A stretch of 64,000 nucleotides of DNA, from NCBI RefSeq assembly GCF_001512295.1, contig NZ_LNUP01000015.1, positions 62,001-126,000 on the forward strand, read 5' to 3'. The translations under genes were made by a program, and so were the position numbers. Shown piece after piece: positions 1 to 64,000 of this stretch; position 1 is the first letter of the stretch; each line of letters starts with the position of its first letter. Source of the DNA: Pseudomonas sp. EpS/L25. Lineage in GTDB: Bacteria; Pseudomonadota; Gammaproteobacteria; Pseudomonadales; Pseudomonadaceae. The notes beneath the pieces are model-generated. The model was not told the origin of the DNA and made no database searches. It was given only the letters and a program-made list of their open reading frames with translations.

Positions 1-1062
1 TACTGGCTGGTGGTGGCCTGGGGTGAGCCGGCGCGGCGTACCTTCGCCCTGCAGCGACTGGTCGGTTACGGCCTGGCGGGCCTGACGCTGCTCGGCCTCT
101 GCTGGTGGACGTTGATCCAGCTGGCCCATTTCGAGGGCGGTGCGAGCTTCGCTGCCGAGGTCTGGCACATGCAGGTCAGCGGCCGACTGGACGAGAGCGG
201 CAAGCCGTTCTGGTTCTACCTGCAACTGGGGCTGTATCGCTATCTGCCGGTGCTGCCCCTGGCGCTGCTGGTGCTCCTCGCCCAGCGGCGCAGCTTGCTC
301 GCCTGGCCGCACACCGCCCAGCGGCGGCTGCTGCTGGCCCTGGCCGGTAGCGGTCTGCTGATCCTGGTCGGCCTGTCCATCCCGCACTTCAAGCGCGCCT
401 ACTACGTGGTGCCCATGGTGCCCTTCCTGGCCGCCATCGCCGCCCAGGGGCTGTTGCGCGCCGAGGGCTGGTTCCGCCGGGGCGTGCCGGCCTATACGGC
501 GCTGGTGCTGGCGCTGCCGACGCTGGCCCTGGTGGCCATGCTGGTCTGCCGGCATCTCTGGCAACGCCACGGCTACTGGCCGGACGTCTCCCTGGCGCTG
601 CTGGTGCCGGTCTTCGTCACCCTGCAGATTGCCGCCCTGGTCACCTGGCGGCGCCTGAACGGTACCCGCCGACTGCTTGCCCTGAGCGCCCTGGCGCTGG
701 CCGCCCAGTGGCTGATGCTGGTGACGGTGGTGGAGCCGGCGCAGGACCTGCAGTACGACAGCCGCGGCTTCGTCCAGCAGGTGGAAGGCCTGCGCCAGGC
801 GCAGCCGGGCCCCCTGGTGTTCTTCGGCCTCGGCCAGGACAGCTGGGCGATCCGCTACATGATGAACCTGGACCACGACGAACAGCCGATCTTCATCGCG
901 CGGTCCCAGGTCGCCGACCTGGCCCATCTGCCGTCCGGCGCCTGGGTCATCCTCGCCCGCGAGGATCGGGACCTGCTGGCCGGCACCCCGCTGGTGAATC
1001 AGCAGCCCGTGCTGGAGCGTCGTCTCAACGGCAATCCCTGCCTGGTGTATCGATTGCCATGA
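1..1062 (+). CDS. GT39-type glycosyltransferase, C-terminal part
   Basis: The frame is open from the first base of the window, so the gene begins upstream and only about 353 C-terminal residues are seen. The visible part has several hydrophobic segments (around residues 20-35, 75-90, 105-125, 135-150, 165-185, 195-215 and 225-240), then a soluble tail of about 110 residues. This layout and the FKRAYYVVPMVPFLA motif are typical of the C-terminal half of GT39/ArnT-like integral membrane transferases, which move sugars from polyprenyl phosphates onto lipid A or protein in the periplasm. The acidic catalytic loop lies in the missing N-terminus, so donor and acceptor cannot be named. The stop lies 20 bases from the convergent lactonase gene. 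I am fairly sure of the family, not of the substrate. Confidence 0.7.
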   Translation, partial: YWLVVAWGEPARRTFALQRLVGYGLAGLTLLGLCWWTLIQLAHFEGGASFAAEVWHMQVSGRLDESGKPFWFYLQLGLYRYLPVLPLALLVLLAQRRSLLAWPHTAQRRLLLALAGSGLLILVGLSIPHFKRAYYVVPMVPFLAAIAAQGLLRAEGWFRRGVPAYTALVLALPTLALVAMLVCRHLWQRHGYWPDVSLALLVPVFVTLQIAALVTWRRLNGTRRLLALSALALAAQWLMLVTVVEPAQDLQYDSRGFVQQVEGLRQAQPGPLVFFGLGQDSWAIRYMMNLDHDEQPIFIARSQVADLAHLPSGAWVILAREDRDLLAGTPLVNQQPVLERRLNGNPCLVYRLP

Positions 1063-1081
1063 CGACCAGGAGCTGGCCGCG

Positions 1082-1939
1082 CTAGCGGTCAGCTCTGCGC
1101 AGTTCCAGGATCCGACTGCGCCCCTGTTCGGCGACCAGGTAATGGCCGTCGCCACGGGCGATCAGGGTCTGGGCCGAGCGCAGGTGAGAGAGCACCGTGA
1201 CCAACTGGCCGTCGGGCTGCACCAGCAGGACGCGGGCGCCGTGGGTGGCGTCCTCGGTGATCCACAGGCCGTCGGCCGAGCACTGCACGAAGCCGGGAGC
1301 GTCGAGGCCCTCGGCGACCAGGGTGTCGGCGCCCTGGGGCTGCCATTGCTTGACCCAGCCCTTGGCCTTCTCGGTATAGAACAGCCGGCCATCGGGGCAA
1401 CGCGCCACGCCTTCGCCTTCCACCAGGCCGTCACGCAGCACCTCCAGTCGCCGCTGCGTGGGGTCATAGCTCAGCAGCCGGCCGCTGGGGCGGTCCTCGA
1501 TGGCATAGAGCAACTGGCCATCGGTGGCCACGCCCTCGACGTCGTTGCCCTGGAACAGCGGCTCGGCCCGACCGTCGCGCAGCCAGAACACCGGCAGCGT
1601 CCCGCCTTCCTGGCTGACCACCAGACCGCCCTGGAACATGACCAGGCCATCCGGCTTGGACAGTTCGCCCAGCACCGGCTGGCGCTCGCCGCTAGGCAGC
1701 AATCGCAACAGGCTGCCGCGGTGACTGGAGAACTCCTGGGTGACGAACAGGCTGCCATCGGCCTCCGGCGCGAGGGCGCTGACCATGGGGATGTCCACGG
1801 CGAATTCCCGGTAGGCCCAGCCCGGGGCGGCGCTGACCGGATGGAAATGCCGCCAGGCTGGATAGGCGAAGCCGAGCGCTACCACGGCGACGCCCAGCGC
1901 CAGCCCCTTGCCCCAACCCAGGCGTGAAAAACGTTGCAT
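1082..1939 (-). CDS. SMP-30/gluconolactonase-like beta-propeller protein
   Basis: A 285-residue protein with one N-terminal hydrophobic segment (about residues 13-28) after a basic start (MQRFSRLGWGKG), read as an uncleaved signal anchor or signal peptide placing the rest in the periplasm. The remainder shows the repeating blade pattern of a six-bladed propeller: PDGLVMFQGGLVVSQEG, NDVEGVATDGQLLYAIED, GEGVARCPDGRLFYTEK, APGFVQCSADGLWITED. This resembles the SMP-30/gluconolactonase and strictosidine-synthase-like families, which hydrolyse lactones at a metal centre. I cannot align the metal ligands with certainty. It is monocistronic, convergent with the GT39 gene; its upstream region holds repeat copy A. 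The substrate is unknown, and a non-enzymatic propeller is also possible. Confidence 0.65.
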   Translation of the reverse strand: MQRFSRLGWGKGLALGVAVVALGFAYPAWRHFHPVSAAPGWAYREFAVDIPMVSALAPEADGSLFVTQEFSSHRGSLLRLLPSGERQPVLGELSKPDGLVMFQGGLVVSQEGGTLPVFWLRDGRAEPLFQGNDVEGVATDGQLLYAIEDRPSGRLLSYDPTQRRLEVLRDGLVEGEGVARCPDGRLFYTEKAKGWVKQWQPQGADTLVAEGLDAPGFVQCSADGLWITEDATHGARVLLVQPDGQLVTVLSHLRSAQTLIARGDGHYLVAEQGRSRILELRRADR

Positions 1940-2040
1940 GGCGACCTCGCTAAGCGATGGAACGACCGCTCAGCCTAGCGGACAGGGCGTGAAGATTCCG
2001 TCGCCGGCGCGCCCAGGAGGACGGCCAGCGGGGAAGGCGC

Positions 2041-2248
2041 CTCAGAAGCTGTTCACGATCTCGCGAGCTAGAGCCAAACAAGGCCTAGGCGGCCCCACGA
2101 AAATAGCTGAGGAAGCGGATCGGACCCGCGCCCGGGTTTACCAGTGGTAAATGAGCATTGCGACGGGGCCGCCTAGGCCGGGCCGGCGACTCAGGCCATT
2201 TTCAACGCCGTTTGGCCGACGCGCAGCAGATCGTGAACAGGTTCTCAG
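2041..2248. repeat. Palindromic intergenic element, copy A
   Basis: About 208 bp with imperfect terminal inverted repeats (left CTCAGAAGCTGTTCACGATC, right complement CTGAGAACCTGTTCACGATC). It has a central perfect palindrome, TTTACCAGTGGTAAA, at about 2137-2151. The same sequence, diverged, recurs at 13660, 18142, 31160 and 54710. The right terminus contains the TGA stop (2245-2247) of the M20 hydrolase. It fills nearly the whole 305-base gap between the lactonase start and the hydrolase stop. No transposase is present. Confidence 0.85.
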
Positions 2249-3426
2249 GCGGTGAGGAAGGCCTCGGTCAGCTTGACCCAGTAGCGCGCACCCACCGGCA
2301 GCAGGGCGTCGTTGAAGTCGTAGGCCGGGTTGTGCAGGTTGGCGCTCGGGCCGTTGCCGACGAAGAGGTAGCAGCCGGGCACCTGCTGCAGCATGTAGGC
2401 GAAATCCTCGCTGGCCGGGATGGGGGCGAAGGGGTGCAGGGCGTCGGCACCGAAGTGGTCGATGGCCACCTGGCGGGCGAAGGCGGTGGGGCCGTCGTGG
2501 TTGACCAGCACCGGATAGCCGCGCTGGTAGTCCAGCTCGGCGCTGGCGCCGAAGCTTTCCGCCTGGGCGCGCACCAGGGCGCCGATGCGCTGCTCCAGCA
2601 GGTCGCGGGTGCTGTCCTGGAAGGCGCGGATGGTCAGCTTCATTTCCACCGCATCGGGGATGACGTTGGAGGCCTCGCCGCCGTGAATGCTGCCGACGGT
2701 GACCACCGCGGTGTCCAGCGGCGCCACGTTGCGCGACACCACCGTTTGCAACGCCATGACCGTGGCGGCGCTGGCGACGATGGGATCGACTGCCTTGTCC
2801 GGCACCGCGCCGTGGCCACCCTGGCCGCGGATGCGCAGGAGGGCGGTGTCGGACGAGGCCATGGCGGCGCCGTCGACGAAGCAGAACTTGCCGGTGGGCA
2901 CGCCGGGCATGTTGTGCAGGCCGAACACCTGGTCGCAGGGGAACAGCTCGAAGAGGCCGTCCTGCATCATCTTCAGGGCGCCGCCCAGGCCTTCCTCGGC
3001 CGGTTGGAAGATCAGGTGCAGGGTGCCGTCGAAGGCGCGGGTCTCGGCCAGGCAGCGCGCGGCGGTGAGCAGGGTGGTGGTATGGCCATCGTGACCGCAG
3101 GCGTGCATGCGTCCGGGGTGCTGGCTGGCGTAATCGAGGCCGGTGGTCTCCAGGATCGGCAGGGCGTCCATGTCGGCGCGGATGCCCAGCACCTTGCTGC
3201 CGCTGCCGGCGCGCAGGGTGCCGACCACCCCGGTGCCGCCCAGGCCGCGGTGCACCTCGTAGCCCCAGCCCGCGAGGGCGGCGGCCACCAGGTCGCTGGT
3301 GCGCTGCTCCTGGTAACCCAGTTCGGGGTGGCGGTGGATGTCGCGGCGCAGGGCGACCATGTCCGGCAGGTAGCCGGCGATGTGGCGGGCGGTGGCGTCT
3401 TGATCCGCAGTGGTGGCAAGGTTCAT
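2245..3426 (-). CDS. M20 family amidohydrolase (hippurate hydrolase-like)
   Basis: A 393-residue zinc-dependent hydrolase of the M20D/amidohydrolase family, which cleaves N-acyl amino acids such as hippurate or N-acetyl amino acids in the cytoplasm. Visible family motifs in order are RRDIHRHPELGYQE, the metal-binding GIRADMDALPI and MHACGHDGHTT, FQPAEEGLGGA with the catalytic Glu pair, GLHNMPG, and ASEDFAYMLQ near the C-terminus with the last metal His nearby. Length is normal for the family. The ATG at 3426 follows the transporter stop by 11 bases, with GAGAGA just upstream, so the two form an operon in which the transporter probably imports the substrate. The TGA stop lies inside the terminus of repeat copy A. 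The exact substrate cannot be read from sequence. Confidence 0.85.
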   Translation of the reverse strand: MNLATTADQDATARHIAGYLPDMVALRRDIHRHPELGYQEQRTSDLVAAALAGWGYEVHRGLGGTGVVGTLRAGSGSKVLGIRADMDALPILETTGLDYASQHPGRMHACGHDGHTTTLLTAARCLAETRAFDGTLHLIFQPAEEGLGGALKMMQDGLFELFPCDQVFGLHNMPGVPTGKFCFVDGAAMASSDTALLRIRGQGGHGAVPDKAVDPIVASAATVMALQTVVSRNVAPLDTAVVTVGSIHGGEASNVIPDAVEMKLTIRAFQDSTRDLLEQRIGALVRAQAESFGASAELDYQRGYPVLVNHDGPTAFARQVAIDHFGADALHPFAPIPASEDFAYMLQQVPGCYLFVGNGPSANLHNPAYDFNDALLPVGARYWVKLTEAFLTA

Positions 3427-3437
3427 GGCGATCTCTC

Positions 3438-4736
3438 TCAATCCAGGTGGCGTTCGGGATAGCTCAGCAGTGCCAGCCATCCTATCAGCAGCATGACGAT
3501 CAGGTACCAGGCCGGGGCGAGCGGGCTGCCGGTGGCGCCGATCAGCCAGGTGGCGATGAACTGGGCGGTGCCGCCGAACAGGGTCACCGCCAGGGCATAG
3601 GTCATGGCCAGGCCGGTGGCGCGCACCGGTCGCGGCAGGCCGGCGAGGATCAGCAGCAGCCCGGCGGTCATGTTGACGCTCATGGCGGTGATCACCACGA
3701 AGCGGGCGGCGAAGGCCAGGCCCTGGGTGGTGGGATCGTTCAGCCAGACGAAGGCCGGGTAGATGCCCAGCAGGGCCACCGCCAGGCTGACCAGGGCCAC
3801 CGGCTTGTAGCGGCCGAAGCGATCCAGCAGCAGCCCGGCGGCCAGGGCCGCCACCATCTGTACCGCGCTGGAGGCTACCCCGGCGAGATAGGCGCTGGTG
3901 GCCGGCAGGCCGACGATGCGGGTCATGTAGGTGGGCATGTAGAACTGCATCAGGTAGGTCAGCAGGGTCGCCGACATCACGATCAAGAGACCCAGGCCGA
4001 AGCGCCGCGGATGCTCGCGCAGGAAGGCGCGCACCGGGCCGCCCTCGACCGTGCCGGCGCCGCTCCAGGTCTCGTCCACCTGGCGGCGGATATAGAGGCC
4101 GACCGGGATGATCAGCAAGCCGACCAGGAAGGGTATGCGCCAGCCCCAGGCGTGCAGCTCGGCCTCGGACAGGCTGCGGGTGAGCAGGGCGCCCAGGGCG
4201 GCGCCGAGCAGGGCACTGCCGCCCTGGCTGATCCCCTGCCAGCTGACATGGAAGCCGCGTCGCCCGGGGCTGGCCGATTCCAGCAGCAGGGTGGTGGCGG
4301 CGCCGATCTCGCCGCCCGCGGAAAAACCCTGCAGCAAGCGACCCAAGAGCAGGATCAGCGGCGCGGCGATGCCGATCTGGGCGTGGGTCGGGGTGAGGGC
4401 GATCAGGGCGCTGCCCAGGCCCATCAGGGTAATGGTTAGCAGCATGGCCTGCTTGCGCCCGTGGCGATCGGCATAGGCGCCCAGCACCATGCTGCCCAGC
4501 GGGCGCATGACGAAGCCGACGCCAAATACCCCGACCGCCATCAGCAGCGAGCCATAGGGCGTATCCGAGGGAAAGTAGAGCTGGCCGATGATGGCGGCGA
4601 AGAAGCTGAAGACGGTGAAGTCGAACATCTCCAGTCCGTTGCCGAGACTGGCCGCGGCGATCAGCTTGGCGCGCGAGGGACCGGCGACGGGCCGGGCGGT
4701 TGCCGGGGGGGAGGACGTCGGAAGGGCCTGGGCCAT
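3438..4736 (-). CDS. MFS transporter, metabolite:H+ symporter (MHS) type
   Basis: A 432-residue inner-membrane protein with about 12 hydrophobic segments. The MHS hallmarks are present: ASLGNGLEMFDFTVFSFFA in helix 1, GVGFVMRPLGSMVLGAYADRHGRK (loop 2-3 signature with D-R-x-G-R-K), and GRLLQGFSAGGEIGAA in helix 4. Members such as ProP, KgtP and ShiA import organic acids, betaine or similar metabolites with protons. It is the first gene of a two-gene operon with the M20 amidohydrolase downstream, suggesting uptake of an acylated amino acid or aromatic amide conjugate. In P. aeruginosa PAO1 an MFS gene also neighbours pstS (recalled, not checked). The substrate is inferred only from context. Confidence 0.85.
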   Translation of the reverse strand: MAQALPTSSPPATARPVAGPSRAKLIAAASLGNGLEMFDFTVFSFFAAIIGQLYFPSDTPYGSLLMAVGVFGVGFVMRPLGSMVLGAYADRHGRKQAMLLTITLMGLGSALIALTPTHAQIGIAAPLILLLGRLLQGFSAGGEIGAATTLLLESASPGRRGFHVSWQGISQGGSALLGAALGALLTRSLSEAELHAWGWRIPFLVGLLIIPVGLYIRRQVDETWSGAGTVEGGPVRAFLREHPRRFGLGLLIVMSATLLTYLMQFYMPTYMTRIVGLPATSAYLAGVASSAVQMVAALAAGLLLDRFGRYKPVALVSLAVALLGIYPAFVWLNDPTTQGLAFAARFVVITAMSVNMTAGLLLILAGLPRPVRATGLAMTYALAVTLFGGTAQFIATWLIGATGSPLAPAWYLIVMLLIGWLALLSYPERHLD

Positions 4737-4899
4737 GGGGCTTTCCTCGGTGACAGGGTGAATGCTTAGCTATGCAAGTACCGGTCCGCTCCGTCCGGGC
4801 CGCATTACGGTGCGCAAGGGCAGGACGCGGCACCTTTCCTTGCGCCAGCCTAGTGCACGGTGGCCACTTCTGCCGCCTGGACGGGCCGTCGCTGGCAGG

Positions 4900-4918
4900 C
4901 TTTCATAAATCCGTCACA
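4900..4918 (+). promoter_or_regulatory. Pho box upstream of pstS
   Basis: Two imperfect direct 7-mers, CTTTCAT and CCGTCAC, separated by AAAT, match the PhoB binding pattern CTGTCAT-N4-CTGTCAC. The site lies about 78 bases before the pstS start, which leaves room for a -10 region and a normal leader. It predicts induction under phosphate starvation. Confidence 0.75.
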
Positions 4919-4995
4919 ATGGCCGCCTAGAGTGCCAGCTCGCGCCTGTGCGTCGCCGGCCCAGGCTCGTCTCCCATCCCCGCGAGGAATCCGGC

Positions 4996-5970
4996 ATGCA
5001 TCTCAGAGCTCCGCTGACCACGCTGGCGCTCGTCCTGGCGCTTGGTGGCCCGACCGTCGCCCAGGCGACCGACGTCGACCCCGCCTTGCCCGAGTACCAG
5101 AAGGTGAGCGGCGTCTCCGGCAACCTCTCCAGTGTCGGCTCGGACACCCTGGCCAACCTGGTCACCCTGTGGGCCGAGAGCTACAAACGCGAGTACCCCA
5201 ACCTCAATATCCAGATCCAGGCCGCTGGTTCGTCCACCGCGCCGCCCGCGCTCACCGAGGGTACCGCCAGCATCGGCCCCATGAGCCGCAAGATGAAAGA
5301 CTCCGAGTTGCAGGCCTTCGAGCAGCGCTTCGGTTATCGCCCCACCGCCGTGCCGGTGGCCATCGACGCCCTGGCGATCTTCGTGCACAAGGACAATCCG
5401 CTCAGGCAGCTGACCCTCGAGCAGGTCGATGCCCTCTTCTCCAGTACCCGACTCTGCGGTGGACCGCGCGAACTGCGCACCTGGGGCGACCTGGGGCTGA
5501 CCGGCGACTGGGCCAGGCGTCCGATCCAGCTGTTCGGCCGCAACTCGGTGTCCGGCACCTATGGCTACTTCAAGGAAGCGGCGCTGTGCCGTGGCGATTT
5601 CCGCGCCAACGTCAACGAGCAGCCCGGCTCGGCCTCGGTGGTCCAGGCCATCAGCCAGTCCCTGGGCGGCATCGGCTACTCCGGCATCGGCTACCAGACC
5701 GCCAGCGTCCACACGGTGGCCCTGGCCAAGCAGGGCACCATCGACTATGTAGAAGACAACCAGGAGAACACCCTGTCCGGGCGCTATCCGCTGGCGCGTT
5801 TTCTCTACGTCTACGTGAACAAGGCGCCCAATCGTCCGCTCAATCCGCTGGAGGGCGAGTTCCTGCGGCTGATCCTCTCCCGCACGGGCCAGGAAGCGGT
5901 GGTCAAGGACGGCTACATTCCACTGCCGGCGCCGGTGGTGCAGCAGGCGCTGAAGTCCCTGGGCTACTGA
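4996..5970 (+). CDS. pstS: Phosphate ABC transporter substrate-binding protein PstS
   Basis: The periplasmic receptor that captures inorganic phosphate for the PstCAB importer. The ATG at 4996 follows GCGAGGAAT and begins a 324-residue protein with a Sec signal peptide ([18 protein letters not shown], cleavage near AQA-TDVD). Recognisable PstS segments include [35 protein letters not shown] with the phosphate-binding [14 protein letters not shown], and the [14 protein letters not shown] loop. There is no lipobox, so it is soluble in the periplasm as in other Pseudomonas PstS proteins. Its promoter carries a Pho box. A GC-rich hairpin follows the stop, and a second Pho box precedes pstC, so pstS is probably expressed more strongly than the rest. 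Confidence 0.95.
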
Positions 5971-5975
5971 TCGCC

Positions 5976-6009
5976 GCCGCGCCTCCGCTCGCCTCACCGG
6001 GGGCGCGGC
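5976..6009 (+). terminator. GC hairpin between pstS and pstC (attenuator-like)
   Basis: GCCGCGCCTCC at 5976-5986 pairs with GGGGGCGCGGC at 5999-6009 over 11 positions with one G-U pair, starting six bases after the pstS stop. There is no T-run, so it is not a classical intrinsic terminator. It is better read as a 3' stabiliser or partial terminator that raises pstS mRNA over pstCAB. Confidence 0.5.
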
Positions 6010-6023
6010 CGGCTGTCCATTCG

Positions 6024-6042
6024 CTGTAACCTTTCTGTCACA
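6024..6042 (+). promoter_or_regulatory. Pho box upstream of pstC
   Basis: CTGTAAC and CTGTCAC separated by CTTT form a close match to the PhoB direct-repeat consensus. The box ends only 22 bases before the pstC ATG, so a promoter using it would start transcription at or just before that codon. Confidence 0.75.
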
Positions 6043-6064
6043 CGACGTGATTAGGCTCTGCGCC

Positions 6065-8350
6065 ATGAAATCCCCGGTACCCCCGTCCACGCCCGATCCC
6101 CGCGGCCCCGCCCGGCTGGACTTCAACACGCCCGCACTGCGCCGACGGCGGCGTTGGCGGGCCCTGCAGGATCGACTCATCCGGGTGTCCGTACTGGTCG
6201 GCGGCCTCGCCGTGCTGGCCACCATCACGCTGATCTTCTTCTACCTGGCCTACGTGGTGGCGCCACTGTTTCGCGGTGCCAGCCTGCAGGCCCAGCCGCT
6301 GCCCCAGCCGGACTGGCTGGCGGCCGCCGGCCCGCCGCTGCTGCTGGGCCTCGACGAGCAGAACCGCATCGGCCTGCACCTCTCCGCCAGCGGCGAAGCC
6401 ACCTTCTTCACCCTCGCCGACGGCCAGCCGCTCATGCGTGAGCGGCTGCCGCTGCCGCCGGGGGCCAGCATCACCAGCCAGGCCCAGGACGCTCCGCGCG
6501 GGCTGATCGCCCTGGGGCTGTCCGACGGCCGCGTGCTGGTGGCGCACAAGCGCTATGTCTCGCGCTATCCCCAGGGCAACCGGGTGATCATCCCGGAGCT
6601 CGACTTCCCCTACGGCCGCACGCCCCTCGACCTGGGCGCCCCGCCGGCCGCCCTGGAGCGGGTGGCCATCGCCGGTGACGACGACCTGCTGGTCCTCGCC
6701 GGTGCCCAGGGCAACCAGGTGACCGCCCTGCGTGTGGCGCGGCGCGCGGTGCCGGTGACCGGCGGCGAGAGCAGCGAGGTGCGCAGCGTCACGCGGCTGA
6801 TTCCGCTCAACGGCGCGGTCAAGGCGCTCTACCTCGATCCGCGCGGCCAGTGGCTCTATGCCCTCAACGGCCGCGCCCAGGCGGACGTCTTCGACCTGCG
6901 CGACGGCAGCCTCAACGGCCACTACAAGCTGCTCGACTCCGCCGACGACGAGGTCACCGCCAGCGCCCAGCTGCTCGGCGGCGTGTCCCTGCTGGTGGGC
7001 ACCGCCAAGGGCGGCATCGCCCAGTGGTTCATGGTCCGCGGCCAGGATGGCGAGCCAGTGCTGCGGTACATCCGTGGCTTCCAGCTGGGCGATGCGCCGA
7101 TCGTGCAACTGATCCCCGAGCAGCGCCGCAAGGGCTTCCTGGCGCTGGATGCCCAAGGCTGGCTCGGCGTCTACCACAGCACCGCGGCCCGCACCCTGCT
7201 GCGCGAGCGGATCGCTCCCGGCGCCGGCGTGCTGGCCCTGTCGCCTCGCGCCGATCGTCTCCTGCTGCAGCGGGACGGCCAACTGCTGGGCTTCGTCCTG
7301 AACAATCCGCACCCGGAAGTCTCCTGGTCGGCGCTGTGGGACAAGGTCTGGTACGAGAACTACGCCGCGCCGGCGCGGGTCTGGCAGTCCAGCGCGGCGA
7401 CCACCGATTTCGAGCCCAAGCTGAGCCTGGCGCCGCTGACCTTCGGCACCCTCAAGGCGGCCTTCTACGCCATGCTGTTCGCCGCGCCCCTGGCCATCGC
7501 CGCAGCGGTCTACACCGCCTACTTCATGGCGCCGCGCATGAGGCGCACGGTCAAGCCGGTCATCGAGCTGATGGAGGCCCTGCCCACGGTGATCCTCGGC
7601 TTCTTTGCCGGCCTGTTCCTCGCGCCCTTCGTGGAAAACCACCTGCCGGGGCTGTTCAGCCTGCTGCTGCTGATGCCGCTGGCCATCCTGGCGGCCGGCT
7701 TCGGCTGGTCGCGTCTGCCGGCCGCGCTGCGCGAGCGGGTGCCGGAGGGCTGGGAAAGTCTGTTGCTGCTGCCGGTGGCGCTGCTCACCACCGCGCTCGC
7801 CCTCTACCTCAGCCCCTGGATCGAGGGAGCACTGTTCGCCGGCGACCTGCGGCTCTGGCTGAACCAGGAGCTGGGCATCGCCTACGACCAGCGCAACGCC
7901 CTGATCGTCGGCCTGGCCATGGGCTTCGCCGTCATCCCCAACATCTTCTCCATCGCCGAGGACGCCATCTACAGCGTGCCGCGCAGCCTGACCCTGGGTT
8001 CCCTGGCGCTGGGCGCCACGCCCTGGCAGACGCTGGTACGGGTGGTGCTGCTCACCGCCAGCCCCGGCATCTTCTCGGCGCTGATGATCGGCCTCGGCCG
8101 CGCCGTGGGCGAGACCATGATCGTGCTCATGGCCACCGGCAACACCCCGATCATGGACGCCAACCTGTTCGAGGGCATGCGCACCCTGGCGGCCAACATC
8201 GCCGTGGAACTGCCCGAATCCGAGGTGGGCGGCACCCATTACCGGCTGCTGTTCCTGGCCGCCCTGGTGCTGCTCAGCTTCACCTTCCTGATGAACACCC
8301 TGGCCGAGTTGATCCGCCAGCGGTTGAGGAAAAAGTATGCGGCGCTCTGA
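6065..8350 (+). CDS. pstC: Phosphate ABC transporter permease PstC (long form)
   Basis: A 762-residue inner-membrane permease forming the phosphate channel with PstA. One transmembrane helix at about residues 40-65 is followed by a periplasmic domain of some 370 residues with a WD/propeller-like pattern (FFTLADGQPL, DLRDGSLNGHYK), then the permease core from about residue 465. The binding-protein-dependent transport signature appears as SLALGATPWQTLVRVVL...GRAVGETMIVLM. The long periplasmic insert is normal in Pseudomonas and absent from E. coli PstC. The ATG at 6065 has only a weak upstream AGG; an in-frame GTG at 6047 is possible but would fall at the expected -10 region of the Pho promoter. 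It overlaps pstA by 14 bases. Confidence 0.93.
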   Translation: MKSPVPPSTPDPRGPARLDFNTPALRRRRRWRALQDRLIRVSVLVGGLAVLATITLIFFYLAYVVAPLFRGASLQAQPLPQPDWLAAAGPPLLLGLDEQNRIGLHLSASGEATFFTLADGQPLMRERLPLPPGASITSQAQDAPRGLIALGLSDGRVLVAHKRYVSRYPQGNRVIIPELDFPYGRTPLDLGAPPAALERVAIAGDDDLLVLAGAQGNQVTALRVARRAVPVTGGESSEVRSVTRLIPLNGAVKALYLDPRGQWLYALNGRAQADVFDLRDGSLNGHYKLLDSADDEVTASAQLLGGVSLLVGTAKGGIAQWFMVRGQDGEPVLRYIRGFQLGDAPIVQLIPEQRRKGFLALDAQGWLGVYHSTAARTLLRERIAPGAGVLALSPRADRLLLQRDGQLLGFVLNNPHPEVSWSALWDKVWYENYAAPARVWQSSAATTDFEPKLSLAPLTFGTLKAAFYAMLFAAPLAIAAAVYTAYFMAPRMRRTVKPVIELMEALPTVILGFFAGLFLAPFVENHLPGLFSLLLLMPLAILAAGFGWSRLPAALRERVPEGWESLLLLPVALLTTALALYLSPWIEGALFAGDLRLWLNQELGIAYDQRNALIVGLAMGFAVIPNIFSIAEDAIYSVPRSLTLGSLALGATPWQTLVRVVLLTASPGIFSALMIGLGRAVGETMIVLMATGNTPIMDANLFEGMRTLAANIAVELPESEVGGTHYRLLFLAALVLLSFTFLMNTLAELIRQRLRKKYAAL

Positions 8351-10049
8351 GCCACGCGCGCCGCAGGGGCAGGGCGCCACGCCGCGACGTACCCTGGGCT
8401 TCTGGCTGCGCGGTGGCGCGCCGGGCATCTGGCTCAGCGGCGGCGCCGTGGCCATCGCCGTGCTGATGACCCTCGGCCTGATCGGCATCATCGCCGTGCG
8501 CGGCCTGGCGCACTTCTGGCCGGCCGAGGTGGTGGAGGCGCGCTATGCGCCGCCGGGGCTCGCGTCACGCCCCGTACTGGGCGAGGTGGTGGAACGCGAA
8601 AAGGTGCCGGTGGAGCGGCTGCGCAGCGCCGGCCTGCCGATCCCGGCGGACGGCGGTGAAACCCTTACCCGCGAACTCTTCAAGCTCGGCAATCGCGACC
8701 TTCAGGGCAGCGATTTCGTCTGGCTGATCGGCGACTGGCTGCGGGATCGCCGCACCCCGGTGGACGTCCTGGTGCTGGAGCGCCGCGAATGGGGCAACTT
8801 CTACGGCTATGCCGTGGAGGTGCGCGAGGAGGGCCGCCAGGTCGCCAAGGGCGCCGCGGCGCTGCCCGAGCTGCAGCGCCGGCTGGCCCGTATCCAGGAT
8901 CTCAGCGCACGCCTGGAGCGTTTGGAAAAGCACGACATCGGCAGCGTCAACCATGCCCTGGAACGCCTGCGCCTGGACGGCCGCGGCCTGGAACAGGACG
9001 GTCGTCTCGACGCCGCTGCCCAGGCCGACCTGGCTGCCCGTCGCGCCGAGCTGGAGGCGCGCTACGACGAACTGGAAGACCAGCTCGCCAGCCTGCGCCA
9101 GGCGCTACGCCGCGATAGCCTGGTGGTGCGCGACGTCGAGGGCCGCACCCTGGAGCTGAACCTGGACCGCATCGTGCGGGCCTATCAGCCCAATGCCATG
9201 GGCCTGGGCGCCAAGCTCGGCTTCTACGGCACCAAGCTGTGGGAATTCCTCAGCACCGATCCGCGCGAGGCCAATACCGAGGGCGGCGTCTTCCCGGCCA
9301 TCTTCGGCACCGTGATGATGACCCTGCTGATGGCGGTGATCGTCACCCCCTTCGGCGTCATCGCCGCCATCTACCTGCGCGAGTACGCCCGCCAGGGCCC
9401 GCTGACCCGCCTCATCCGCATCGCGGTCAACAACCTGGCCGGGGTGCCGGCCATCGTCTACGGCGTCTTCGGGCTGGGCTTCTTCGTCTATGTGCTGGGC
9501 GGCTCGCTGGACCAGCTGTTCTTCCGCGCCAGCCTGCCTTCGCCCACCTTCGGTACCCCGGGTCTGCTGTGGGCCTCGCTGACCCTGGCGATCCTCGCCA
9601 TGCCGGTGGTGATCGTCGCCACCGAAGAAGGCCTGACGCGGATTCCGCGCAGCATCCGCGAAGGCTCCCTGGCCCTGGGCGCGACCCAGGCCGAGACCCT
9701 CTGGAAGGTGGTGCTGCCGCTGGCCAGTCCGGCGATGATGACCGGGCTGATCCTCGCCGTGGCCCGCGCCGCCGGCGAGGTGGCACCGCTGATGCTGGTG
9801 GGCGTGGTCAAGCTGGCACCGGCGCTGCCGCTGGACGGCAACTATCCCTATCTGCACCTGGACCAGAAGATCATGCACCTGGGCTTCCACATCTATGACG
9901 TCGGCTTCCAGAGCCCCAATGTGGAAGCCGCCCGCCCGCTGGTCTACGCCACCGCGCTGCTGCTGGTGCTGGTGATCGCCGGGTTGAACCTGTCCGCCGT
10001 ATTCCTGCGCAACCGGTTGCGCGAGAAGTATCGGCTGCTGGAAGACTAG
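8337..10049 (+). CDS. pstA: Phosphate ABC transporter permease PstA (long form)
   Basis: A 570-residue partner permease of PstC. It has an N-terminal transmembrane helix (about 38-62), then a periplasmic region of about 240 residues rich in heptad-like charged helices (residues 160-260), then the transport core with [23 protein letters not shown]-like segments. The inner-membrane component signature is [23 protein letters not shown] followed by [12 protein letters not shown]. The ATG at 8337 lies inside the end of pstC, implying translational coupling. As with PstC, the added periplasmic domain is typical of pseudomonads. The start is well placed because the next methionine is deep in the protein. 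Confidence 0.93.
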
Positions 10050-10069
10050 CGTACGGCCGAGGAGAACCC

Positions 10070-10897
10070 ATGCCTTCCGATTCGTCCATCTTCAGAACCG
10101 CCGCGGCCTACGCGGCCAGCGTCCCGCCCGCGGCGAGCGAAGGTGGCGTGGCGCTGTCGGTACCGCGGCTGAGCCTGTACTACGGGCAGAAGCAGGTACT
10201 GCAGGACATCGCCCTGGAGATCCCGCGCCAGCGTGTCACCGCCTTCATCGGCCCCAGCGGCTGCGGCAAGTCGACCCTGCTGCGCTGTTTCAACCGCCTG
10301 AACGACCTGGTGGAAGACTGCCGCATCGACGGCGAGATCCTGCTCGACGGCCAGAACATCTACGCCCGCGGCACCGAGATCGCCGAGCTGCGGCGGCGGG
10401 TGGGCATGGTGTTCCAGAAGCCCAATCCCTTTCCCAAGAGCATCTACGAGAACGTGGTCTACGGCCTGCGCATCCAGGGCATCAAGCAGAAGCGCGTGCT
10501 GGACGAGGCGGTGGAATGGGCTTTGCACGGCGCGGCGCTGTGGGACGAGGTCAAGGATCGCCTGCACGAGTCGGCCCTGGGCCTCTCCGGCGGCCAGCAG
10601 CAGCGGCTGGTGATCGCCCGCACCATCGCCGTACAGCCCGACGTGCTGCTGCTCGACGAGCCCTGCTCGGCGCTGGACCCCATCTCCACCCTCAAGGTGG
10701 AGGAACTGATCCACGAACTGAAACAGCGCTACACCATCGTCATCGTCACCCACAACATGCAGCAGGCGGCGCGGGTCTCCGACTACACCGCCTTCATGTA
10801 CATGGGCCAGCTCGTCGAGCATGGCGACACCGACACCCTCTTCACCAACCCGGCGAAGCGGCAGACCGAAGACTACATCACCGGCCGCTACGGCTAG
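10070..10897 (+). CDS. pstB: Phosphate ABC transporter ATP-binding protein PstB
   Basis: A 275-residue cytoplasmic ATPase that powers phosphate import. Walker [12 protein letters not shown] lies around residues 61-71, the ABC signature LSGGQQQR around 170, Walker [14 protein letters not shown] just after, and the H-loop VTHNMQQA around 225. The [17 protein letters not shown]-loop is characteristic of PstB. The start ATG at 10070 is preceded by GAGGAGAA at good spacing, 20 bases after pstA. It is followed by phoU 58 bases later, completing the usual pstCAB-phoU order. Confidence 0.96.
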
Positions 10898-10955
10898 TTC
10901 CAGGCAGGCCGGTGCCCCCACCGGCGACTCGATCATCTCAGGCAGGACTGACACC

Positions 10956-11681
10956 ATGATCAACAAAGACGGTCACACGCAGCACATCTCCCAGCAATAC
11001 AACGTCGAACTGGAGGAGGTCCGCAGTCACCTGCTGGCCATGGGCGGTCTGGTGGAAAAGCAGGTCAGCGACGCCGTGCGCGCGGTGATCGACGCCGATG
11101 CCGGCCTGGCCCGCCAGGTGCGGGCCATCGACGACCAGATCGACGTCATGGAGCGCGGCATCGACGAGGAATGCCTGCGCATCCTCGCCCGGCGCCAGCC
11201 GGCGGCTTCCGACCTGCGGCTGATCATCAGCATCTCCAAGTCGGTGATCGACCTGGAGCGCATCGGTGACGAAGCCTCCAAGATCGCCCGTCGCGCCATC
11301 GAGCTGACCGAGGACGGCGAGGCCCCGCGCGGCTACGTCGAGGTCCGTCACATCGGCGAACAGGTGCGCAAGATGGTGCACCAGGCGCTGGACGCCTTCG
11401 CCCGCTTCGACGCCGAGCTGGCGCTGTCGGTGGCCCAGTACGACAAGCTGATCGACCGCGAATACAAGTCCGCCCTGCGCGAGCTGGCTACCTACATGAT
11501 GGAAGACCCGCGCTCCATCTCCCGGGTGCTGAGCATCATCTGGGTCCTGCGTTCCCTGGAGCGCGTCGGTGACCACGCCCGCAACATCGCCGAGTTGGTC
11601 ATCTACCTGGTGCAGGGCACCGACGTTCGCCACCTGGGCCTCAAGCGCATGGCCGAAGAGGTCAATCGGTCGCGCGAATGA
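10956..11681 (+). CDS. phoU: Phosphate signalling protein PhoU
   Basis: A 241-residue all-helical protein that links PstSCAB transport state to the PhoR kinase and keeps the Pho regulon off when phosphate is plentiful. Two PhoU repeats of about 100 residues each can be seen. They carry the metal-binding ExxxD-type signatures IDLERIGDEASKIARRA (around residue 90) and RSLERVGDHARNIAELV (around 195). The ATG at 10956 starts the conserved MINKDGHTQHISQQYN and was preferred over in-frame starts inside pstB, which would add a proline-rich stretch foreign to the family. It is the last gene of the Pho operon. Confidence 0.95.
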   Translation: MINKDGHTQHISQQYNVELEEVRSHLLAMGGLVEKQVSDAVRAVIDADAGLARQVRAIDDQIDVMERGIDEECLRILARRQPAASDLRLIISISKSVIDLERIGDEASKIARRAIELTEDGEAPRGYVEVRHIGEQVRKMVHQALDAFARFDAELALSVAQYDKLIDREYKSALRELATYMMEDPRSISRVLSIIWVLRSLERVGDHARNIAELVIYLVQGTDVRHLGLKRMAEEVNRSRE

Positions 11682-11753
11682 TCCGCCCGGTCACTCCCCG
11701 GGTGGCGACCCGGGGCTGCCTGCTATGCTGCAAGACTTGGCATGGAGTGACCG

Positions 11754-12686
11754 ATGAGCAAGTTGAACGTACTGGTAGTGGACGATGCGCCCTTCATCCG
11801 CGACCTGATCAAGAAGGGCCTGCGCAACCTGTTTCCCGGGCTGGCGGTGGACGAGGCGGCCGATGGTCGCCGTGCCCAGACGATGCTCGGCAAGCAGCGT
11901 TTCGACCTCATCCTCTGCGATTGGGAAATGCCCGGCATGACCGGTCTGGAACTCTTGACCTGGTTCCGCGCCCAGCCGGATCACAAAGGCGTGCCCTTCA
12001 TCATGGTCACCAGCCGCGGCGACAAGGAAAACGTCGTCCAGGCCATCCAGGCCGGCGTGTCCGACTACATGGGCAAGCCCTTCTCCAACGAGCAACTGGC
12101 CGCCAAGGTCAAGAAGGCCCTGCAGCGCACCGGCAAGCTCGCCGAACTGCAGGCTGGCGCCCAGCCGCGCCCGGCTACCGGCTTCGCCAACGATTCCCTC
12201 GGCGCCCTCACCGGTAACCGCAGCGACGTGGTCCAGTCGAGCCCGGCGGCCCCGGTCGCCGCGCCGGCACCGGCCGCCAGTGCCAGCGCCGCCCTCCTGA
12301 CCGGCTCGGCACCGCCGTCCAGCGCCGCCCGCGGCAAGCCCGCCGCCAACTTCGGCCAGGGTCAGTTGCGGCTGCCCAATGCCAGCATGGCCTGCCTGAT
12401 CAAGGCGCTCAGCATCAAGGAGGCCCTGCTGGTGGTACGCCGCGGCGATCCGCTGCCGCAGATCCTGGAAACCGCCGTGCTCGACCTGGAGCAGGGCGAA
12501 GACGGCGACGAGGTGGCGCGCCTCAATGGCTACCTGCATTCGCTGGCCGCGGTGGAACCGACCCCGGCCAGCGAGTGGGTGCAGGTCAACTTCCGCTTCA
12601 TCGACCGGGACCCGGCCAAGCTCGACTATCTGTCGCGGCTGATCGCCAAGGGCACCGCTCAGCGGCATTACGTGCCGGGCGCCTAG
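11754..12686 (+). CDS. Orphan response regulator with receiver domain and uncharacterised C-terminus
   Basis: A 310-residue protein. Residues 1-125 form a CheY-like receiver: acidic pair DD near residue 9, phosphoacceptor Asp in LILCDWEMPGMTG near 56, the switch Thr/Ser in MVTSRGD near 83, and Lys in YMGKPF near 104. A low-complexity linker rich in Ala, Pro and Ser spans about 155-200. The C-terminal 110 residues do not match any output domain I recognise, and no HTH is apparent. A comparable gene follows phoU in P. aeruginosa (PA5364, from memory). The ATG at 11754 has AGTGACCG before it, and TGCTATGCT at 11720-11728 could be an extended -10, suggesting its own promoter. A link to phosphate control is inferred only from position. 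Confidence 0.85.
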   Translation: MSKLNVLVVDDAPFIRDLIKKGLRNLFPGLAVDEAADGRRAQTMLGKQRFDLILCDWEMPGMTGLELLTWFRAQPDHKGVPFIMVTSRGDKENVVQAIQAGVSDYMGKPFSNEQLAAKVKKALQRTGKLAELQAGAQPRPATGFANDSLGALTGNRSDVVQSSPAAPVAAPAPAASASAALLTGSAPPSSAARGKPAANFGQGQLRLPNASMACLIKALSIKEALLVVRRGDPLPQILETAVLDLEQGEDGDEVARLNGYLHSLAAVEPTPASEWVQVNFRFIDRDPAKLDYLSRLIAKGTAQRHYVPGA

Positions 12687-12763
12687 GACGGAGCCGGGGC
12701 ATGAGGGCGCTGGCACGGAGACTGCTTCGATCCGCCTCATCGCGGATTCCTGACGCTCCTGCC

Positions 12764-13663
12764 ATGCCCTACGCCCGTCACCTGCTGCTCTTCTGCCTCG
12801 TCCTGAGCGGTGCCGCGCTCGCGGCACCGATCTACAAGTACGTCGACGCCAATGGCGTGGTGACCTACACCGACAAGGCGCAGAAGGGCGCCAAGGTGAT
12901 GACCTTCAGCGACGACCCGATCGAACGACTGGACCAGCGGGTCAAGCTGCAGCCGCGGCATTATGCCGGTGGCACGGTGCTGGAAGTGCGCAACGACAGC
13001 TTCCTGCCGGTGACCGTCACCCTGCGGCTCTCCGCGCTGCAGAACGTCAGCGGCGTGGGCGCGGCGCCGATCCGCAAGGTCCTGCCGGCGCGCAGCCTGA
13101 CCCGCCTGGCGACCCTGGTCGCGCCCGATCCGAGCCGGCCACAGCGCTACACCCCGCAACTCACCACCCTGATGGGCAGCGCCACGCCGGTCTTCGCGTC
13201 CGGCTTCGCCTATCCGTTGCCCTGGCTGGGCGGGCCCTTCAGCGTCAGCCAGGGGGCCGGCGGCGGCTTCAGCCACAACACCCCCAAGAGTCGCTATGCG
13301 GTGGACATCGCCATGCCCGAGGGCACGCCCATCGTGGTCTCGCGCGCCGGTCAGGTGGTGGAGGTGGAGAACGACCAGGACGGTCGCGGCAACCACCCCT
13401 CCGGCAACTTCGTGCGCATCCTCCATGACGACGGCACCATGAGCGTCTACCTGCACCTGCAGCGCGGTTCGATCAAGGTCACCGAGGGTCAGTGGGTACG
13501 TACCGGACAGGCCCTGGCCGCTTCAGGCAACACCGGGCGCAGCACCGGGCCGCACCTGCACTTCGTCGTCCAGCGCAACACCGGCGAGGCGGTCGAATCC
13601 ATTCCCTTCCGCTTCGCCCAGGCGGTCGACAGCCTACCCAATTTCGCCGTCGGCGGACCCTGA
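12764..13663 (+). CDS. M23 peptidase with N-terminal DUF4124 domain
   Basis: A 299-residue exported protein. The signal peptide MPYARHLLLFCLVLSGAALA is followed by a DUF4124 motif (IYKYVDANGVVTYTDKAQKG, residues about 22-42), a beta-rich middle region, and an M23/LytM domain from about 165. Zinc ligands are likely the His of FSHNTP, the Asp of AVDIAMPEGTP and the HLH of GPHLHFVV. M23 enzymes cut peptide cross-links in peptidoglycan. Its peptidase domain is very similar to that of the gene at 15042, so they are paralogues. The ATG at 12764 was chosen because it opens directly on the signal peptide. The TGA stop forms part of the terminus of repeat copy C. Confidence 0.88.
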   Translation: MPYARHLLLFCLVLSGAALAAPIYKYVDANGVVTYTDKAQKGAKVMTFSDDPIERLDQRVKLQPRHYAGGTVLEVRNDSFLPVTVTLRLSALQNVSGVGAAPIRKVLPARSLTRLATLVAPDPSRPQRYTPQLTTLMGSATPVFASGFAYPLPWLGGPFSVSQGAGGGFSHNTPKSRYAVDIAMPEGTPIVVSRAGQVVEVENDQDGRGNHPSGNFVRILHDDGTMSVYLHLQRGSIKVTEGQWVRTGQALAASGNTGRSTGPHLHFVVQRNTGEAVESIPFRFAQAVDSLPNFAVGGP

Positions 13664-13860
13664 GAGCCTGTTCAAAGGCTGCGGTGCGTCGGCCGAACTG
13701 CGTTGTAAGGCCCTGGGTCGCAGCTCCGCCTGGGCGGCCTCGTCGCACTGCTCACCACTGGTAAGGCCGGGCGCGGGTCCGATCCGCTTCCTCAGGTGTT
13801 TTCGCGGGGCCGTCCGGGCCCTGTTTGGCTCTAGCTCGCGAGCCTTTGCGCAGGCTCTGC
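13660..13860. repeat. Palindromic intergenic element, copy C
   Basis: About 201 bp, in the opposite orientation to copies A and B. The left terminus CTGAGAGCCTGTTCAAAGG includes the TGA stop (13661-13663) of the M23 peptidase, and the right terminus is a worn CGCAGGCTCTG. The interior shares the CCAAACAGGGCC-type arm and the central CACCACTGGTAAGG palindrome core with the other copies. It lies between convergent genes (M23 peptidase and AraC regulator). Confidence 0.8.
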
Positions 13861-13873
13861 CCCTTGCCGGGCG

Positions 13874-14692
13874 TCAGCCCTGGGCGTCGAGGTACTCGCT
13901 GGGCGATACCCCCAGCACCCGGCGGAACATGCGGGTGAAGGCCGAGGGCGAGGCATAGCCCAGGTCCAGGGCTACCCGGGTCACCGGCTCCCCGGCGGCC
14001 AGCCGTGGCAGGGCCAGCATCAGGCGGGTGTGCTGGCGCCAGGTGGAAAAGCTGGTGCCGGTTTCCTTGAGGAACAGCCGGGCGAGGCTGCGCGAGCAGA
14101 GGTGCAGCTGTTGCGCCCAGGTCGCCAGCGCCGTGTCGTTGGCCGGATCGGCATGCAGGCTGGTCTGGATGGTGCGCAGGCGGCGGTCGGCCAGGGCGGG
14201 CAGGTGCAGGGCGCTCTCTTCGAGGAAGACCAGCTCCGCCAGCATCAGCGCCCGGACATGGCGGCCCAGGTCGGCCTCCCCATAGGTGTTGCCGCCACGC
14301 CGCAGGCAGCGTAGCAGTTCCCGCAACAGCGGCGAGATCAGCACCATGCGGGTAGCCGACATGCGGGTGGCCGATTGCGGTGAGGGCAACTCGCGGGGCA
14401 GGTCGATCATGATCACCTGCAGGGTGGCCTCGCCATTGGCGCGTGCCTGGTGCTCGACCCCGGGCGGAATCCAGATCGCCTGCTTGGGCGGCACGTACCA
14501 GACGCCTTCCTCGGTGCTGACCTCCAGTACCCCGTTGACCGTGTACATCAGGTGCGCCTGGGCGTGAGCGTGCGGCGGCCACACCTGGCCATGGGCGAAG
14601 GTGTTGAGTTGCGACACCAGGGGCGTCACGGCGGGCGCCGAAGGTGGTGCCGCGATCGACCTGGGATACCGGTCGATTGTCTGTTCCTGCAT
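13874..14692 (-). CDS. AraC family transcriptional regulator
   Basis: A 272-residue DNA-binding regulator. Residues about 30-110 form a cupin-type sensor (HAHAQAHLMYTVNGVLEV, WIPPGVEHQARA), and the last 100 residues carry the two HTH motifs of AraC/XylS proteins: TWAQQLHLCSRSLARLFLKETGTSF and VALDLGYASPSAFTRMFRRVLGVSPSEYL. The sensor type is common in regulators of efflux or aromatic metabolism, but the ligand cannot be inferred. A small in-frame direct duplication (SATRM-SATRM near residue 110) is visible. It sits between the two M23 paralogues, convergent with the first and divergent from the region before the second, and could control either. Confidence 0.88.
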   Translation of the reverse strand: MQEQTIDRYPRSIAAPPSAPAVTPLVSQLNTFAHGQVWPPHAHAQAHLMYTVNGVLEVSTEEGVWYVPPKQAIWIPPGVEHQARANGEATLQVIMIDLPRELPSPQSATRMSATRMVLISPLLRELLRCLRRGGNTYGEADLGRHVRALMLAELVFLEESALHLPALADRRLRTIQTSLHADPANDTALATWAQQLHLCSRSLARLFLKETGTSFSTWRQHTRLMLALPRLAAGEPVTRVALDLGYASPSAFTRMFRRVLGVSPSEYLDAQG

Positions 14693-15041
14693 AACGGCTG
14701 TCCGTTTCGGTTGGGCATCGACGAGGCGCTAGGGCCTAACCTGCCGCACTATGGCCGGAGCATCGTGCGGACTGGTGGGGGAGGCGCCTGTACGCCGAGG
14801 ACAGGTCTCTCGCAGGAGTGTCGCACAGAACACCGGCCACTTGGTTCGCTAGCCTGAAAGGCTGGCAGTGCATTTGAACTACCGTCTTGTCGGTGGCAGC
14901 GTGGTACAGGGATCTGAGTACCACGCTTTTTTATTCGCATCGATGCTTTGCCAGCGGCTTCACAAAGCCGCGGTTTGGTGATCGCCCGCTCGATGCGGCT
15001 TTGTTAGGTTCGGCCCTTGTTCATCATGGTGGCCCTATGCC
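14693..15041. other. Intergenic region with possible small RNA
   Basis: A 349-base gap between the divergent AraC and second M23 genes. No convincing protein is seen. On the plus strand it contains consecutive short hairpins (AGCC-TGAA-AGGCT near 14853 and ACCG-N6-CGGT near 14881). They lead into a strong intrinsic terminator at 14899-14932 that belongs to no annotated gene. Several GGA motifs are present upstream of it. I could not place a confident promoter. Confidence 0.4.
14899..14932 (+). terminator. Orphan rho-independent terminator
   Basis: GCGTGGTAC at 14899-14907 pairs perfectly with GTACCACGC at 14917-14925 around a 9-base loop AGGGATCTG, followed at once by six T. This is a textbook intrinsic terminator on the plus strand. 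No plus-strand gene lies between it and the M23 peptidase at 13663, so it should end an unannotated transcript. Confidence 0.8.
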
Positions 15042-15929
15042 ATGGACCGACGCCTGACCGCCCTGATCACCTGCCTGACCCTCGCCCTGGCCGCCCCTGT
15101 CGCCAGCCAGGCCGCCGAGTCCTCCGCCAGCAGCAAGGTTTCCGCCAAGAGCCAGGCCCGCAAGGGGCAGGTCAAGCTCAAGGTGCGCACTGCCAGCGAA
15201 GGCCGCATCTTCGAGGTGCGCAACGACTTCGACGTACCGGTTCGAGTCGAATTGCGCCTGCAGCGCACCGTCAACGTGGCCGGCGCCGAGCGGCCGATCC
15301 GCCAGGTCATCGAGCCGCGCTCCACGGTGCAGCTGGCGGTGATCCGCAAGCGGCAGCAGGGCTTCCCCATGCATTTCGACCAGTCGTTCAGCTACAGTCC
15401 GCAACTGCCGGTCGGCAGCCTGCCGCCGACGGCGGACGGCACCGTGGGCGGTAACCCCAGCGGCCTGGGCTATGGCTACGCCTGGCCCTGGCGCCAGGGC
15501 GTCTACTACGTGACCCAGGGCGCCGGCGGTGACTTCAGCCACAACACCCCCAAGGGTCGCTACGCGGTCGACATCGCCATGCCCGAGGGCACGCCCATCG
15601 CCGCTGCCCGCGCCGGCACGGTGATCGAGGTCGAGAATGGTCAGTTCGGCCATGGGCCCAGTCCGTCCGGCAACTTCGTGCGCATCGCCCATGAGGACGG
15701 TAGCCAGAGCGCCTACCTGCACCTGCGCCGCGGCTCGGTCAAGGTTCGCCCCGGCGAGCGGGTGGAGGTGGGCACGCCGCTGGCGGAGTCGGGCAATACC
15801 GGGCGCAGCACCGGTCCGCACCTGCATTTCGTGGTGCAGGCGCGCGAAGGCGGCGAACTGGTGTCCATCCCCTTCCGCTTCGTGCGTCCCCTGGCGGCCC
15901 TGCCCAATATGGCCCTGGGCGACCGCTAG
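15042..15929 (+). CDS. M23 family metallopeptidase, paralogue of the 12764 gene
   Basis: A 295-residue exported protein. The signal peptide MDRRLTALITCLTLALAAPVASQAAE is followed by a basic stretch (SSKVSAKSQARKGQVKLK), a beta-rich region resembling residues 65-150 of the other paralogue (FEVRNDFDVPVRVELRL versus LEVRNDSFLPVTVTLRL), and the M23 domain from about 155. Probable zinc ligands are in FSHNTPKGRYAVDIA and GPHLHFVV. It lacks the DUF4124 motif of the first copy. Role: periplasmic peptidoglycan endopeptidase or, if catalytically weak, an amidase activator like EnvC/NlpD. The TAG stop lies within the inverted terminus of the 119 bp element that follows. Confidence 0.87.
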   Translation: MDRRLTALITCLTLALAAPVASQAAESSASSKVSAKSQARKGQVKLKVRTASEGRIFEVRNDFDVPVRVELRLQRTVNVAGAERPIRQVIEPRSTVQLAVIRKRQQGFPMHFDQSFSYSPQLPVGSLPPTADGTVGGNPSGLGYGYAWPWRQGVYYVTQGAGGDFSHNTPKGRYAVDIAMPEGTPIAAARAGTVIEVENGQFGHGPSPSGNFVRIAHEDGSQSAYLHLRRGSVKVRPGERVEVGTPLAESGNTGRSTGPHLHFVVQAREGGELVSIPFRFVRPLAALPNMALGDR

Positions 15930-16044
15930 TGTGGTGTTTCAGACGTTCGCGCGAGAATTGGCGAGTGATTTTGGGGCGGTTCGGCGCTGCGGCCGAAAAG
16001 GCGCCGCCAACATTGTGTAGTTAACTTCTGAAACACCACACCAG
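15926..16044. mobile_element. 119 bp MITE-like element
   Basis: Terminal inverted repeats CTAGTGTGGTGTTTCAGA (15926-15943) and its complement at 16027-16044 match at 17 of 18 positions, and weaker similarity continues to about 25 bases (21 of 25). The interior of about 80 bases has no coding capacity. The left terminus contains the TAG stop codon of the M23 peptidase. The size and termini resemble a miniature inverted-repeat transposable element mobilised in trans. No other copy is in this window. Confidence 0.75.
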
Positions 16045-16230
16045 TCCCTGCGCCAACGTTTCGCGCTCACCCACCCGGTCGCCAGGCCTCGCGCGCGCGA
16101 CCGAAGTCGTCGTATTGGTCAGAAATCCATTGCCAGGATCGGGGTGAGTGGCGTTATGCTATCACCAGATTTCCCTGTCCTCCCTGCTTCGCCAGCTGCC
16201 CTCTCCCCCTACCAGCTGTGGACGATACCC

Positions 16231-18129
16231 ATGAATGGATTCTTGGCCGCCTTGCGCCTCTGGGGGTGCAGCGCCGTGCTGTGGTTGCCGCTGCTGGTCT
16301 TCGCTACCACCGGTCGCGCCGAGGTGCTGACGCTCGACGATCCGGCACGCAGCTACGATCCCCGCCCGTTCCTGGAAATCCTCAAGGCGCCTGCCAGCCT
16401 GAGCTTCGCCGAAGCCGCTGCTCAGCCGGTGGATGCGCAGCGCGGCTGGCATGCCCCGGGGGTGCTGGAAACGCTGCTCCATGATGGTCGCCAGGGCCTC
16501 TGGCTGCGCTTTCGTCTGCAAAGCCACGACGACCGGGCCTGGTGGCTGATTCCCAGCTGGGCGGTGCTGGATCGGCTGGAGTTGCGTACGCGCAGCGCCA
16601 CGGGCGAGTGGAGCGCGCCGCAGTTCAGCGGGATCGCCCTGCCGGCCAGGGAGCGTGCGCTGCCGGGCCGCCAACCCATGTTCGCCCTGGCACCCACCGC
16701 CGGAGCCGTGGAGGAGGTCTATCTGCGGGTGGATTCCCGGGAGACCTTCGTGCTGCCGCTGCGCCTGGTGACGCCGGCCACCTACCTCACCGAGGCGCAG
16801 CAGGATGCCTGGCTGATCGGCGGTTTCTTCGGTTGCCTGGTCACCATCCTGTTGCTGACCCTCACGCTGTGGAGCTTCGGCCGGCGCTCGGGATTCGGTT
16901 GGTATGCCTTCTACCTGATGAGCGTCATCGGCTACCAGGCGGTCACCACCGGCTATGGCGCCTGGCTGCTCTGGCCGGACAGCCCGGCCTTCGGTCTCCG
17001 CGCGCACCAGGCCTTCGCTGCGCTGTGCCTGCTCAGCGGGGGACTGTTCGTTCGCTATCTGCTCAGCCTCTATCGCGGCGAGCGCTGGCTCGACCTCGGC
17101 AATCGCCTGTTGATCGGCTACTGGAGCCTGGGATTGGTCATCGCTTTGGCCTGGCCGAACCTGCTGAGCTTCCAGGGCCTGCTCGGCATGATGGCGCTGA
17201 GTTGTCTGGTGCTGCTCGGCACCACCACCCACCTGGCCCTGCGCGGCAGTCGCATGGCGCTCTGGTTCAGCGCCGCCTGGGGCCTGCTGCTGCTGGGCAG
17301 CCTGGCGCAACTGCTGACCATCGCCGGCTGGCTGGCACCGGAAAGCCCGGCTCTTTACGGCCAGATGACCGGCTTCGCCCTGGGGTTCGTGATGCTGTCC
17401 CTGGGGCTTACCGAAGGCTTGAGCCAACAGCGGCGGCAGCGGATCGAGGCCCAGCGGCAGGCCCTGGAGGCTTCGGCCGCCCTGGCCCGCGAGCGCGAGG
17501 CCTCCTTCGTCGAGCTGGAACTGCGGGTGGCCTTGCGCACCGTGGAATTGCAGCAGGCCAAGGCGTCCCTGGAGCGGCTCAATCGCGAGCTGCTGCACCA
17601 GAGCCAGACCGACCCCCTGACCGGGCTGAGCAACCGCCGGCATTTCGAGCGGGTGTTCCAACAGGAAATCCGCCGCGCCATCCGCGCCGAGGTGCCGCTG
17701 GCAGTGCTGCTGGTGGACATCGATCACTTCAAGACGGTCAACGATACCCATGGCCATACCCTGGGCGACGAGTGCCTGAGGTGCGTGGCCGAGTTGCTGC
17801 GTCAGCACGCGCAGCGGGCAGGGGAGGTGGCGGCGCGCTACGGCGGGGAGGAATTCGTCATCGCGCTACCGGGCAGCGATCCCGAGGCCGCCCACCTGCT
17901 GGCGGAGCGTATTCGCCAGCAGGTGGCGGGGCTGGAACTGCAGAGCGAGCACGGGCTGCTGCGCCCCTCGGTGAGCATCGGCGTGGCGGTGGCCGTGCCG
18001 AGCAACCTGGAGCATGGTCAGGGCCTGCTGGAGGATGCCGACCGGGCGCTCTATGCGGCCAAGCGTGGCGGGCGCAATCGCGTCTGCCTCAGCGATGGCC
18101 TGCCCCAACTGCTGAGCAGCCAGGGCTGA
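16231..18129 (+). CDS. Membrane-anchored diguanylate cyclase (7TMR-DISM and GGDEF)
   Basis: A 632-residue predicted c-di-GMP synthase. After a signal peptide (about 1-33) comes a periplasmic 7TMR-DISM type-2 sensor of about 150 residues, seven hydrophobic helices (about 195-395), a coiled coil (about 400-455, RQRIEAQRQALEASAALARERE), and a GGDEF domain. The active site reads RYGGEEFVIALPG and DPLTGLSNRRHF marks the domain start, so synthesis should be intact. The RxxD inhibitory site five residues before GGEEF is absent (RAGE), so product inhibition through the I-site is not expected. The ATG at 16231 was chosen because it opens the signal peptide. The signal sensed is unknown. It ends 13 bases before repeat copy B. 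Confidence 0.9.
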   Translation: MNGFLAALRLWGCSAVLWLPLLVFATTGRAEVLTLDDPARSYDPRPFLEILKAPASLSFAEAAAQPVDAQRGWHAPGVLETLLHDGRQGLWLRFRLQSHDDRAWWLIPSWAVLDRLELRTRSATGEWSAPQFSGIALPARERALPGRQPMFALAPTAGAVEEVYLRVDSRETFVLPLRLVTPATYLTEAQQDAWLIGGFFGCLVTILLLTLTLWSFGRRSGFGWYAFYLMSVIGYQAVTTGYGAWLLWPDSPAFGLRAHQAFAALCLLSGGLFVRYLLSLYRGERWLDLGNRLLIGYWSLGLVIALAWPNLLSFQGLLGMMALSCLVLLGTTTHLALRGSRMALWFSAAWGLLLLGSLAQLLTIAGWLAPESPALYGQMTGFALGFVMLSLGLTEGLSQQRRQRIEAQRQALEASAALAREREASFVELELRVALRTVELQQAKASLERLNRELLHQSQTDPLTGLSNRRHFERVFQQEIRRAIRAEVPLAVLLVDIDHFKTVNDTHGHTLGDECLRCVAELLRQHAQRAGEVAARYGGEEFVIALPGSDPEAAHLLAERIRQQVAGLELQSEHGLLRPSVSIGVAVAVPSNLEHGQGLLEDADRALYAAKRGGRNRVCLSDGLPQLLSSQG

Positions 18130-18141
18130 CACCCGCCGCGC

Positions 18142-18335
18142 CTCAGAGCCTGTTCAAAATCTCGAGAGCTAGCGCCAAACAAGGCCTAGGCGGCCCCGCG
18201 AAAAGGGCTGAGGAAGCGGATCGGACCCGCGCTCGGGTTTACGAGTGGTAAATGAGCATTCCGACGGGGCTGGCCTTCCAGGCCATTTTCAACGCGGTTT
18301 GGCCGACGCGCAGCAGATTTTGAACAGGCTCTCAG
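18142..18335. repeat. Palindromic intergenic element, copy B
   Basis: About 194 bp with near-perfect terminal inverted repeats (left CTCAGAGCCTGTTCAAAATC, right complement CTGAGAGCCTGTTCAAAATC) and the central TTTACGAGTGGTAAA core. It is the best-preserved pairing of the family and is in the same orientation as copy A. The right terminus contains the TGA stop (18332-18334) of the CBS-domain gene. It lies between convergent genes. Confidence 0.87.
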
Positions 18336-19696
18336 CGGTCGTCGGTCGGGCGGCGCTTCGGTTCCTGGGGGTCGAGCTTGATGACCTTGGCCAGCACGAT
18401 CTTCGGACCCTTCATCTTCTTGACGATGATGCGCAGGCCTTCGGCTTCCAGCACCGTCTCCTCTTCGGGGACACGCTTCAGGCTGTCGTAGATCAGGCCG
18501 GCCAGGGTCTCGGCCTCGACGTGGTCCAGATCGATACCGAGCAGGCGCTCGACCTTGAACAGCGGGGTGTCGCCGCGCACCAGCAGCTTGCCCGGCTGGT
18601 AGGCGACCACGCCGCGTTCGGTCTTGCGGTGTTCGTCCTGGATGTCGCCCACCAGCACCTCCAGCACGTCCTCCATGGTCAGGAAGCCGATGACCTTGTG
18701 GTCGGCTTCCTCCACCAGCACGAAGTGCGCGCCGCCGCGGCGGAATTGCTCCAGCAGGTCGGACAGCGGCATGTGCTTGGTCACCCGTTCCAGCGGATGC
18801 ACCAGGTCGTCGAGGTCGAAGGAGGCGGCTTCGCTGTCCAGGCCGGCGATGGCCAGCAGCAGGTCCTTGATGTGCAGCACCCCGGTGAAGGTCTGGCTGT
18901 CTTCGTCGTAGACCGGGTAGCGGCTGTACTTGGAGCGACGGATCTGGGTGAGGATCTCGTCCAGGCTGGCCTTGCTGTCCAGGTAGATGAGGTCTTCGCG
19001 CGAGTTGGCCCAGTCCACCACCTCCAGCTCGCCCAGCTCCACGGCCGAGGCCAGCACCCGGGCGTCCGGGTCGGTGGCGCGGTTGGAGTGCAGGATCAGC
19101 TTGAGTTCGTCACGGCTGTAGTGGTGTTCGTGGTGCGCGCCCGGCTCGCCCTGGCCGGCGATGCGCAGGATGGCGTTGGCACTGGCGTTGAGCAGCCAGA
19201 TGGCCGGGTACATCAGCCAGTAGAAGAGGTACAGCGGCACCGCCGTCCACAGCGACAGCAGGTCGGGCTTGCGGATCGCCCAGGACTTGGGCGCCAGCTC
19301 GCCGACCACGATGTGCAGGTAGGAGATGATGAAGAAGGCAGTGAGGAAGGAGATGCCGTGGACCACCTCGGGGTTGTTGACCCCGGCGGCACCCAGCAGC
19401 GGTTCGAGGAGTTCGGCGAAGGCCGGCTCGCCGACCCAGCCCAGGCCCAGGGACGCCAGGGTGATGCCGAGCTGACAGGCGGAAAGGTAGGCGTCGAGCT
19501 GGTTATGCACCTTCTTGAGAATGCGTCCGCGCCAGCCGTGCTTCTTGGCGATGGCCTCCACGCGGGTGGCGCGCAGCTTGACCATGGCGAACTCGGCGGC
19601 AACGAAGAAGCCGTTGAGCAGCACGAGGAAGAAAGCGAAGAACACGAGGCCGAGATCGGCGAACAACGTCGAGGAAAGACTAGTGGAAGGGTCCAT
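18332..19696 (-). CDS. CorC/HlyC family CBS-domain membrane protein
   Basis: A 454-residue protein with an N-terminal DUF21/CNNM transmembrane domain (about 1-200; GFFVAAEFAMVKLRATRVE, GITLASLGLGWVGEPAF, VVGELAPKSWAIRKPD). A CBS-domain pair follows (about 225-345; YSRYPVYDEDSQTFTGVLHIKDLL, VIGFLTMEDVLEVLVGDI), then a C-terminal CorC-HlyC domain (about 360-440). Relatives are linked to Mg2+/Co2+ transport or efflux; the old label hemolysin is misleading. In several Pseudomonas genomes, as I recall, this gene lies next to phoR-phoB; here its 5' neighbour is glcC. The stop codon is inside repeat copy B. Confidence 0.88.
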   Translation of the reverse strand: MDPSTSLSSTLFADLGLVFFAFFLVLLNGFFVAAEFAMVKLRATRVEAIAKKHGWRGRILKKVHNQLDAYLSACQLGITLASLGLGWVGEPAFAELLEPLLGAAGVNNPEVVHGISFLTAFFIISYLHIVVGELAPKSWAIRKPDLLSLWTAVPLYLFYWLMYPAIWLLNASANAILRIAGQGEPGAHHEHHYSRDELKLILHSNRATDPDARVLASAVELGELEVVDWANSREDLIYLDSKASLDEILTQIRRSKYSRYPVYDEDSQTFTGVLHIKDLLLAIAGLDSEAASFDLDDLVHPLERVTKHMPLSDLLEQFRRGGAHFVLVEEADHKVIGFLTMEDVLEVLVGDIQDEHRKTERGVVAYQPGKLLVRGDTPLFKVERLLGIDLDHVEAETLAGLIYDSLKRVPEEETVLEAEGLRIIVKKMKGPKIVLAKVIKLDPQEPKRRPTDDR

Positions 19697-19842
19697 TAGG
19701 GCCGGGAGCTGGAAAAAGGTCGGCTAAGCATGGGGGCGGGGCAGGGCAGTTGCAAGATGTTGCGCCCGCTGGAGGGACGGGGCGCACCCTGGGCTGACGG
19801 GCAGCGGCTCTGGCGTCGGCCTTTGTCGGCGAGCCTTTTTCG

Positions 19843-20610
19843 CTAGGTCCAGCCTTCCAGACGCATGGTCGCCCGCACCAGGCGCTGCTCTTCCTGTTCG
19901 ATCTCGCGCAGGCTGTCCCTGACACTGTGGATGTGCTCGCGGGCGGCGGCGTGGGCTTCGTCGGGCAGGCGCTGGCTCACGGCGGCATAGAGGCGGGCAT
20001 GCTGGGCGTCGATTTCGCGGCGCTGCGGCGGGCGATGGTAGAGGTTGGCGATGCAGGCGAACACCGAACCCAGCAGCAGCTCGTTGAGCGATTGCAGTGT
20101 GTGGACCAGCACCGGGTTGTGCGAGGCCTCGCTGATCGCCAAGTGGAAGGCATGGTCGAGGCGGGCGTGGGTTTCCGCCGGCAGGCTGGCCGGGTCCTGG
20201 CAGGCGGCGCACAGCTCGTCGTAGCGGCGGCCTATGAGCACCAGGTCGGCGGTGGTGGCGCGCAGCGCGGCCAGGCGCGCCGCCTCGCCTTCGAGCAGGG
20301 CGCGGACCTCCAGCAGGTCGTAGAGGGTACGCGGCTGGCTGCTGAACAGGTGCAGCAGGGGATTCTCCGCCGCCGGTGCCGCCAGGCGGGCGACGAAGCT
20401 GCCCTGGCCGTGGCGGGTCTCGATGATGCCGCGGGCGCGGAGCAGCCCCAGGCCCTCGCGCAGCGCGGTGCGGGAGACGCCGAGCTTGTCGCACAGGCGC
20501 CGTTCGGAGGGCAGCGGCTGGCCGACCTTGAGCACCCCGTCCACCACCAGGCGTTCGATCTGCTGGCTGACGTTCTCGGCAACGGGAAGGCGGGCGGTGG
20601 CAACGGACAT
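19843..20610 (-). CDS. glcC: GntR/FadR family regulator of glycolate operon
   Basis: A 255-residue regulator. The N-terminal winged HTH (about residues 10-75) reads VGQPLPSERRLCDKLGVSRTALREGLGLLRARGIIETRHGQGSFVA. The C-terminal FCD ligand domain (about 95-240) keeps the metal-binding pattern with DHAFHLAISEASHNP and a distal His in REHIHSVRDSL. Homologues named GlcC activate glycolate oxidase genes in response to glycolate. It is divergent from glcD, and two copies of the FadR-type operator TGGTATGACCA lie between the genes. One is only 14 bases upstream of its own start, which suggests autoregulation. Confidence 0.9.
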   Translation of the reverse strand: MSVATARLPVAENVSQQIERLVVDGVLKVGQPLPSERRLCDKLGVSRTALREGLGLLRARGIIETRHGQGSFVARLAAPAAENPLLHLFSSQPRTLYDLLEVRALLEGEAARLAALRATTADLVLIGRRYDELCAACQDPASLPAETHARLDHAFHLAISEASHNPVLVHTLQSLNELLLGSVFACIANLYHRPPQRREIDAQHARLYAAVSQRLPDEAHAAAREHIHSVRDSLREIEQEEQRLVRATMRLEGWT

Positions 20611-20623
20611 GCTGGTTTCCTGC

Positions 20624-20634
20624 TGGTATGACCA
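20624..20634. promoter_or_regulatory. Probable GlcC operator, glcC-proximal
   Basis: TGGTATGACCA, a palindrome of the TNGTNNNACNA type bound by FadR-family GntR regulators. It is located 14 bases upstream of the glcC start codon. Confidence 0.65.
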
Positions 20635-20722
20635 CGAGGGTTAAGGCTAGTGAGCCACTGGCTGAAGAGGTCGTCAAGCCTCATGGAGTGGCCTGGTTCT
20701 TTGGTCGAAGAGGCGGCAAAAA

Positions 20723-20735
20723 CTGGTATGACCAG
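20723..20735. promoter_or_regulatory. Probable GlcC operator, glcD-proximal
   Basis: CTGGTATGACCAG, the same core extended to a perfect 13-bp palindrome. Its core starts exactly 100 bp from the other site and lies about 84 bases before the glcD start, in activator or promoter position. Confidence 0.65.
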
Positions 20736-20794
20736 TGTTCGCGGTCATGGACGCCCGCGCTGGTCTCGGGGTACAACGAAGCCTCTTGAGCCAG

Positions 20795-20805
20795 AACAAC
20801 AACAA
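20795..20805 (+). promoter_or_regulatory. CA-rich Hfq/Crc-type motif at glcD ribosome binding site
   Basis: AACAACAACAA lies directly before AAGGGCGG, the likely Shine-Dalgarno of glcD. AAnAAnAA motifs at translation starts are the known targets of Hfq-Crc catabolite repression in Pseudomonas. This suggests that glycolate use is translationally repressed on preferred carbon sources. Confidence 0.6.
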
Positions 20806-20818
20806 GGGCGGTTACCCG

Positions 20819-22318
20819 ATGAGCCTGGTCTACGACGAACGTCTCGACGGCGCCTTGCCCCGCCCGGACAAGGCGCAACTGCTGCAGCGGTTGCGTGCCG
20901 AACTGCCCGAGCATTGCCTGCTGCATGACAGGGAAGACCTCAAACCCTACGAATGCGACGGCTTGGCGGCCTATCGCACCACGCCACTGCTGGTGGTGCT
21001 GCCGGAAACGGTGGAGCAGGTGCAGGCGACGCTGCGCCTGTGCCACGAGCTGAACGTACCCCTGGTGGCGCGTGGCGCCGGCACCGGTCTCTCCGGCGGC
21101 GCCCTGCCACTGCAGCAGGGCGTGCTGCTGGTGATGGCGCGCTTCAATCGCATCCTGGAGGTGGACCCCGATGGACTCCGTGCCCGGGTCCAGCCCGGGG
21201 TGCGCAACCTGGCCATCTCCCAGGCCGCGGCGCCCTTTGAGCTCTACTACGCGCCCGATCCCTCCTCGCAGATCGCCTGCTCCATCGGCGGCAACGTGGC
21301 CGAGAACGCCGGCGGCGTGCACTGCCTGAAATACGGCCTGACCGTGCACAACGTGCTGGCGGTGGAGATCGTTACCCTGGAGGGCGAACGCCTGACCCTG
21401 GGCAGCGCCGCCCTGGACAGCCCCGGCTTCGACCTGCTGGCGCTGTTCACCGGCTCCGAAGGGCTGCTCGGGGTGGTGGTGGAGGTGACCGTCAAGCTCC
21501 TGCCCAAGCCGCCCTGTGCCCGGGTGGTCATGGCCAGCTTCGCCGACATCGAACGCGCCGGGGCGGCGGTGGCCGACATCATCGCCGCGGGCATCATCCC
21601 CGGTGGCCTGGAGATGATGGACAACCTGACCCTGAGGGCCGCCGAAGACTTCATCCACGCCGGCTACCCGGTGGACGCCGCCGCCATCCTGCTCTGCGAG
21701 CTGGACGGGGTGGAAGCCGACGTGGCCGCCGACATCGAGCGGGTCAGCGCCCTGCTGGCCGCTGCCGGCGCCACCGAGATCCGCCTGGCCCGCGACGAGG
21801 CCGAGCGGCAGACATTCTGGGCCGGACGCAAGAATGCCTTTCCCGCGGTGGGGCGGCTGTCGCCCGACTACTACTGCATGGACGGCACCATTCCACGCCG
21901 GGCCCTGCCCGAGGTGCTGCGTGGCATCGAGGCGCTGTCGGCGGAGTACGGCCTGGCGGTGGGCAACGTCTTCCATGCCGGCGACGGCAACCTGCATCCG
22001 CTGATCCTCTTCGATGCCAACCGGCCCGGCGAACTGGAACAGGCCGAAGCCCTGGGCGGCCGCATCCTCGACCTCTGCGTGGCGGTGGGCGGCACCATCA
22101 CCGGCGAACACGGCGTGGGCCGCGAAAAGATTAACGCCATGTGCACCCAGTTCCAGCCGGGCGAGCTGACCTTCTTCCATGCGGTGAAGGCGGCCTTCGA
22201 CGCCCCCGGCCTGCTCAACCCCGGCAAGAACGTGCCGACCCTGCAGCGCTGCGCCGAATTCGGCGGGCTGCACGTGCACCACGGCCGGTTGCCCCACCCC
22301 GAACTGGAGCGCTTCTGA
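20819..22318 (+). CDS. glcD: Glycolate oxidase FAD-binding subunit GlcD
   Basis: A 499-residue FAD-linked oxidoreductase subunit that oxidises glycolate (and D-lactate) to glyoxylate together with GlcE and GlcF, passing electrons to the respiratory chain. The VAO/PCMH-type FAD domain shows VARGAGTGLSGGALPL (about residues 80-95), DPSSQIACSIGGNVAENAGG (about 150) and FTGSEGLLGVVVEVTVKL. The C-terminal cap contains GNVFHAGDGNLHPLILFD and GTITGEHGVGREK, the conserved His-rich motifs of this family. The ATG at 20819 gives the family start MSLVYDERLDG and has AAGGGCGG upstream. It overlaps glcE by one base (TGATG). Confidence 0.95.
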   Translation: MSLVYDERLDGALPRPDKAQLLQRLRAELPEHCLLHDREDLKPYECDGLAAYRTTPLLVVLPETVEQVQATLRLCHELNVPLVARGAGTGLSGGALPLQQGVLLVMARFNRILEVDPDGLRARVQPGVRNLAISQAAAPFELYYAPDPSSQIACSIGGNVAENAGGVHCLKYGLTVHNVLAVEIVTLEGERLTLGSAALDSPGFDLLALFTGSEGLLGVVVEVTVKLLPKPPCARVVMASFADIERAGAAVADIIAAGIIPGGLEMMDNLTLRAAEDFIHAGYPVDAAAILLCELDGVEADVAADIERVSALLAAAGATEIRLARDEAERQTFWAGRKNAFPAVGRLSPDYYCMDGTIPRRALPEVLRGIEALSAEYGLAVGNVFHAGDGNLHPLILFDANRPGELEQAEALGGRILDLCVAVGGTITGEHGVGREKINAMCTQFQPGELTFFHAVKAAFDAPGLLNPGKNVPTLQRCAEFGGLHVHHGRLPHPELERF

Positions 22319-23364
22319 TGGATAATCTGAATCTGCTCCTCGACCAGGTCCGCGAGGCCCTGGTCCGCCACCAGCCGCTGCGCATCCACGGTGGCGACAC
22401 CAAGGCCCACCTGGGCCGTGCGGTCGACGGCGAGCCGCTGGACGTCAGCGGCCATCGTGGCCTGGTGCACTACGATCCCACCGAGCTGGTGGCCACGGTA
22501 CGTACCGGCACGCCCCTGGCCGAACTCAATGCCGCCCTGGCCGAACGGGGGCAGATGCTGCCCTGCGAACCGCCGCAACTAGGCCAGGGTGCCACCGTCG
22601 GCGGCACCCTGGCCTGCGGTCTCTCCGGTCCGCGCCGCCCCTGGGCCGGCAGCCTGAGGGACTTCGTCCTGGGTACCCGGCTGATCACCGGTACCGGCGA
22701 GCACCTGAGATTCGGCGGCGAGGTGATGAAGAACGTCGCCGGCTACGACGTCTCCCGCCTGCTGGCCGGCAGCCAGGGTTGCCTGGGGGTGATCACCGAG
22801 GTGTCCTTCAAGGTGCTGCCCAGGCCGCGCTGCACCCAGAGCCTGAGCCTGGAGCTGGACGCCGAACGCGCCCTGCAGCGCCTCGCCGTCTGGGGTCGCG
22901 AGGCGCTGCCGATCTCGGCGGCCTGCCATGACGGCCAGCGGCTGCACCTGCGCCTGGAAGGCGGCGAGGGCTCGGTGCGCTCGGCGGCCGATCGCCTGGG
23001 CGGTGACGTCCTGGGCGAGGCCTTCTGGGACGAGCTCAACGAACAGCGCCTGGCCTTCTTCGCTGGCCCCGCGCCCCTGTGGCGGCTGTCGGTACCGGTC
23101 AACACCCCGCTGCTCGACCTGCCCGGCAGTCGATTGCTGGACTGGGGCGGTGCCCAGTACTGGCTCAAGAGCGATGCCCCGGCCACGGTCCTGCGCGAGA
23201 TCGCCGAGCGTGCCGGTGGCCATGCGCTGTGCTACACGCCGGACGCCGAGCGCGAGGCCCAGCATCCGCTGCCCGCCGCGCTGCTCGACTATCACCGCCG
23301 CCTCAAGGCGCGCCTGGACCCCCAGGGGATCTTCAATCCGGGTCGGCTGTACGCCGGGCTGTAG
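22318..23364 (+). CDS. glcE: Glycolate oxidase FAD-binding subunit GlcE
   Basis: A 348-residue subunit with one FAD_binding_4 domain (about residues 1-170) and a shortened C-terminal half. FAD contacts are suggested by LPCEPPQLGQGATVGGTLACG and GGEVMKNVAGYDVSRLLAGSQGCLGV. It cannot act alone in E. coli; all three subunits GlcD, GlcE and GlcF are needed. The start codon shares its A with the glcD stop, so translation is coupled. Length and the C-terminal signature DPQGIFNPGRLYAGL are normal for GlcE. Confidence 0.94.
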   Translation: MDNLNLLLDQVREALVRHQPLRIHGGDTKAHLGRAVDGEPLDVSGHRGLVHYDPTELVATVRTGTPLAELNAALAERGQMLPCEPPQLGQGATVGGTLACGLSGPRRPWAGSLRDFVLGTRLITGTGEHLRFGGEVMKNVAGYDVSRLLAGSQGCLGVITEVSFKVLPRPRCTQSLSLELDAERALQRLAVWGREALPISAACHDGQRLHLRLEGGEGSVRSAADRLGGDVLGEAFWDELNEQRLAFFAGPAPLWRLSVPVNTPLLDLPGSRLLDWGGAQYWLKSDAPATVLREIAERAGGHALCYTPDAEREAQHPLPAALLDYHRRLKARLDPQGIFNPGRLYAGL

Positions 23365-23376
23365 GGGAAAGACGTC

Positions 23377-24609
23377 ATGCAAACCAATCTGAGTCCCGCC
23401 GCCCGTGAACTGCCCCGCGCCGCCGATGCCGAGCGGGTGCTGCGCAGCTGCGTGCACTGCGGCTTCTGCAACGCCACCTGCCCGACCTACCAGCTGCTCG
23501 GCGACGAGCTGGACGGGCCGCGCGGGCGCATCTACCTGATCAAGGGCATGCTCGAAGGCGGCGAGGTCAGCGAAAAGACCCGCGAGCACCTCGACCGCTG
23601 CCTGACCTGCCGCAACTGCGAGACCACCTGCCCCTCGGGCGTCTCCTACCACGAACTGCTCGACATCGGCCGCGCCGAGGTGGAGCGCCGGGTACCGCGG
23701 CCGCTGGGCCAGCGCCTGCTGCGCGCCGGGCTGCGCCAGGTGCTGCCGCAGCCGCGACTGTTCGGGGCGCTGCTGAAAGGCGGCCAGGCACTGAAGCCGC
23801 TGTTGCCGGCAGGTGTCCAGGCCAAGCTCCCGGCGCGCATCGCCGCCCCGGGCGTGCGTCCGGCACCGCGCCATGCGCGGCGCATGCTGATCCTCGAGGG
23901 CTGCGTGCAGCCGGGACTGTCGCCCAATACCAATGCCGCCACCGCGCGGGTGCTGGATCGCCTCGGCATCAGCCTGGACGCCGCACCGCGCGCCGGTTGC
24001 TGTGGCGCGGTGGACTACCACCTCAATGCCCAGGAGGCCGGACTGGATCGTGCCCGGCGCAATATCGACGCCTGGTGGCCGGCGCTGCAGGGCGGCGCCG
24101 AGACCATCATCCAGACCGCCAGCGGCTGCGGTGCCTTCGTCAAGGAATACGCCAGCCTGCTGAAGGACGACCCGGCCTATGCCGCCAAGGCTCGCGAGGT
24201 CTCGGCGCGCACCCGTGACCTGGTGGAGGTGCTGCGCGAGCTACCGCTGGAAGCGCTGCAGCTGAAGGACACCCCGCGGCTGGCCTTCCACTGTCCCTGC
24301 ACCCTGCAGCACGCCCAGCGCCTGGGTGGCGCCGTGGAAGGCGTCTTGCAACGCCTCGGCTTTCCGCTGGCGCCGGTACCCGACGGCCACCTCTGCTGCG
24401 GCTCGGCCGGCACCTATTCGCTGACCCAGCCGGACTTGTCGCGGCGGCTGCGCGACGCCAAGCTCGACGCCCTGGAGAGTGGTCGTCCGGAGGTGATCGC
24501 CACCGCCAACATCGGCTGCCAGAGCCATCTCGACGGCGCCGGGCGCACCCCGGTGCGCCACTGGATCGAAATCCTCGACGCGGCCCTGGCCGCTCCGACC
24601 CAACCCTGA
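23377..24609 (+). CDS. glcF: Glycolate oxidase iron-sulfur subunit GlcF
   Basis: A 410-residue electron-transfer subunit. Two ferredoxin-type [4Fe-4S] motifs occur near the N-terminus (CVHCGFCNATCP about residue 25, CLTCRNCETTCP about residue 75). Two CCG domains follow (CCGAVDYHLN near 208 and CCGSAGTYSLTQ near 340), typical of heterodisulfide-reductase-like partners. It takes electrons from the GlcD/GlcE flavins to the quinone pool at the inner membrane. The ATG at 23377 follows AGGGGAAAG, 12 bases after glcE. Confidence 0.95.
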   Translation: MQTNLSPAARELPRAADAERVLRSCVHCGFCNATCPTYQLLGDELDGPRGRIYLIKGMLEGGEVSEKTREHLDRCLTCRNCETTCPSGVSYHELLDIGRAEVERRVPRPLGQRLLRAGLRQVLPQPRLFGALLKGGQALKPLLPAGVQAKLPARIAAPGVRPAPRHARRMLILEGCVQPGLSPNTNAATARVLDRLGISLDAAPRAGCCGAVDYHLNAQEAGLDRARRNIDAWWPALQGGAETIIQTASGCGAFVKEYASLLKDDPAYAAKAREVSARTRDLVEVLRELPLEALQLKDTPRLAFHCPCTLQHAQRLGGAVEGVLQRLGFPLAPVPDGHLCCGSAGTYSLTQPDLSRRLRDAKLDALESGRPEVIATANIGCQSHLDGAGRTPVRHWIEILDAALAAPTQP

Positions 24610-24623
24610 ACCCTGGAGGCCCC

Positions 24624-25028
24624 ATGAAGACCAAAGCCGTGCTCACCCTTGCCGAGATCGACACCCTGCTGGCCGCCGGCCGCGCCGAAGCCGAGCGCCA
24701 GGGCTGGGCCGTGTGCATCGCCGTGGCCGATGACGGCGGCCATCCGCTGGCCCTGCTGCGTCTCGACGGCGCCGCGCCCAACAGCGCCTACATCGCCCCC
24801 GAGAAGGCCCGCAGCGCCGCCCTGGCGCGCAAGGAGTCCAAGGTGCTGGAAGAGATGATCAACAACGGCCGCACCGCCTTTCTCAGCGTCCCGCTGATGC
24901 AGGGCATGCTCGAAGGCGGGGTGCCCATCCTGGTGGACGGCCAGGTGGTGGGCGCGGTCGGCGTCTCCGGTGTCAAGGCCCCGGAAGATGCGCAGGTCGC
25001 CAAGGCCGCCATCGCGGCGCTGGGTTAA
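24624..25028 (+). CDS. glcG: GlcG/HbpS family protein
   Basis: A 134-residue single-domain protein of the GlcG/HbpS family. Visible motifs are [34 protein letters not shown], and the glycine-rich end [20 protein letters not shown]. Family members form oligomers; some bind haem or act in cofactor handling, but the role in glycolate operons is not settled. It starts with an ATG preceded by CTGGAGGC, 14 bases after glcF, and is clearly part of the operon. Confidence 0.9.
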
Positions 25029-25065
25029 CCCTCTCTCGATAGTTTCGTTATCAAGGAAAGCCATC

Positions 25066-27240
25066 ATGACCGATCGCACTACCCTGGGCCGCCTGCAGGT
25101 GGCCACCGAGCTGCAGCGTTTCATCGACGAGGAAGTGCTGCCCGGCACCGGGCTCGACACCGCCGCCTTCTGGTCGGGCGTGGACACCCTGGTGCACGAG
25201 CTGGCGCCGCGCAACCGTGAATTGCTGGCCGAGCGTGATCGCCTGCAGGTGGAGCTGGACAACTGGCACCGCGCCCATCCCGGCCCGGTCACCGATCTGT
25301 CCGCCTACCAGACCTTTCTCGAAGGCATCGGCTATCTGCAACCGGTCCCCGGCCAGGTGCAGGCCTCGACCTCCGGGGTCGACCGCGAGATCGCCGAACA
25401 GGCCGGTCCGCAGCTGGTGGTGCCGGTGCTCAACGCCCGCTACGCCCTGAACGCCGCCAACGCCCGCTGGGGTTCGCTGTACGATGCCCTCTATGGCACC
25501 GACGCCCTGCCCGAAACCGATGGCGCCGAGCGCGGCAAGGGCTACAACCCCGCCCGTGGCGCCAAGGTGGTGGCCTTCGCCCGCCAGGTGCTGGACGGCG
25601 TGGCGCCCCTGGCCAGTGGCTCGCACAAGGACGCCACCGCCTACCGCATCCAGGACGGTCGCCTGGTGGTGGACCTCAGGAGCGGCACCAGCGAACTGGC
25701 CGATCCGGCTGTCTTCGTCGGCTACCAGGGCGACGCCGCGGCGCCGTCCGCGATCCTGCTGCGCCACAACGGCCTGCACCTGGAGATCCAGATCGACCGC
25801 GACAGCGCCATCGGCAAGACCGACGCCGCCGGGGTCAAGGACCTGCTCATGGAGGCCGCGGTCAGCACCATCATGGACCTGGAAGACTCCATCGCCGCGG
25901 TGGACGCCGCCGACAAGGTGCTGGCCTATCGCAACTGGCTGGGCCTGATGAAGGGCGACCTGGCCGAGGAGGTCAGCAAGGGCGGCGAGACCTTTACCCG
26001 CCGCCTCAACCCCGATCGCGAGTACCAGGGCGCCGACGGCCAGCCGCTGAGCCTGCACGGTCGCTCGCTGCTGTTCATCCGCAACGTCGGCCACCTGATG
26101 ACCAATCCGGCGGTGCTGCTGGAAGACGGTCGCGAGATTCCCGAGGGCATCCTCGACGCCGTGGTCACCGTGACCATCGCGATGCACGACCTCAAGCGCC
26201 AGGGCAATTCCCGCAGCGGCTCGGTGTACATCGTCAAACCCAAGATGCACGGCCCGGCCGAGGTGGCCTTCGCCGTCCAGCTGTTCGACCGCGTCGAGGC
26301 CCTGCTGGGACTGCCGGCCAACACCGTCAAACTGGGCATCATGGACGAGGAGCGCCGTACCAGCGTCAACCTCAAGGCCTGCATCGCCGCCGCCGCCGCG
26401 CGGGTAGCCTTCATCAACACCGGCTTCCTCGACCGCACCGGTGACGAGATGCACACCGCCATGCTGGCCGGGCCCATGCTGCGCAAGGGCGACATGAAGA
26501 CCTCCAAGTGGATCACCGCCTACGAGCGTAACAACGTGCTGGTCGGCCTGGCTTGCGGCCTGCGCGGCAAGGCGCAGATCGGCAAGGGCATGTGGGCCAT
26601 GCCCGACCTGATGGCCGCCATGCTGGAGCAGAAGATCGGCCATCCCAAGGCCGGCGCCAACACCGCCTGGGTGCCATCGCCCACCGCCGCCGTGCTGCAC
26701 GCCCTGCATTACCACCAGGTCAACGTCCAGCAGGTGCAGCAGGAGCTGGAGCGCAGCGACGTCGACGCCGCCCGCGGCGAATTGCTCGCCGGTCTGCTCA
26801 GCGTGCCGGTGGCCGAGTCGCCGGACTGGTCCGCCGAGGCCATCCAGCAGGAGCTGGACAATAACTGCCAGGGCATCCTCGGCTACGTGGTGCGCTGGGT
26901 CGACCAGGGCGTGGGCTGCTCCAAGGTGCCCGACATCCATGACGTCGGCCTGATGGAGGACCGCGCCACCCTGCGCATCTCCAGCCAGCACATCGCCAAC
27001 TGGCTGCACCATGGCGTGGTCACGGCCGAACAGGTGGACGAAACCCTGCAGCGCATGGCCAAGGTGGTGGACGGCCAGAACGCCGGCGATGCCCTCTACG
27101 AACCCATGGCCGGGCACTTCGACAGCTCCTACGCCTACCGCGCCGCCCGCGACCTCATCTTCAAGGGCCGCGAACAGCCCAGCGGCTACACCGAGCCGCT
27201 GCTGCACGCCTGGCGGTTGAAGAAAAAGGCGGGGGCTTGA
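25066..27240 (+). CDS. glcB: Malate synthase G
   Basis: A 724-residue monomeric enzyme condensing glyoxylate with acetyl-CoA to malate, the step that lets glycolate carbon enter central metabolism. Length is right for isoform G. Recognisable parts are the catalytic centre [15 protein letters not shown] (about 270), [34 protein letters not shown] (about 425) and [14 protein letters not shown] (about 447). The ATG at 25066 is preceded by CAAGGAAAG. Placing glcB at the end of glcDEFG gives the complete glycolate-to-malate route in one operon, as in E. coli. A structured terminator lies about 130 bases downstream. Confidence 0.96.
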
Positions 27241-27370
27241 GAGATATGATTCTCGACGCCCGAACGTATCTTGCGGGTCGAGCGCCGAGCTCATGCTGAC
27301 CCTTGGTCCAGAGCTGCATGCGACGGCTTGACGGACTTCAAGTCCTTCCCTAGTATGGACTGCAACACGG

Positions 27371-27419
27371 CCCCTCTCGGCTGACTCACTCCGGTGATGA
27401 AGCTGCTGAGGGGTTTTTT
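27371..27419 (+). terminator. Rho-independent terminator of the glc operon
   Basis: CCCCTC at 27371-27376 pairs with GAGGGG at 27408-27413, with an inner hairpin TCAC-TCCG-GTGA at 27386-27397, followed by six T (27414-27419). It lies about 130 bases after the glcB stop and just before the convergent Abi gene. The 3' untranslated stretch also holds GGACTT-C-AAGTCC near 27341. Confidence 0.7.
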
Positions 27420-27431
27420 ATTGCCTGCGTT

Positions 27432-28424
27432 TTACCAATCGGCTTCCCAGCCAGGCTGGACGCCCATGCCGGCAAGGTTCAGGCCCAGGTGTGACAGTTC
27501 TGGGAAGCTCAGCAGATGAGCCTTGATTCGTTGTGGCCACGTCGACCGGGGGTTCACGACGTTCAGGAGCTGGCGTGTCATGCACAGCAGCAGGTAGCAG
27601 CGTGCCAGGGCATGGGCATTGTCCACGAAAGGCTGGATCCAGGGTGCCTCGCTCACCGCTGGTAGCTTTGGCTGGTCGACGATGTTGCGATTCCAGAGCC
27701 GGCTATGGTGCGCGCAAACGTTGCGGAGATAGTTGAGGCTACGTAGCCAGGACGCAAAGACCCGGCCATTAGTTAGTCCATATTTGGCCGCAATGGCGTC
27801 TTGCTCAGTCTCCTGCAGGCCACCGTACAAAGTGGACAGGGTGCCGAAATCCCAAACTTCCGCCGCTATCCATATCGGCAAGGGCAAGCCGTACTTGTCC
27901 TTGCAATGCCGAATGAAGTCTTCCTTGGAGCGAGCGATTAATTTCGCGTGACGTCCCAGCCAATCGTGGTGGCGGCTGAGACCGGTCCTAGGATCGAGCT
28001 TGCTGCTGAAGTCACCGTGCAAAAGCTCGGGGCGTAGGTAGGCGAAGGTGTCTAGAACACCCAGACAGTAGGTGATATCGACCCTCAGGCCGACCTCTAT
28101 GCGTTCTAAGGCATCCAGCGTCAATAGGCGCAGCTTCTTGTCGAACACATAGAGGTCGACAGCATTCTGGAAGGTGGCACCGGCTTTGAATTCGTCCAAC
28201 ACCAAGGTCGTGGCCTTGGGCTTTTGCGGCTTCCGGCCCTTGTCGAGCAGCATCACGGCGCCGCTTCGCTCGCGAAACGCATACCAATAGCCGCTCAAGC
28301 GATAATAGCCGATTCGGCCCAGATAGCTGAGCGCCAGTGTTCTGTCGGTGACGGTCAGGCCACGGCGAATCAGTTGATTCAGCTGGTCGTCCACGCTCAT
28401 CCATGGTTTGGCGTATCCCAACAT
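27432..28424 (-). CDS. Abi family (Abi_2, HEPN-type) protein
   Basis: A 330-residue protein of the Abi_2 family (AbiD/AbiF-like), known for abortive phage infection in lactococci and common as accessory genes. Family features are the start YAKPWMSVDDQLNQLIRRGL, RIGYYRLSGYWYAFR (about 37-51), FDKKLRLLTLDALERIEVGLR (about 94-114), and RNVCAHHSRLWNR. The last gives an R-x4-H motif (Arg234, His239) as in HEPN ribonucleases. The ATG at 28424 has GAGGAA upstream and matches the family start; longer in-frame readings add unrelated residues. Base composition is visibly lower in GC (mid-50s percent in sampled stretches) than its neighbours, which suggests horizontal gain. No antitoxin-like partner is adjacent. 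Phage defence is an inference. Confidence 0.8.
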   Translation of the reverse strand: MLGYAKPWMSVDDQLNQLIRRGLTVTDRTLALSYLGRIGYYRLSGYWYAFRERSGAVMLLDKGRKPQKPKATTLVLDEFKAGATFQNAVDLYVFDKKLRLLTLDALERIEVGLRVDITYCLGVLDTFAYLRPELLHGDFSSKLDPRTGLSRHHDWLGRHAKLIARSKEDFIRHCKDKYGLPLPIWIAAEVWDFGTLSTLYGGLQETEQDAIAAKYGLTNGRVFASWLRSLNYLRNVCAHHSRLWNRNIVDQPKLPAVSEAPWIQPFVDNAHALARCYLLLCMTRQLLNVVNPRSTWPQRIKAHLLSFPELSHLGLNLAGMGVQPGWEADW

Positions 28425-28727
28425 CGCGTATTCATTCCTCTGGGATGGAAAGGCTCTGGTGAGGTGCAGCGAGGGGTATCTGCTTGAGAGATGTGCGCCG
28501 TCGAGCCCTTTCGGCACGAGCTTAAGGAGGAGTTTCCTGGGAGTAAAAGAAAAAGGCCCGAATCGCCTTGAGCCATTGGATCAGGCCATGGATTCCTCTC
28601 TGGACAGGTCGGCTGTCAGGGATGAAGCCTACCAACGCCCCGACCACCGCCTCTTCCCTTGCCACTGGCGAATTTTTATACTATCTGGTCCCCCGTCCCC
28701 GGGATCATCATCGCCACGAGGAAGACC
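28425..28727. other. Intergenic region upstream of rpoZ
   Basis: A 303-base gap between the divergent Abi gene and rpoZ. It shows mixed composition, with an AT-rich AATTTTTATACTAT near 28670-28683 that could supply the rpoZ -10 box (TATACT); no well-spaced -35 was found. A short GC hairpin GGTCCCCCGTCCCCGGGATC follows. No coding potential was recognised, and gmk, the usual upstream neighbour of rpoZ in Pseudomonas, is not here. Confidence 0.5.
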
Positions 28728-29000
28728 ATGGCCCGCGTTACTGTCGAAGACTGCCTGGACAACGTAGACAACCGATTCGAGCTGGTCATGCTCGCCACCA
28801 AGCGCTCGCGCCAGCTGGCCACCGGCGGCAAGGAGCCCAAGGTACCGTGGGACAACGACAAGCCTACCGTCGTCGCCCTGCGCGAGATCGCCGAAGGCCT
28901 GGTCGACGAGGAAGTCATCCGTCTGGACGACATCGTCGAGGAAGAGCCCCTGTTCGCCGCCTTCGAAGTCAACGACGAAGCGGACGGCGAGGCCCTCTAA
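28728..29000 (+). CDS. rpoZ: RNA polymerase omega subunit
   Basis: A 90-residue protein that assists assembly of RNA polymerase by chaperoning beta-prime, and contributes to the ppGpp binding site. The sequence starts [26 protein letters not shown] and contains [10 protein letters not shown], both diagnostic of omega. The ATG at 28728 follows ACGAGGAAG. It is followed three bases later by spoT, the usual pairing, linking ppGpp metabolism with its polymerase target. Confidence 0.97.
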
Positions 29001-29003
29001 GCG

Positions 29004-31163
29004 ATGGCCGCCGAGCCTGCGCATAGTGAGGTCCGCCCGACCGGCATCGATTTGCTGGCCGAGCGTCTGGCGGACTACCTGACTCCCGACCAGGTCAACC
29101 TGGTCCGGCGGGCCTACTACTACGCCGAGCAGGCTCACGACGGGCAGCGCCGCCGCAGCGGCGAGCCCTATGTCACCCATCCGTTGGCGGTCGCCAACAT
29201 CCTCGCCGACATGCACATGGACCATCAGAGCCTGATGGCGGCCATGCTGCACGACGTGATCGAGGACACCGGCATCGCTAAGGAAGCCCTCGCCGGCCAG
29301 TTCGGTGAAACGGTGGCGGAGTTGGTGGACGGGGTCAGCAAGCTGACCCAGATGAAGTTCGAGACCAAGGCCGAGGCCCAGGCGGAGAACTTCCAGAAGA
29401 TGACCATGGCGATGTCCAAGGACATCCGCGTCATCCTGGTCAAGCTGGCCGACCGGCTGCACAACATGCGCACCCTGGACGCCATGCCGCCGGACAAGAG
29501 CCGGCGCATCGCCAAGGAAACCCTGGAAATCTACGCGCCCATCGCCAACCGCCTGGGCATGCACGATTTCTACGTGGAATTCGAGGACCTGGGTTTCCGC
29601 GCCATGCACCCGATGCGCGCCGAACGCATCCAGCGGGCGGTCAAGACCGCGCGGGGCAACCGTCGCGAGATCCTCGGCAAGATCCAGGAATCCCTGGCCA
29701 ACTGCCTGGCCCGCGACGGCCTGGACGGCGAGGTGGTCGGCCGCGAGAAGCACCTGCACAGCATCTACCAGAAGATGCGCGGCAAGCGGAAGTCGTTCAA
29801 CGAGATCATGGACGTCTACGGCTTCCGCATCATCGTCGACAAGGTCGACACCTGCTACCGGGTGCTCGGTGCGGTGCACAATCTCTACAAGCCGTTCCCG
29901 GGGCGCTTCAAGGACTACATCGCCATCCCCAAGGCGAACGGCTACCAGTCGCTGCACACCACCCTGTTCGGCATGCACGGCGTGCCCATCGAGATCCAGA
30001 TCCGCACCCGTGAGATGGAAGAGATGGCCAACAACGGCATCGCCGCCCATGGCCTGTACAAGGCCGGGGGCGACGAGCCGCGCGCCAGCCACCTGCGCGC
30101 CCGCCAGTGGGTGAAAGGCATCCTCGAGTTGCAGCAGCGCGCGGGCAACTCCCTGGAATTCATCGAGAACGTGAAGATCGACCTCTTCCCCGACGAGGTC
30201 TACGTCTTCACCCCCAAGGGTCGCATCATGGAGCTGCCCAAGGGCTCCACGGCCGTCGACTTCGCCTACGCGGTGCACACCGACGTCGGCAACAGCTGCA
30301 TCGCCTGCCGCATCAATCGCCGCCTGGCGCCGCTGTCGCAGCCGCTGGGCAGTGGCGAGACGGTGGAGATCGTCACCGCGCCCGGTGCCCGGCCCAATCC
30401 GGCCTGGCTCAACTTCGTGGTCACCGGCAAGGCGCGCACCAACATCCGCCACGCGCTCAAGCAGCAGCGTCGTTCCGAGTCCATCAGCCTTGGCGAGCGC
30501 CTGCTGAACAAGGCGCTGTCCGGCTTCGGCACCCAGCTCTCCAAGATCTCGCCGATGCGCATCCTCTCGGTGCTGGGCGAGTACAAGGGCGTGGTGCTGG
30601 AAGACTTGCTCGAAGAGATCGGCCTGGGCAATCGCATGGCCTACGTGGTGGCGCGGCGCCTGGTGTCCGGTAGCGAGCAGGAAGAACCGCTGGAGCCGCA
30701 GCCCGGCACCACGCCGCAGGGGCCGCTGGCCATCCGTGGCTCCGAAGGCCTGGTGATCAGCTACGCCAAGTGCTGCACGCCGATTCCGGGCGATCCCATC
30801 GTCGGCCATCTCTCGGCCGGCAAGGGCATGGTGATCCACCTGGAAAACTGTCGGAACATCGCCGAATTCCGGCACAACAGCGAAAAGTGCATCGTGCTCA
30901 ACTGGGCCAAGGACGTCACCGGCGAATTCAGCGTCGAGTTGCGTGTCCAGCTGGAGCACCAGCGCGGCCTGATCGCCATGCTGGCCAATAACGTCACCGC
31001 CGCGGACGCCAACGTCGAGAAGATCGGCATGAACGAACGCGACGGCCGGGTCAGCGTGGTCCAACTGGTGGTCAGCGTACATGACCGCGTCCATCTGGCG
31101 CGGGTAATCAAGAAGCTGCGCACCCTCAAGGGCGTGGCCGGTATCACTCGGGTTCGCAGCTAA
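29004..31163 (+). CDS. spoT: Bifunctional (p)ppGpp synthetase/hydrolase SpoT
   Basis: A 719-residue RelA/SpoT homologue controlling the stringent response. The HD hydrolase domain (about 35-170) has YVTHPLAVANILADM and MLHDVIEDTG. The synthetase domain (about 230-350) has KMRGKRKSFNEIMDVYGFRI and YIAIPKANGYQSLHTT. TGS (about 395-455) shows VFTPKGRIMELPKGSTAVDFAYAVHT, then a helical/CC region (AKCCTPIPGDPIVG near 590) and a C-terminal ACT domain. The intact HD motif supports SpoT rather than RelA. It begins three bases after rpoZ. The TAA stop forms the terminus of repeat copy D. Confidence 0.96.
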   Translation: MAAEPAHSEVRPTGIDLLAERLADYLTPDQVNLVRRAYYYAEQAHDGQRRRSGEPYVTHPLAVANILADMHMDHQSLMAAMLHDVIEDTGIAKEALAGQFGETVAELVDGVSKLTQMKFETKAEAQAENFQKMTMAMSKDIRVILVKLADRLHNMRTLDAMPPDKSRRIAKETLEIYAPIANRLGMHDFYVEFEDLGFRAMHPMRAERIQRAVKTARGNRREILGKIQESLANCLARDGLDGEVVGREKHLHSIYQKMRGKRKSFNEIMDVYGFRIIVDKVDTCYRVLGAVHNLYKPFPGRFKDYIAIPKANGYQSLHTTLFGMHGVPIEIQIRTREMEEMANNGIAAHGLYKAGGDEPRASHLRARQWVKGILELQQRAGNSLEFIENVKIDLFPDEVYVFTPKGRIMELPKGSTAVDFAYAVHTDVGNSCIACRINRRLAPLSQPLGSGETVEIVTAPGARPNPAWLNFVVTGKARTNIRHALKQQRRSESISLGERLLNKALSGFGTQLSKISPMRILSVLGEYKGVVLEDLLEEIGLGNRMAYVVARRLVSGSEQEEPLEPQPGTTPQGPLAIRGSEGLVISYAKCCTPIPGDPIVGHLSAGKGMVIHLENCRNIAEFRHNSEKCIVLNWAKDVTGEFSVELRVQLEHQRGLIAMLANNVTAADANVEKIGMNERDGRVSVVQLVVSVHDRVHLARVIKKLRTLKGVAGITRVRS

Positions 31164-31410
31164 GAGCCTGTTCACGATCTGCTGCGCGTCGGCCAAATGG
31201 CGTTGAAAATGCCCTGGAAAGCCAGTCCCGCCTAGGCGGCCCCGTCGCCATGTTCATTGACCACTCGTAAACCCGAACGCGGGTCCGATCCGCTTCCTCA
31301 GCCATTTGATTCACTGGCGCTCACCCTGCGGGCCAGCCGTTGGCTGTTACTCCCGTTGGTCGTTGCGGCTTGTTTGTCTCTAGCTCGCACGGTCGTGAAC
31401 AGGTTCTGAG
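31160..31410. repeat. Palindromic intergenic element, copy D (longest)
   Basis: About 251 bp, same orientation as copy C. Termini are CTAAGAGCCTGTTCACGATC on the left and, as complement, CTCAGAACCTGTTCACGACC on the right. The left terminus contains the SpoT TAA stop (31161-31163). Relative to copies A-C it carries about 50 extra bases around 31318-31370 with their own small hairpin (GCCAGCC-GTT-GGCTG). It separates spoT from ridA, both on the plus strand. Confidence 0.83.
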
Positions 31411-31468
31411 GTTGCAGGGTGTCGCCGCCGGCTTGCAGAATCGGGTCTTTCCCGCACAGGAGCGATTC

Positions 31469-31849
31469 ATGAGCAAGCAAGTGATCCACACCGACAAGGC
31501 GCCTGCCGCCATTGGTACCTATTCCCAGGCGATCAAGGTCGGTGACACCGTCTATCTCTCCGGACAGATCCCGCTCAACCCGACCAGCATGGAGCTGGTC
31601 GACGGTTTCGAGGCCCAGGTAGTCCAGGTCTTCGAGAACCTCAAGTCCGTGGCCGAAGCCGCGGGTGGCTCGCTGGCGGATATCGTCAAGCTGAACATCT
31701 TCCTGGTCGACCTTGGGCACTTCGCCACCGTCAACGAGATCATGGGTCGCTATTTCCAGCAGCCCTATCCCGCGCGCGCCGCCATCGGCGTGGCCGCGCT
31801 GCCCAAGGGTTCGCAGGTGGAAATGGACGGGGTGCTGGTGCTGGGCTAG
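31469..31849 (+). CDS. ridA: Reactive intermediate deaminase RidA
   Basis: A 126-residue YjgF/YER057c/UK114 protein that hydrolyses reactive enamine/imine intermediates made by PLP enzymes such as threonine dehydratase, protecting other PLP enzymes. Conserved parts are [41 protein letters not shown], and [20 protein letters not shown] with the catalytic Arg (about 104) and Glu (about 119). Length is normal. The ATG at 31469 follows CAGGAGCG. In other pseudomonads it sits directly after spoT; here repeat copy D lies between them. Confidence 0.95.
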
Positions 31850-31858
31850 TTGGCGGTC

Positions 31859-31939
31859 TATCGCGGCCATGCCGGTGCGCCGTAGCCGACCGCTCCTACA
31901 GGGATGAATGCTCTTGTAGGAGCGGCCCATGGCCGCGAT
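31859..31939. repeat. REP-like inverted pair (locus 1)
   Basis: Two REP-type units in inverted arrangement: TATCGCGGCCATG and ACCGCTCCTACAG on the left, TGTAGGAGCGGCC and CATGGCCGCGATT on the right. They can fold into a long hairpin between convergent ridA and katE. Related units occur at 37994-38236 and 53753-53816. Confidence 0.8.
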
Positions 31940-31975
31940 TGCTCAAGCCTGGAACGACCGCGATAGCCCCAAAAC

Positions 31976-32010
31976 GAAAAAAGCCGACCGTCTCGCGACG
32001 GTCGGCTTTT
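31976..32010. terminator. Bidirectional rho-independent terminator
   Basis: AAGCCGACCGTC at 31981-31992 pairs perfectly with GACGGTCGGCTT at 31997-32008 around loop TCGC. A run of A precedes it and four T follow, so it can end both ridA (plus) and katE (minus). Confidence 0.88.
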
Positions 32011-32024
32011 GCATGCCGGCCTGT

Positions 32025-34154
<2,130 letters not shown>

Positions 34155-34330
34155 GGAAAGTCCTCATCAGGCGCCTGGAGGGCGCTCTTTGCGTCCCCTA
34201 CGGAATGTGGGGCGAATTCAGGCAGTCCTGTACTGACTCGCCGGCAAGAGCCGGTGTTCCGCCTGGCTGGTGCGAAGCGACGGGCTGCCCCCACGGGCGT
34301 AGTCATGTCGCGAGAACTGGCCATATGCCT

Positions 34331-34352
34331 TTATCGGCTTAACATCCGATAA
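34331..34352. promoter_or_regulatory. Inverted repeat in metN promoter region
   Basis: TTATCGG and CCGATAA separated by eight bases, about 90 bases before the metN start and upstream of AGATATAAGC, a plausible -10. It could be an operator for a sulfur or methionine regulator. The regulator is not identified. Confidence 0.35.
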
Positions 34353-34440
34353 CAAGTGCTAAGCAGATATAAGCGCGCACGTTAAACTGCGCGCCGGGGT
34401 CACCCTCCCGTTGTCTGACGATACCCACAAGGTTCCTCCA

Positions 34441-35448
34441 TTGATCGAATTCCAAGCTGTCCACAAGACGTACCGCACGCGCGGTCGCGAGGTCGCGGCG
34501 CTCCAGCCGGTCGACCTGAGGATCGAAGCCGGCGAGATCTTCGGCCTGATCGGCCATTCGGGTGCCGGCAAGAGCACCCTGCTGCGTCTGATCAACCGCC
34601 TCGAAGCCCCCAGTGGCGGTCGCCTGCAGGTCGATGGCGCCGAGGTCACCACCCTGGGCTCCAGCGAGCTGCGCGATTTCCGCCGCCGCATCGGCATGAT
34701 CTTCCAGCATTTCAACCTGCTCTCCTCCAAGACCGTGGCGGCCAACGTGGCCCTGCCGCTGGAACTGGCCGGCGGCCGTTCGCGGGCGCAGATCGCCCAA
34801 CGGGTCGAGGAATTGCTGGCGCGGGTCGGGCTGTCCGACCAGGCGCGCAAGTACCCGGCGCAACTCTCCGGCGGCCAGAAGCAGCGCGTCGGCATCGCCC
34901 GCGCCCTGGCCACCGAGCCGAAGATCCTGCTCTGCGACGAGGCCACCAGCGCCCTCGATCCCCAGACCACCGCCCAGGTGCTGCAACTGCTCGCCGAGCT
35001 CAATCGCGAACTGGGCCTGACCATCGTGCTGATCACCCACGAGATGGACGTGATCCGTCGCGTCTGCGACCGCGTCGCCGTACTCGATGGCGGCGCCGTG
35101 GTGGAGCAGGGCACCGTGGCCGATGTCTTCCTGCATCCGCAGCACCCCACCACCCGCCGCTTCGTGTTCGAGGCCGAGCACCAGGACGAGGCCGACCTGG
35201 CCGACGCCTATGCCCATGTCGAAGGCCGCATCCTGCGCCTGACCTTCCGTGGCGAAGCCACCTATGCACCGCTGCTGGGCCACGTCGCCCGGGAGACCGG
35301 TGTCGACTACAGCATTCTCGGCGGCCGCATCGACCGCATCCGGGACGAGCCCTACGGCCAGCTCACCATCGCCCTGGTGGGCGGTGACCTGGACGCCGCC
35401 CTGGCCCGCTTCCAGTCTGCCGACGTCACCGTGGAGGTCCTGCGCTGA
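34441..35448 (+). CDS. metN: Methionine ABC transporter ATP-binding protein MetN
   Basis: A 335-residue ATPase powering D/L-methionine import. Walker [14 protein letters not shown] lies near residue 38, the signature [15 protein letters not shown] near 140, Walker [14 protein letters not shown] near 160, and the H-loop ITHEMDVI near 198. The C-terminal NIL domain (about 260-335) is the methionine-sensing ACT-like module that shuts transport down. I chose the TTG at 34441, giving [12 protein letters not shown] and the normal length; another in-frame TTG at 34411 would add ten residues foreign to the family. Its stop overlaps the metI start. Confidence 0.92.
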
Positions 35449-36113
35449 TGGACGAGCTCTTCACCAACATCGACTGGGCCGAGATCTGGCAGGCGACCCA
35501 GGACACCCTGGCCATGCTCGGCTGGTCCATGCTCTTCACCCTGATCCTCGGCCTGCCGCTGGGCGTACTGCTGTTCCTCACCAGCCGCCGCCAGTTGCTG
35601 GAGCAGCCGCTGGTCTACGGCATCCTCTCCTTCGTGGTCAACGTGCTGCGCTCGGTGCCCTTCATCATCCTGCTGATCCTGATGATCCCCATCACGGTCT
35701 GGCTGATCGGCACGTCCCTGGGCGTCGAGGGCGCCATTCCGCCGCTGGTGGTGGGCGCCGCGCCCTTCTTCGCCCGGCTGGTGGAGACCGCCCTGCGCGA
35801 GGTCGACCGCGGCATCATCGAGGCCACCCAGGCCATGGGCGCCAGTCTCTGGCAGATCGTCACCCGCACCCTGTTGCCCGAGGCCCTGCCCGGGCTGATC
35901 GCGGCCACCACCGTCACCGCCATCGCCCTGGTGTCCTACACCGCCATGGCCGGGGTGATCGGCGGTGGCGGGCTGGGCGATCTGGCCATTCGTTTCGGCT
36001 ACCAGCGCTTCCAGACCGACGTCATGGTGGTCACGGTGCTCTTGCTGCTGGTGCTGGTCCAGGTACTGCAGATGGTCGGCGATCGCCTCGTCGCCCATTT
36101 CAGTCGTCGTTGA
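35448..36113 (+). CDS. metI: Methionine ABC transporter permease MetI
   Basis: A 221-residue inner-membrane permease with about five helices. The transport signature EATQAMGASLWQIVTRTLLPEALPGLIA (about 125-150) and the SYTAMAGVIGGGGLGDLAIRFGYQRF segment are diagnostic of MetI. It starts on the TGATG overlap with metN, so the two are translationally coupled. It works as a homodimer with MetN and receives substrate from the two MetQ proteins encoded next. Confidence 0.95.
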   Translation: MDELFTNIDWAEIWQATQDTLAMLGWSMLFTLILGLPLGVLLFLTSRRQLLEQPLVYGILSFVVNVLRSVPFIILLILMIPITVWLIGTSLGVEGAIPPLVVGAAPFFARLVETALREVDRGIIEATQAMGASLWQIVTRTLLPEALPGLIAATTVTAIALVSYTAMAGVIGGGGLGDLAIRFGYQRFQTDVMVVTVLLLLVLVQVLQMVGDRLVAHFSRR

Positions 36114-36158
36114 TTCGGGCTTCGTCCACTTGAAGGTTCTGCACAAGGAAAATCCCAG

Positions 36159-36947
36159 ATGTCGCTGAAACGTACCCTGCTGTCCCTGGCCTTCGGCCTG
36201 AGTGTCGCCACCGCCGCCCAGGCCGCCGAGACCCTGACCGTCGCGGTCAATCCGGTTCCCCATGCGGAGATCCTGGAATTCATCAAGCCGCAACTGGCCA
36301 AGGAAGGCGTGGACCTGAAGATCAAGGTCTTCACCGACTACATCCAGCCCGATCGCCAGACCGATCAGAAGCAGGTGGATGCCAACTACTTCCAGACCAA
36401 GCCGTACTACGCCAGCTACAAGAAGAGCAATCCGAGCAGCGACCAGGTGCCGGTGGTGGCGGTGCACGTCGAGCCCTTCGGGGCCTATTCGCAGAAGATC
36501 AAGGACATCAAGGAACTCAAGGACGGCGCCACCGTGGCCATCCCCAACGACCCGAGCAACTCCGGTCGTGCGCTGCTGCTGATCGCCAAGCAGGGCCTCA
36601 TCACCCTCAAGGATCCGAGCAACGTCACCGCCACCCCGCGTGACATCGTCGAGAATCCCAAGCACCTCAAGTTCAAGGAGCTGGAAGCCGCGACCCTGCC
36701 GCGGGTGTTGAACCAGGTCGACCTGGCGCTGATCAACGCCAACTACGCCCTTGAGGCCAAACTGGTGCCGACCAAGGACGCCCTCTTCATCGAGAGCGGC
36801 GAGTCGCCCTACGCCAACCTGCTCTACACCCGCGCCGACAAGGCCAGCGACCCGGCCATCCAGAAGTTGGCCAAGGCCCTGACCACGCCTGAAGTGAAGC
36901 AATTCATCGAGAAGAAGTACCAGGGCGCCGTCGTTCCCGCGTTCTGA
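36159..36947 (+). CDS. metQ: Methionine-binding protein MetQ, copy 1
   Basis: A 262-residue NlpA/MetQ-family substrate-binding protein. The signal peptide MSLKRTLLSLAFGLSVATAAQA precedes AETLTVAVNPVPHAEILEF. Family motifs are VDLKIKVFTDYIQPD, VPNDPSNSGRAL-like AIPNDPSNSGRALLL, and LEAATLPRVLNQVDLALINANYAL. There is no lipobox cysteine, so it should be soluble in the periplasm, unlike the E. coli lipoprotein. AAGGAAAATCCC precedes the ATG. It is followed by a close paralogue 69 bases on. Confidence 0.93.
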   Translation: MSLKRTLLSLAFGLSVATAAQAAETLTVAVNPVPHAEILEFIKPQLAKEGVDLKIKVFTDYIQPDRQTDQKQVDANYFQTKPYYASYKKSNPSSDQVPVVAVHVEPFGAYSQKIKDIKELKDGATVAIPNDPSNSGRALLLIAKQGLITLKDPSNVTATPRDIVENPKHLKFKELEAATLPRVLNQVDLALINANYALEAKLVPTKDALFIESGESPYANLLYTRADKASDPAIQKLAKALTTPEVKQFIEKKYQGAVVPAF

Positions 36948-37016
36948 CAGCCTTTGTTCCACCGCCGTCGCGCCCGCAAAGGCGTCGGCGGTTCCACCCC
37001 GTCTTAGGAAACTGCC

Positions 37017-37793
37017 ATGAAGAAACTGCTCGTCACCGTCGCCCTGCTGGCCGCCAGCCTGACCGCCCACGCCGCCGAGACCCTCAGCGTCGCCGCCACC
37101 CCGGTGCCCCACGCCGAGATCCTCGAATTCGTCAAACCCCAGCTGGCCAAGGAAGGGGTGGACCTGCAGATCAAGGTCTTCACCGACTACGTACAGCCCA
37201 ACCTGCAGGTGGCCCAGAAGCGCCTGGACGCCAACTTCTTCCAGCACCAGCCCTACCTGGACGAATTCAACAAGAGCCGCGGTACCGACCTGGTGACCGT
37301 GGCCCAGGTGCACGTCGAGCCCTTCGGCATCTATTCGCAAAAGATCAAGACGCTCGACGAACTGCGTGACGGCGCCGTCGTGGCCATTCCCAGCGACGCC
37401 ACCAACGGCGGCCGCGCCCTGCTGCTGCTGGAGAAGGCTGGGCTGATCAAGCTCAAGGACAGCGCCAACATCCTGGTCACGCCCAAGGACATCGTCGAGA
37501 ATCCCAAGAAGCTCAAGTTCAAGGAGCTGGAGGCCGCGACCCTGCCGCGCGTGCTCAATCAGGTCGACCTGGCGCTGATCAACACCAACTACGCGCTGGA
37601 AGCCAAGCTTAATCCGACCCAGGACGCCCTGCTGCTGGAAGGCAAGGAATCGCCCTACGCCAACATCCTGGTCGCCCGCCCGGACAACAAGGACAGCGAC
37701 GCCGTGCAAAAGCTGGCCAAGGCCTTGAACACCCCGGCGGTGAAGCAGTTCATCGAAGAGAAGTACAAGGGCGCCGTGGTGCCGGCGTTCTGA
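37017..37793 (+). CDS. Methionine-binding protein MetQ, copy 2
   Basis: A 258-residue paralogue of the preceding gene, with near-identical blocks (PHAEILEFVKPQLAKEGVDL, LEAATLPRVLNQVDLALIN) and differences around residues 65-80 (QKRLDANFFQHQPYLDEFN versus QKQVDANYFQTKPYYASYK). It has a Sec signal peptide MKKLLVTVALLAASLTAHA and no lipobox. Tandem duplication of the receptor with one MetNI pair suggests different ligand preference, for example D- or oxidised methionine, or different expression. It is the last gene before an intrinsic terminator. Confidence 0.92.
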   Translation: MKKLLVTVALLAASLTAHAAETLSVAATPVPHAEILEFVKPQLAKEGVDLQIKVFTDYVQPNLQVAQKRLDANFFQHQPYLDEFNKSRGTDLVTVAQVHVEPFGIYSQKIKTLDELRDGAVVAIPSDATNGGRALLLLEKAGLIKLKDSANILVTPKDIVENPKKLKFKELEAATLPRVLNQVDLALINTNYALEAKLNPTQDALLLEGKESPYANILVARPDNKDSDAVQKLAKALNTPAVKQFIEEKYKGAVVPAF

Positions 37794-37895
37794 TTGACTC
37801 TGGAACGGAAAATGCCGGCCTTGTGCCGTAATGCCCCCAGTTAAGCCTTGAGTGCAGTCCACGCTGCTCTTCCAGCCACCCTAACGACCACAAGA

Positions 37896-37932
37896 AACGC
37901 CGTGCTCTCTTCGCCAGAACGCGGCGTTTTTT
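37896..37932 (+). terminator. Rho-independent terminator of met operon
   Basis: AACGCCG at 37896-37902 pairs with CGGCGTT at 37922-37928, closing a 19-base loop and followed by TTTT. It lies about 100 bases after the metQ2 stop. Confidence 0.7.
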
Positions 37933-37993
37933 GTCACTGATCTGCATTGGGCCAATGCCAGGCTGTTGCATGGGCCACTATCAGGATCTCTAC

Positions 37994-38236
37994 CTATCGC
38001 GGCCATGGCGGTCCGCCGAGGCCGCGGTCATCGCCGTAGCGTGGAAAACGGCGTAGCCTTTTCCACGGGGAGTGCGAAACTGGGTGTTCCCTCACCCCAG
38101 CCCTCTCCCAAAGGGAGAGGGGGCGCTTGGAGCGGATGCTCGTCTGCGGTGGCTCAGGCGTAAGACAGTTGCTCCTACAGGCGCTCGACGTACCCGTAGG
38201 AGCGGCCGCATCGGCGGACCGCCATGGCCGCGATAG
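37994..38236. repeat. Compound REP-like element with 26-bp perfect inverted ends (locus 2)
   Basis: The 26 bases at 37994-38019 are the exact reverse complement of 38211-38236. Inside are a GTGGAAAACG...CTTTTCCAC hairpin (38041-38066), a CCCTCTCCC-AAA-GGGAGAGGG hairpin (38101-38121), and CTCCTACAG/CGTAGGAGCGG REP arms (38172-38205). The whole lies between convergent metQ2 and an MFS gene. The rest of the 536-base gap holds the met terminator and nothing else I can identify. Confidence 0.85.
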
Positions 38237-38329
38237 CACGCTTAAAGCCAAATCCAGGCTCCATCCTTTTGGCGCACACTGTCTGAAGGCTTAAGTGATC
38301 GGCATTACGCCGGCATTTTCAGGGGCCTA

Positions 38330-39499
38330 TCAGGCCACCGATTCGGCGCTGGCCGGCACACTCCCATTGCGCCGGATGATCACCAGCAACACCGCCGCTC
38401 CCGCGGCCATCAGCAGCGGCACGGCATGGCCGGTGAGCCACTGGCTGGCGGCGCCGGTGACCAGTGGGCCGATCAGGCAGCCGAGGCCCCAGAGCTGAGC
38501 GATACAGGCATTGGCGCGGACCAGTTCGGCGTCGCGGTAGCGCTCGCCCACCAGGATCAGCGCCAGGGTGAAGAGCCCGCCGGCGGTGGCACCGAACAGC
38601 ACCAGCAGCGGCCAGACGCCAGGGGTGTGCAACAGCGCCGGCAGCGCCAGGCTGACCGCCAGCAGGCCCAGGCTGCAGCCGAGGAACAGGCCCTGGCGCG
38701 AAAGGCGGTCGGCGAGTAGCCCCAGGGGTAGTTGCAGCAGGGCATCGCCCACCACCACGGCGCTGACCATGTACAGCGCCAGCTGCTGGCCGAAGCCCTG
38801 GTTGAGGGCATAGACCGGCATGAGAGTGAGGATCATCGCCTCGAAGCAGGCGAACAGCGCCACGGCCCAGGCGATGGCAGGTGCCCCGCGACAGAAGTCC
38901 AGCAGCGCCCGCCAGGCGGCGGTATGGCCGCCCGCAGCGGGCGCGCCCTGGCGACCGAGCAGCAGCGTGGCACCGCCGAGCATGAGCAGGGCACCGAGCC
39001 AGAAGCCCTGGTCGCCCTCGGTGCCGAGCGCGCCCAAGAGCAGCGGCCCCGCCAGTTGGCTCAGCGCATAGCTGCTGCCATAGAGGGCTACCAGGCGCCC
39101 ACGCCATTGGTCGGTGATGACCTGGTTCATCCAACTCTCGCCGAGCACGAAGATCAGCGTGAGGATGGCGCCCAGGGCGAGGCGCAAGAGCAGCCACAGG
39201 GGATAGCTGGGCAGCAGCGACAGCAGGATCAGTGAGCCGGCGCCGCTCGCCAGACATAGCTGCATCAGCCGTGGCGTGCCGATCCAGGTGGCGAGACGTC
39301 CGGCCAGGCTGGCGCCGGTGAGGATGCCGATGGCCGGCGCCGCGGCCATGACGCCGATGGCGAAACTGCCATAGCCCCAGCTTTCCAGGCGCAGCGATAC
39401 CAGGGGCATCGATAGGCCGATGGCCAGCCCCACGCTGATGACGCTGCCCAGCACGGCGAAATAGGTGGCCCAGGGCATGGGCGTGGACGAAGTACTCAT
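38330..39499 (-). CDS. MFS transporter (YcaD-like)
   Basis: A 389-residue inner-membrane protein with about 12 hydrophobic segments arranged in two six-helix halves separated by a short cytoplasmic loop (about 190-205). ATWIGTPRLMQLCLASG follows helix 2 and the second-half equivalent reads LLADRLSRQGLFLGCSLG, a D-R-x-S-R variant of the MFS loop. GESWMNQVITDQWRGRL in helix 4-5 resembles the YcaD/UMF subgroup of uncharacterised permeases. Substrate unknown; sugar, drug or organic-acid efflux are all possible. It appears monocistronic. Confidence 0.82.
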   Translation of the reverse strand: MSTSSTPMPWATYFAVLGSVISVGLAIGLSMPLVSLRLESWGYGSFAIGVMAAAPAIGILTGASLAGRLATWIGTPRLMQLCLASGAGSLILLSLLPSYPLWLLLRLALGAILTLIFVLGESWMNQVITDQWRGRLVALYGSSYALSQLAGPLLLGALGTEGDQGFWLGALLMLGGATLLLGRQGAPAAGGHTAAWRALLDFCRGAPAIAWAVALFACFEAMILTLMPVYALNQGFGQQLALYMVSAVVVGDALLQLPLGLLADRLSRQGLFLGCSLGLLAVSLALPALLHTPGVWPLLVLFGATAGGLFTLALILVGERYRDAELVRANACIAQLWGLGCLIGPLVTGAASQWLTGHAVPLLMAAGAAVLLVIIRRNGSVPASAESVA

Positions 39500-39637
39500 G
39501 GGCTTGTCTTATCTGAAGGCGGCGGGTCGCCGGCTATGGAGCCCTGGCTGTTCGCCTGGGTTCCGGCACGGTTGGCCTTTGCCAGGCTTTCGCGTAGCGT
39601 GCGCCCTACCTGAAGCTGGATGAGAGAAAAACAGAAA

Positions 39638-39805
39638 ATGCGCAAATGGCAATGCATCGTATGCGGCTATATCTACGATGAGGCCCAAGGCTGGCCCGAC
39701 GACGGCATCGCGCCCGGCACCCGCTGGGAAGATGTACCGGAAGACTGGCTCTGTCCGGATTGCGGCGTGGGCAAGGGCGACTTCGAGATGATCGAAATCG
39801 GCTGA
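39638..39805 (+). CDS. rubA: Rubredoxin
   Basis: A 55-residue iron protein with a single Fe(SCys)4 site: [10 protein letters not shown] near residues 6-15 and LCPDCGVGK near 38-46. It carries electrons, in Pseudomonas typically from rubredoxin reductase to alkane hydroxylase or in oxidative stress. I chose the ATG at 39638 ([10 protein letters not shown]), which matches the family start; an ATG 18 bases earlier would add MREKQK. No rubredoxin reductase gene is next to it, although in P. aeruginosa one lies between rubA and the HU gene (from memory). Confidence 0.94.
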
Positions 39806-39843
39806 TCCAGCATTGCCTCATCCTGATGGTAATAAATGGCAAC

Positions 39844-39873
39844 AAAAAAGGCATCGCTGGAGCGATGCCTTTT
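39844..39873. terminator. Bidirectional rho-independent terminator
   Basis: AAAGGCATCGC at 39847-39857 pairs perfectly with GCGATGCCTTT at 39862-39872 around loop TGGA, with A-run and T-run flanks. It serves both rubredoxin (plus) and HU (minus). Confidence 0.87.
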
Positions 39874-39902
39874 GGCTGTAGCGGCCATCCCTGCCACGCG
39901 AT

Positions 39903-40178
39903 TCAGCCTTCGATGCTGTCCTTCAGCGCCTTGCCAGGCTTGAACGCCACCGTGTTGCTCGCCCGGATCTTGACCGGTTCGCCGGTCTGGGGATTCTTCC
40001 CCATGCGGGCGCCGCGGTGACGCGGCAGGAAGGTACCGAAGCCGACCAGCGTCACGCTGTCCTTGCGGTGCAGCGCGTTCGCGATCTCGTCCAACAGCGT
40101 GTTGAGCACGGTGTTGGCCTGTTCCTTTGGAAGTCCGACTTTTTCAGCGATGACAGTTGCCAGTTCTGGCTTGCGCAT
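39903..40178 (-). CDS. hupA: DNA-binding protein HU
   Basis: A 91-residue histone-like protein. MRKPELATVIAEKVGLPKEQANTVLN forms the helical dimer part, GFGTFLPRHRGARMGKNPQTGEPVKI contains the beta-arm with the DNA-intercalating NPQTG proline, and KPGKALKDSIEG ends it. The ATG at 40178 follows GAGAGG. HU bends DNA and compacts the nucleoid. The position next to rubredoxin corresponds to the P. aeruginosa HU gene near PA5348 (recalled), so hupA is used with moderate confidence in the exact symbol. Confidence 0.95.
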   Translation of the reverse strand: MRKPELATVIAEKVGLPKEQANTVLNTLLDEIANALHRKDSVTLVGFGTFLPRHRGARMGKNPQTGEPVKIRASNTVAFKPGKALKDSIEG

Positions 40179-40701
40179 AACTACCTCTCGTGGAGTCATT
40201 TTTAGCCGTGCGGGCCTCGCATGGCTCTCCTGGCAAAGCGATTCCCCCAAGGTAGAGGGTGGCCCGACACCAATAACGTTGGTGCGACAAAAGTCGAACC
40301 AGATAGCGTTATAAGGCAAAGCAAGCACAAGCGAAAGTTAATTAGCAGACTATTAGCCGTTGGTAGGATGACTGATGCCGTCTTCGCCAACTGTGCAGCA
40401 TTCTACGCACCGCTCGTGGACGAAATGTCCGCCGCTCGGCGGATGGCGAAGGTCCGCCGTTTTCACGGCAAGGGCTCTAGCCGGGCACTGTGAACAGCCG
40501 GACCGGGAGTGCGCGGGCGATGGACTCGCGGGTGAAATGACGCGCCGGGGAAAGGCGCTGCGGGCCTGGCTCATGAACGGACGTCGTGACGAGCGCCACG
40601 CCAGGTCGCAGCCTGGACTCGGCATCGGTGATCGTCGGCTGGGGAGCGGTCAGCAAGACCGCTGGAGCGTCGCGCGGACGCTCCAGCGCAATGGCGCGGA
40701 A
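40179..40701. other. Intergenic region between HU and SulP genes
   Basis: A 523-base gap. The part near HU (40280-40370) is AT-rich and should hold the HU promoter; on the minus strand TTCGCT-N16-TATAAC is a possible weak sigma-70 promoter. Near the SulP stop are two adjacent perfect hairpins: GCGGTC-AGCAA-GACCGC (40646-40662) and GCTGGAGCGTC-GCGCG-GACGCTCCAGC (40661-40687). They are likely a terminator-like 3' structure for the SulP gene. A further TCCGCCG-CT-CGGCGGA hairpin lies near 40427. No gene was recognised. Confidence 0.5.
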
Positions 40702-42255
40702 CTATGCCTGGATCGGCATCACGGTCTGACTGGCGGGGGCCTGGCCTTCCAGTCGGCGTTCCAGGGCCTTGGGTTCGATCACCAGGCGCATGCCATTGCT
40801 GGCCTGGGTGCGGCCCCAATCTTCCAGCAGCTCCATGCAGGCGTGATCGATGTAGGACACCCGATCCAGCGGCACGTGCAGGGTAGTGCCCGGCGCGACC
40901 TGTTCCAGCACCTTGGTCAGCTGGGGCACGCGAAGGAAGGTGGCGGCGCCCACCAGGCGCAGTTCGGCCTGCTGCGGATCGTCCTCGCGATAGGTGAGGC
41001 TGACCTTGAGCTGCGCCGCCTTGATCGCCAGGAAGGCGATGGACAGGCCGAAGCCCACCAGCACCCCGGTCAGCAGGTCGGTGGCGACGATCATCAGCGC
41101 GGTCAGCGCATAGATGGCCATGGGCGCCCGACCATAACGCTTGAGTCCGGTCAGCGACTTGGGATCGGCCAGCTTGACCCCGGTGAACACCAGCACCCCG
41201 GCCAGGCTCGCCACGGGAACCAGCTTGAGCACGAAGGGCAGGGCGGCGACGAAGGCCAGCAGCCAGAGACCGTGGAAGATGGTGGAGGCCCGGCTGGTGG
41301 CACCGGCCTGGACGTTGGCCGAGCTGCGCACGATGACCCCGGTCATCGGCAGGGCGCCTACCGCGCCGCACAGCAGGTTGCCTACGCCCTGGGCGCCCAG
41401 CTCGCGGTCGAAGTGCGAGCGCGGACCATTGTGCATGCGATCCACCGCAGCGGCGGAGAGCAGGGTCTCGGCGCTGGCGATGAAGGCCAGCGCCAGGGCG
41501 GCCACCACCAGCTCGGCGTTGGCCAGCATGGCGAGGTCGGCGAAGGTCACCCAGTCGATGGCGTCGGTCAGGTTGTTGGGTACCTCGACGCGGCGGATGT
41601 CCAGGGCCAGCCAGAGACTGGCCAGGGTCGCCAGGGTCACGCCGATCAGGGCGCCAGGCAGGAATCTCAGGGTCTGGGGGCGGAATTTTTCCCACAGCCA
41701 CATGCTGGCGATGGTCAGCAGGCCGATCAGGGCCGCCTGGGCGCCACTGCCGCTGCCGTTCCACTGGCTGGCGGCCTCCACCGCGGCACCGGGGAAGGCC
41801 AGCAGGTTGGATAGCCCCGACGCTGCCGGCTTGGCGTCCAGCATCACGTGCAATTGCGAAAGCACGATGAGGATGCCGATACCGGCCAACATGCCGTAAA
41901 CGACCGCGGGTGAAGTGACGCGGAACCAGGCGCCCAGGCGGGTGAAGCCGGCGACCAGCTGCAACAGGCCGGCCAGCAGCAGCACCGGCCCCAGGGCTTC
42001 GATGCCATGGCGATTGATCAGGTCGAACACCAGCACCACCAGGCCGGCGGCCGGACCGCTGACCTGGAGCGGCGAGCCGGCGAGAAAGCCGACCACCAGG
42101 CCACCGATGATGCCGGTGATGATGCCCTTGGCCGGCGGCATGCCGGAGGCGATGGCGATGCCCATGCACAGCGGCAGGGCGACCAGGAATACCACCAGGG
42201 AGGCCAGGGCATCGCGCGACAGGCTGCGCCCGGGGGTTGGTTGATTGGCAAGCAT
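40702..42255 (-). CDS. SulP family anion transporter with STAS domain (probable bicarbonate transporter)
   Basis: A 517-residue inner-membrane protein. The N-terminal two thirds hold about 12-14 helices with SulP features: VFLVALPLCMGIAIASGMPPAKGIITGIIGG, GSPLQVSGPAAGLVVLV, and LCGAVGALPMTGVIVRSSANVQAGATSRAS. The C-terminal STAS domain (about 415-500) has LDRVSYIDHACMELLEDWG. SulP proteins carry sulfate, dicarboxylates or bicarbonate. The neighbouring carbonic anhydrase, an association also seen in P. aeruginosa (PA0102/PA0103, from memory), favours bicarbonate. The ATG at 42255 has GGAGGA upstream. Confidence 0.87.
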   Translation of the reverse strand: MLANQPTPGRSLSRDALASLVVFLVALPLCMGIAIASGMPPAKGIITGIIGGLVVGFLAGSPLQVSGPAAGLVVLVFDLINRHGIEALGPVLLLAGLLQLVAGFTRLGAWFRVTSPAVVYGMLAGIGILIVLSQLHVMLDAKPAASGLSNLLAFPGAAVEAASQWNGSGSGAQAALIGLLTIASMWLWEKFRPQTLRFLPGALIGVTLATLASLWLALDIRRVEVPNNLTDAIDWVTFADLAMLANAELVVAALALAFIASAETLLSAAAVDRMHNGPRSHFDRELGAQGVGNLLCGAVGALPMTGVIVRSSANVQAGATSRASTIFHGLWLLAFVAALPFVLKLVPVASLAGVLVFTGVKLADPKSLTGLKRYGRAPMAIYALTALMIVATDLLTGVLVGFGLSIAFLAIKAAQLKVSLTYREDDPQQAELRLVGAATFLRVPQLTKVLEQVAPGTTLHVPLDRVSYIDHACMELLEDWGRTQASNGMRLVIEPKALERRLEGQAPASQTVMPIQA

Positions 42256-42478
42256 GGTCCTAGTCCTCCAGCGACTCGGGATAGAAGGGTGCTCGCGTGT
42301 CATATCACGTCGTATGACACGGTGCGTTCCAGGCAGAGTTCAAATCGGTGGGCGAGTCCCGTGGAGCCCCGTTCGGGCGTGCCCGGCGCTGCGCGCTGTA
42401 GTTATGGCGGCAGGTCCGGGGGACCCGCCGGGAGGGCGGCTGCCGGGAAGCCAGGCTTCACCGGGCAGCTGCGCCGGA

Positions 42479-43189
42479 TCAGACCGGTTGCAGGCGCGGC
42501 CGCGGGGTGGCGACCGGCATGTTCTCGCCGTCCAGGGGCAGGAAGCGCTCCTGCTGGGCGTCGTAGGCCTTGATCTCGCTGGTTTCGATGGAATAGACCC
42601 AGCCATGGATCTGCAGCTGGCCGCTGGCCAGGCGCGAGGCCACCGAAGGGTGGGTCCGCAGGTGGACCAGTTGGGCGACCACGTTCTCTTCGGTCAGGAA
42701 GCCCAGGGTGCCGCCGTGGCCGCAATCGCAATGGCTATGGTCTTCGACCACGGTACGAGCGACTTCGGCATGGCGCAGCCAGGCCTTCACCGTGGGCATC
42801 TTTTCCAGCGGATCGGGGTTGAGCACCGCCTTCATGGCGCCACAGTCGGAGTGGCCGCAGATGATGATGTGCTTCACGCCCAGCGCCACGACCGCGTATT
42901 CGATGGCGGTAGAAACGCCGCCGTTCATCTGGCCATAGGGCGGTACCACGTTGCCGACGTTACGGGTGACGAAGAGATCGCCCGGCGAACTCTGGGTGAT
43001 CAGCTCGGGCACGATCCGCGAATCGGCGCAGGTGATGAACATGGCCTTGGGCGACTGCGCATTGGCGAGCTTCTTGAACAGCGCCTCCTGTTCCGGAAAG
43101 ACATCGTGGCGGAAACGCTTGAAACCATCGACCAGTTGCAGCAGGGCCTCGTCGGGCTTGCCGTGGGTGGTATCGGTGTTGTCGCTCAT
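42479..43189 (-). CDS. Beta-class carbonic anhydrase
   Basis: A 236-residue zinc enzyme interconverting CO2 and bicarbonate. Zinc ligands and catalytic dyad are visible: MFITCADSRIVPE (Cys, Asp-Arg) near residue 50 and HIIICGHSDCGAMKA (His, Cys) near 108. VTRNVGNVVPPYG and GGVSTAIEYAV are further family blocks. The ATG at 43189 follows GAGGTCAGAAAC. It lies 223 bases upstream of the SulP gene on the same strand, suggesting a linked CO2/bicarbonate supply system. Confidence 0.93.
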   Translation of the reverse strand: MSDNTDTTHGKPDEALLQLVDGFKRFRHDVFPEQEALFKKLANAQSPKAMFITCADSRIVPELITQSSPGDLFVTRNVGNVVPPYGQMNGGVSTAIEYAVVALGVKHIIICGHSDCGAMKAVLNPDPLEKMPTVKAWLRHAEVARTVVEDHSHCDCGHGGTLGFLTEENVVAQLVHLRTHPSVASRLASGQLQIHGWVYSIETSEIKAYDAQQERFLPLDGENMPVATPRPRLQPV

Positions 43190-43864
43190 CTGTTTCTGAC
43201 CTCTTCTCAAGCAAGTACGCAATGGCAGCGGCAAGCGCTGGTTAATGGCTAGACGCCCCCCGGCCTCGCCTCGATACGCCCCGGCCATCTCGGGCTCTGG
43301 TGACGTCGTTCCGCGGCGATCCCTTGCCTGCTTGAGGCACCTTCGGGCACCCCGGTCTCGCATCCTGTTGGAAACAACCTTAATCCACGTTGAAAGAATC
43401 TCTCGTGACCTACAACGCGGAAGATATTTCAAACTTATACTGAGATCATCCCGCCATTATCCCTGCATGATCTAAGACATTCGTACTTTTATCCACACGA
43501 AGCCGACAATTCGCCGCTGAATTGCGCCTTTCGCCGTGAAGAAAACGTGAATTGCGCTAGGTGAGGGTTTTCTCCTTGCCGATCAGGGGCTTGCGAGAGA
43601 TATGCGAAAGTGTGAACGCAATGCCGCTGGCGCACATTCACCGCTCTTCCCCGCTTTTCTCCGCGGCTTGTGACCTGTGGCACAGCGCCGCAGTCCAAGC
43701 TTTCACCAGGCTTTCAAAAAGGCGCTATCCCCTATGGGACAAGGGTTCCGCGCTTTTGCTGCATGGACCGGCCGCCGGAGTGGGCGAATCCCTTGGCCAA
43801 TCGGGCCTCAGGATCTGCTTCTCCCGGTCGATAGGTGAGCTTTCCGGCTCACTGGAGGCAGTCC
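43190..43864. other. Intergenic region upstream of the chemoreceptor
   Basis: A 675-base gap between divergent carbonic anhydrase and chemoreceptor genes. The middle (43370-43500) is AT-rich and probably holds promoters. TGAATTGCGC occurs twice, at 43518-43527 and 43548-43557, 30 bases apart, each preceded by a TTCGCCG copy. AAAAAGGCGC (43716-43725) can pair with GCGCTTTT (43750-43757), a terminator-like hairpin without a known gene. I find no credible protein. Confidence 0.45.
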
Positions 43865-45490
43865 ATGTCCCTTCGCAACCTTTCCATCGCTCGCCGTGCA
43901 TCGCTCGGCTTCGCCTTCATCGGCCTTCTGCTGTTGCTGCTCGGCGGCACTGCCCTGGTCAAGATGAACGACATCCGCGCCTCGGGGCTCGCCATTGAGC
44001 AGCGCTCCATGCCACGCGTCGCCGCCCTCGACGAGCTGACCGCCCTGACCCTGCGCCTGCGGGTGCTCTCCTACCGCCTGCTGCTCAACCGCGAGCCGGA
44101 GATCATCGCCAAGACCACCGCGCTGTTCGACCAGCGCAATGGCCAGATGCGCGCCGCCCAGCAGCGCTATGAGGATCTTATCCAGGCTGGCGAGGAGCGC
44201 GATGCCTACGCCCGCTACCAACAGCTGATAAGCCAGTACGCCAGCCTGCAGCAGCGCATGCTGGCCTATTCCGCCGCCAGCCAGCTGGAGCCGCTACGGC
44301 AATTGCTCAACGAAGACCTGCTGGCCAATTCCGACGCGGTGAACGCCGTGCTCAAGCAGCTTACCGACCTGGTCGATAAGCAGACCGCAGCGGCCAACGC
44401 CCTGGCGGCAGCCGACTATGGCCGTGCCATGCAATGGCTGGTGACGCTACTGGTCGCCACGGCGCTGCTGACCCTGGTGTTCGCCTGGCTGCTGATCCGC
44501 AGCATCACCCAGCCGATCGCCCGGGCCGTGCAGGTGGCCGAGGTGATCGCCACCGGTGACCTCACCGCGGAGATCCATAGCGAAGGTCGCGACGAGGCCG
44601 CACGGCTGCTGCAGGCCATGAAGACCATGCAGGGCCAGCTACGCCAGACCCTGCAGGGCATCCTCGGCTCCGCCACCCAGCTCGCCTCGGCGGCGGAAGA
44701 ACTCAATGCGGTGACCGAGGAATCCACCCGCGGCCTGCAGCGGCAGAACGCCGAGATCGAACAGGCCGCCACCGCGGTGACCCAGATGTCCTCGGCGGTG
44801 GATGAGGTGGCGCGCAATGCCGTGAGCACCTCCCAGGCTTCGCAGGAGTCCGCGGGCGTGGCCCGGGAAGGCCGCGACCTGGTGCAGGAGACCGTGGGTG
44901 CCATCGACACCATGAGCGACGACGTCCAGCACGGCGCCACCCTGGTGGGCGACCTGGCCCTGCAGGTCAACGACATCGGCAAGGTCCTGGATGTGATCCG
45001 CAGCGTGGCCGAGCAGACCAATCTGCTGGCGCTCAACGCGGCCATCGAGGCGGCTCGCGCTGGCGAGGCCGGAAGAGGCTTCGCGGTGGTGGCCGACGAG
45101 GTACGGGCGCTGGCCCATCGCACCCAGGAATCGACCCGCGAGATCGAGACCTCCATCGGCACCATCCAGCAGGGTACCGGTCAGGCCGTGGCCGCCATGC
45201 GCAGCAGTACCGAGCGAGCGCAGGGTACCCTGGCGGTGGCCCGCGGCGCGGGCAACGCCCTGGAGCGTATCCATGGGGCCATCGGGGCCATCAACGAGCG
45301 CAACCTGGTGATCGCCAGCGCGGCGGAGGAGCAGGCGCAGGTCGCCCGCGAGGTGGATCGCAACCTGGTGAACATCCGCGAACTGTCGATCCAGACCGCG
45401 GCAGGCGCCGAGCAGTCCAGTGCCGCCAGTGCCGAGCTGTCGCGCCTGGCCATCGACCTCAACGGCATGGTGGCGCGCTTCCGCCTGTGA
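43865..45490 (+). CDS. Methyl-accepting chemotaxis protein
   Basis: A 541-residue transmembrane chemoreceptor. Helix 1 (about 12-32) is followed by a periplasmic four-helix-bundle sensor (about 33-190, MCP-type with [25 protein letters not shown]), helix 2 (about 192-212), HAMP ([28 protein letters not shown]), and a long cytoplasmic coiled coil. The signalling tip [35 protein letters not shown] is intact. It binds CheA/CheW. The ligand is unknown. The ATG at 43865 gives the expected short cytoplasmic start [11 protein letters not shown]. Confidence 0.93.
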
Positions 45491-45493
45491 AAC

Positions 45494-45526
45494 CCCGGCG
45501 GCGGCGCCTGGAGCGCCGCCGCCGGG
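45494..45526. terminator. Strong GC hairpin at convergent gene ends
   Basis: A perfect 14-bp stem, CCCGGCGGCGGCGC (45494-45507) with its complement at 45513-45526 and loop CTGGA. It lies between the stops of the chemoreceptor and the 40-residue protein. No T-run, but its position and stability suggest a bidirectional end structure. Confidence 0.6.
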
Positions 45527-45534
45527 TCAGGCTT

Positions 45535-45657
45535 TCAACGCGGGGACAGCAGTTGCAACACCACGGTCAGCGCCATCAGCAGGCCGAAGGGCGTGAACAC
45601 CGCGGAAAGCAACAGGGACAGCGCCTTGCCGGCGCCGGGACGCGAAATGGTCGGCAT
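45535..45657 (-). CDS. Small predicted membrane protein (40 residues)
   Basis: A 40-residue open frame beginning at an ATG preceded by GAGAGAA at good spacing. The sequence has a basic, polar N-terminus (MPTISRPGAGK) and one long hydrophobic helix (about residues 13-37, ALSLLLSAVFTPFGLLMALT), ending LLSPR. This is the layout of small inner-membrane proteins. It is convergent with the upstream chemoreceptor and separated from it by a strong hairpin. I do not recognise a family. Coding is supported by the RBS, the coherent transmembrane pattern and the clean gene boundaries, not by homology. Confidence 0.5.
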   Translation of the reverse strand: MPTISRPGAGKALSLLLSAVFTPFGLLMALTVVLQLLSPR

Positions 45658-45919
45658 GACGATTCTCTCAAGGCTCGGGAAAGGAGTCGGGAGCCACAGG
45701 GCTCCGTAGGACGAATTGTCCATCAGCCGAGGCACAGCGTCATGTCAAGAAAGCGCAAAGATGCGTAAAGCCCAGCGAGATAAAGCGCTGGGCAGAAGGG
45801 CTAGCCGAGGAGGGTGGGCCCGTGCTTGCCGAAGCTGACCCGGGCGTCAGGGTGGCTTCGGCTCAGCCTTGAGCACTCCTGCGCCGAGCCGGTGGAAGAC
45901 GGCGTCGGCGCAGGGCCCA

Positions 45920-47548
45920 TCAGACGCGGAAGCGCGCCGCCAGGCCGTGGATTTCGCGAGTCAATTCGGCGAGCTGGCGGCTGGAGGTCTCGATCTGGTC
46001 GGCACCGTTCTTGGAGACGGCCGCCAGTTCGCGAATGTTGATCAGGTTGCGATCCACCTCGCGCGCCACCTGGGCCTGTTCCTCGGCGGCGCTGGCGATG
46101 ACCAGGTTGCGCTCGTTGATGTCGCTGATGGCGACGAAGATGTGCTCCAGGCTCTCGCCGGTGCGTTCGGTGGTGCTCAGGGTGGTGCCGGCCAGGGCAT
46201 TGCTGCGCTGGATGGCGGCCACCGCCGAACCGGTACCCGCCTGGATGTTGCCGATCATCTGCTCGATTTCCAGCGTCGATTCGCGGGTACGGTGGGCGAG
46301 GCTGCGCACCTCGTCGGCCACCACGGCGAAACCTCGACCGGCATCGCCGGCGCGAGCGGCCTCGATGGCCGCGTTGAGCGCCAGGAGGTTGGTCTGCTCG
46401 GACACCGCGCGGATCACGTCGAGCACCTTGCCGATCTGATTGGCCTGTTGCGCCAGGTTGGCGATGACGGCCTCGCTTTCGTTGACCGTGGTCTGCATGG
46501 TGTGCAGTTCGTTGAGCACTTGGGACACCTGGCTGCGGCTGCCGGCGGCCAGGCGATCGGATTCGCGGGCGGTGTCGGAGGTGGAGGCGGCATTGCGCGC
46601 CACCTCTTCCACGGCGGTGGTCATTTCCGTCACCGCGGTCACGGCCTGTTCCAACTCCTGTTGCTGCTGGTTGAGGGTGCGATTGCTCTCGGCGGTCACC
46701 TGGCCCAGTTCCTGGGCAGCCGTGTCGAGTTGCTCGGCGGTGCGGTTGAGCTGGGCCAGGGTATCGCGCTGGCTGGTCTGCAGGGTGACCAGGCCGGCGA
46801 ACAGCTGGCCGATCTCGTCATGGCTGCGGACCTCGATGCGTTGGGTGAGGTCGCCAGTGCTCATGGCGGCGAAGTGCTCGCCGGCCTCGCGCAGCGGGGC
46901 CAGCACCCGGCGGGCAATGAACCAGCCGGACAGCACCGCCAGCAGCAGGGTCAGGCCGACCAGCAGCAGGCTGCCGATCTGCGCCTGGAAGACGCGGCTG
47001 TCGGAGGCGGCGAGGGTGGCGGCGATGCGTCCGGTGACCTCGTCGGTGAAGACCTGCCGGGTATTGGCGAAGGCGGCGCTGGCATCCTTGGCGCCGTCGC
47101 TGATGCGAATGTAGCCGGGCAGATCGCCGGCGCGACAGGCGGCGATCTGATTCTCGACGACCGTCCGATAGCCATCGAAGGCCTGCAGCATGGCGTCGAT
47201 CTGCCCGCGCAGCTTGGTCTCGCTGACCGTGACCTGCATGTCGGTGATCAGCTTGCGGGCGATGTCCAGGCGCTCCAGCGCCAGTTTCACGCCCTTCTCG
47301 GCCTTGGCCGGATCGCCGTTGACACGGTCGAGCATGGCGGTATGGGAGTTGGCGCTGGCCCGGCTGATCCAGGTGGCGGCGTTGTTGACCTTGTCCAGCT
47401 GCTCCATGGTCAGACTATCCAGCTCGCGAACCTGCTGGGCGCTGGCCCGGGCGCTGATCCAGCCATAGAGGCAGGCCAGCAGCAGGCAGGCGACGAACAG
47501 GCTGAGCACGCTGTACATCCCGGTACGGATTCTAGTTGTTCTTTGCAT
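45920..47548 (-). CDS. Methyl-accepting chemotaxis protein (TarH-type sensor)
   Basis: A 542-residue chemoreceptor. Helix 1 (about 12-31) leads to a four-helix periplasmic sensor (about 32-190; [28 protein letters not shown] resembles the Tar ligand-binding fold), helix 2 (about 192-210), HAMP ([27 protein letters not shown]), and the conserved tip [35 protein letters not shown]. Its tip region is highly similar to that of the chemoreceptor at 43865, but the sensors differ. Ligand unknown; amino acids are typical for this fold. It is monocistronic. Confidence 0.93.
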
Positions 47549-47731
47549 GACTATTTTCCTGGTGACGAAAGCGTGAAGCGCACAATGCGCCTTTTGTATT
47601 ATTTTTCGTCAGCAGAGCGCAGAGCTTGAGCGGGCGTCGACAGCCAAGGGCCAGTCGGTAGCAGTAAGGGGCTGAAGAGTCGTCGGATATCCAGGAGCGA
47701 TAGGGCCCGACGAACGCCGGGCCCGGAGGGA

Positions 47732-48256
47732 TCAGGACAGCGGGGTGAACTGGATGACCTCGACCCAGTAGCCGTCGGGGTCCTTGATGAAGGCGATTTC
47801 CTTCATGCTGCCGTCGGTCAGGCGCTTTTGGAAGGCCACGCCCAGCTGTTCGAAGCGTTCGCAGGCGGCGCGGATGTCCGGGACCGCCACGCAGGTATGA
47901 CCGAAGCCGCGCGGATCGCTGTTGCCGTTGTGATAGCTGAATTCGGCGTCGTTCTCGGTACCGTGGTTGTGGGTCAGCTCGAGGATGCCCGGGGTGGACT
48001 TGCGCCAGCGCTGGCGGGCTTCCGGATCAGCCGGCACCTGGTTGCGATCGACCAGGGCGAGGAAGGTCAGGCTGAACTTGGCATCGGGAAAGTCCTTGTG
48101 GTCGACCACGGTGAAGCCCAGCACGCGGGTATAGAAATCCAGAGAGGTTTCCAGGTTCTTGACCCGCAGCATGGTGTGGTTGAAGACGAACTCCCGGGTG
48201 GCGGCGTCCGGCTGGGCGGTCACGCCCGGCAGCTTATCGAATTGGCTCAGCGACAT
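47732..48256 (-). CDS. gloA: Lactoylglutathione lyase (glyoxalase I)
   Basis: A 174-residue metalloenzyme converting the hemithioacetal of methylglyoxal and glutathione to S-lactoylglutathione. The four metal ligands of glyoxalase I can be placed: His in FNHTMLRVKN, Glu in GILELTHNHGTE, His in GFGHTCVAVPD, Glu in GYWVEVIQF. Length around 175 fits the longer, eukaryote-like class found in pseudomonads, which is usually zinc-dependent. AGGAGAATCC lies upstream of the ATG. Confidence 0.95.
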   Translation of the reverse strand: MSLSQFDKLPGVTAQPDAATREFVFNHTMLRVKNLETSLDFYTRVLGFTVVDHKDFPDAKFSLTFLALVDRNQVPADPEARQRWRKSTPGILELTHNHGTENDAEFSYHNGNSDPRGFGHTCVAVPDIRAACERFEQLGVAFQKRLTDGSMKEIAFIKDPDGYWVEVIQFTPLS

Positions 48257-48488
48257 CAGGATTCTCCTGTGAGGGTGTGGAAATTGGAGAGGCGACCCTG
48301 CGCAACGTTCCCGCCAGGGTGGTCGCTCACGAAAAGGGTGGGAAGTCTAAAGGCTCCTGCGGCCGGCGCCCAAACACGCTTGGATACCTTTAGCCGCTGC
48401 GCTGTGCGACGAATGGTCGAAACCACCCGGCTAGAGCCGCAGTCGGATTTTACAAGCGCACTGCCTGTGCGATCCCAAGGAGACTGAT

Positions 48489-48680
48489 ATGAGCAGCACC
48501 AGCGACAAGATCAAGGGTACCGCCAAAGAAGTGGCCGGCAAGATCAAGCAAGGCGTCGGCGAAGCCACCGACAATTCGCGCATGAAAGGCGAAGGTCGTG
48601 CCCAGGAAGCCGAAGGCAAACTGCAGAAGAACGTCGGCAAAGGCAAGGACGCGATCAAGAACACCATCGATCGCGCCTGA
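48489..48680 (+). CDS. CsbD-like stress response protein
   Basis: A 63-residue, highly charged, cysteine-free protein (SSTSDKIKGTAKEVAGKIKQ, GEATDNSRMKGEGRAQEAEG, KLQKNVGKGKDAIK). The KGTAKEVAGK and EGKLQKNVGK pattern defines the CsbD family, stress-induced small proteins of unknown molecular role (the Bacillus member is sigma-B dependent). The ATG at 48489 follows AAGGAGACTGAT. A strong intrinsic terminator follows, so it is a single-gene unit. Confidence 0.92.
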   Translation: MSSTSDKIKGTAKEVAGKIKQGVGEATDNSRMKGEGRAQEAEGKLQKNVGKGKDAIKNTIDRA

Positions 48681-48698
48681 TCCCAGCCATTCTGAAAG

Positions 48699-48725
48699 GG
48701 CCGCCTGCGGGCGGCCTTTTCTTTT
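48699..48725 (+). terminator. Rho-independent terminator of csbD-like gene
   Basis: GGCCGCC at 48699-48705 pairs with GGCGGCC at 48710-48716 around TGCG, followed by TTTTCTTTT. AAA lies before the stem, so it could also work for the convergent GST gene. Confidence 0.85.
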
Positions 48726-48730
48726 GCCCG

Positions 48731-49462
48731 TCAGGCCGGGTCCAGCTCTGGATAATGCCGGAAGATGCCGTTTTCGCTGAACGGCAGGCGGCGCGGCGAG
48801 GCGAGATAGGTGGCGATGTTGGGCAGGGTCGCCACGCGCTCGGCCACGCCCAGTACCCGGGGAATCTCCGGCGTCAGGCGGCGCATGGCGTTGGGGAAGG
48901 CGTAGGTCAGGCCGGCCACTACCTGGAAGAGCGACAGGTCGACGTAGGAGCGGCGGTCGCCCACCAGCCAGGTGTCGCCGGCCGGGTTGTAGCCCAGCAC
49001 CCGCTCGAAGTAGCTCAGGTAGGTGCGGATGCGCTCGCCGGCGAAGGCCTTGGCGCGCCGCCGCGCTTCCTCCTGCTGCTCTTCATAGGTGAGGGAGATG
49101 GCCACCGGATGATGGACGTCATGGGCCTCGGCGGTGAGATCGGTGATGGTCAGCTGCAGGCCGTGGACCCAGAACTGCGATTCCTCGTCGGCCGGCACCA
49201 GATCCAGGCGCGGGCCCAGGTACTGGAGGATGTTGGCGACGTGGGAGACCATCTCGTCGCCGGCTTTCAAGAAGGGCGGGGCGAAGGGCGGGCGGCGGGT
49301 CTTCTTGCCCTGCAGGTAGTCCTCCACGGCCGCTACGCCGAGGCCTTCGCCCTCCGGCGCATTGCCGACATCGAGATAGTCGGCGCCAGCCTCCTCGAGC
49401 GCCAGCCGGACGAATTCGCCGCGGCCCTGGATGCTGGGCCAGTAGTGCAGTTCGTAACGCAT
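48731..49462 (-). CDS. Glutathione S-transferase family protein
   Basis: A 243-residue protein with an N-terminal thioredoxin-like GST domain (MRYELHYWPSIQGRGEFVRLALEEAGADY, with the Tyr/Trp and Arg layout of sigma/pi-like classes) and a C-terminal helical domain (about 95-230; DTWLVGDRRSYVDLSLFQVVAGL, with the conserved N-capping-type segment). An insertion of about 25 residues (EGLGVAAVEDYLQGKKTRRP) between strands is longer than in classic GSTs. Likely role: glutathione conjugation or detoxification; substrate unknown. It is convergent with the csbD-like gene. Confidence 0.85.
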   Translation of the reverse strand: MRYELHYWPSIQGRGEFVRLALEEAGADYLDVGNAPEGEGLGVAAVEDYLQGKKTRRPPFAPPFLKAGDEMVSHVANILQYLGPRLDLVPADEESQFWVHGLQLTITDLTAEAHDVHHPVAISLTYEEQQEEARRRAKAFAGERIRTYLSYFERVLGYNPAGDTWLVGDRRSYVDLSLFQVVAGLTYAFPNAMRRLTPEIPRVLGVAERVATLPNIATYLASPRRLPFSENGIFRHYPELDPA

Positions 49463-49620
49463 GGGAACCTCCGTCGTCTGCCAGATTTACGGATCCAGGA
49501 GTCGTGACCCTCGGGTCGGTTCGAAGGTTTGCCCGCCGCACGCCTTTCACGACGAAGCGCACAACCAATTCCCATCCCTGAGACTCCTATCAACCAGCGG
49601 CTGGTCATGAGGACGGTGGG

Positions 49621-50727
49621 ATGACGGGGCAACAACGGGCGGACGGTTCCATGCGCATAGGCATTCTTACCCACGTGAAACATCCGGTCCGGCAGCCCTT
49701 CGCCGGCGGCCTCGAGGCCTTCACCTACGACATCACCCTGCAATTGCGCGAGCGCGGCCATGCGGTGACCCTGTTCGCCAGCTCCGCCTCGGCGCCCGAG
49801 CTGGAGGTAGTGCCCATCCTCGACGACGGCAACTACGGCGCGGATGGCTGCCGGCGCAAGCGCAACGTGCTCAGCTCCGAGTATCTCGACGAGCACCACG
49901 GCTATCTCGACTGCATGCAGCGCATCGATGGCTACGGCTTCGACGTCGTCTTCAACAATTCCCTGCACTACGTGCCGGTGACCATGTCCGGGCTGATCCG
50001 CACCCCCATGCTCACCGTGCTGCACACCCCGCCGTTCTTCGAGCTGATCAACGCCATCGGTGAGCTGCATCGGCGCGGTGGCGGCCATTACTGCACCGTC
50101 TCCCAGGCCAATGCGGACAGCTGGGCGCAGCTGGCGCCAGGCTGCCACGTGATTCCCAACGGCATCGATCTCGCCGCCTGGCGTCCGGGCAGCGCGCCGA
50201 TTGGCGAGCATGCCCTCTGGTTCGGTCGCCTGGTGCCCGACAAGGGCCCGCACCTGGCACTGGACGCCGCCCGCGAGGCGGGCGTGCCGCTGCGCCTCGC
50301 GGGCCAGGCCACCGACGAGCGCTACTTTCGCCAGGAGATCGAGGCGCGGCTCGGCGAGCAGGCGGTCTATCTCGGCCACCTGGACCGCACTGCCCTGGCC
50401 GCCGAGGTGGCCCAGGCGCGGGCCTGCCTGGTCACCCCCTGCTGGGACGAACCCTTCGGCCTGATCGTCGCCGAGGCCCTGGCCTGTGGCACGCCGGTCG
50501 CCGCCATCGCCCGGGGGGCGTTGCCCGAGCTGCTCACCGCCGAGACCGGCGCTCTGGCCCCGCCCGGCGACGTGCCGGCCCTGGCGGCGGCGCTGCGCGA
50601 GGCCCTGTCGCTGTCCCGCGAGGCGTGCCGGGCGCGGGCCGAGGCCCAGTGGAGCCATCGGCTGATGATCGACCGCTACGAGCGCCTGCTCGCCGATGTC
50701 GCCGCCGGCAGGGTGGCCCGTGGCTGA
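49621..50727 (+). CDS. Glycosyltransferase family 4 protein
   Basis: A 368-residue GT-B transferase. The N-terminal domain opens MRIGILTHVKHPVRQPFAGGLEAFTYDITLQLRERGHAVTLF, with the GGLE loop of GT4 enzymes. The C-terminal donor domain has WFGRLVPDKGPHLALDAAREAGVPLRLAG, YLGHLDR and the E-x7-E motif region CWDEPFGLIVAEALACGTPVAA. It transfers a sugar from an NDP donor with retention, in the cytoplasm. ATG 49621 has GAGG eight bases upstream; ATG 49651 is an alternative. It is the first of three overlapping glycosyltransferase genes, so they probably build one glycan or glycolipid. Acceptor unknown. Confidence 0.88.
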   Translation: MTGQQRADGSMRIGILTHVKHPVRQPFAGGLEAFTYDITLQLRERGHAVTLFASSASAPELEVVPILDDGNYGADGCRRKRNVLSSEYLDEHHGYLDCMQRIDGYGFDVVFNNSLHYVPVTMSGLIRTPMLTVLHTPPFFELINAIGELHRRGGGHYCTVSQANADSWAQLAPGCHVIPNGIDLAAWRPGSAPIGEHALWFGRLVPDKGPHLALDAAREAGVPLRLAGQATDERYFRQEIEARLGEQAVYLGHLDRTALAAEVAQARACLVTPCWDEPFGLIVAEALACGTPVAAIARGALPELLTAETGALAPPGDVPALAAALREALSLSREACRARAEAQWSHRLMIDRYERLLADVAAGRVARG

Positions 50728-51757
50728 GCTGAACATCGGTTACTACGCCCACCACCACGGTGCCGGCCACGTGACCCGCGCCCTGGCCATCGCCGCGGCC
50801 TTCGATGGCCCCCTGACCCTGTTCGGCAGTCGACTGCCCGAGCAGGCGGACCTGCCCAACGTCCAGCTCTGCCACTTGCCGGTCGACGTGGCGCCGGGCG
50901 TCGAGGGCGAAGCCTTCGCCTGCCTGCACTATGCCCCGCTGGGGGTGGCGGGGTTGCGCGAGCGCATGGGGCTGCTGGTGGACTGGTTCCGCCACGCCTG
51001 GCCCTGCCTGCTGGTGGTGGACGTCTCGGTGGAAGTGGCGCTATTGGCCCGCCTGTGCGGCGTGCCGACGATCTATCTGCGCCAGCGTGGCAGCCGCTTC
51101 GACGCGGCCCACGAACTGGCCTATGCCTGTGCCAGCCGCCTGCTGGCGCCCTATCCCGAGTGCCTGGAAGAACCTGGCACCCCGGGCACCTGGCGGGCCA
51201 AGACCTGCTATGCCGGCAGCCTGTCGCGCTATGCCGGGCAGGTACCTGCGATGGCGCGGGAGCCCGGCACGGTCACTGTCATCGCCGGTCATGGCGGCAC
51301 GGCCTTCAGCCGCGCGCGCCTGGCCGCCGCCGCGCAGAGCTGCCCGGACTGGCGCTGGACGGTGCTGGGCCCGATAGCGGAGGACGCCACCCTGGCGCCG
51401 GTCAACCTGACGTTCGCCGGTAGCGTCGCCGATCCCGCACCCTGGCTGGCGAGTGCCGAAGTGGTGGTGGGCTCGGCCGGTGACAGCCTGGTGGCGGAAC
51501 TGGCCGACCTGCGCTGTCGCTTCGTTTGCCTGCCCGACGCCCGGCCCTTCGATGAGCAACTATCCACGGGCCGCCTGCTGGCCGCCCAGGGCTTGGCCGT
51601 CACTCGCGAACGCTGGCCGGCAGCGCAGGACTGGCCCGGCTTGTTGGCCCAGGCGCGCCACCTCGACCCGGAACGCTGGGTGGCCGTAAGCGACGGCGAA
51701 GGCGCTCGCCGCGCCGCCGCCTGTATTCAGGCCGTCGCTCGGGAGGTGCTGGCATGA
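50720..51757 (+). CDS. Glycosyltransferase, GT-B fold (MurG/GT28-like)
   Basis: A 345-residue protein opening AELNIGYYAHHHGAGHVTRALAIAAAF, the N-terminal G-x-G-H-xx-R motif of GT28-like enzymes (compare MurG and MGDG synthases). The C-terminal half has VTVIAGHGGTAFSRARLAAAA, FAGSVADPAPWLASAEVVVGSAGDSLVAEL and a final segment typical of the donor site. I chose the GTG at 50720 with AGGGTGG upstream, overlapping the previous gene by eight bases; an ATG at 50696 is possible but lacks an RBS. The next gene overlaps by four bases (ATGA), giving a tightly coupled operon. Donor and acceptor unknown. Confidence 0.78.
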   Translation: MAELNIGYYAHHHGAGHVTRALAIAAAFDGPLTLFGSRLPEQADLPNVQLCHLPVDVAPGVEGEAFACLHYAPLGVAGLRERMGLLVDWFRHAWPCLLVVDVSVEVALLARLCGVPTIYLRQRGSRFDAAHELAYACASRLLAPYPECLEEPGTPGTWRAKTCYAGSLSRYAGQVPAMAREPGTVTVIAGHGGTAFSRARLAAAAQSCPDWRWTVLGPIAEDATLAPVNLTFAGSVADPAPWLASAEVVVGSAGDSLVAELADLRCRFVCLPDARPFDEQLSTGRLLAAQGLAVTRERWPAAQDWPGLLAQARHLDPERWVAVSDGEGARRAAACIQAVAREVLA

Positions 51758-52596
51758 TCGTGCTGACCCTGGTCCATGATCGCGAACGGCAACTGGCCAA
51801 CCTGATCCGCGGCCTGGAGCTGGCCCCGACGCCCCCGGCCGCCCTGGTGGTGGTGCAGATGAACGAGCCGGCGCGGGTTCTGCACAGTCCGCGCTTTCCG
51901 ATCCAGGTGCTCGGCGTCGAGGATGACGGCATCCTGCCCCTGGCCGCCGCGCGCAATGCCGCCGTGGCCGCCGCACCGGGGGAGGAACTGGTGTTTCTCG
52001 ATGTGGACTGCATTCCAGCACCGGAACTGCTGGACGCCTATCGCCAGGCCCTGCAGGTGCGGCCAGCGGCGTTGCACCAGGGCTTCGTTCATTACCTGCC
52101 AGCCGGTGTCGCAGAGGGTAGCTGGACGCCGGAGGCGCTGCTCGCCACTGGCGTCGTCCATCCGCTGCATCGGGATCGTCCAGCTGGAGAGGCGATTCCC
52201 CATCCGCTGTTCTGGTCGCTGAATTTCGCCTGCACCCGTGCCACCTTTCAGCGTATCGGCGGCTTCGATGAAGGCTATCGCGGCTATGGCGGCGAGGATA
52301 CCGACTTCGCCTTTCGCGCCTGCGCAGCGGCGGTGCCCGTCTACCAGGCCGAGGCGCGCGCCTTCCACCAGTACCATCCCACCTACCATCCGCCGCTCAA
52401 CCACTTCACCAGCATCCTGGCGAACGCCCGGCGCTTCCACGGGCGCTGGGGACTTTGGCCCATGGACGGCTGGCTGCATGAATTCGCTGCCGCCGGCTAC
52501 ATCCACTTCGACGAAAGCCGCGGGATAGAAGAAAGGCGAATGCCCAGCGCCGCCGAGATCGCCGCCTGCCGGGACGCCTCCGGCTCCGGCTTCTGA
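51754..52596 (+). CDS. Glycosyltransferase family 2 (galactosyltransferase-like)
   Basis: A 280-residue GT-A transferase. VLTLVHDRERQLANLIRGL opens the nucleotide-binding fold. EELVFLDVDCIPAPELL contains the DxD metal motif (around residue 90). FWSLNFACTRATFQRIGGFDEGYRGYGGEDTDFAFRA is the Glyco_transf_7C-type acceptor/donor block with the GGED catalytic region. Such domains occur in chondroitin-polymerase-like and galactosyltransferase enzymes. The start overlaps the preceding stop as ATGA. With the two upstream GT-B enzymes it forms a three-gene transferase unit with no sugar-nucleotide synthesis genes nearby. Confidence 0.87.
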   Translation: MIVLTLVHDRERQLANLIRGLELAPTPPAALVVVQMNEPARVLHSPRFPIQVLGVEDDGILPLAAARNAAVAAAPGEELVFLDVDCIPAPELLDAYRQALQVRPAALHQGFVHYLPAGVAEGSWTPEALLATGVVHPLHRDRPAGEAIPHPLFWSLNFACTRATFQRIGGFDEGYRGYGGEDTDFAFRACAAAVPVYQAEARAFHQYHPTYHPPLNHFTSILANARRFHGRWGLWPMDGWLHEFAAAGYIHFDESRGIEERRMPSAAEIAACRDASGSGF

Positions 52597-52674
52597 AGCC
52601 GGCGCGCAACCAACCGGGCCCGTGCGACTCTGAAGGTAGGCATCCCTTTCGAGGAACGTACGTCAGGAGCCGCC

Positions 52675-53649
52675 ATGTCCTTGTTCGCCTTCAGCCTGCG
52701 CGGCGTTTCGCCGTTCACCCTCATCAAGCGTGCCGTCCAGGAATTCGTCGCCGACGACATGCCCACCTATGCGGCCGCCCTGGCCTACCAGATGCTGTTC
52801 TCGCTGTTTCCCTTCTTGCTGTTCCTGATCGCCCTGATCGGCTTCCTGCACCTGCCGGACTTCTTCACCTTCCTGCGCGAACAGGCCGCCTACCTGCTGC
52901 CGACCAGTGCGCTGGACACCGTCAATCCCATCATCGACCAGTTGCAGACGCAGAAGGGCGGTTTGCTGTCCTTCAGTATCATCATCGCCCTCTGGTCCGC
53001 CTCCGGCGGCTTCCGCTCGCTGATGACCGCCATGAACAGCGCCTACGACGTGGTGGAAAGTCGCCCGGCCTGGAAGCGTATCCCCCTGTCGGTGCTGCAC
53101 ACCATCGGCCTGGCCGGCTTGCTGCTCAGCGCTGCGGCGTTGATGGTGCTCGGGCCCCAGGTGATGAATTGGCTGGCCGCCTATGTCGGCCTGGAAGACT
53201 ACATGGTGACCCTCTGGGCGCTGATCCGCTGGCCCTTGGCGGTGTTCCTGCTGATGATCGCGGTGGCGGCGCTCTACTACGTCACCCCGGACGTGAAGCA
53301 GAGCTTTCGCTTCATCACCCCCGGCTCGGCGCTGGCGGTTGTGGTCTGGATCCTGGCGTCCCTGGGCTTTGGCTACTACGTGCAGAACTTCGCCAACTAC
53401 AACGCCACCTACGGCAGTATCGGCGCCATCATCGTGCTGCTGCTGTACTTCTACATTTCCTCGGCGGTGCTGCTGTTCGGCGCGGAGATCAATGCCGTGA
53501 TCGAACACCACAGCGACGACGGCAAGGACAAGGGCGAGAAGACCCCGGGTGATGGTGGCGTGGAAGCCGACGAGGAACTCCAGGCCGCTCAGGACGAGGG
53601 GGTGGTGGGAGATGCGCGGGTGGTGCAGCGCCCGAACGGCCAGGCCTGA
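52675..53649 (+). CDS. YihY/BrkB family inner-membrane protein
   Basis: A 324-residue membrane protein with about six helices. The family signature includes YAAALAYQMLFSLFPFLLFLIALIGF, a mid-region ALWSASGGFRSLMTAMNSAYDV, and YVQNFANYNATYGSIGAIIVLLLYFYISSAVLLFGAEINAV near the end. The polar C-terminal tail (about 282-324) is charged and variable. The family is often misnamed ribonuclease BN; its function is not established, although envelope roles have been suggested. It starts 78 bases after the glycosyltransferase genes on the same strand and could be transcribed with them. CAGGAGCC precedes the ATG. Confidence 0.88.
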   Translation: MSLFAFSLRGVSPFTLIKRAVQEFVADDMPTYAAALAYQMLFSLFPFLLFLIALIGFLHLPDFFTFLREQAAYLLPTSALDTVNPIIDQLQTQKGGLLSFSIIIALWSASGGFRSLMTAMNSAYDVVESRPAWKRIPLSVLHTIGLAGLLLSAAALMVLGPQVMNWLAAYVGLEDYMVTLWALIRWPLAVFLLMIAVAALYYVTPDVKQSFRFITPGSALAVVVWILASLGFGYYVQNFANYNATYGSIGAIIVLLLYFYISSAVLLFGAEINAVIEHHSDDGKDKGEKTPGDGGVEADEELQAAQDEGVVGDARVVQRPNGQA

Positions 53650-53701
53650 GGCAGGGTGGATGACGGCGCAGCCTCATCCACCTCTCACCTGCGACCTTGG
53701 C

Positions 53702-53816
53702 TGTGGAAAACGCTAGTCGGTTTTTCACCCTGCGGGTCTGGATGCATGGTTCATCGCGACCATGGGCCGTTCCTGCAAAACCGTCAAGCTCTGTAGGAGC
53801 GGCCCATGGCCGCGAT
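53702..53816. repeat. REP-like compound element (locus 3)
   Basis: A GTGGAAAACGCTAGTCGG...TTTTTCAC hairpin (53702-53727) is followed by inverted REP arms ATCGCGACCATGGGCC (53753-53768) and GGCCCATGGCCGCGAT (53801-53816), with TCCTGCA/TGTAGGA inside. Both modules also occur at locus 2. It lies between convergent yihY-like and gpmA genes. Confidence 0.8.
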
Positions 53817-53835
53817 GAAAGAGAACGAAGACGCC

Positions 53836-54582
53836 CTACTTCGCCTTGCCCTGATTGGCCACGGCGGCCATCTTGGCGGCGACCTCGTCCGGGTCGGCCA
53901 GGTAGTAGTGCTTGGTGGGCTTCAAGTTCTCGTCGAACTCGTACACCAGCGGCACACCGTTGGGGATGTTGAGGCCGACGATGTCGCTGTCGGAGATGTT
54001 GTCCAGGTACTTGATCAGGGCGCGCATGGAATTGCCATGGGCGACCACCAGCACGCGCTGGCCGCTACGGATGGCCGGGGCCAGGACCTCGTTCCAGTAG
54101 GGCAGGACGCGCTCGACGCAGTCCTTGAGGCACTCGGTGCGCGGCACCTGATCCAGCGACAGACCGGCGTAGCGCGGATCGGCGGCCAGGGCCTTTTGCT
54201 CCTCGACGCTCTGCTCGGGCGGCGGCACGTCGTAGCTGCGACGCCACACCAGCACCTGCTCCTCGCCGTACTTGGCGGCGGTCTCGGATTTGTTCAGCCC
54301 GGTCAGGCCGCCATAATGCCGCTCGTTGAGGCGCCAGTCGCTCACCACCGGCAGCCACATCTGGTCCATGCCTTCCTGCACGTGCCACAGGGTCCGCACG
54401 GCGCGTTTGAGCACCGAGACATGGGCCACGTCGAACAGGAATCCGGCGTCCTTGAGGGCCTTGCCGCCCTCGTGAGCCTCGCGAATCCCCTGTTCGGTCA
54501 GATCCACATCCGCCCAGCCACTGAAGCGGTTTTCCAGGTTCCATGCCGACTGGCCATGGCGGATGAATACGACTTGCGACAT
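53836..54582 (-). CDS. gpmA: 2,3-bisphosphoglycerate-dependent phosphoglycerate mutase
   Basis: A 248-residue glycolytic enzyme interconverting 3- and 2-phosphoglycerate. The catalytic phosphohistidine lies in [20 protein letters not shown] (His9). [18 protein letters not shown] supplies the Glu and His of the active site, and [21 protein letters not shown] the second His. Length and C-terminus ([18 protein letters not shown]) match the dPGM class. The ATG at 54582 follows GGAGGTCGC; longer readings add residues not found in the family. It is monocistronic, with a REP-like element downstream and repeat copy E upstream. Confidence 0.95.
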
Positions 54583-54709
54583 GCGACCTCCATCTTGGGA
54601 TTCATTGTTTGGCTCACGCCTACGCGAAGCTGTGCCAAACATACCGCAGATGGAGGCTGCCGGCATCGGCGTCACGGAAACCGTGACATATCCGGCACTC
54701 GTAACGCGT

Positions 54710-54858
54710 CTTAAAACCTGTTTACGATCTCCTGGCCGTCGGCCATACGGCCTTAAAAACAGCTTCGGAATGCTCATCTACAACGTGTAAACGGCGCTTC
54801 CTCAGCTGTTTTGGCCTTGCCTGGCTCCAGTCCAAAAGATCGTAAACATGTTCTTAAG
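54710..54858. repeat. Palindromic intergenic element, copy E (short, diverged)
   Basis: About 149 bp. Termini CTTAAAACCTGTTTACGATC and, as complement, CTTAAGAACATGTTTACGAT match each other and the other copies. The interior keeps GCCGTCGGCCATACGGC and ACAACGTGTAAAC but is shorter. The right terminus contains the TAA stop (54854-54856) of the 75-residue gene. It is the most diverged of the five copies. Confidence 0.75.
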
Positions 54859-55081
54859 CGGCCAAGGCGCGGCGGGTGCGCTCGATGACGCGCTCGAGAC
54901 CGGCAGCGGCACTGTACTGCTCGGGGTAGAGACGCTCGCTGCGACAGGCCACACCGCGCTCGTCGATCACGGTGAAGCTGAAGCCGCCCTTGCGCGAAGC
55001 CGGGGTGGTGATGCACTGGAACGGCGCGAAGGCCGCCTGGAGGTGTTGCATGGCCGCGATGGCCTGATTTTGAATGTTCAT
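54854..55081 (-). CDS. Small protein of unknown function (75 residues)
   Basis: The frame starts at an ATG with AAGGATAG at good spacing and encodes MNIQNQAIAAMQHLQAAFAP (helical), then a compact beta-like stretch with two cysteines (FQCITTP, GVACRSERL) and a C-terminal helix (AAGLERVIERTRRALAA). No signal peptide or membrane segment. I do not recognise the family, but the RBS, balanced composition and predicted alpha-beta-alpha order support a real gene. The stop lies inside repeat copy E. It is monocistronic between gpmA and the aldo/keto reductase. Confidence 0.6.
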   Translation of the reverse strand: MNIQNQAIAAMQHLQAAFAPFQCITTPASRKGGFSFTVIDERGVACRSERLYPEQYSAAAGLERVIERTRRALAA

Positions 55082-55442
55082 GTGTCTATCCTTGGGTCCA
55101 CGCTCAGTCGGCGCGGTGAAATAACTCCAGCAACCTCGTACCCATGACGGTCGACGGCTGAATCTCTGGCTGGAGGAAGGCAGCGTGTGGGCGAGATGCC
55201 CAGGCATGCAGGTAAGTACTTGGGAAGGCAGGCAACCGACCGGGCGCGAGATTCAGAGGCCAGGGCGGCAGATCCTGAGCAATCGGTGGGATCGATTCGA
55301 TCCAGATGACGCTGATTTCACGCGGTGGGTAGAAGCGGAAAGGCGTCCAGCGATTGGGGTCAGCTTGGTACAAACGCGATCAAGCTAGCAGGATCGATGC
55401 CAAGGGTGCAAGCCCGTCGGTCGGCGACGGGCTTGGCGGTGG
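55082..55442. other. Intergenic region with hairpin
   Basis: A 361-base gap upstream of the 75-residue gene and downstream of the aldo/keto reductase. CAAGCCCGTCG at 55409-55419 pairs perfectly with CGACGGGCTTG at 55425-55435, just after the reductase stop, and is a likely 3' end structure. No gene or known promoter pattern was recognised in the rest. Confidence 0.5.
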
Positions 55443-56432
55443 CTAACGCTCGACCAGTTGCATCCAGGCGGCCGGATAGCGTGTTCCCGCCACGGTCCCC
55501 GGGGTGAAGAGGTTATCCAGTTCGACCTTTTCATGGTCGGTGAGCTGCACCTCGAGGGCGGCGAGATTCTCCAGTAGGTAGTGACGCCGCCGGGTACCGG
55601 GGATGGGCACGACGTCCTCGCCCTGGGCCAGCACCCAGGCCAGGGCCACCTGGCCGGGGGTGACGCCCTTGGCGGTGGCCAGGGCGCGTACCCGCTCCAC
55701 CAGTTCCAGGTTGCGCTGGAAGTTTTCGCCCTGGAAGCGCGGGCTCAGTCGGCGGTAGTCGTCCGCGGCGAAGTCGTCCGGCGACTTCAGGGCGCCGGTG
55801 AGGAAGCCCCGGCCGAGCGGACTGTAGGCCACCAACGCCACCCCGAGTTCGCGGCAGGTGGCCAGCACGCCATGTTCTTGGGGATCGCGCGACCATAGGG
55901 AAAATTCGCTCTGCAGCGCGGCGATGGGATGGACCCGGTGGGCGCGGGAGAGGGTCTCGCTGGACGCCTCGCTCAGCCCCAGGTAACGCACCTTGCCGGC
56001 CTGCACCAGCTCGGCCATGGCGCCCACGGTCTCTTCGATGGGTACCTCGGGATCGACGCGGTGCTGGTAGTAGAGATCGATCCGCTCGACCCCCAGCCGG
56101 CGCAGGCTGCCGTCCACCGCCTGGCGCACGTACTCGGGCCGACCGTTGACCACACGGGTGTTGGGATCGTCGCTGCGCACCAGGCCGAACTTGGTGGCGA
56201 GGAATACCCGCTCGCGGCGTCCCCGCAGCGCGCGGCCGAGCAGCTCTTCGTTGCGGTGCGGTCCATAGGCGTCGGCGGTGTCCAGCAGGGTCACGCCGCG
56301 CTCCAGAGCGAGGTCCAGGGTGGCGAGAGCCTCGGCCTCGTCAGTCGCGCCATAGAACTCGCTCATGCCCATGCAGCCCAGCCCCAGGGCGGACACCAGC
56401 GGACCGTTGCGGCCCAGTCGTCGTTGCAGCAT
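55443..56432 (-). CDS. Aldo/keto reductase
   Basis: A 329-residue NADPH-dependent oxidoreductase with a TIM barrel. The catalytic tetrad is visible: Asp in [22 protein letters not shown] with Tyr in ADAYG, Lys in RVFLATKFG and His in [16 protein letters not shown]. The cofactor end shows [20 protein letters not shown]. It belongs to the AKR group that includes YajO/YakC-like and plant-auxin-induced-like enzymes. The substrate is an unidentified aldehyde or ketone. It is divergent from a LysR regulator with a 95-base shared promoter region, so it is the likely target of that regulator. Confidence 0.93.
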
Positions 56433-56512
56433 GTCGTTTGCTCCTCTTTGGCTGACCAGAGCAGTCTGGCTATTGAGTTGAATCGAACAAAGCTGCTATC
56501 AGGGCAGACAGT

Positions 56513-56529
56513 ATTCAGCTGGATTGAAT
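56513..56529. promoter_or_regulatory. Possible LysR-type operator overlapping the regulator start
   Basis: ATTCA-N7-TGAAT overlaps the ATG of the LysR gene. A related GTTGAATCGAAC half lies near 56477. The palindrome fits an autorepression site in the divergent promoter region. Confidence 0.35.
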
Positions 56530-57448
56530 GATCGTGGACCGACTGGCAGCCATGCGTGGCTTCGTGCGCATCGTCGAACGCCGTTCCTTCACCCGGGCGG
56601 CGGCCGACCTGGGCCTGTCGCCGGCGATGGCGACGCTGCTGGTGCAACAGCTGGAGGCGCATCTGGGGGTGACGCTGTTGCACCGCACCACCCGCCGGGT
56701 CAGCCCGACGTTGGACGGCGCTGCCTACTACGAGCGTTGCGTCCGTTGGCTGGCCGAGCTGGACGACATCGAGGACGCCTTCAGTCAAAGACGCCGACAG
56801 CCGCGCGGCCGCCTGCGGGTGGATCTGCCCGGCTCCATCGGACGTGCCCTGGTGCTGCCGGCGCTGCCGGACTTCTGCCAGCGCTATCCCGATCTGGAGC
56901 TGGTGATCAGCGCCGACGACCGTCCGGTGGACGTGGTCGGCGAGGGCATCGACTGTGTGCTGCGCAGCGGCCCGCTGCTCGACGAAGGCCTGGCCGCCCA
57001 GCCCCTGGGGGAACTGGTGCAGGTGACCTGCGCCAGCCCGGCCTATCTGGCGCGCCAGGGCTGGCCGACGACCCTCGCCGAGCTGGCCGGGCACCAGGGC
57101 GTGCACTACCGCTCCCAGCGCAGCGGTCGTCGGCTGCCCTTCGAGTTCGTGCGAGAGGGCGAACTGTGCTGCCCGGAGCTACCGGGTCGCCTGGCGCTCA
57201 GCGGGGCCGACGTCTACATCGGCGCTGCCCTGGCCGGCCTGGGACTGATCCAGGCGCCGCTCTACCACGTGGCGGCGGACCTGGCGGCCGGGCGGCTGTG
57301 CGAGGTGCTGCCCGACCAACGCCCACCGGGCTTGCCGCTGGCGGCGGTCTATCCGCTCGCCAGTCAGACCTCGCCGCGGGTGCGCGCCTGGGTCGAATGG
57401 CTGGACGAGGTGTTCGCCGCGGTCGATCCGGCCTGGTTGCGGCGGTAA
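56528..57448 (+). CDS. LysR family transcriptional regulator
   Basis: A 306-residue regulator. The N-terminal winged HTH is MRGFVRIVERRSFTRAAADLGLSPAMATLLVQQLEAHLGVTLLHRTTRRVSPT (about 9-62). The C-terminal effector domain (about 90-300) is of the subgroup common beside oxidoreductases (GRLRVDLPGSIGRALVLPALPDF, GEGIDCVLRSGPL, GRLCEVLPD). It is divergent from the aldo/keto reductase and probably regulates it in response to a substrate-like effector. It ends 37 bases from the convergent cytochrome c gene. Confidence 0.92.
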   Translation: MIVDRLAAMRGFVRIVERRSFTRAAADLGLSPAMATLLVQQLEAHLGVTLLHRTTRRVSPTLDGAAYYERCVRWLAELDDIEDAFSQRRRQPRGRLRVDLPGSIGRALVLPALPDFCQRYPDLELVISADDRPVDVVGEGIDCVLRSGPLLDEGLAAQPLGELVQVTCASPAYLARQGWPTTLAELAGHQGVHYRSQRSGRRLPFEFVREGELCCPELPGRLALSGADVYIGAALAGLGLIQAPLYHVAADLAAGRLCEVLPDQRPPGLPLAAVYPLASQTSPRVRAWVEWLDEVFAAVDPAWLRR

Positions 57449-57485
57449 GGCGAGCGGCGGTGGCCGACTCGCCTGCCAGCCTCGA

Positions 57486-58829
57486 CTACTTGCCCGCTTC
57501 CCGTGGGGCCGGCTGGCCATGGCCGAAGGCCTGGCCAAGGTCGTCGCCGGAGGTGGTGCGAGTGTCGTCGCTGCGCCACTTGGCCACCTCGGCGGCGTTG
57601 ACCGGCGGCGCGTCGTTGCCCCAGCTGGCGCGGATGAAGCTGACCACGTCGGCCACCTGGGCATCGTCCAGCCGCCAGCCGAAGGGCGGCATGACGATCG
57701 TCGAGGGCGCGGTGTGCAGGCCGGGTAGGGTACCGCCCTTGAGCACGATGTTGATCAGTGAGCTGGCATCGGCCGTGCGCAGCACCGGGTTGCCGGCCAG
57801 TGCCGGGAACACCCGGTCGTAGCCCTGGCCGTCGGTACGGTGGCAGGCGGCGCAGTTGTCCACGTAGACCTGGGCACCGCGGGCGCTGTCGTCGCCGCGC
57901 CAGAGCGCCGCTGCGGCGCGCCCGTCGGGCTGGAAGGGGGCATCGTGCGGGTCCCTGGGCGGCAGGGTCTTGAGGTAGCGGGCGATGGCCTGCAGGTCGG
58001 CGTCGCTCAGGTATTGCAGGCTGTGCTGCACCACCTCGGTCATGCCGCCGAACACCGCGCTGTCCGCGGAGCGTCCGGTCTTGAGGAATTGCACCAGCTG
58101 CTCCTCGTCCCAGCGGCCCAGGCCGTCGCGCTGATCGCCGCGCAGATTCTTGGCGATCCAGCCTTCCAGGGGCGCGCTGCCCGCAAGGAAGTCCTTGCCA
58201 TCGGCGGGGGAGAGCGCCTTCTCCTGCATGGTCAGAGCGCGTGGCGTGTGGCAGGCGCCACAGTGGCCGAGGCCTTCCACCAGGTAGGCACCGCGCGCTA
58301 CCACCGGGTCCTGGTCCGGCGCCGGCTGGAATTGCACCACCTCGGGAGCGAACAGCTGGCGCCAGATCGCCAGGGGCCAGCGCATGGACAGCGGCCAGGG
58401 GATGTCGCTGTCGCGATTGGCCTGCTCGACCGGCGTCACCCCGTGCATGAAGTAGGCATAGAGGGCGCGCATGTCGCCCTCGGTCACCCGGGCGTAGGAC
58501 GGGTAGGGCATGGCGGGATAGAGGGTGTGGCCTTCCTTGGCGATGCCCTGGCGGACGGCAGCGTCGAAGTCGGCGAAGCGGTAGTCGCCGATGCCGGTCT
58601 GCCGATCCGGGGTGATGTTGGTGGAATAGAGCGTGCCGATGGGCGTCTGCATCGGTAGGCCGCCGGCGAAGGGCTGGCCGCCCGGCGCCGTATGGCAGGC
58701 CACGCAGTCGCCAGCGCGGGCCAGGTATTCGCCTTTCTTGACCAGCGCCGGATCGACGTCTTCGGCGGCCTGGGCCGCCAGCGCCAGGCCGCTGCTCAGC
58801 AGCAGGGTCGCGAGGGTACGGAGGATCAT
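57486..58829 (-). CDS. Gluconate 2-dehydrogenase cytochrome c subunit (tri-haem)
   Basis: A 447-residue exported cytochrome with signal peptide MILRTLATLLLSSGLALAAQA and three haem-binding sites: CVACH (about 42), CGACH (about 190) and CAACH (about 327), each with downstream methionine candidates. It matches the membrane-bound cytochrome subunit of FAD-dependent gluconate, 2-ketogluconate and sorbitol dehydrogenases, passing electrons to ubiquinone. The ATG at 58829 has GAGAGG upstream; an ATG at 58844 overlapping the previous stop is possible. The first two genes of the operon lie upstream on the same strand. Confidence 0.92.
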   Translation of the reverse strand: MILRTLATLLLSSGLALAAQAAEDVDPALVKKGEYLARAGDCVACHTAPGGQPFAGGLPMQTPIGTLYSTNITPDRQTGIGDYRFADFDAAVRQGIAKEGHTLYPAMPYPSYARVTEGDMRALYAYFMHGVTPVEQANRDSDIPWPLSMRWPLAIWRQLFAPEVVQFQPAPDQDPVVARGAYLVEGLGHCGACHTPRALTMQEKALSPADGKDFLAGSAPLEGWIAKNLRGDQRDGLGRWDEEQLVQFLKTGRSADSAVFGGMTEVVQHSLQYLSDADLQAIARYLKTLPPRDPHDAPFQPDGRAAAALWRGDDSARGAQVYVDNCAACHRTDGQGYDRVFPALAGNPVLRTADASSLINIVLKGGTLPGLHTAPSTIVMPPFGWRLDDAQVADVVSFIRASWGNDAPPVNAAEVAKWRSDDTRTTSGDDLGQAFGHGQPAPREAGK

Positions 58830-58840
58830 GGGCGCGCCTC

Positions 58841-60628
58841 TCATGCCTGCACCAGCGGGCCGGGATTCTTCAGGTACTGCTCGCGGATGGCCCGCGCCGA
58901 CCAGTAGGTCAGGGCCGCCACCAGGCCGGTGGGGTTGTAGCCCAGGCCCTGGGGAAAGGCCGAGGCGCCCGGCACGAAGACGTTGTGCACGTCCCAGCTC
59001 TGCAGGTAGCGATTGACCGCGCTGGTCTTGGGATCGGTGCCCATGATGGCGCCGCCGTTGAGGTGGGTGGTCTGGTAGCTGGCGGTGTTGAAGTGACCGC
59101 CGAAATCCTTGACCGAAACGCTGATGTGCTCGGGACTCATGGCCTCGGCGATCTTCTTCATCTTGGCGGCCATGAAGCGGGTCATGCGGATGTCGTTGTC
59201 CTTCCAGTCGAAGGTCATGCGCAGCAGCGGCTGGCCATAGGCGTCGCGATAGGTGGGGTCCAAGTCCAGGTAGTTGTCGCGATAGGACTGGTGGGCACCA
59301 TGGGCGTCCATCGACAGCTGGTGGTTGTAGTAGCCGGCCTGGGCCTTCTTCCAGGCACTGCCCCACTGCGGCGTGCCGGGCGGATTGGCCGCCCCGGCGA
59401 TGGGGCGGGTACCGGCCTGGTTGACCCACATCGGCGAGCCACCGACGAAGCCGTGGGGGCCGTGGTCGAAGTTGTCGGCGTTGAAGTCGTCCACCGCCAC
59501 GCCATTGCCGCCGGCGCCGATGAAGGGATTGGTGTGGTGCTGATCCTGGCGGAAGAAGGCCTTGATGGTGGCCATGTTCTGGTAGGCGAAGTTGCGCCCG
59601 ACCACGCCTTCGCCGGTCCTGGGATCATAGGGCTGGCCGATGCCCGACAGCAGCATGAGGCGCACGTTGTTGAACTGGAAGGCGGCGAGGATGACGATAT
59701 CGGCCGGCTGTTCCAGCTCCTGGCCCTGGGCGTCCAGGTAGGTCACCCCGGTGGCCCGCTTGCCGGTGCTGTCGAGATTGACCCGGAGCACATGGGCCTG
59801 GCTGCGCAATTCGAAGCGCGGCTCCTGCTTGAGCGCCGGCAGGATGTTCAGGTTCGGCGAGGCCTTGGAATACATGTAGCAGACGTAGCCGCTGCAGTAG
59901 CCGCAGAAGTTGCAGGGACCCATCTGGCAACCGTAGGGGTTGGTGTAGGGCCCCGAGGTGTTGGCCGAGGGCAGGTTGTAGGGGTGATAACCCACCTCCC
60001 GTGCGGCCTGCTCGAACAGCTGCGCCGAGACGGTGTTCTTCTGCGCCGGCAGCGGGAAGTCGCTGGAGCGATCCGCGGCATAGGGATTGCCGCCCTTGCC
60101 GTCGCCCACTACCTGGCCCTTGATGCTCCAGGCGGTACCCGAGGTCCCGAACACCTTCTCGGCGAAGTCGAAGTAGGGCTCCAGTTCGGCGTAGCTGACA
60201 CCGAAATCCTGGATGGTCATGCCCTCGGGGATGAATGTCTTGCCGTAGCGCTCTTCATAGTGACTGCGCAGGCGCAGTTCCACCGGATCGACGCGGAAGT
60301 GCACCCCCGACCAGTGCAGGCCGGCGCCGCCCACGCCATCGCCAGGCAGGAAGACACCGAGCTGGCGGTTGGGCAGGGCGACGTCGTTGACGCTGTGGCG
60401 AATGGTGACGGTTTCCTTGGAGACATCGACGAACAGCTTCTTGCGGATGCTGTAGGTGAGTTCGTCGATCACCTGGGGATAGGAGCCATCGGGATAGGTG
60501 TCGCGGTAGCTGCCGCGCTCCAGGGCCACCACGTCCAGGCCGGCCTCGGTCAATTCCTTGGCCATGATGGCGCCGGTCCAGCCGAAGCCGACGATCACCA
60601 CCTGCTTGCTGGGCAATACCTTGGCCAT
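58841..60628 (-). CDS. Gluconate 2-dehydrogenase FAD subunit (GMC oxidoreductase)
   Basis: A 595-residue flavoprotein of the GMC family. The FAD motif VVIVGFGWTGAIMAKELTEAGLDVVALERG lies at about 10-39. A Cys-rich block GCQMGPCNFCGYCSGYVC near 245-262 resembles the site that holds a [3Fe-4S] cluster in related FAD glucose dehydrogenases. The C-terminal active-site region has HLNGGAIMGTDP and GLGYNPTGLVAALTYW. It has no signal peptide and is probably exported with the Tat-signal partner encoded just upstream (overlap of one base). It oxidises gluconate to 2-ketogluconate on the periplasmic face. Glucose- or sorbitol-type substrates cannot be excluded. Confidence 0.9.
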   Translation of the reverse strand: MAKVLPSKQVVIVGFGWTGAIMAKELTEAGLDVVALERGSYRDTYPDGSYPQVIDELTYSIRKKLFVDVSKETVTIRHSVNDVALPNRQLGVFLPGDGVGGAGLHWSGVHFRVDPVELRLRSHYEERYGKTFIPEGMTIQDFGVSYAELEPYFDFAEKVFGTSGTAWSIKGQVVGDGKGGNPYAADRSSDFPLPAQKNTVSAQLFEQAAREVGYHPYNLPSANTSGPYTNPYGCQMGPCNFCGYCSGYVCYMYSKASPNLNILPALKQEPRFELRSQAHVLRVNLDSTGKRATGVTYLDAQGQELEQPADIVILAAFQFNNVRLMLLSGIGQPYDPRTGEGVVGRNFAYQNMATIKAFFRQDQHHTNPFIGAGGNGVAVDDFNADNFDHGPHGFVGGSPMWVNQAGTRPIAGAANPPGTPQWGSAWKKAQAGYYNHQLSMDAHGAHQSYRDNYLDLDPTYRDAYGQPLLRMTFDWKDNDIRMTRFMAAKMKKIAEAMSPEHISVSVKDFGGHFNTASYQTTHLNGGAIMGTDPKTSAVNRYLQSWDVHNVFVPGASAFPQGLGYNPTGLVAALTYWSARAIREQYLKNPGPLVQA

Positions 60629-61365
60629 CAACCGCGCTCCCCGCGAATGGAGACCGGTGGCAGCGGATAGCGTTCGTCGCGCTCCACCCAGTCCATGAAG
60701 TCGGCACGGGCGCCAGGGAAGTTCACCAGTTTCCAGCCGACCAGCCGCTTGTTGCCGCCATGCAGCGGATCGCAATAGAAGCCTTCCTTGGTGTTCTGCA
60801 GCAACTGGGCGAAGAACAGCTTGGCCGGCACCCCTTCCAGGGTGGCGTCACCGCTTTCCAGGGCCTTGAGGGTCTCGTCCTGCTGGGCGGGCGTGAGGTC
60901 GGCGAAGGCTTTGCCGTGCTGCTGGCCGGTCCAGCGATCCACTGCCGCGATGCCCAGGCGGTACAGATCCTGGGGTACCAGGCGACTCTGGTAACTCATT
61001 TCCGGCGCCGCATCGGCGGCGAAGGGGCCCTGCATGTACCAGAGGGCACCGCGGGCATAGGCGGTCTGCATCTGCCGGTCGATGAATTCGGGCGCCCCGG
61101 CCTCCAGGGCGCCGGGGCCCAACTCGTCCGCCGGTATCAGTCTGGCCACCGCGGCCTGGACGAAAGCCCATTCCTCGGCGGTGAAGAACACTGGCTGATA
61201 GGCATCAGCCTCAGCGCTGCTACCGGCCTTGTCCGCAGGAGTGGCAGGCGCGGTAGCGAGGGCCAGGCCCGGGGTTGCACCGCCGGCCAGGGCGACCACG
61301 GGGATCAGGGAGAGGGACTTGCGCAGGAAGTCGCGCCGGGCCGGAACGGAATCGTCAGCGGGCAT
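60628..61365 (-). CDS. Gluconate 2-dehydrogenase subunit 3 (Tat-exported)
   Basis: A 245-residue small subunit. The N-terminus carries a twin-arginine signal, ARRDFLRKSLSLIPVVALAGG, with cleavage likely near ALA-TAP. The body shows FFTAEEWAFVQAAVARLIPADELGPGALEAG and EGVPAKLFFAQLLQNTKEGFYCDPLHGGNK, both diagnostic of the Gluconate_2-dh3 family. It escorts the cofactor-loaded FAD subunit through the Tat pathway and stabilises it. It is the first gene of the three-gene operon; the order small subunit, FAD subunit, cytochrome matches P. aeruginosa PA2264-PA2266 as I recall it. Confidence 0.93.
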   Translation of the reverse strand: MPADDSVPARRDFLRKSLSLIPVVALAGGATPGLALATAPATPADKAGSSAEADAYQPVFFTAEEWAFVQAAVARLIPADELGPGALEAGAPEFIDRQMQTAYARGALWYMQGPFAADAAPEMSYQSRLVPQDLYRLGIAAVDRWTGQQHGKAFADLTPAQQDETLKALESGDATLEGVPAKLFFAQLLQNTKEGFYCDPLHGGNKRLVGWKLVNFPGARADFMDWVERDERYPLPPVSIRGERG

Positions 61366-61402
61366 GCTCGGGTCTCATCAGGTGCCCGAGGTCGGCCGCG
61401 GG

Positions 61403-61431
61403 CTTATAGTTAGCTGGCTAATGTGTTGAAA
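61403..61431 (-). promoter_or_regulatory. Probable promoter of the gluconate dehydrogenase operon
   Basis: On the minus strand TTTCAA and TATAAG are separated by 17 bases, 38 bases before the start codon. A TGTTG-N9-CAACA inverted repeat (61424-61442) overlaps the -35 and could be a repressor or activator site. Confidence 0.5.
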
Positions 61432-61692
61432 TATTACCAACATATGGCGGCGGCGGTTACATTTTGTCGCAGCTGTGCAGAGCCGCGACGGGGCGCCAAG
61501 TTCCCGGGTGGCGTGAAAGGTCCTTCCAGACACCCCCTTGCCTGGGATGCCGGTGATGGGCGGTACCGCGGCAGGCTCTCAGGCCCGTGGACGGGAGGGC
61601 AGATTTGTCGGGGACATTTCCGATCACCGTCCGCCAAGGAGCCTGGCAGGCCGCTGGTTACCTAAGGTTCCACCTTTTCTAGCACCATAAAG

Positions 61693-61705
61693 GTGCAAGT
61701 TGCAC
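61693..61705. promoter_or_regulatory. Palindromic site upstream of permease, copy 1
   Basis: GTGCAAGTTGCAC, a perfect 13-base palindrome, in the 553-base gap between the gluconate dehydrogenase operon and the permease. The same core recurs at 61874. The rest of the gap holds a CACCTTT...AAAGGTG hairpin near 61670-61695 and no recognised gene. Confidence 0.5.
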
Positions 61706-61873
61706 TAGGTGATACCTAACGAAGCATGCTCAGGGTGCGACACGCTCTCCAGGAAAGTCGCTTATTCTTCATGCGGTTAGCGCGATAGATGGTTGTAATG
61801 CCGATTTTTCGCCACTTTCCGCGAATGACTGCACTCTTTTAGTTCGTTATATGCCGATTTCGACGAGGGTGGC

Positions 61874-61886
61874 GCGCAAGTTGCAC
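61874..61886. promoter_or_regulatory. Palindromic site upstream of permease, copy 2
   Basis: GCGCAAGTTGCAC matches copy 1 at 12 of 13 positions and lies 33 bases before the permease start, next to the likely RBS region. Two equal sites 181 bases apart suggest control by DNA looping or two promoters. Confidence 0.5.
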
Positions 61887-61918
61887 TTGGGAGGCTTTCC
61901 GTTGTCAGGTAACACCTT

Positions 61919-63307
61919 ATGTCCAACGCAGAATGCAATCTGTCTCCGGCACTCAAGCCGCGCCATGTGACCATGTTGTCCATCGCTGGCGTCATCGGCG
62001 CCGGTCTGTTCGTCGGCTCCGGCCATGCCATCGCCGCTGCCGGTCCCGCCGTGCTGCTGGCCTATGCCTTGGCCGGCACCCTGGTGGTACTGGTGATGCG
62101 CATGCTGGGGGAAATGGCGGTCGCATCGCCCGATACCGGGTCTTTCTCCTCCTATGCCCAGCAGGGCATCGGGCGCTGGGCCGGCTTCACCATCGGCTGG
62201 CTGTACTGGTGGTTCTGGGTGCTGGTGATCCCGCTCGAGGCGGTAGCGGCCGCCGCCATCCTCAATGCCTGGTTCCCGGCCATCGCCACCTGGCAGTTCG
62301 CCCTGGTGATCACCGGCATCCTGACCGTGACCAACCTGTTCAGCGTCGCCAAGTACGGCGAGTTCGAATTCTGGTTCGCCCTGCTCAAGGTCATCGCCAT
62401 CGTCGCCTTCATCGCTCTGGGCGCGGCGGCGCTGGTCGGCGCCCTGCCAGGGCGGGAAGTGAGTGGCCTGAGCAACCTGATGGCCCATACCGGCGGCTTC
62501 ATGCCCAATGGCTTCGGGGCGGTGCTGGGCGCGCTGCTCACCACCATGTTCAGCTTCATGGGGACCGAGATCGTCACCATCGCTGCCGCCGAGTCCAAGG
62601 ATCCGTCCCGGCAGATCAGCAAGGCCACCAACTCGGTGATCTGGCGGATCGCGCTCTTCTATCTGGTCTCCATCTTCCTGGTGGTCTCCATGGTGCCCTG
62701 GAACGATGCCCAGCTGCCGCTCGTGGGTTCCTACCAGCGCGCCCTCGAGGTGCTGTCGATTCCCCATGCCAAGCTGATCGTCGACTGCGTGGTGCTGGTC
62801 GCCGTGGCCAGTTGCCTGAACTCGGCGCTCTACACCGCCTCGCGGATGCTCTATTCCCTGGCCCGCCGCGGCGACGCCCCGGCCAAGCTGGGCCGTGCCT
62901 CCAGCGCTGGCGTACCGCGCACGGCGGTGCTGGCCAGTACCGCCGTGGGCTTCCTCACCACCATCGCCAACTACACCATGCCCGAGGCCGTGTTCAGCTT
63001 CCTGCTCTCCACCTCCGGTGCCGTGGCGCTGCTGGTGTACCTGGTGATCGCGGTGACCCAGCTGCGCCTGAGACGCAAGCTGATCGCCCGCGGCGAAACG
63101 CTGGAATTCCGCATGTGGCTGTTCCCCTGGCTGACCTGGGCGGTGATCGTCTTCATCGTCGGTGCCCTGACCGTGATGCTGTTCAGCGAGGCTCATCGCT
63201 TCGAGATCCTGGCGACCGGCCTGCTGGCGCTGGTAGTGGTCGTCATCGGTACCCTGGTGGGACGGCGTCAGCCGAGCACGCCGGCCATGGCGGCTGTGGC
63301 ACGCTGA
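61919..63307 (+). CDS. APC family amino acid permease (GabP-like)
   Basis: A 462-residue inner-membrane protein with 12 hydrophobic segments. The amino acid permease signature opens LKPRHVTMLSIAGVIGAGLFVGSGHAIAAAGPAVLLAYALAG, with the helix-1 G-x-G-L-F substrate-binding break. FSFMGTEIVTIAAAESKDPSRQISKATNSV in helix 6 is another family block. It most resembles GABA/AnsP-type symporters; the exact amino acid cannot be assigned. The ATG at 61919 lies 28 bases after GGGAGGC, with a weak nearer SD, so leader structure may matter. It is monocistronic, with a terminator-like hairpin downstream. Confidence 0.88.
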   Translation: MSNAECNLSPALKPRHVTMLSIAGVIGAGLFVGSGHAIAAAGPAVLLAYALAGTLVVLVMRMLGEMAVASPDTGSFSSYAQQGIGRWAGFTIGWLYWWFWVLVIPLEAVAAAAILNAWFPAIATWQFALVITGILTVTNLFSVAKYGEFEFWFALLKVIAIVAFIALGAAALVGALPGREVSGLSNLMAHTGGFMPNGFGAVLGALLTTMFSFMGTEIVTIAAAESKDPSRQISKATNSVIWRIALFYLVSIFLVVSMVPWNDAQLPLVGSYQRALEVLSIPHAKLIVDCVVLVAVASCLNSALYTASRMLYSLARRGDAPAKLGRASSAGVPRTAVLASTAVGFLTTIANYTMPEAVFSFLLSTSGAVALLVYLVIAVTQLRLRRKLIARGETLEFRMWLFPWLTWAVIVFIVGALTVMLFSEAHRFEILATGLLALVVVVIGTLVGRRQPSTPAMAAVAR

Positions 63308-63315
63308 CCTGGGTA

Positions 63316-63352
63316 GCGACCCCGCCGATGCTGTCGTCGGGGTCGCACTTTC
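63316..63352 (+). terminator. Terminator-like hairpin after permease
   Basis: GCGACCCCG at 63316-63324 pairs perfectly with CGGGGTCGC at 63338-63346, followed by ACTTTC. The short T-run makes it a moderate intrinsic terminator nine bases after the stop. Confidence 0.6.
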
Positions 63353-63660
63353 TTGGGGCAAAAACTGACCTACGCTGGACAGCGGGCGCGGTAACAGGTA
63401 GAACAGCAGACCGGTTTGCACGGTTCGAAACCCACTGTGCGGCCCGGAATTCCCTAGATGTTCCCTCCGGCAACCTGAAAATGCACTGCAATGGTGCATA
63501 ACGTTACAGAATGACCCATATTGCAGCAGTACAGTTGCAATTGTGTCAGGGGTGACCCGCGAACCTTTCCCTGGACTGTTACTGGTGGTAGCACTCGCCT
63601 GGCGAGACAATGGCGCCATTCGATGACCAGTACCCGTCATAAGCGGGAAGGAAAGCCACC
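63353..63660. other. Upstream region of the DUF1127 gene
   Basis: A 308-base non-coding stretch. AT-richer DNA at 63480-63560 holds repeated TTGCA/TGCA motifs (TGCACTGCAATGGTGCA near 63482, TTGCAGCAGTACAGTTGCAA near 63522), which look like regulator half-sites. No gene was recognised and no promoter could be fixed. Confidence 0.4.
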
Positions 63661-63870
63661 ATGGAACGCACCTTCAGTTCCTCGCTGCACAATGCCCAAC
63701 CCAGCAATCGCATCCCCGTCGCCCTGCGCGTGATCTCCACGCTGTCCACCTGGCAACGTCGGATCGCCAGCCGTAACGAACTGGCTCGTCTCGATACCCG
63801 TATGCTGGCCGATGCCGGCATCACCGAGGCCCAGCGCTACCAGGAAATGCACAAGCCTTTCTGGCGCTAA
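63661..63870 (+). CDS. DUF1127 domain protein (YjiS-like)
   Basis: A 69-residue basic protein. The N-terminus is polar and variable; residues about 25-60 form the DUF1127 core: LSTWQRRIASRNELARLDTRMLADAGITEAQ. This motif (W-R-x-R-x-x-L-x-x-L-x-x-D-x-x-x-x-D-I/A-G-I) is found in small alpha-proteobacterial and pseudomonad proteins linked in some species to RNA binding and phosphate or carbon starvation. The ATG at 63661 follows GGGAAGGAAAGCC. A good intrinsic terminator follows, making it a single-gene unit. Confidence 0.9.
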   Translation: MERTFSSSLHNAQPSNRIPVALRVISTLSTWQRRIASRNELARLDTRMLADAGITEAQRYQEMHKPFWR

Positions 63871-63895
63871 GCCGCACGGCTGCACAGCTCTCTCG

Positions 63896-63921
63896 AACCC
63901 CGCTCCGGCGGGGTTTGTTTT
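63896..63921 (+). terminator. Rho-independent terminator of DUF1127 gene
   Basis: AACCCCGC at 63896-63903 pairs perfectly with GCGGGGTT at 63908-63915 around TCCG, followed by TGTTTT. Confidence 0.85.
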
Positions 63922-63962
63922 GTCCAGCGTCCTTGCACGCGGATGCACGGCGCGCAGACAAG

Positions 63963-63990
63963 AAAAAGCCCCGGCTGGCCGGGGCTTTTT
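63963..63990. terminator. Bidirectional rho-independent terminator at window end
   Basis: AAAAAGCCCCGG at 63963-63974 pairs perfectly with CCGGGGCTTTTT at 63979-63990 around CTGG. With A-run and T-run it can work in both directions, so it probably also ends a convergent gene lying beyond the window. Confidence 0.85.
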
Positions 63991-64000
63991 CGTTACCGCG

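Follow-up and report, generated by a model that had tools for sequence, protein, structure and literature searches.

CTAG-targeted MITEs at stop codons in Pseudomonas sp. EpS/L25, with a likely IS630-family parent in the same genome

A short inverted-repeat element that overlaps the stop codon of an M23 peptidase gene in Pseudomonas sp. EpS/L25 belongs to a MITE family that numbers no fewer than 70 distinct copies in the genome and whose association with stop codons is real. We consider it highly probable that the family is non-autonomous and moved in trans by an IS630-family transposase, and that a CTAG target, together with selection, places its copies at the 3' ends and stop codons of genes. 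The family is a further MITE of an already known sort, and its likely parent resides alongside it in the genome.

The window, that is, the whole stretch of 64,000 nucleotides that was analysed, contains this IS630-type MITE copy on the plus strand at positions 15926-16044. At 119 bp it is shortened internally compared with the usual forms of 167-198 bp. Comparison of its ends confirmed what an earlier note on this DNA had reported, since the first 18 bases and the reverse complement of the last 18 agree at 17 positions, and an inverted-repeat search of the window extended the arms to 22 nt with 91% identity. The left terminal inverted repeat (15926-15943, plus strand) is identical, over 18 of 18 bp, to both ends of an insertion sequence (IS) at locus L067, whereas the right one (16027-16044, minus strand; 17 of 18) has CCAG, not CTAG, as its outer target copy. 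The left end reads CTAG, and its TAG (15927-15929, plus strand) is part of the duplicated target and also closes the open reading frame at 15042-15929 (plus strand, 295 aa), whose product matches Pfam Peptidase_M23 with 86.5 bits, as expected from the earlier assignment of gene and stop. The nearest orthologues of the peptidase locus are from P. oryzihabitans, P. rhizoryzae and other Pseudomonas, and the window therefore probably belongs in the P. oryzihabitans group.

Sister genomes, to which the earlier note had pointed for an empty site, indeed contained one. A single CTAG without the element stands at the peptidase stop in four of the seven closest orthologues (L069, L070, L073 and L074), and the remaining three (L071, L072 and L075) have CTGA at that position. 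At L041, where the MITE stands between two convergent genes, all five sister loci compared, out of nine relatives with flank matches, contained one CTAG. The same was seen in two of three sister loci for L058 (in the third, a CTAG follows 3 bases later) and in one of three for L047, with a CTAG a few bases off in another and no alignment in the last. For L054, three sister loci gave no information on duplication, and L278 did not align. Empty sites at four loci are thus evidence for insertion of the family.

In a search of the EpS/L25 genome (5.4 Mb, 18 contigs), 40 of 107 candidates were scored and at least 76 matching pieces emerged. When ends were paired within the loci of this first genome search, 42 copies resulted, and longer queries added more, the figure of 70 being a lower bound. 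Among 98 measured copies, 42 from this genome and 56 from relatives, lengths of 167, 182 and 198 bp were the most frequent; 97 measured 106-199 bp and the remaining one, with a nested insert, 342 bp. The elements are short and multicopy, lack a transposase gene and end in inverted repeats, as MITEs do, and matches were found in nine of the 12 relatives of the genus that were searched.

The earlier note had proposed a search for a transposase gene flanked by the same termini, and such a gene exists in this very genome. Two places were found with DDE_3. The first, at L067, is an intact IS630-family element of 1,194 bp with 18-bp ends identical to those of the MITE, perfect copies of which, at 900 and at 2076-2093, enclose a 365-aa transposase (NCBIfam NF033545, IS630, 284.9 bits against a cut-off of 100; PF13358, DDE_3, 80.8 bits). 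The second lies on contig C16 at about 187 kb; stops and frame changes interrupt it, and one perfect end is left. In blastn comparisons with three MITE copies, only the terminal 17-19 bp were common to the MITE and the L067 IS at low E-value; because the likeness stops there, the interiors having no similarity, we rejected the MITE as a plain internal-deletion derivative of this IS. Judging by the identical ends, the L067 IS is the likely parent and a transposase of its type would move the MITE, although another relative may be the true source. The unlike interior counts against a mover of this type, and the copies lying off called stops count against the overall model of target word and selection. 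No protein match to the L067 transposase was obtained in seven of the nine MITE-bearing relatives, and matches in the other two (G003 and G010) were weak or partial, so that most relatives showed no matching mover for the copies they carry. The three relatives without MITE matches (G002, G004 and G005) do possess related IS630 transposases, with 58-76% in the best pieces.

Separately, elements of a third palindromic family, whose ends resemble GGCTCTGTACGAAAA, adjoin first-family copies at L067 (from 2093) and in the flanks of L055, L059 and L064, and one of them is nested in the first-family copy of L038 (2235-2576). The end of this third family also occurs in the DDE_Tnp_1 transposase loci L244-L247, which may include its parent. 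The window itself contains a 32-nt inverted repeat pair (37994-38025 and 38205-38236; 94%, 179 nt apart) unlike either of the two families described here.

IS630 itself reportedly prefers the TA in CTAG, to go by the title of Tenzen and Ohtsubo's 1991 paper. At the 196 ends examined, the duplicated target had an outer base other than C in 10 cases and an inner base other than G in five. The CTAG flanking most copies and the CTAG of the empty sites are compatible with duplication of either TA or CTAG, which cannot be told apart on these data; duplication of TA appears probable. Work on ISY100 describes TA insertion with TA duplication in the IS630 family (IS630, ISY100; Tc1/mariner superfamily), the transposase family of the likely parent (PMC2170065), from which the window element differs in lacking a transposase and having only its ends in common with the local IS630-family element.

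To relate copies to genes, we rebuilt each empty site computationally and classified it with the same codon-usage gene caller as the free CTAG sites, since the inserted element itself disrupts the reading frame; gene ends are those of this caller and not of a curated annotation. Elements above 400 bp were left out of these counts. In the EpS/L25 genome, 42 of the 70 copies fell on a called stop (35 on one stop and seven on two convergent stops), 27 lay elsewhere outside genes and one (L056) in a gene, with a slight lean to stops because both target copies of each element were tried and the stop-giving one kept. Free CTAG sites, counted after masking MITE stretches (blastn) and removing sites doubly counted in overlapping stretches, numbered 46 on stops, 122 elsewhere in noncoding DNA and 75 in genes. 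Outside genes, stops thus accounted for 42 of 69 copies against 46 of 168 free sites (p 3e-6). The excess was also seen against regions not chosen for the family, where 24 CTAG sites were on stops, 55 elsewhere noncoding and 28 in genes (42 of 69 against 24 of 79, p 3e-4). Of the 54 copies counted in nine relatives, 31 were on stops, 20 elsewhere noncoding and three in genes (L155, L159 and L184), these copies being a part of those matched, from 60 regions, with only identical-flank copies collapsed and shared descent possible. The relatives' free sites, with 14 loci taken as candidate empty sites left out, numbered 40, 88 and 56 in the same classes (31 of 51 copies against 40 of 128 sites on stops, p 4e-4). 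Edge sites (28, 7 and 15 background CTAG sites in the three comparisons) stand outside these ratios.

Coincidence, one of three readings offered by the earlier note, is ruled out by these counts. Its statement that six of six elements end on a stop codon is true of the window, with a weak gene call for the last; across the genome the rate is lower, with 42 of 70 first-family copies and 31 of 49 copies of the second family on a stop. Copies away from gene ends, which it had named as a refuting case, are a minority, 28 of 70 not being on a called stop. Its idea of purifying selection against other positions is supported by the scarcity of genic copies: only one of 70 copies is in a called gene, when about 22 were expected from site numbers, as against 75 of 243 free CTAG sites (p 8e-9), and in relatives the corresponding numbers are 3 of 54 and 56 of 184 (p 7e-5). 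Selection is the probable cause of this rarity. Free CTAG sites are themselves scarce in genes, the 75 of 243 comparing with a coding share of about 84% in a 258-kb sample of this genome, and stops make up much of the noncoding remainder.

As the earlier note had indicated, the remaining five elements in the window are from a different, unrelated family; its target is CTNAG. They lie at 2041-2248 (stop 2245-2247 of the minus-strand gene 2245-3426), 13660-13857 (approximate, with a degraded right end; stop TGA 13661-13663 of gene 12764-13663), 18142-18335 (stop 18332-18334 of a minus-strand gene), 31160-31410 (stop TAA 31161-31163 of gene 29004-31163) and 54710-54857 (divergent, with approximate ends; stop 54854-54856 of a small minus-strand gene, a weak call with score 21). 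Among the 49 distinct copies with paired ends in the loci examined in this genome, 31 are on a stop, 15 elsewhere noncoding, two in genes and one at an edge. Free CTNAG sites number 58 on stops, 129 elsewhere noncoding and 593 in genes, and stops again exceed other noncoding positions (p 1.4e-5; edge sites, 23 and 21 in the backgrounds and one copy, excluded). In contrast to CTAG, CTNAG occurs often within genes, and here selection against genic insertions would therefore have to account for most of the effect. The 16-base end of this family was not found, at up to three mismatches, near the five DDE_Tnp_1 hits of the genome, and these thus yielded no parent for it. At L050, a first- and a second-family copy directly adjoin (2504-2670 and 2667-2860), with their junction in common.

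These observations fit a model in which an IS630-family (Tc1/mariner-like) transposase would recognise the common 18-bp ends and mobilise the MITE in trans, by cut-and-paste insertion at the TA within CTAG with duplication of the target. CTAG is scarce inside genes here and TAG stops are often part of a CTAG, so that the CTAG available at a gene 3' end would mostly be the stop codon itself. Selection would then remove genic insertions and, less so, those far from gene 3' ends, and the surviving copies would mostly be found at gene 3' ends because the others have been removed. Because the duplication would rebuild CTAG on both sides of the element, the gene would retain its own stop, and two convergent genes with one common CTAG would each retain a stop after insertion. 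The arrangement is seen at L038, L041, L047, L058, L063 and L297, where the MITE splits convergent genes, one on each side, whose called stops are in its two terminal CTAGs. Target word and selection would together explain most of the stop-codon pattern.

It is quite unlikely, in our judgement, that the transposition complex itself prefers gene 3' ends or stops beyond the CTAG word, for instance through DNA topology at the ends of transcription. Copies on stops do exceed what free noncoding CTAG sites offer, with odds ratios of 3.4-4.1, but a broad enrichment at stops is also the outcome expected from selection against other positions, 47 of 69 copies as against 66 of 168 free sites being at a gene 3' end or up to 60 bp from it. 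A finer comparison is the ratio of stop to downstream positions inside this 60-bp zone. It favours the stop in the EpS/L25 genome (42:5 for copies against 46:20 for free sites, p 0.02), but not against regions not chosen for the family (24:7, p 0.20), nor in relatives (31:9 against 40:12, p 1.0), nor when second-family copies on the stop are set against those lying 1-60 bp further downstream (p 0.19; 0.10 if a different background is used). Because this preference is uneven between comparisons, we do not claim active targeting of stops, although the EpS/L25 figures leave some room for it. Of the TA-site preference at gene ends that the earlier note had considered, the CTAG target thus stands, on the evidence of the IS with identical ends and of the single-CTAG empty sites, and a gene-end preference beyond the word is not established.

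Retention of copies at stops for a useful hairpin at the mRNA 3' end, which could act on stability, on RNase processing, on bidirectional termination or in separating overlapping convergent genes, also appears quite unlikely. RNA folding does give long hairpins on both strands of the element, and seven of 70 copies split common stops of convergent genes; the window copy, however, has no terminator-like site and the surrounding 15700-16300 gave no Rfam match at the gathering score, so an intrinsic terminator or known RNA family there was rejected. The two orientations with respect to the gene are about equally frequent (24 against 21 of 45 one-stop copies). Among the 98 measured copies, the same change was found on both arms of the terminal repeats 15 times, against 2.4 expected from independence, and 40 of 60 unique double events keep Watson-Crick pairing. 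Palindrome correction by template switching can match arms without selection and could account for this matching, and the terminal repeats behave as if the palindrome corrects itself. Pooled pair-keeping transitions had looked asymmetric between strands, and the unique changes are borderline (88 against 64, p 0.06), but private changes reveal no strand-specific pairing constraint (51 against 41, p 0.35), and strand-specific RNA selection was dropped as an explanation.

The position of TAG within the repeated terminal sequence might suggest that the element landed near the 3' end of a once longer gene and so gave it a new stop codon. This is extremely improbable and was rejected for the window locus, where the four element-free orthologues end in the same CTAG.

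The preferred reading, a MITE moved in trans to CTAG and then sorted by selection, has partial counterparts in other bacteria. RUP of Streptococcus pneumoniae is MITE-like, linked to an IS630-type IS and targeted to TA; its host and sequence differ from those of the window element. MITEPsy1 of Pseudomonas syringae is likewise a short Pseudomonas MITE with 18-nt ends and target CTAG or YTAA, but it measures 100 bp, has another end sequence and a 4-nt duplication, and was likened to ISPsy2, marked 'IS5?'; no stop-codon pattern is mentioned in the portions of that report relating to it (PMC3189936). The Correia elements of Neisseria and the ERIC elements of enterobacteria resemble the present family in being MITEs present in large numbers close to genes, and transcripts of these genes can undergo cleavage at the element (PMC10969869). 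According to the same review, ERIC is reported at gene 3' ends too and Correia elements are mostly directly upstream of genes, whereas most copies here are at 3' ends; neither 'stop codon' nor 'IS630' occurs in its main text (PMC10969869). Among the top-ranked matches in the open-access literature, as judged mainly from titles and the opening of abstracts, we found no report of bacterial MITEs at stop codons.

A broader idea, that two unrelated MITE families independently adopted the palindromic, stop-embedding words CTAG and CTNAG, with stops as safe landing sites where insertion does not alter the protein, convergent stops split and a strong 3' hairpin possibly shaping mRNA ends genome-wide, is rather doubtful. 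What the first family provides is a countable case in which the target word of a transposon and selection jointly determine the places in which copies persist. With a target word that contains a stop, the element can reach dozens of copies with little harm, and it even splits convergent genes that had a stop in common. Should the hairpins also influence the 3' ends of mRNAs, then dozens of genes of this group would have a 3' structure made by a transposon.
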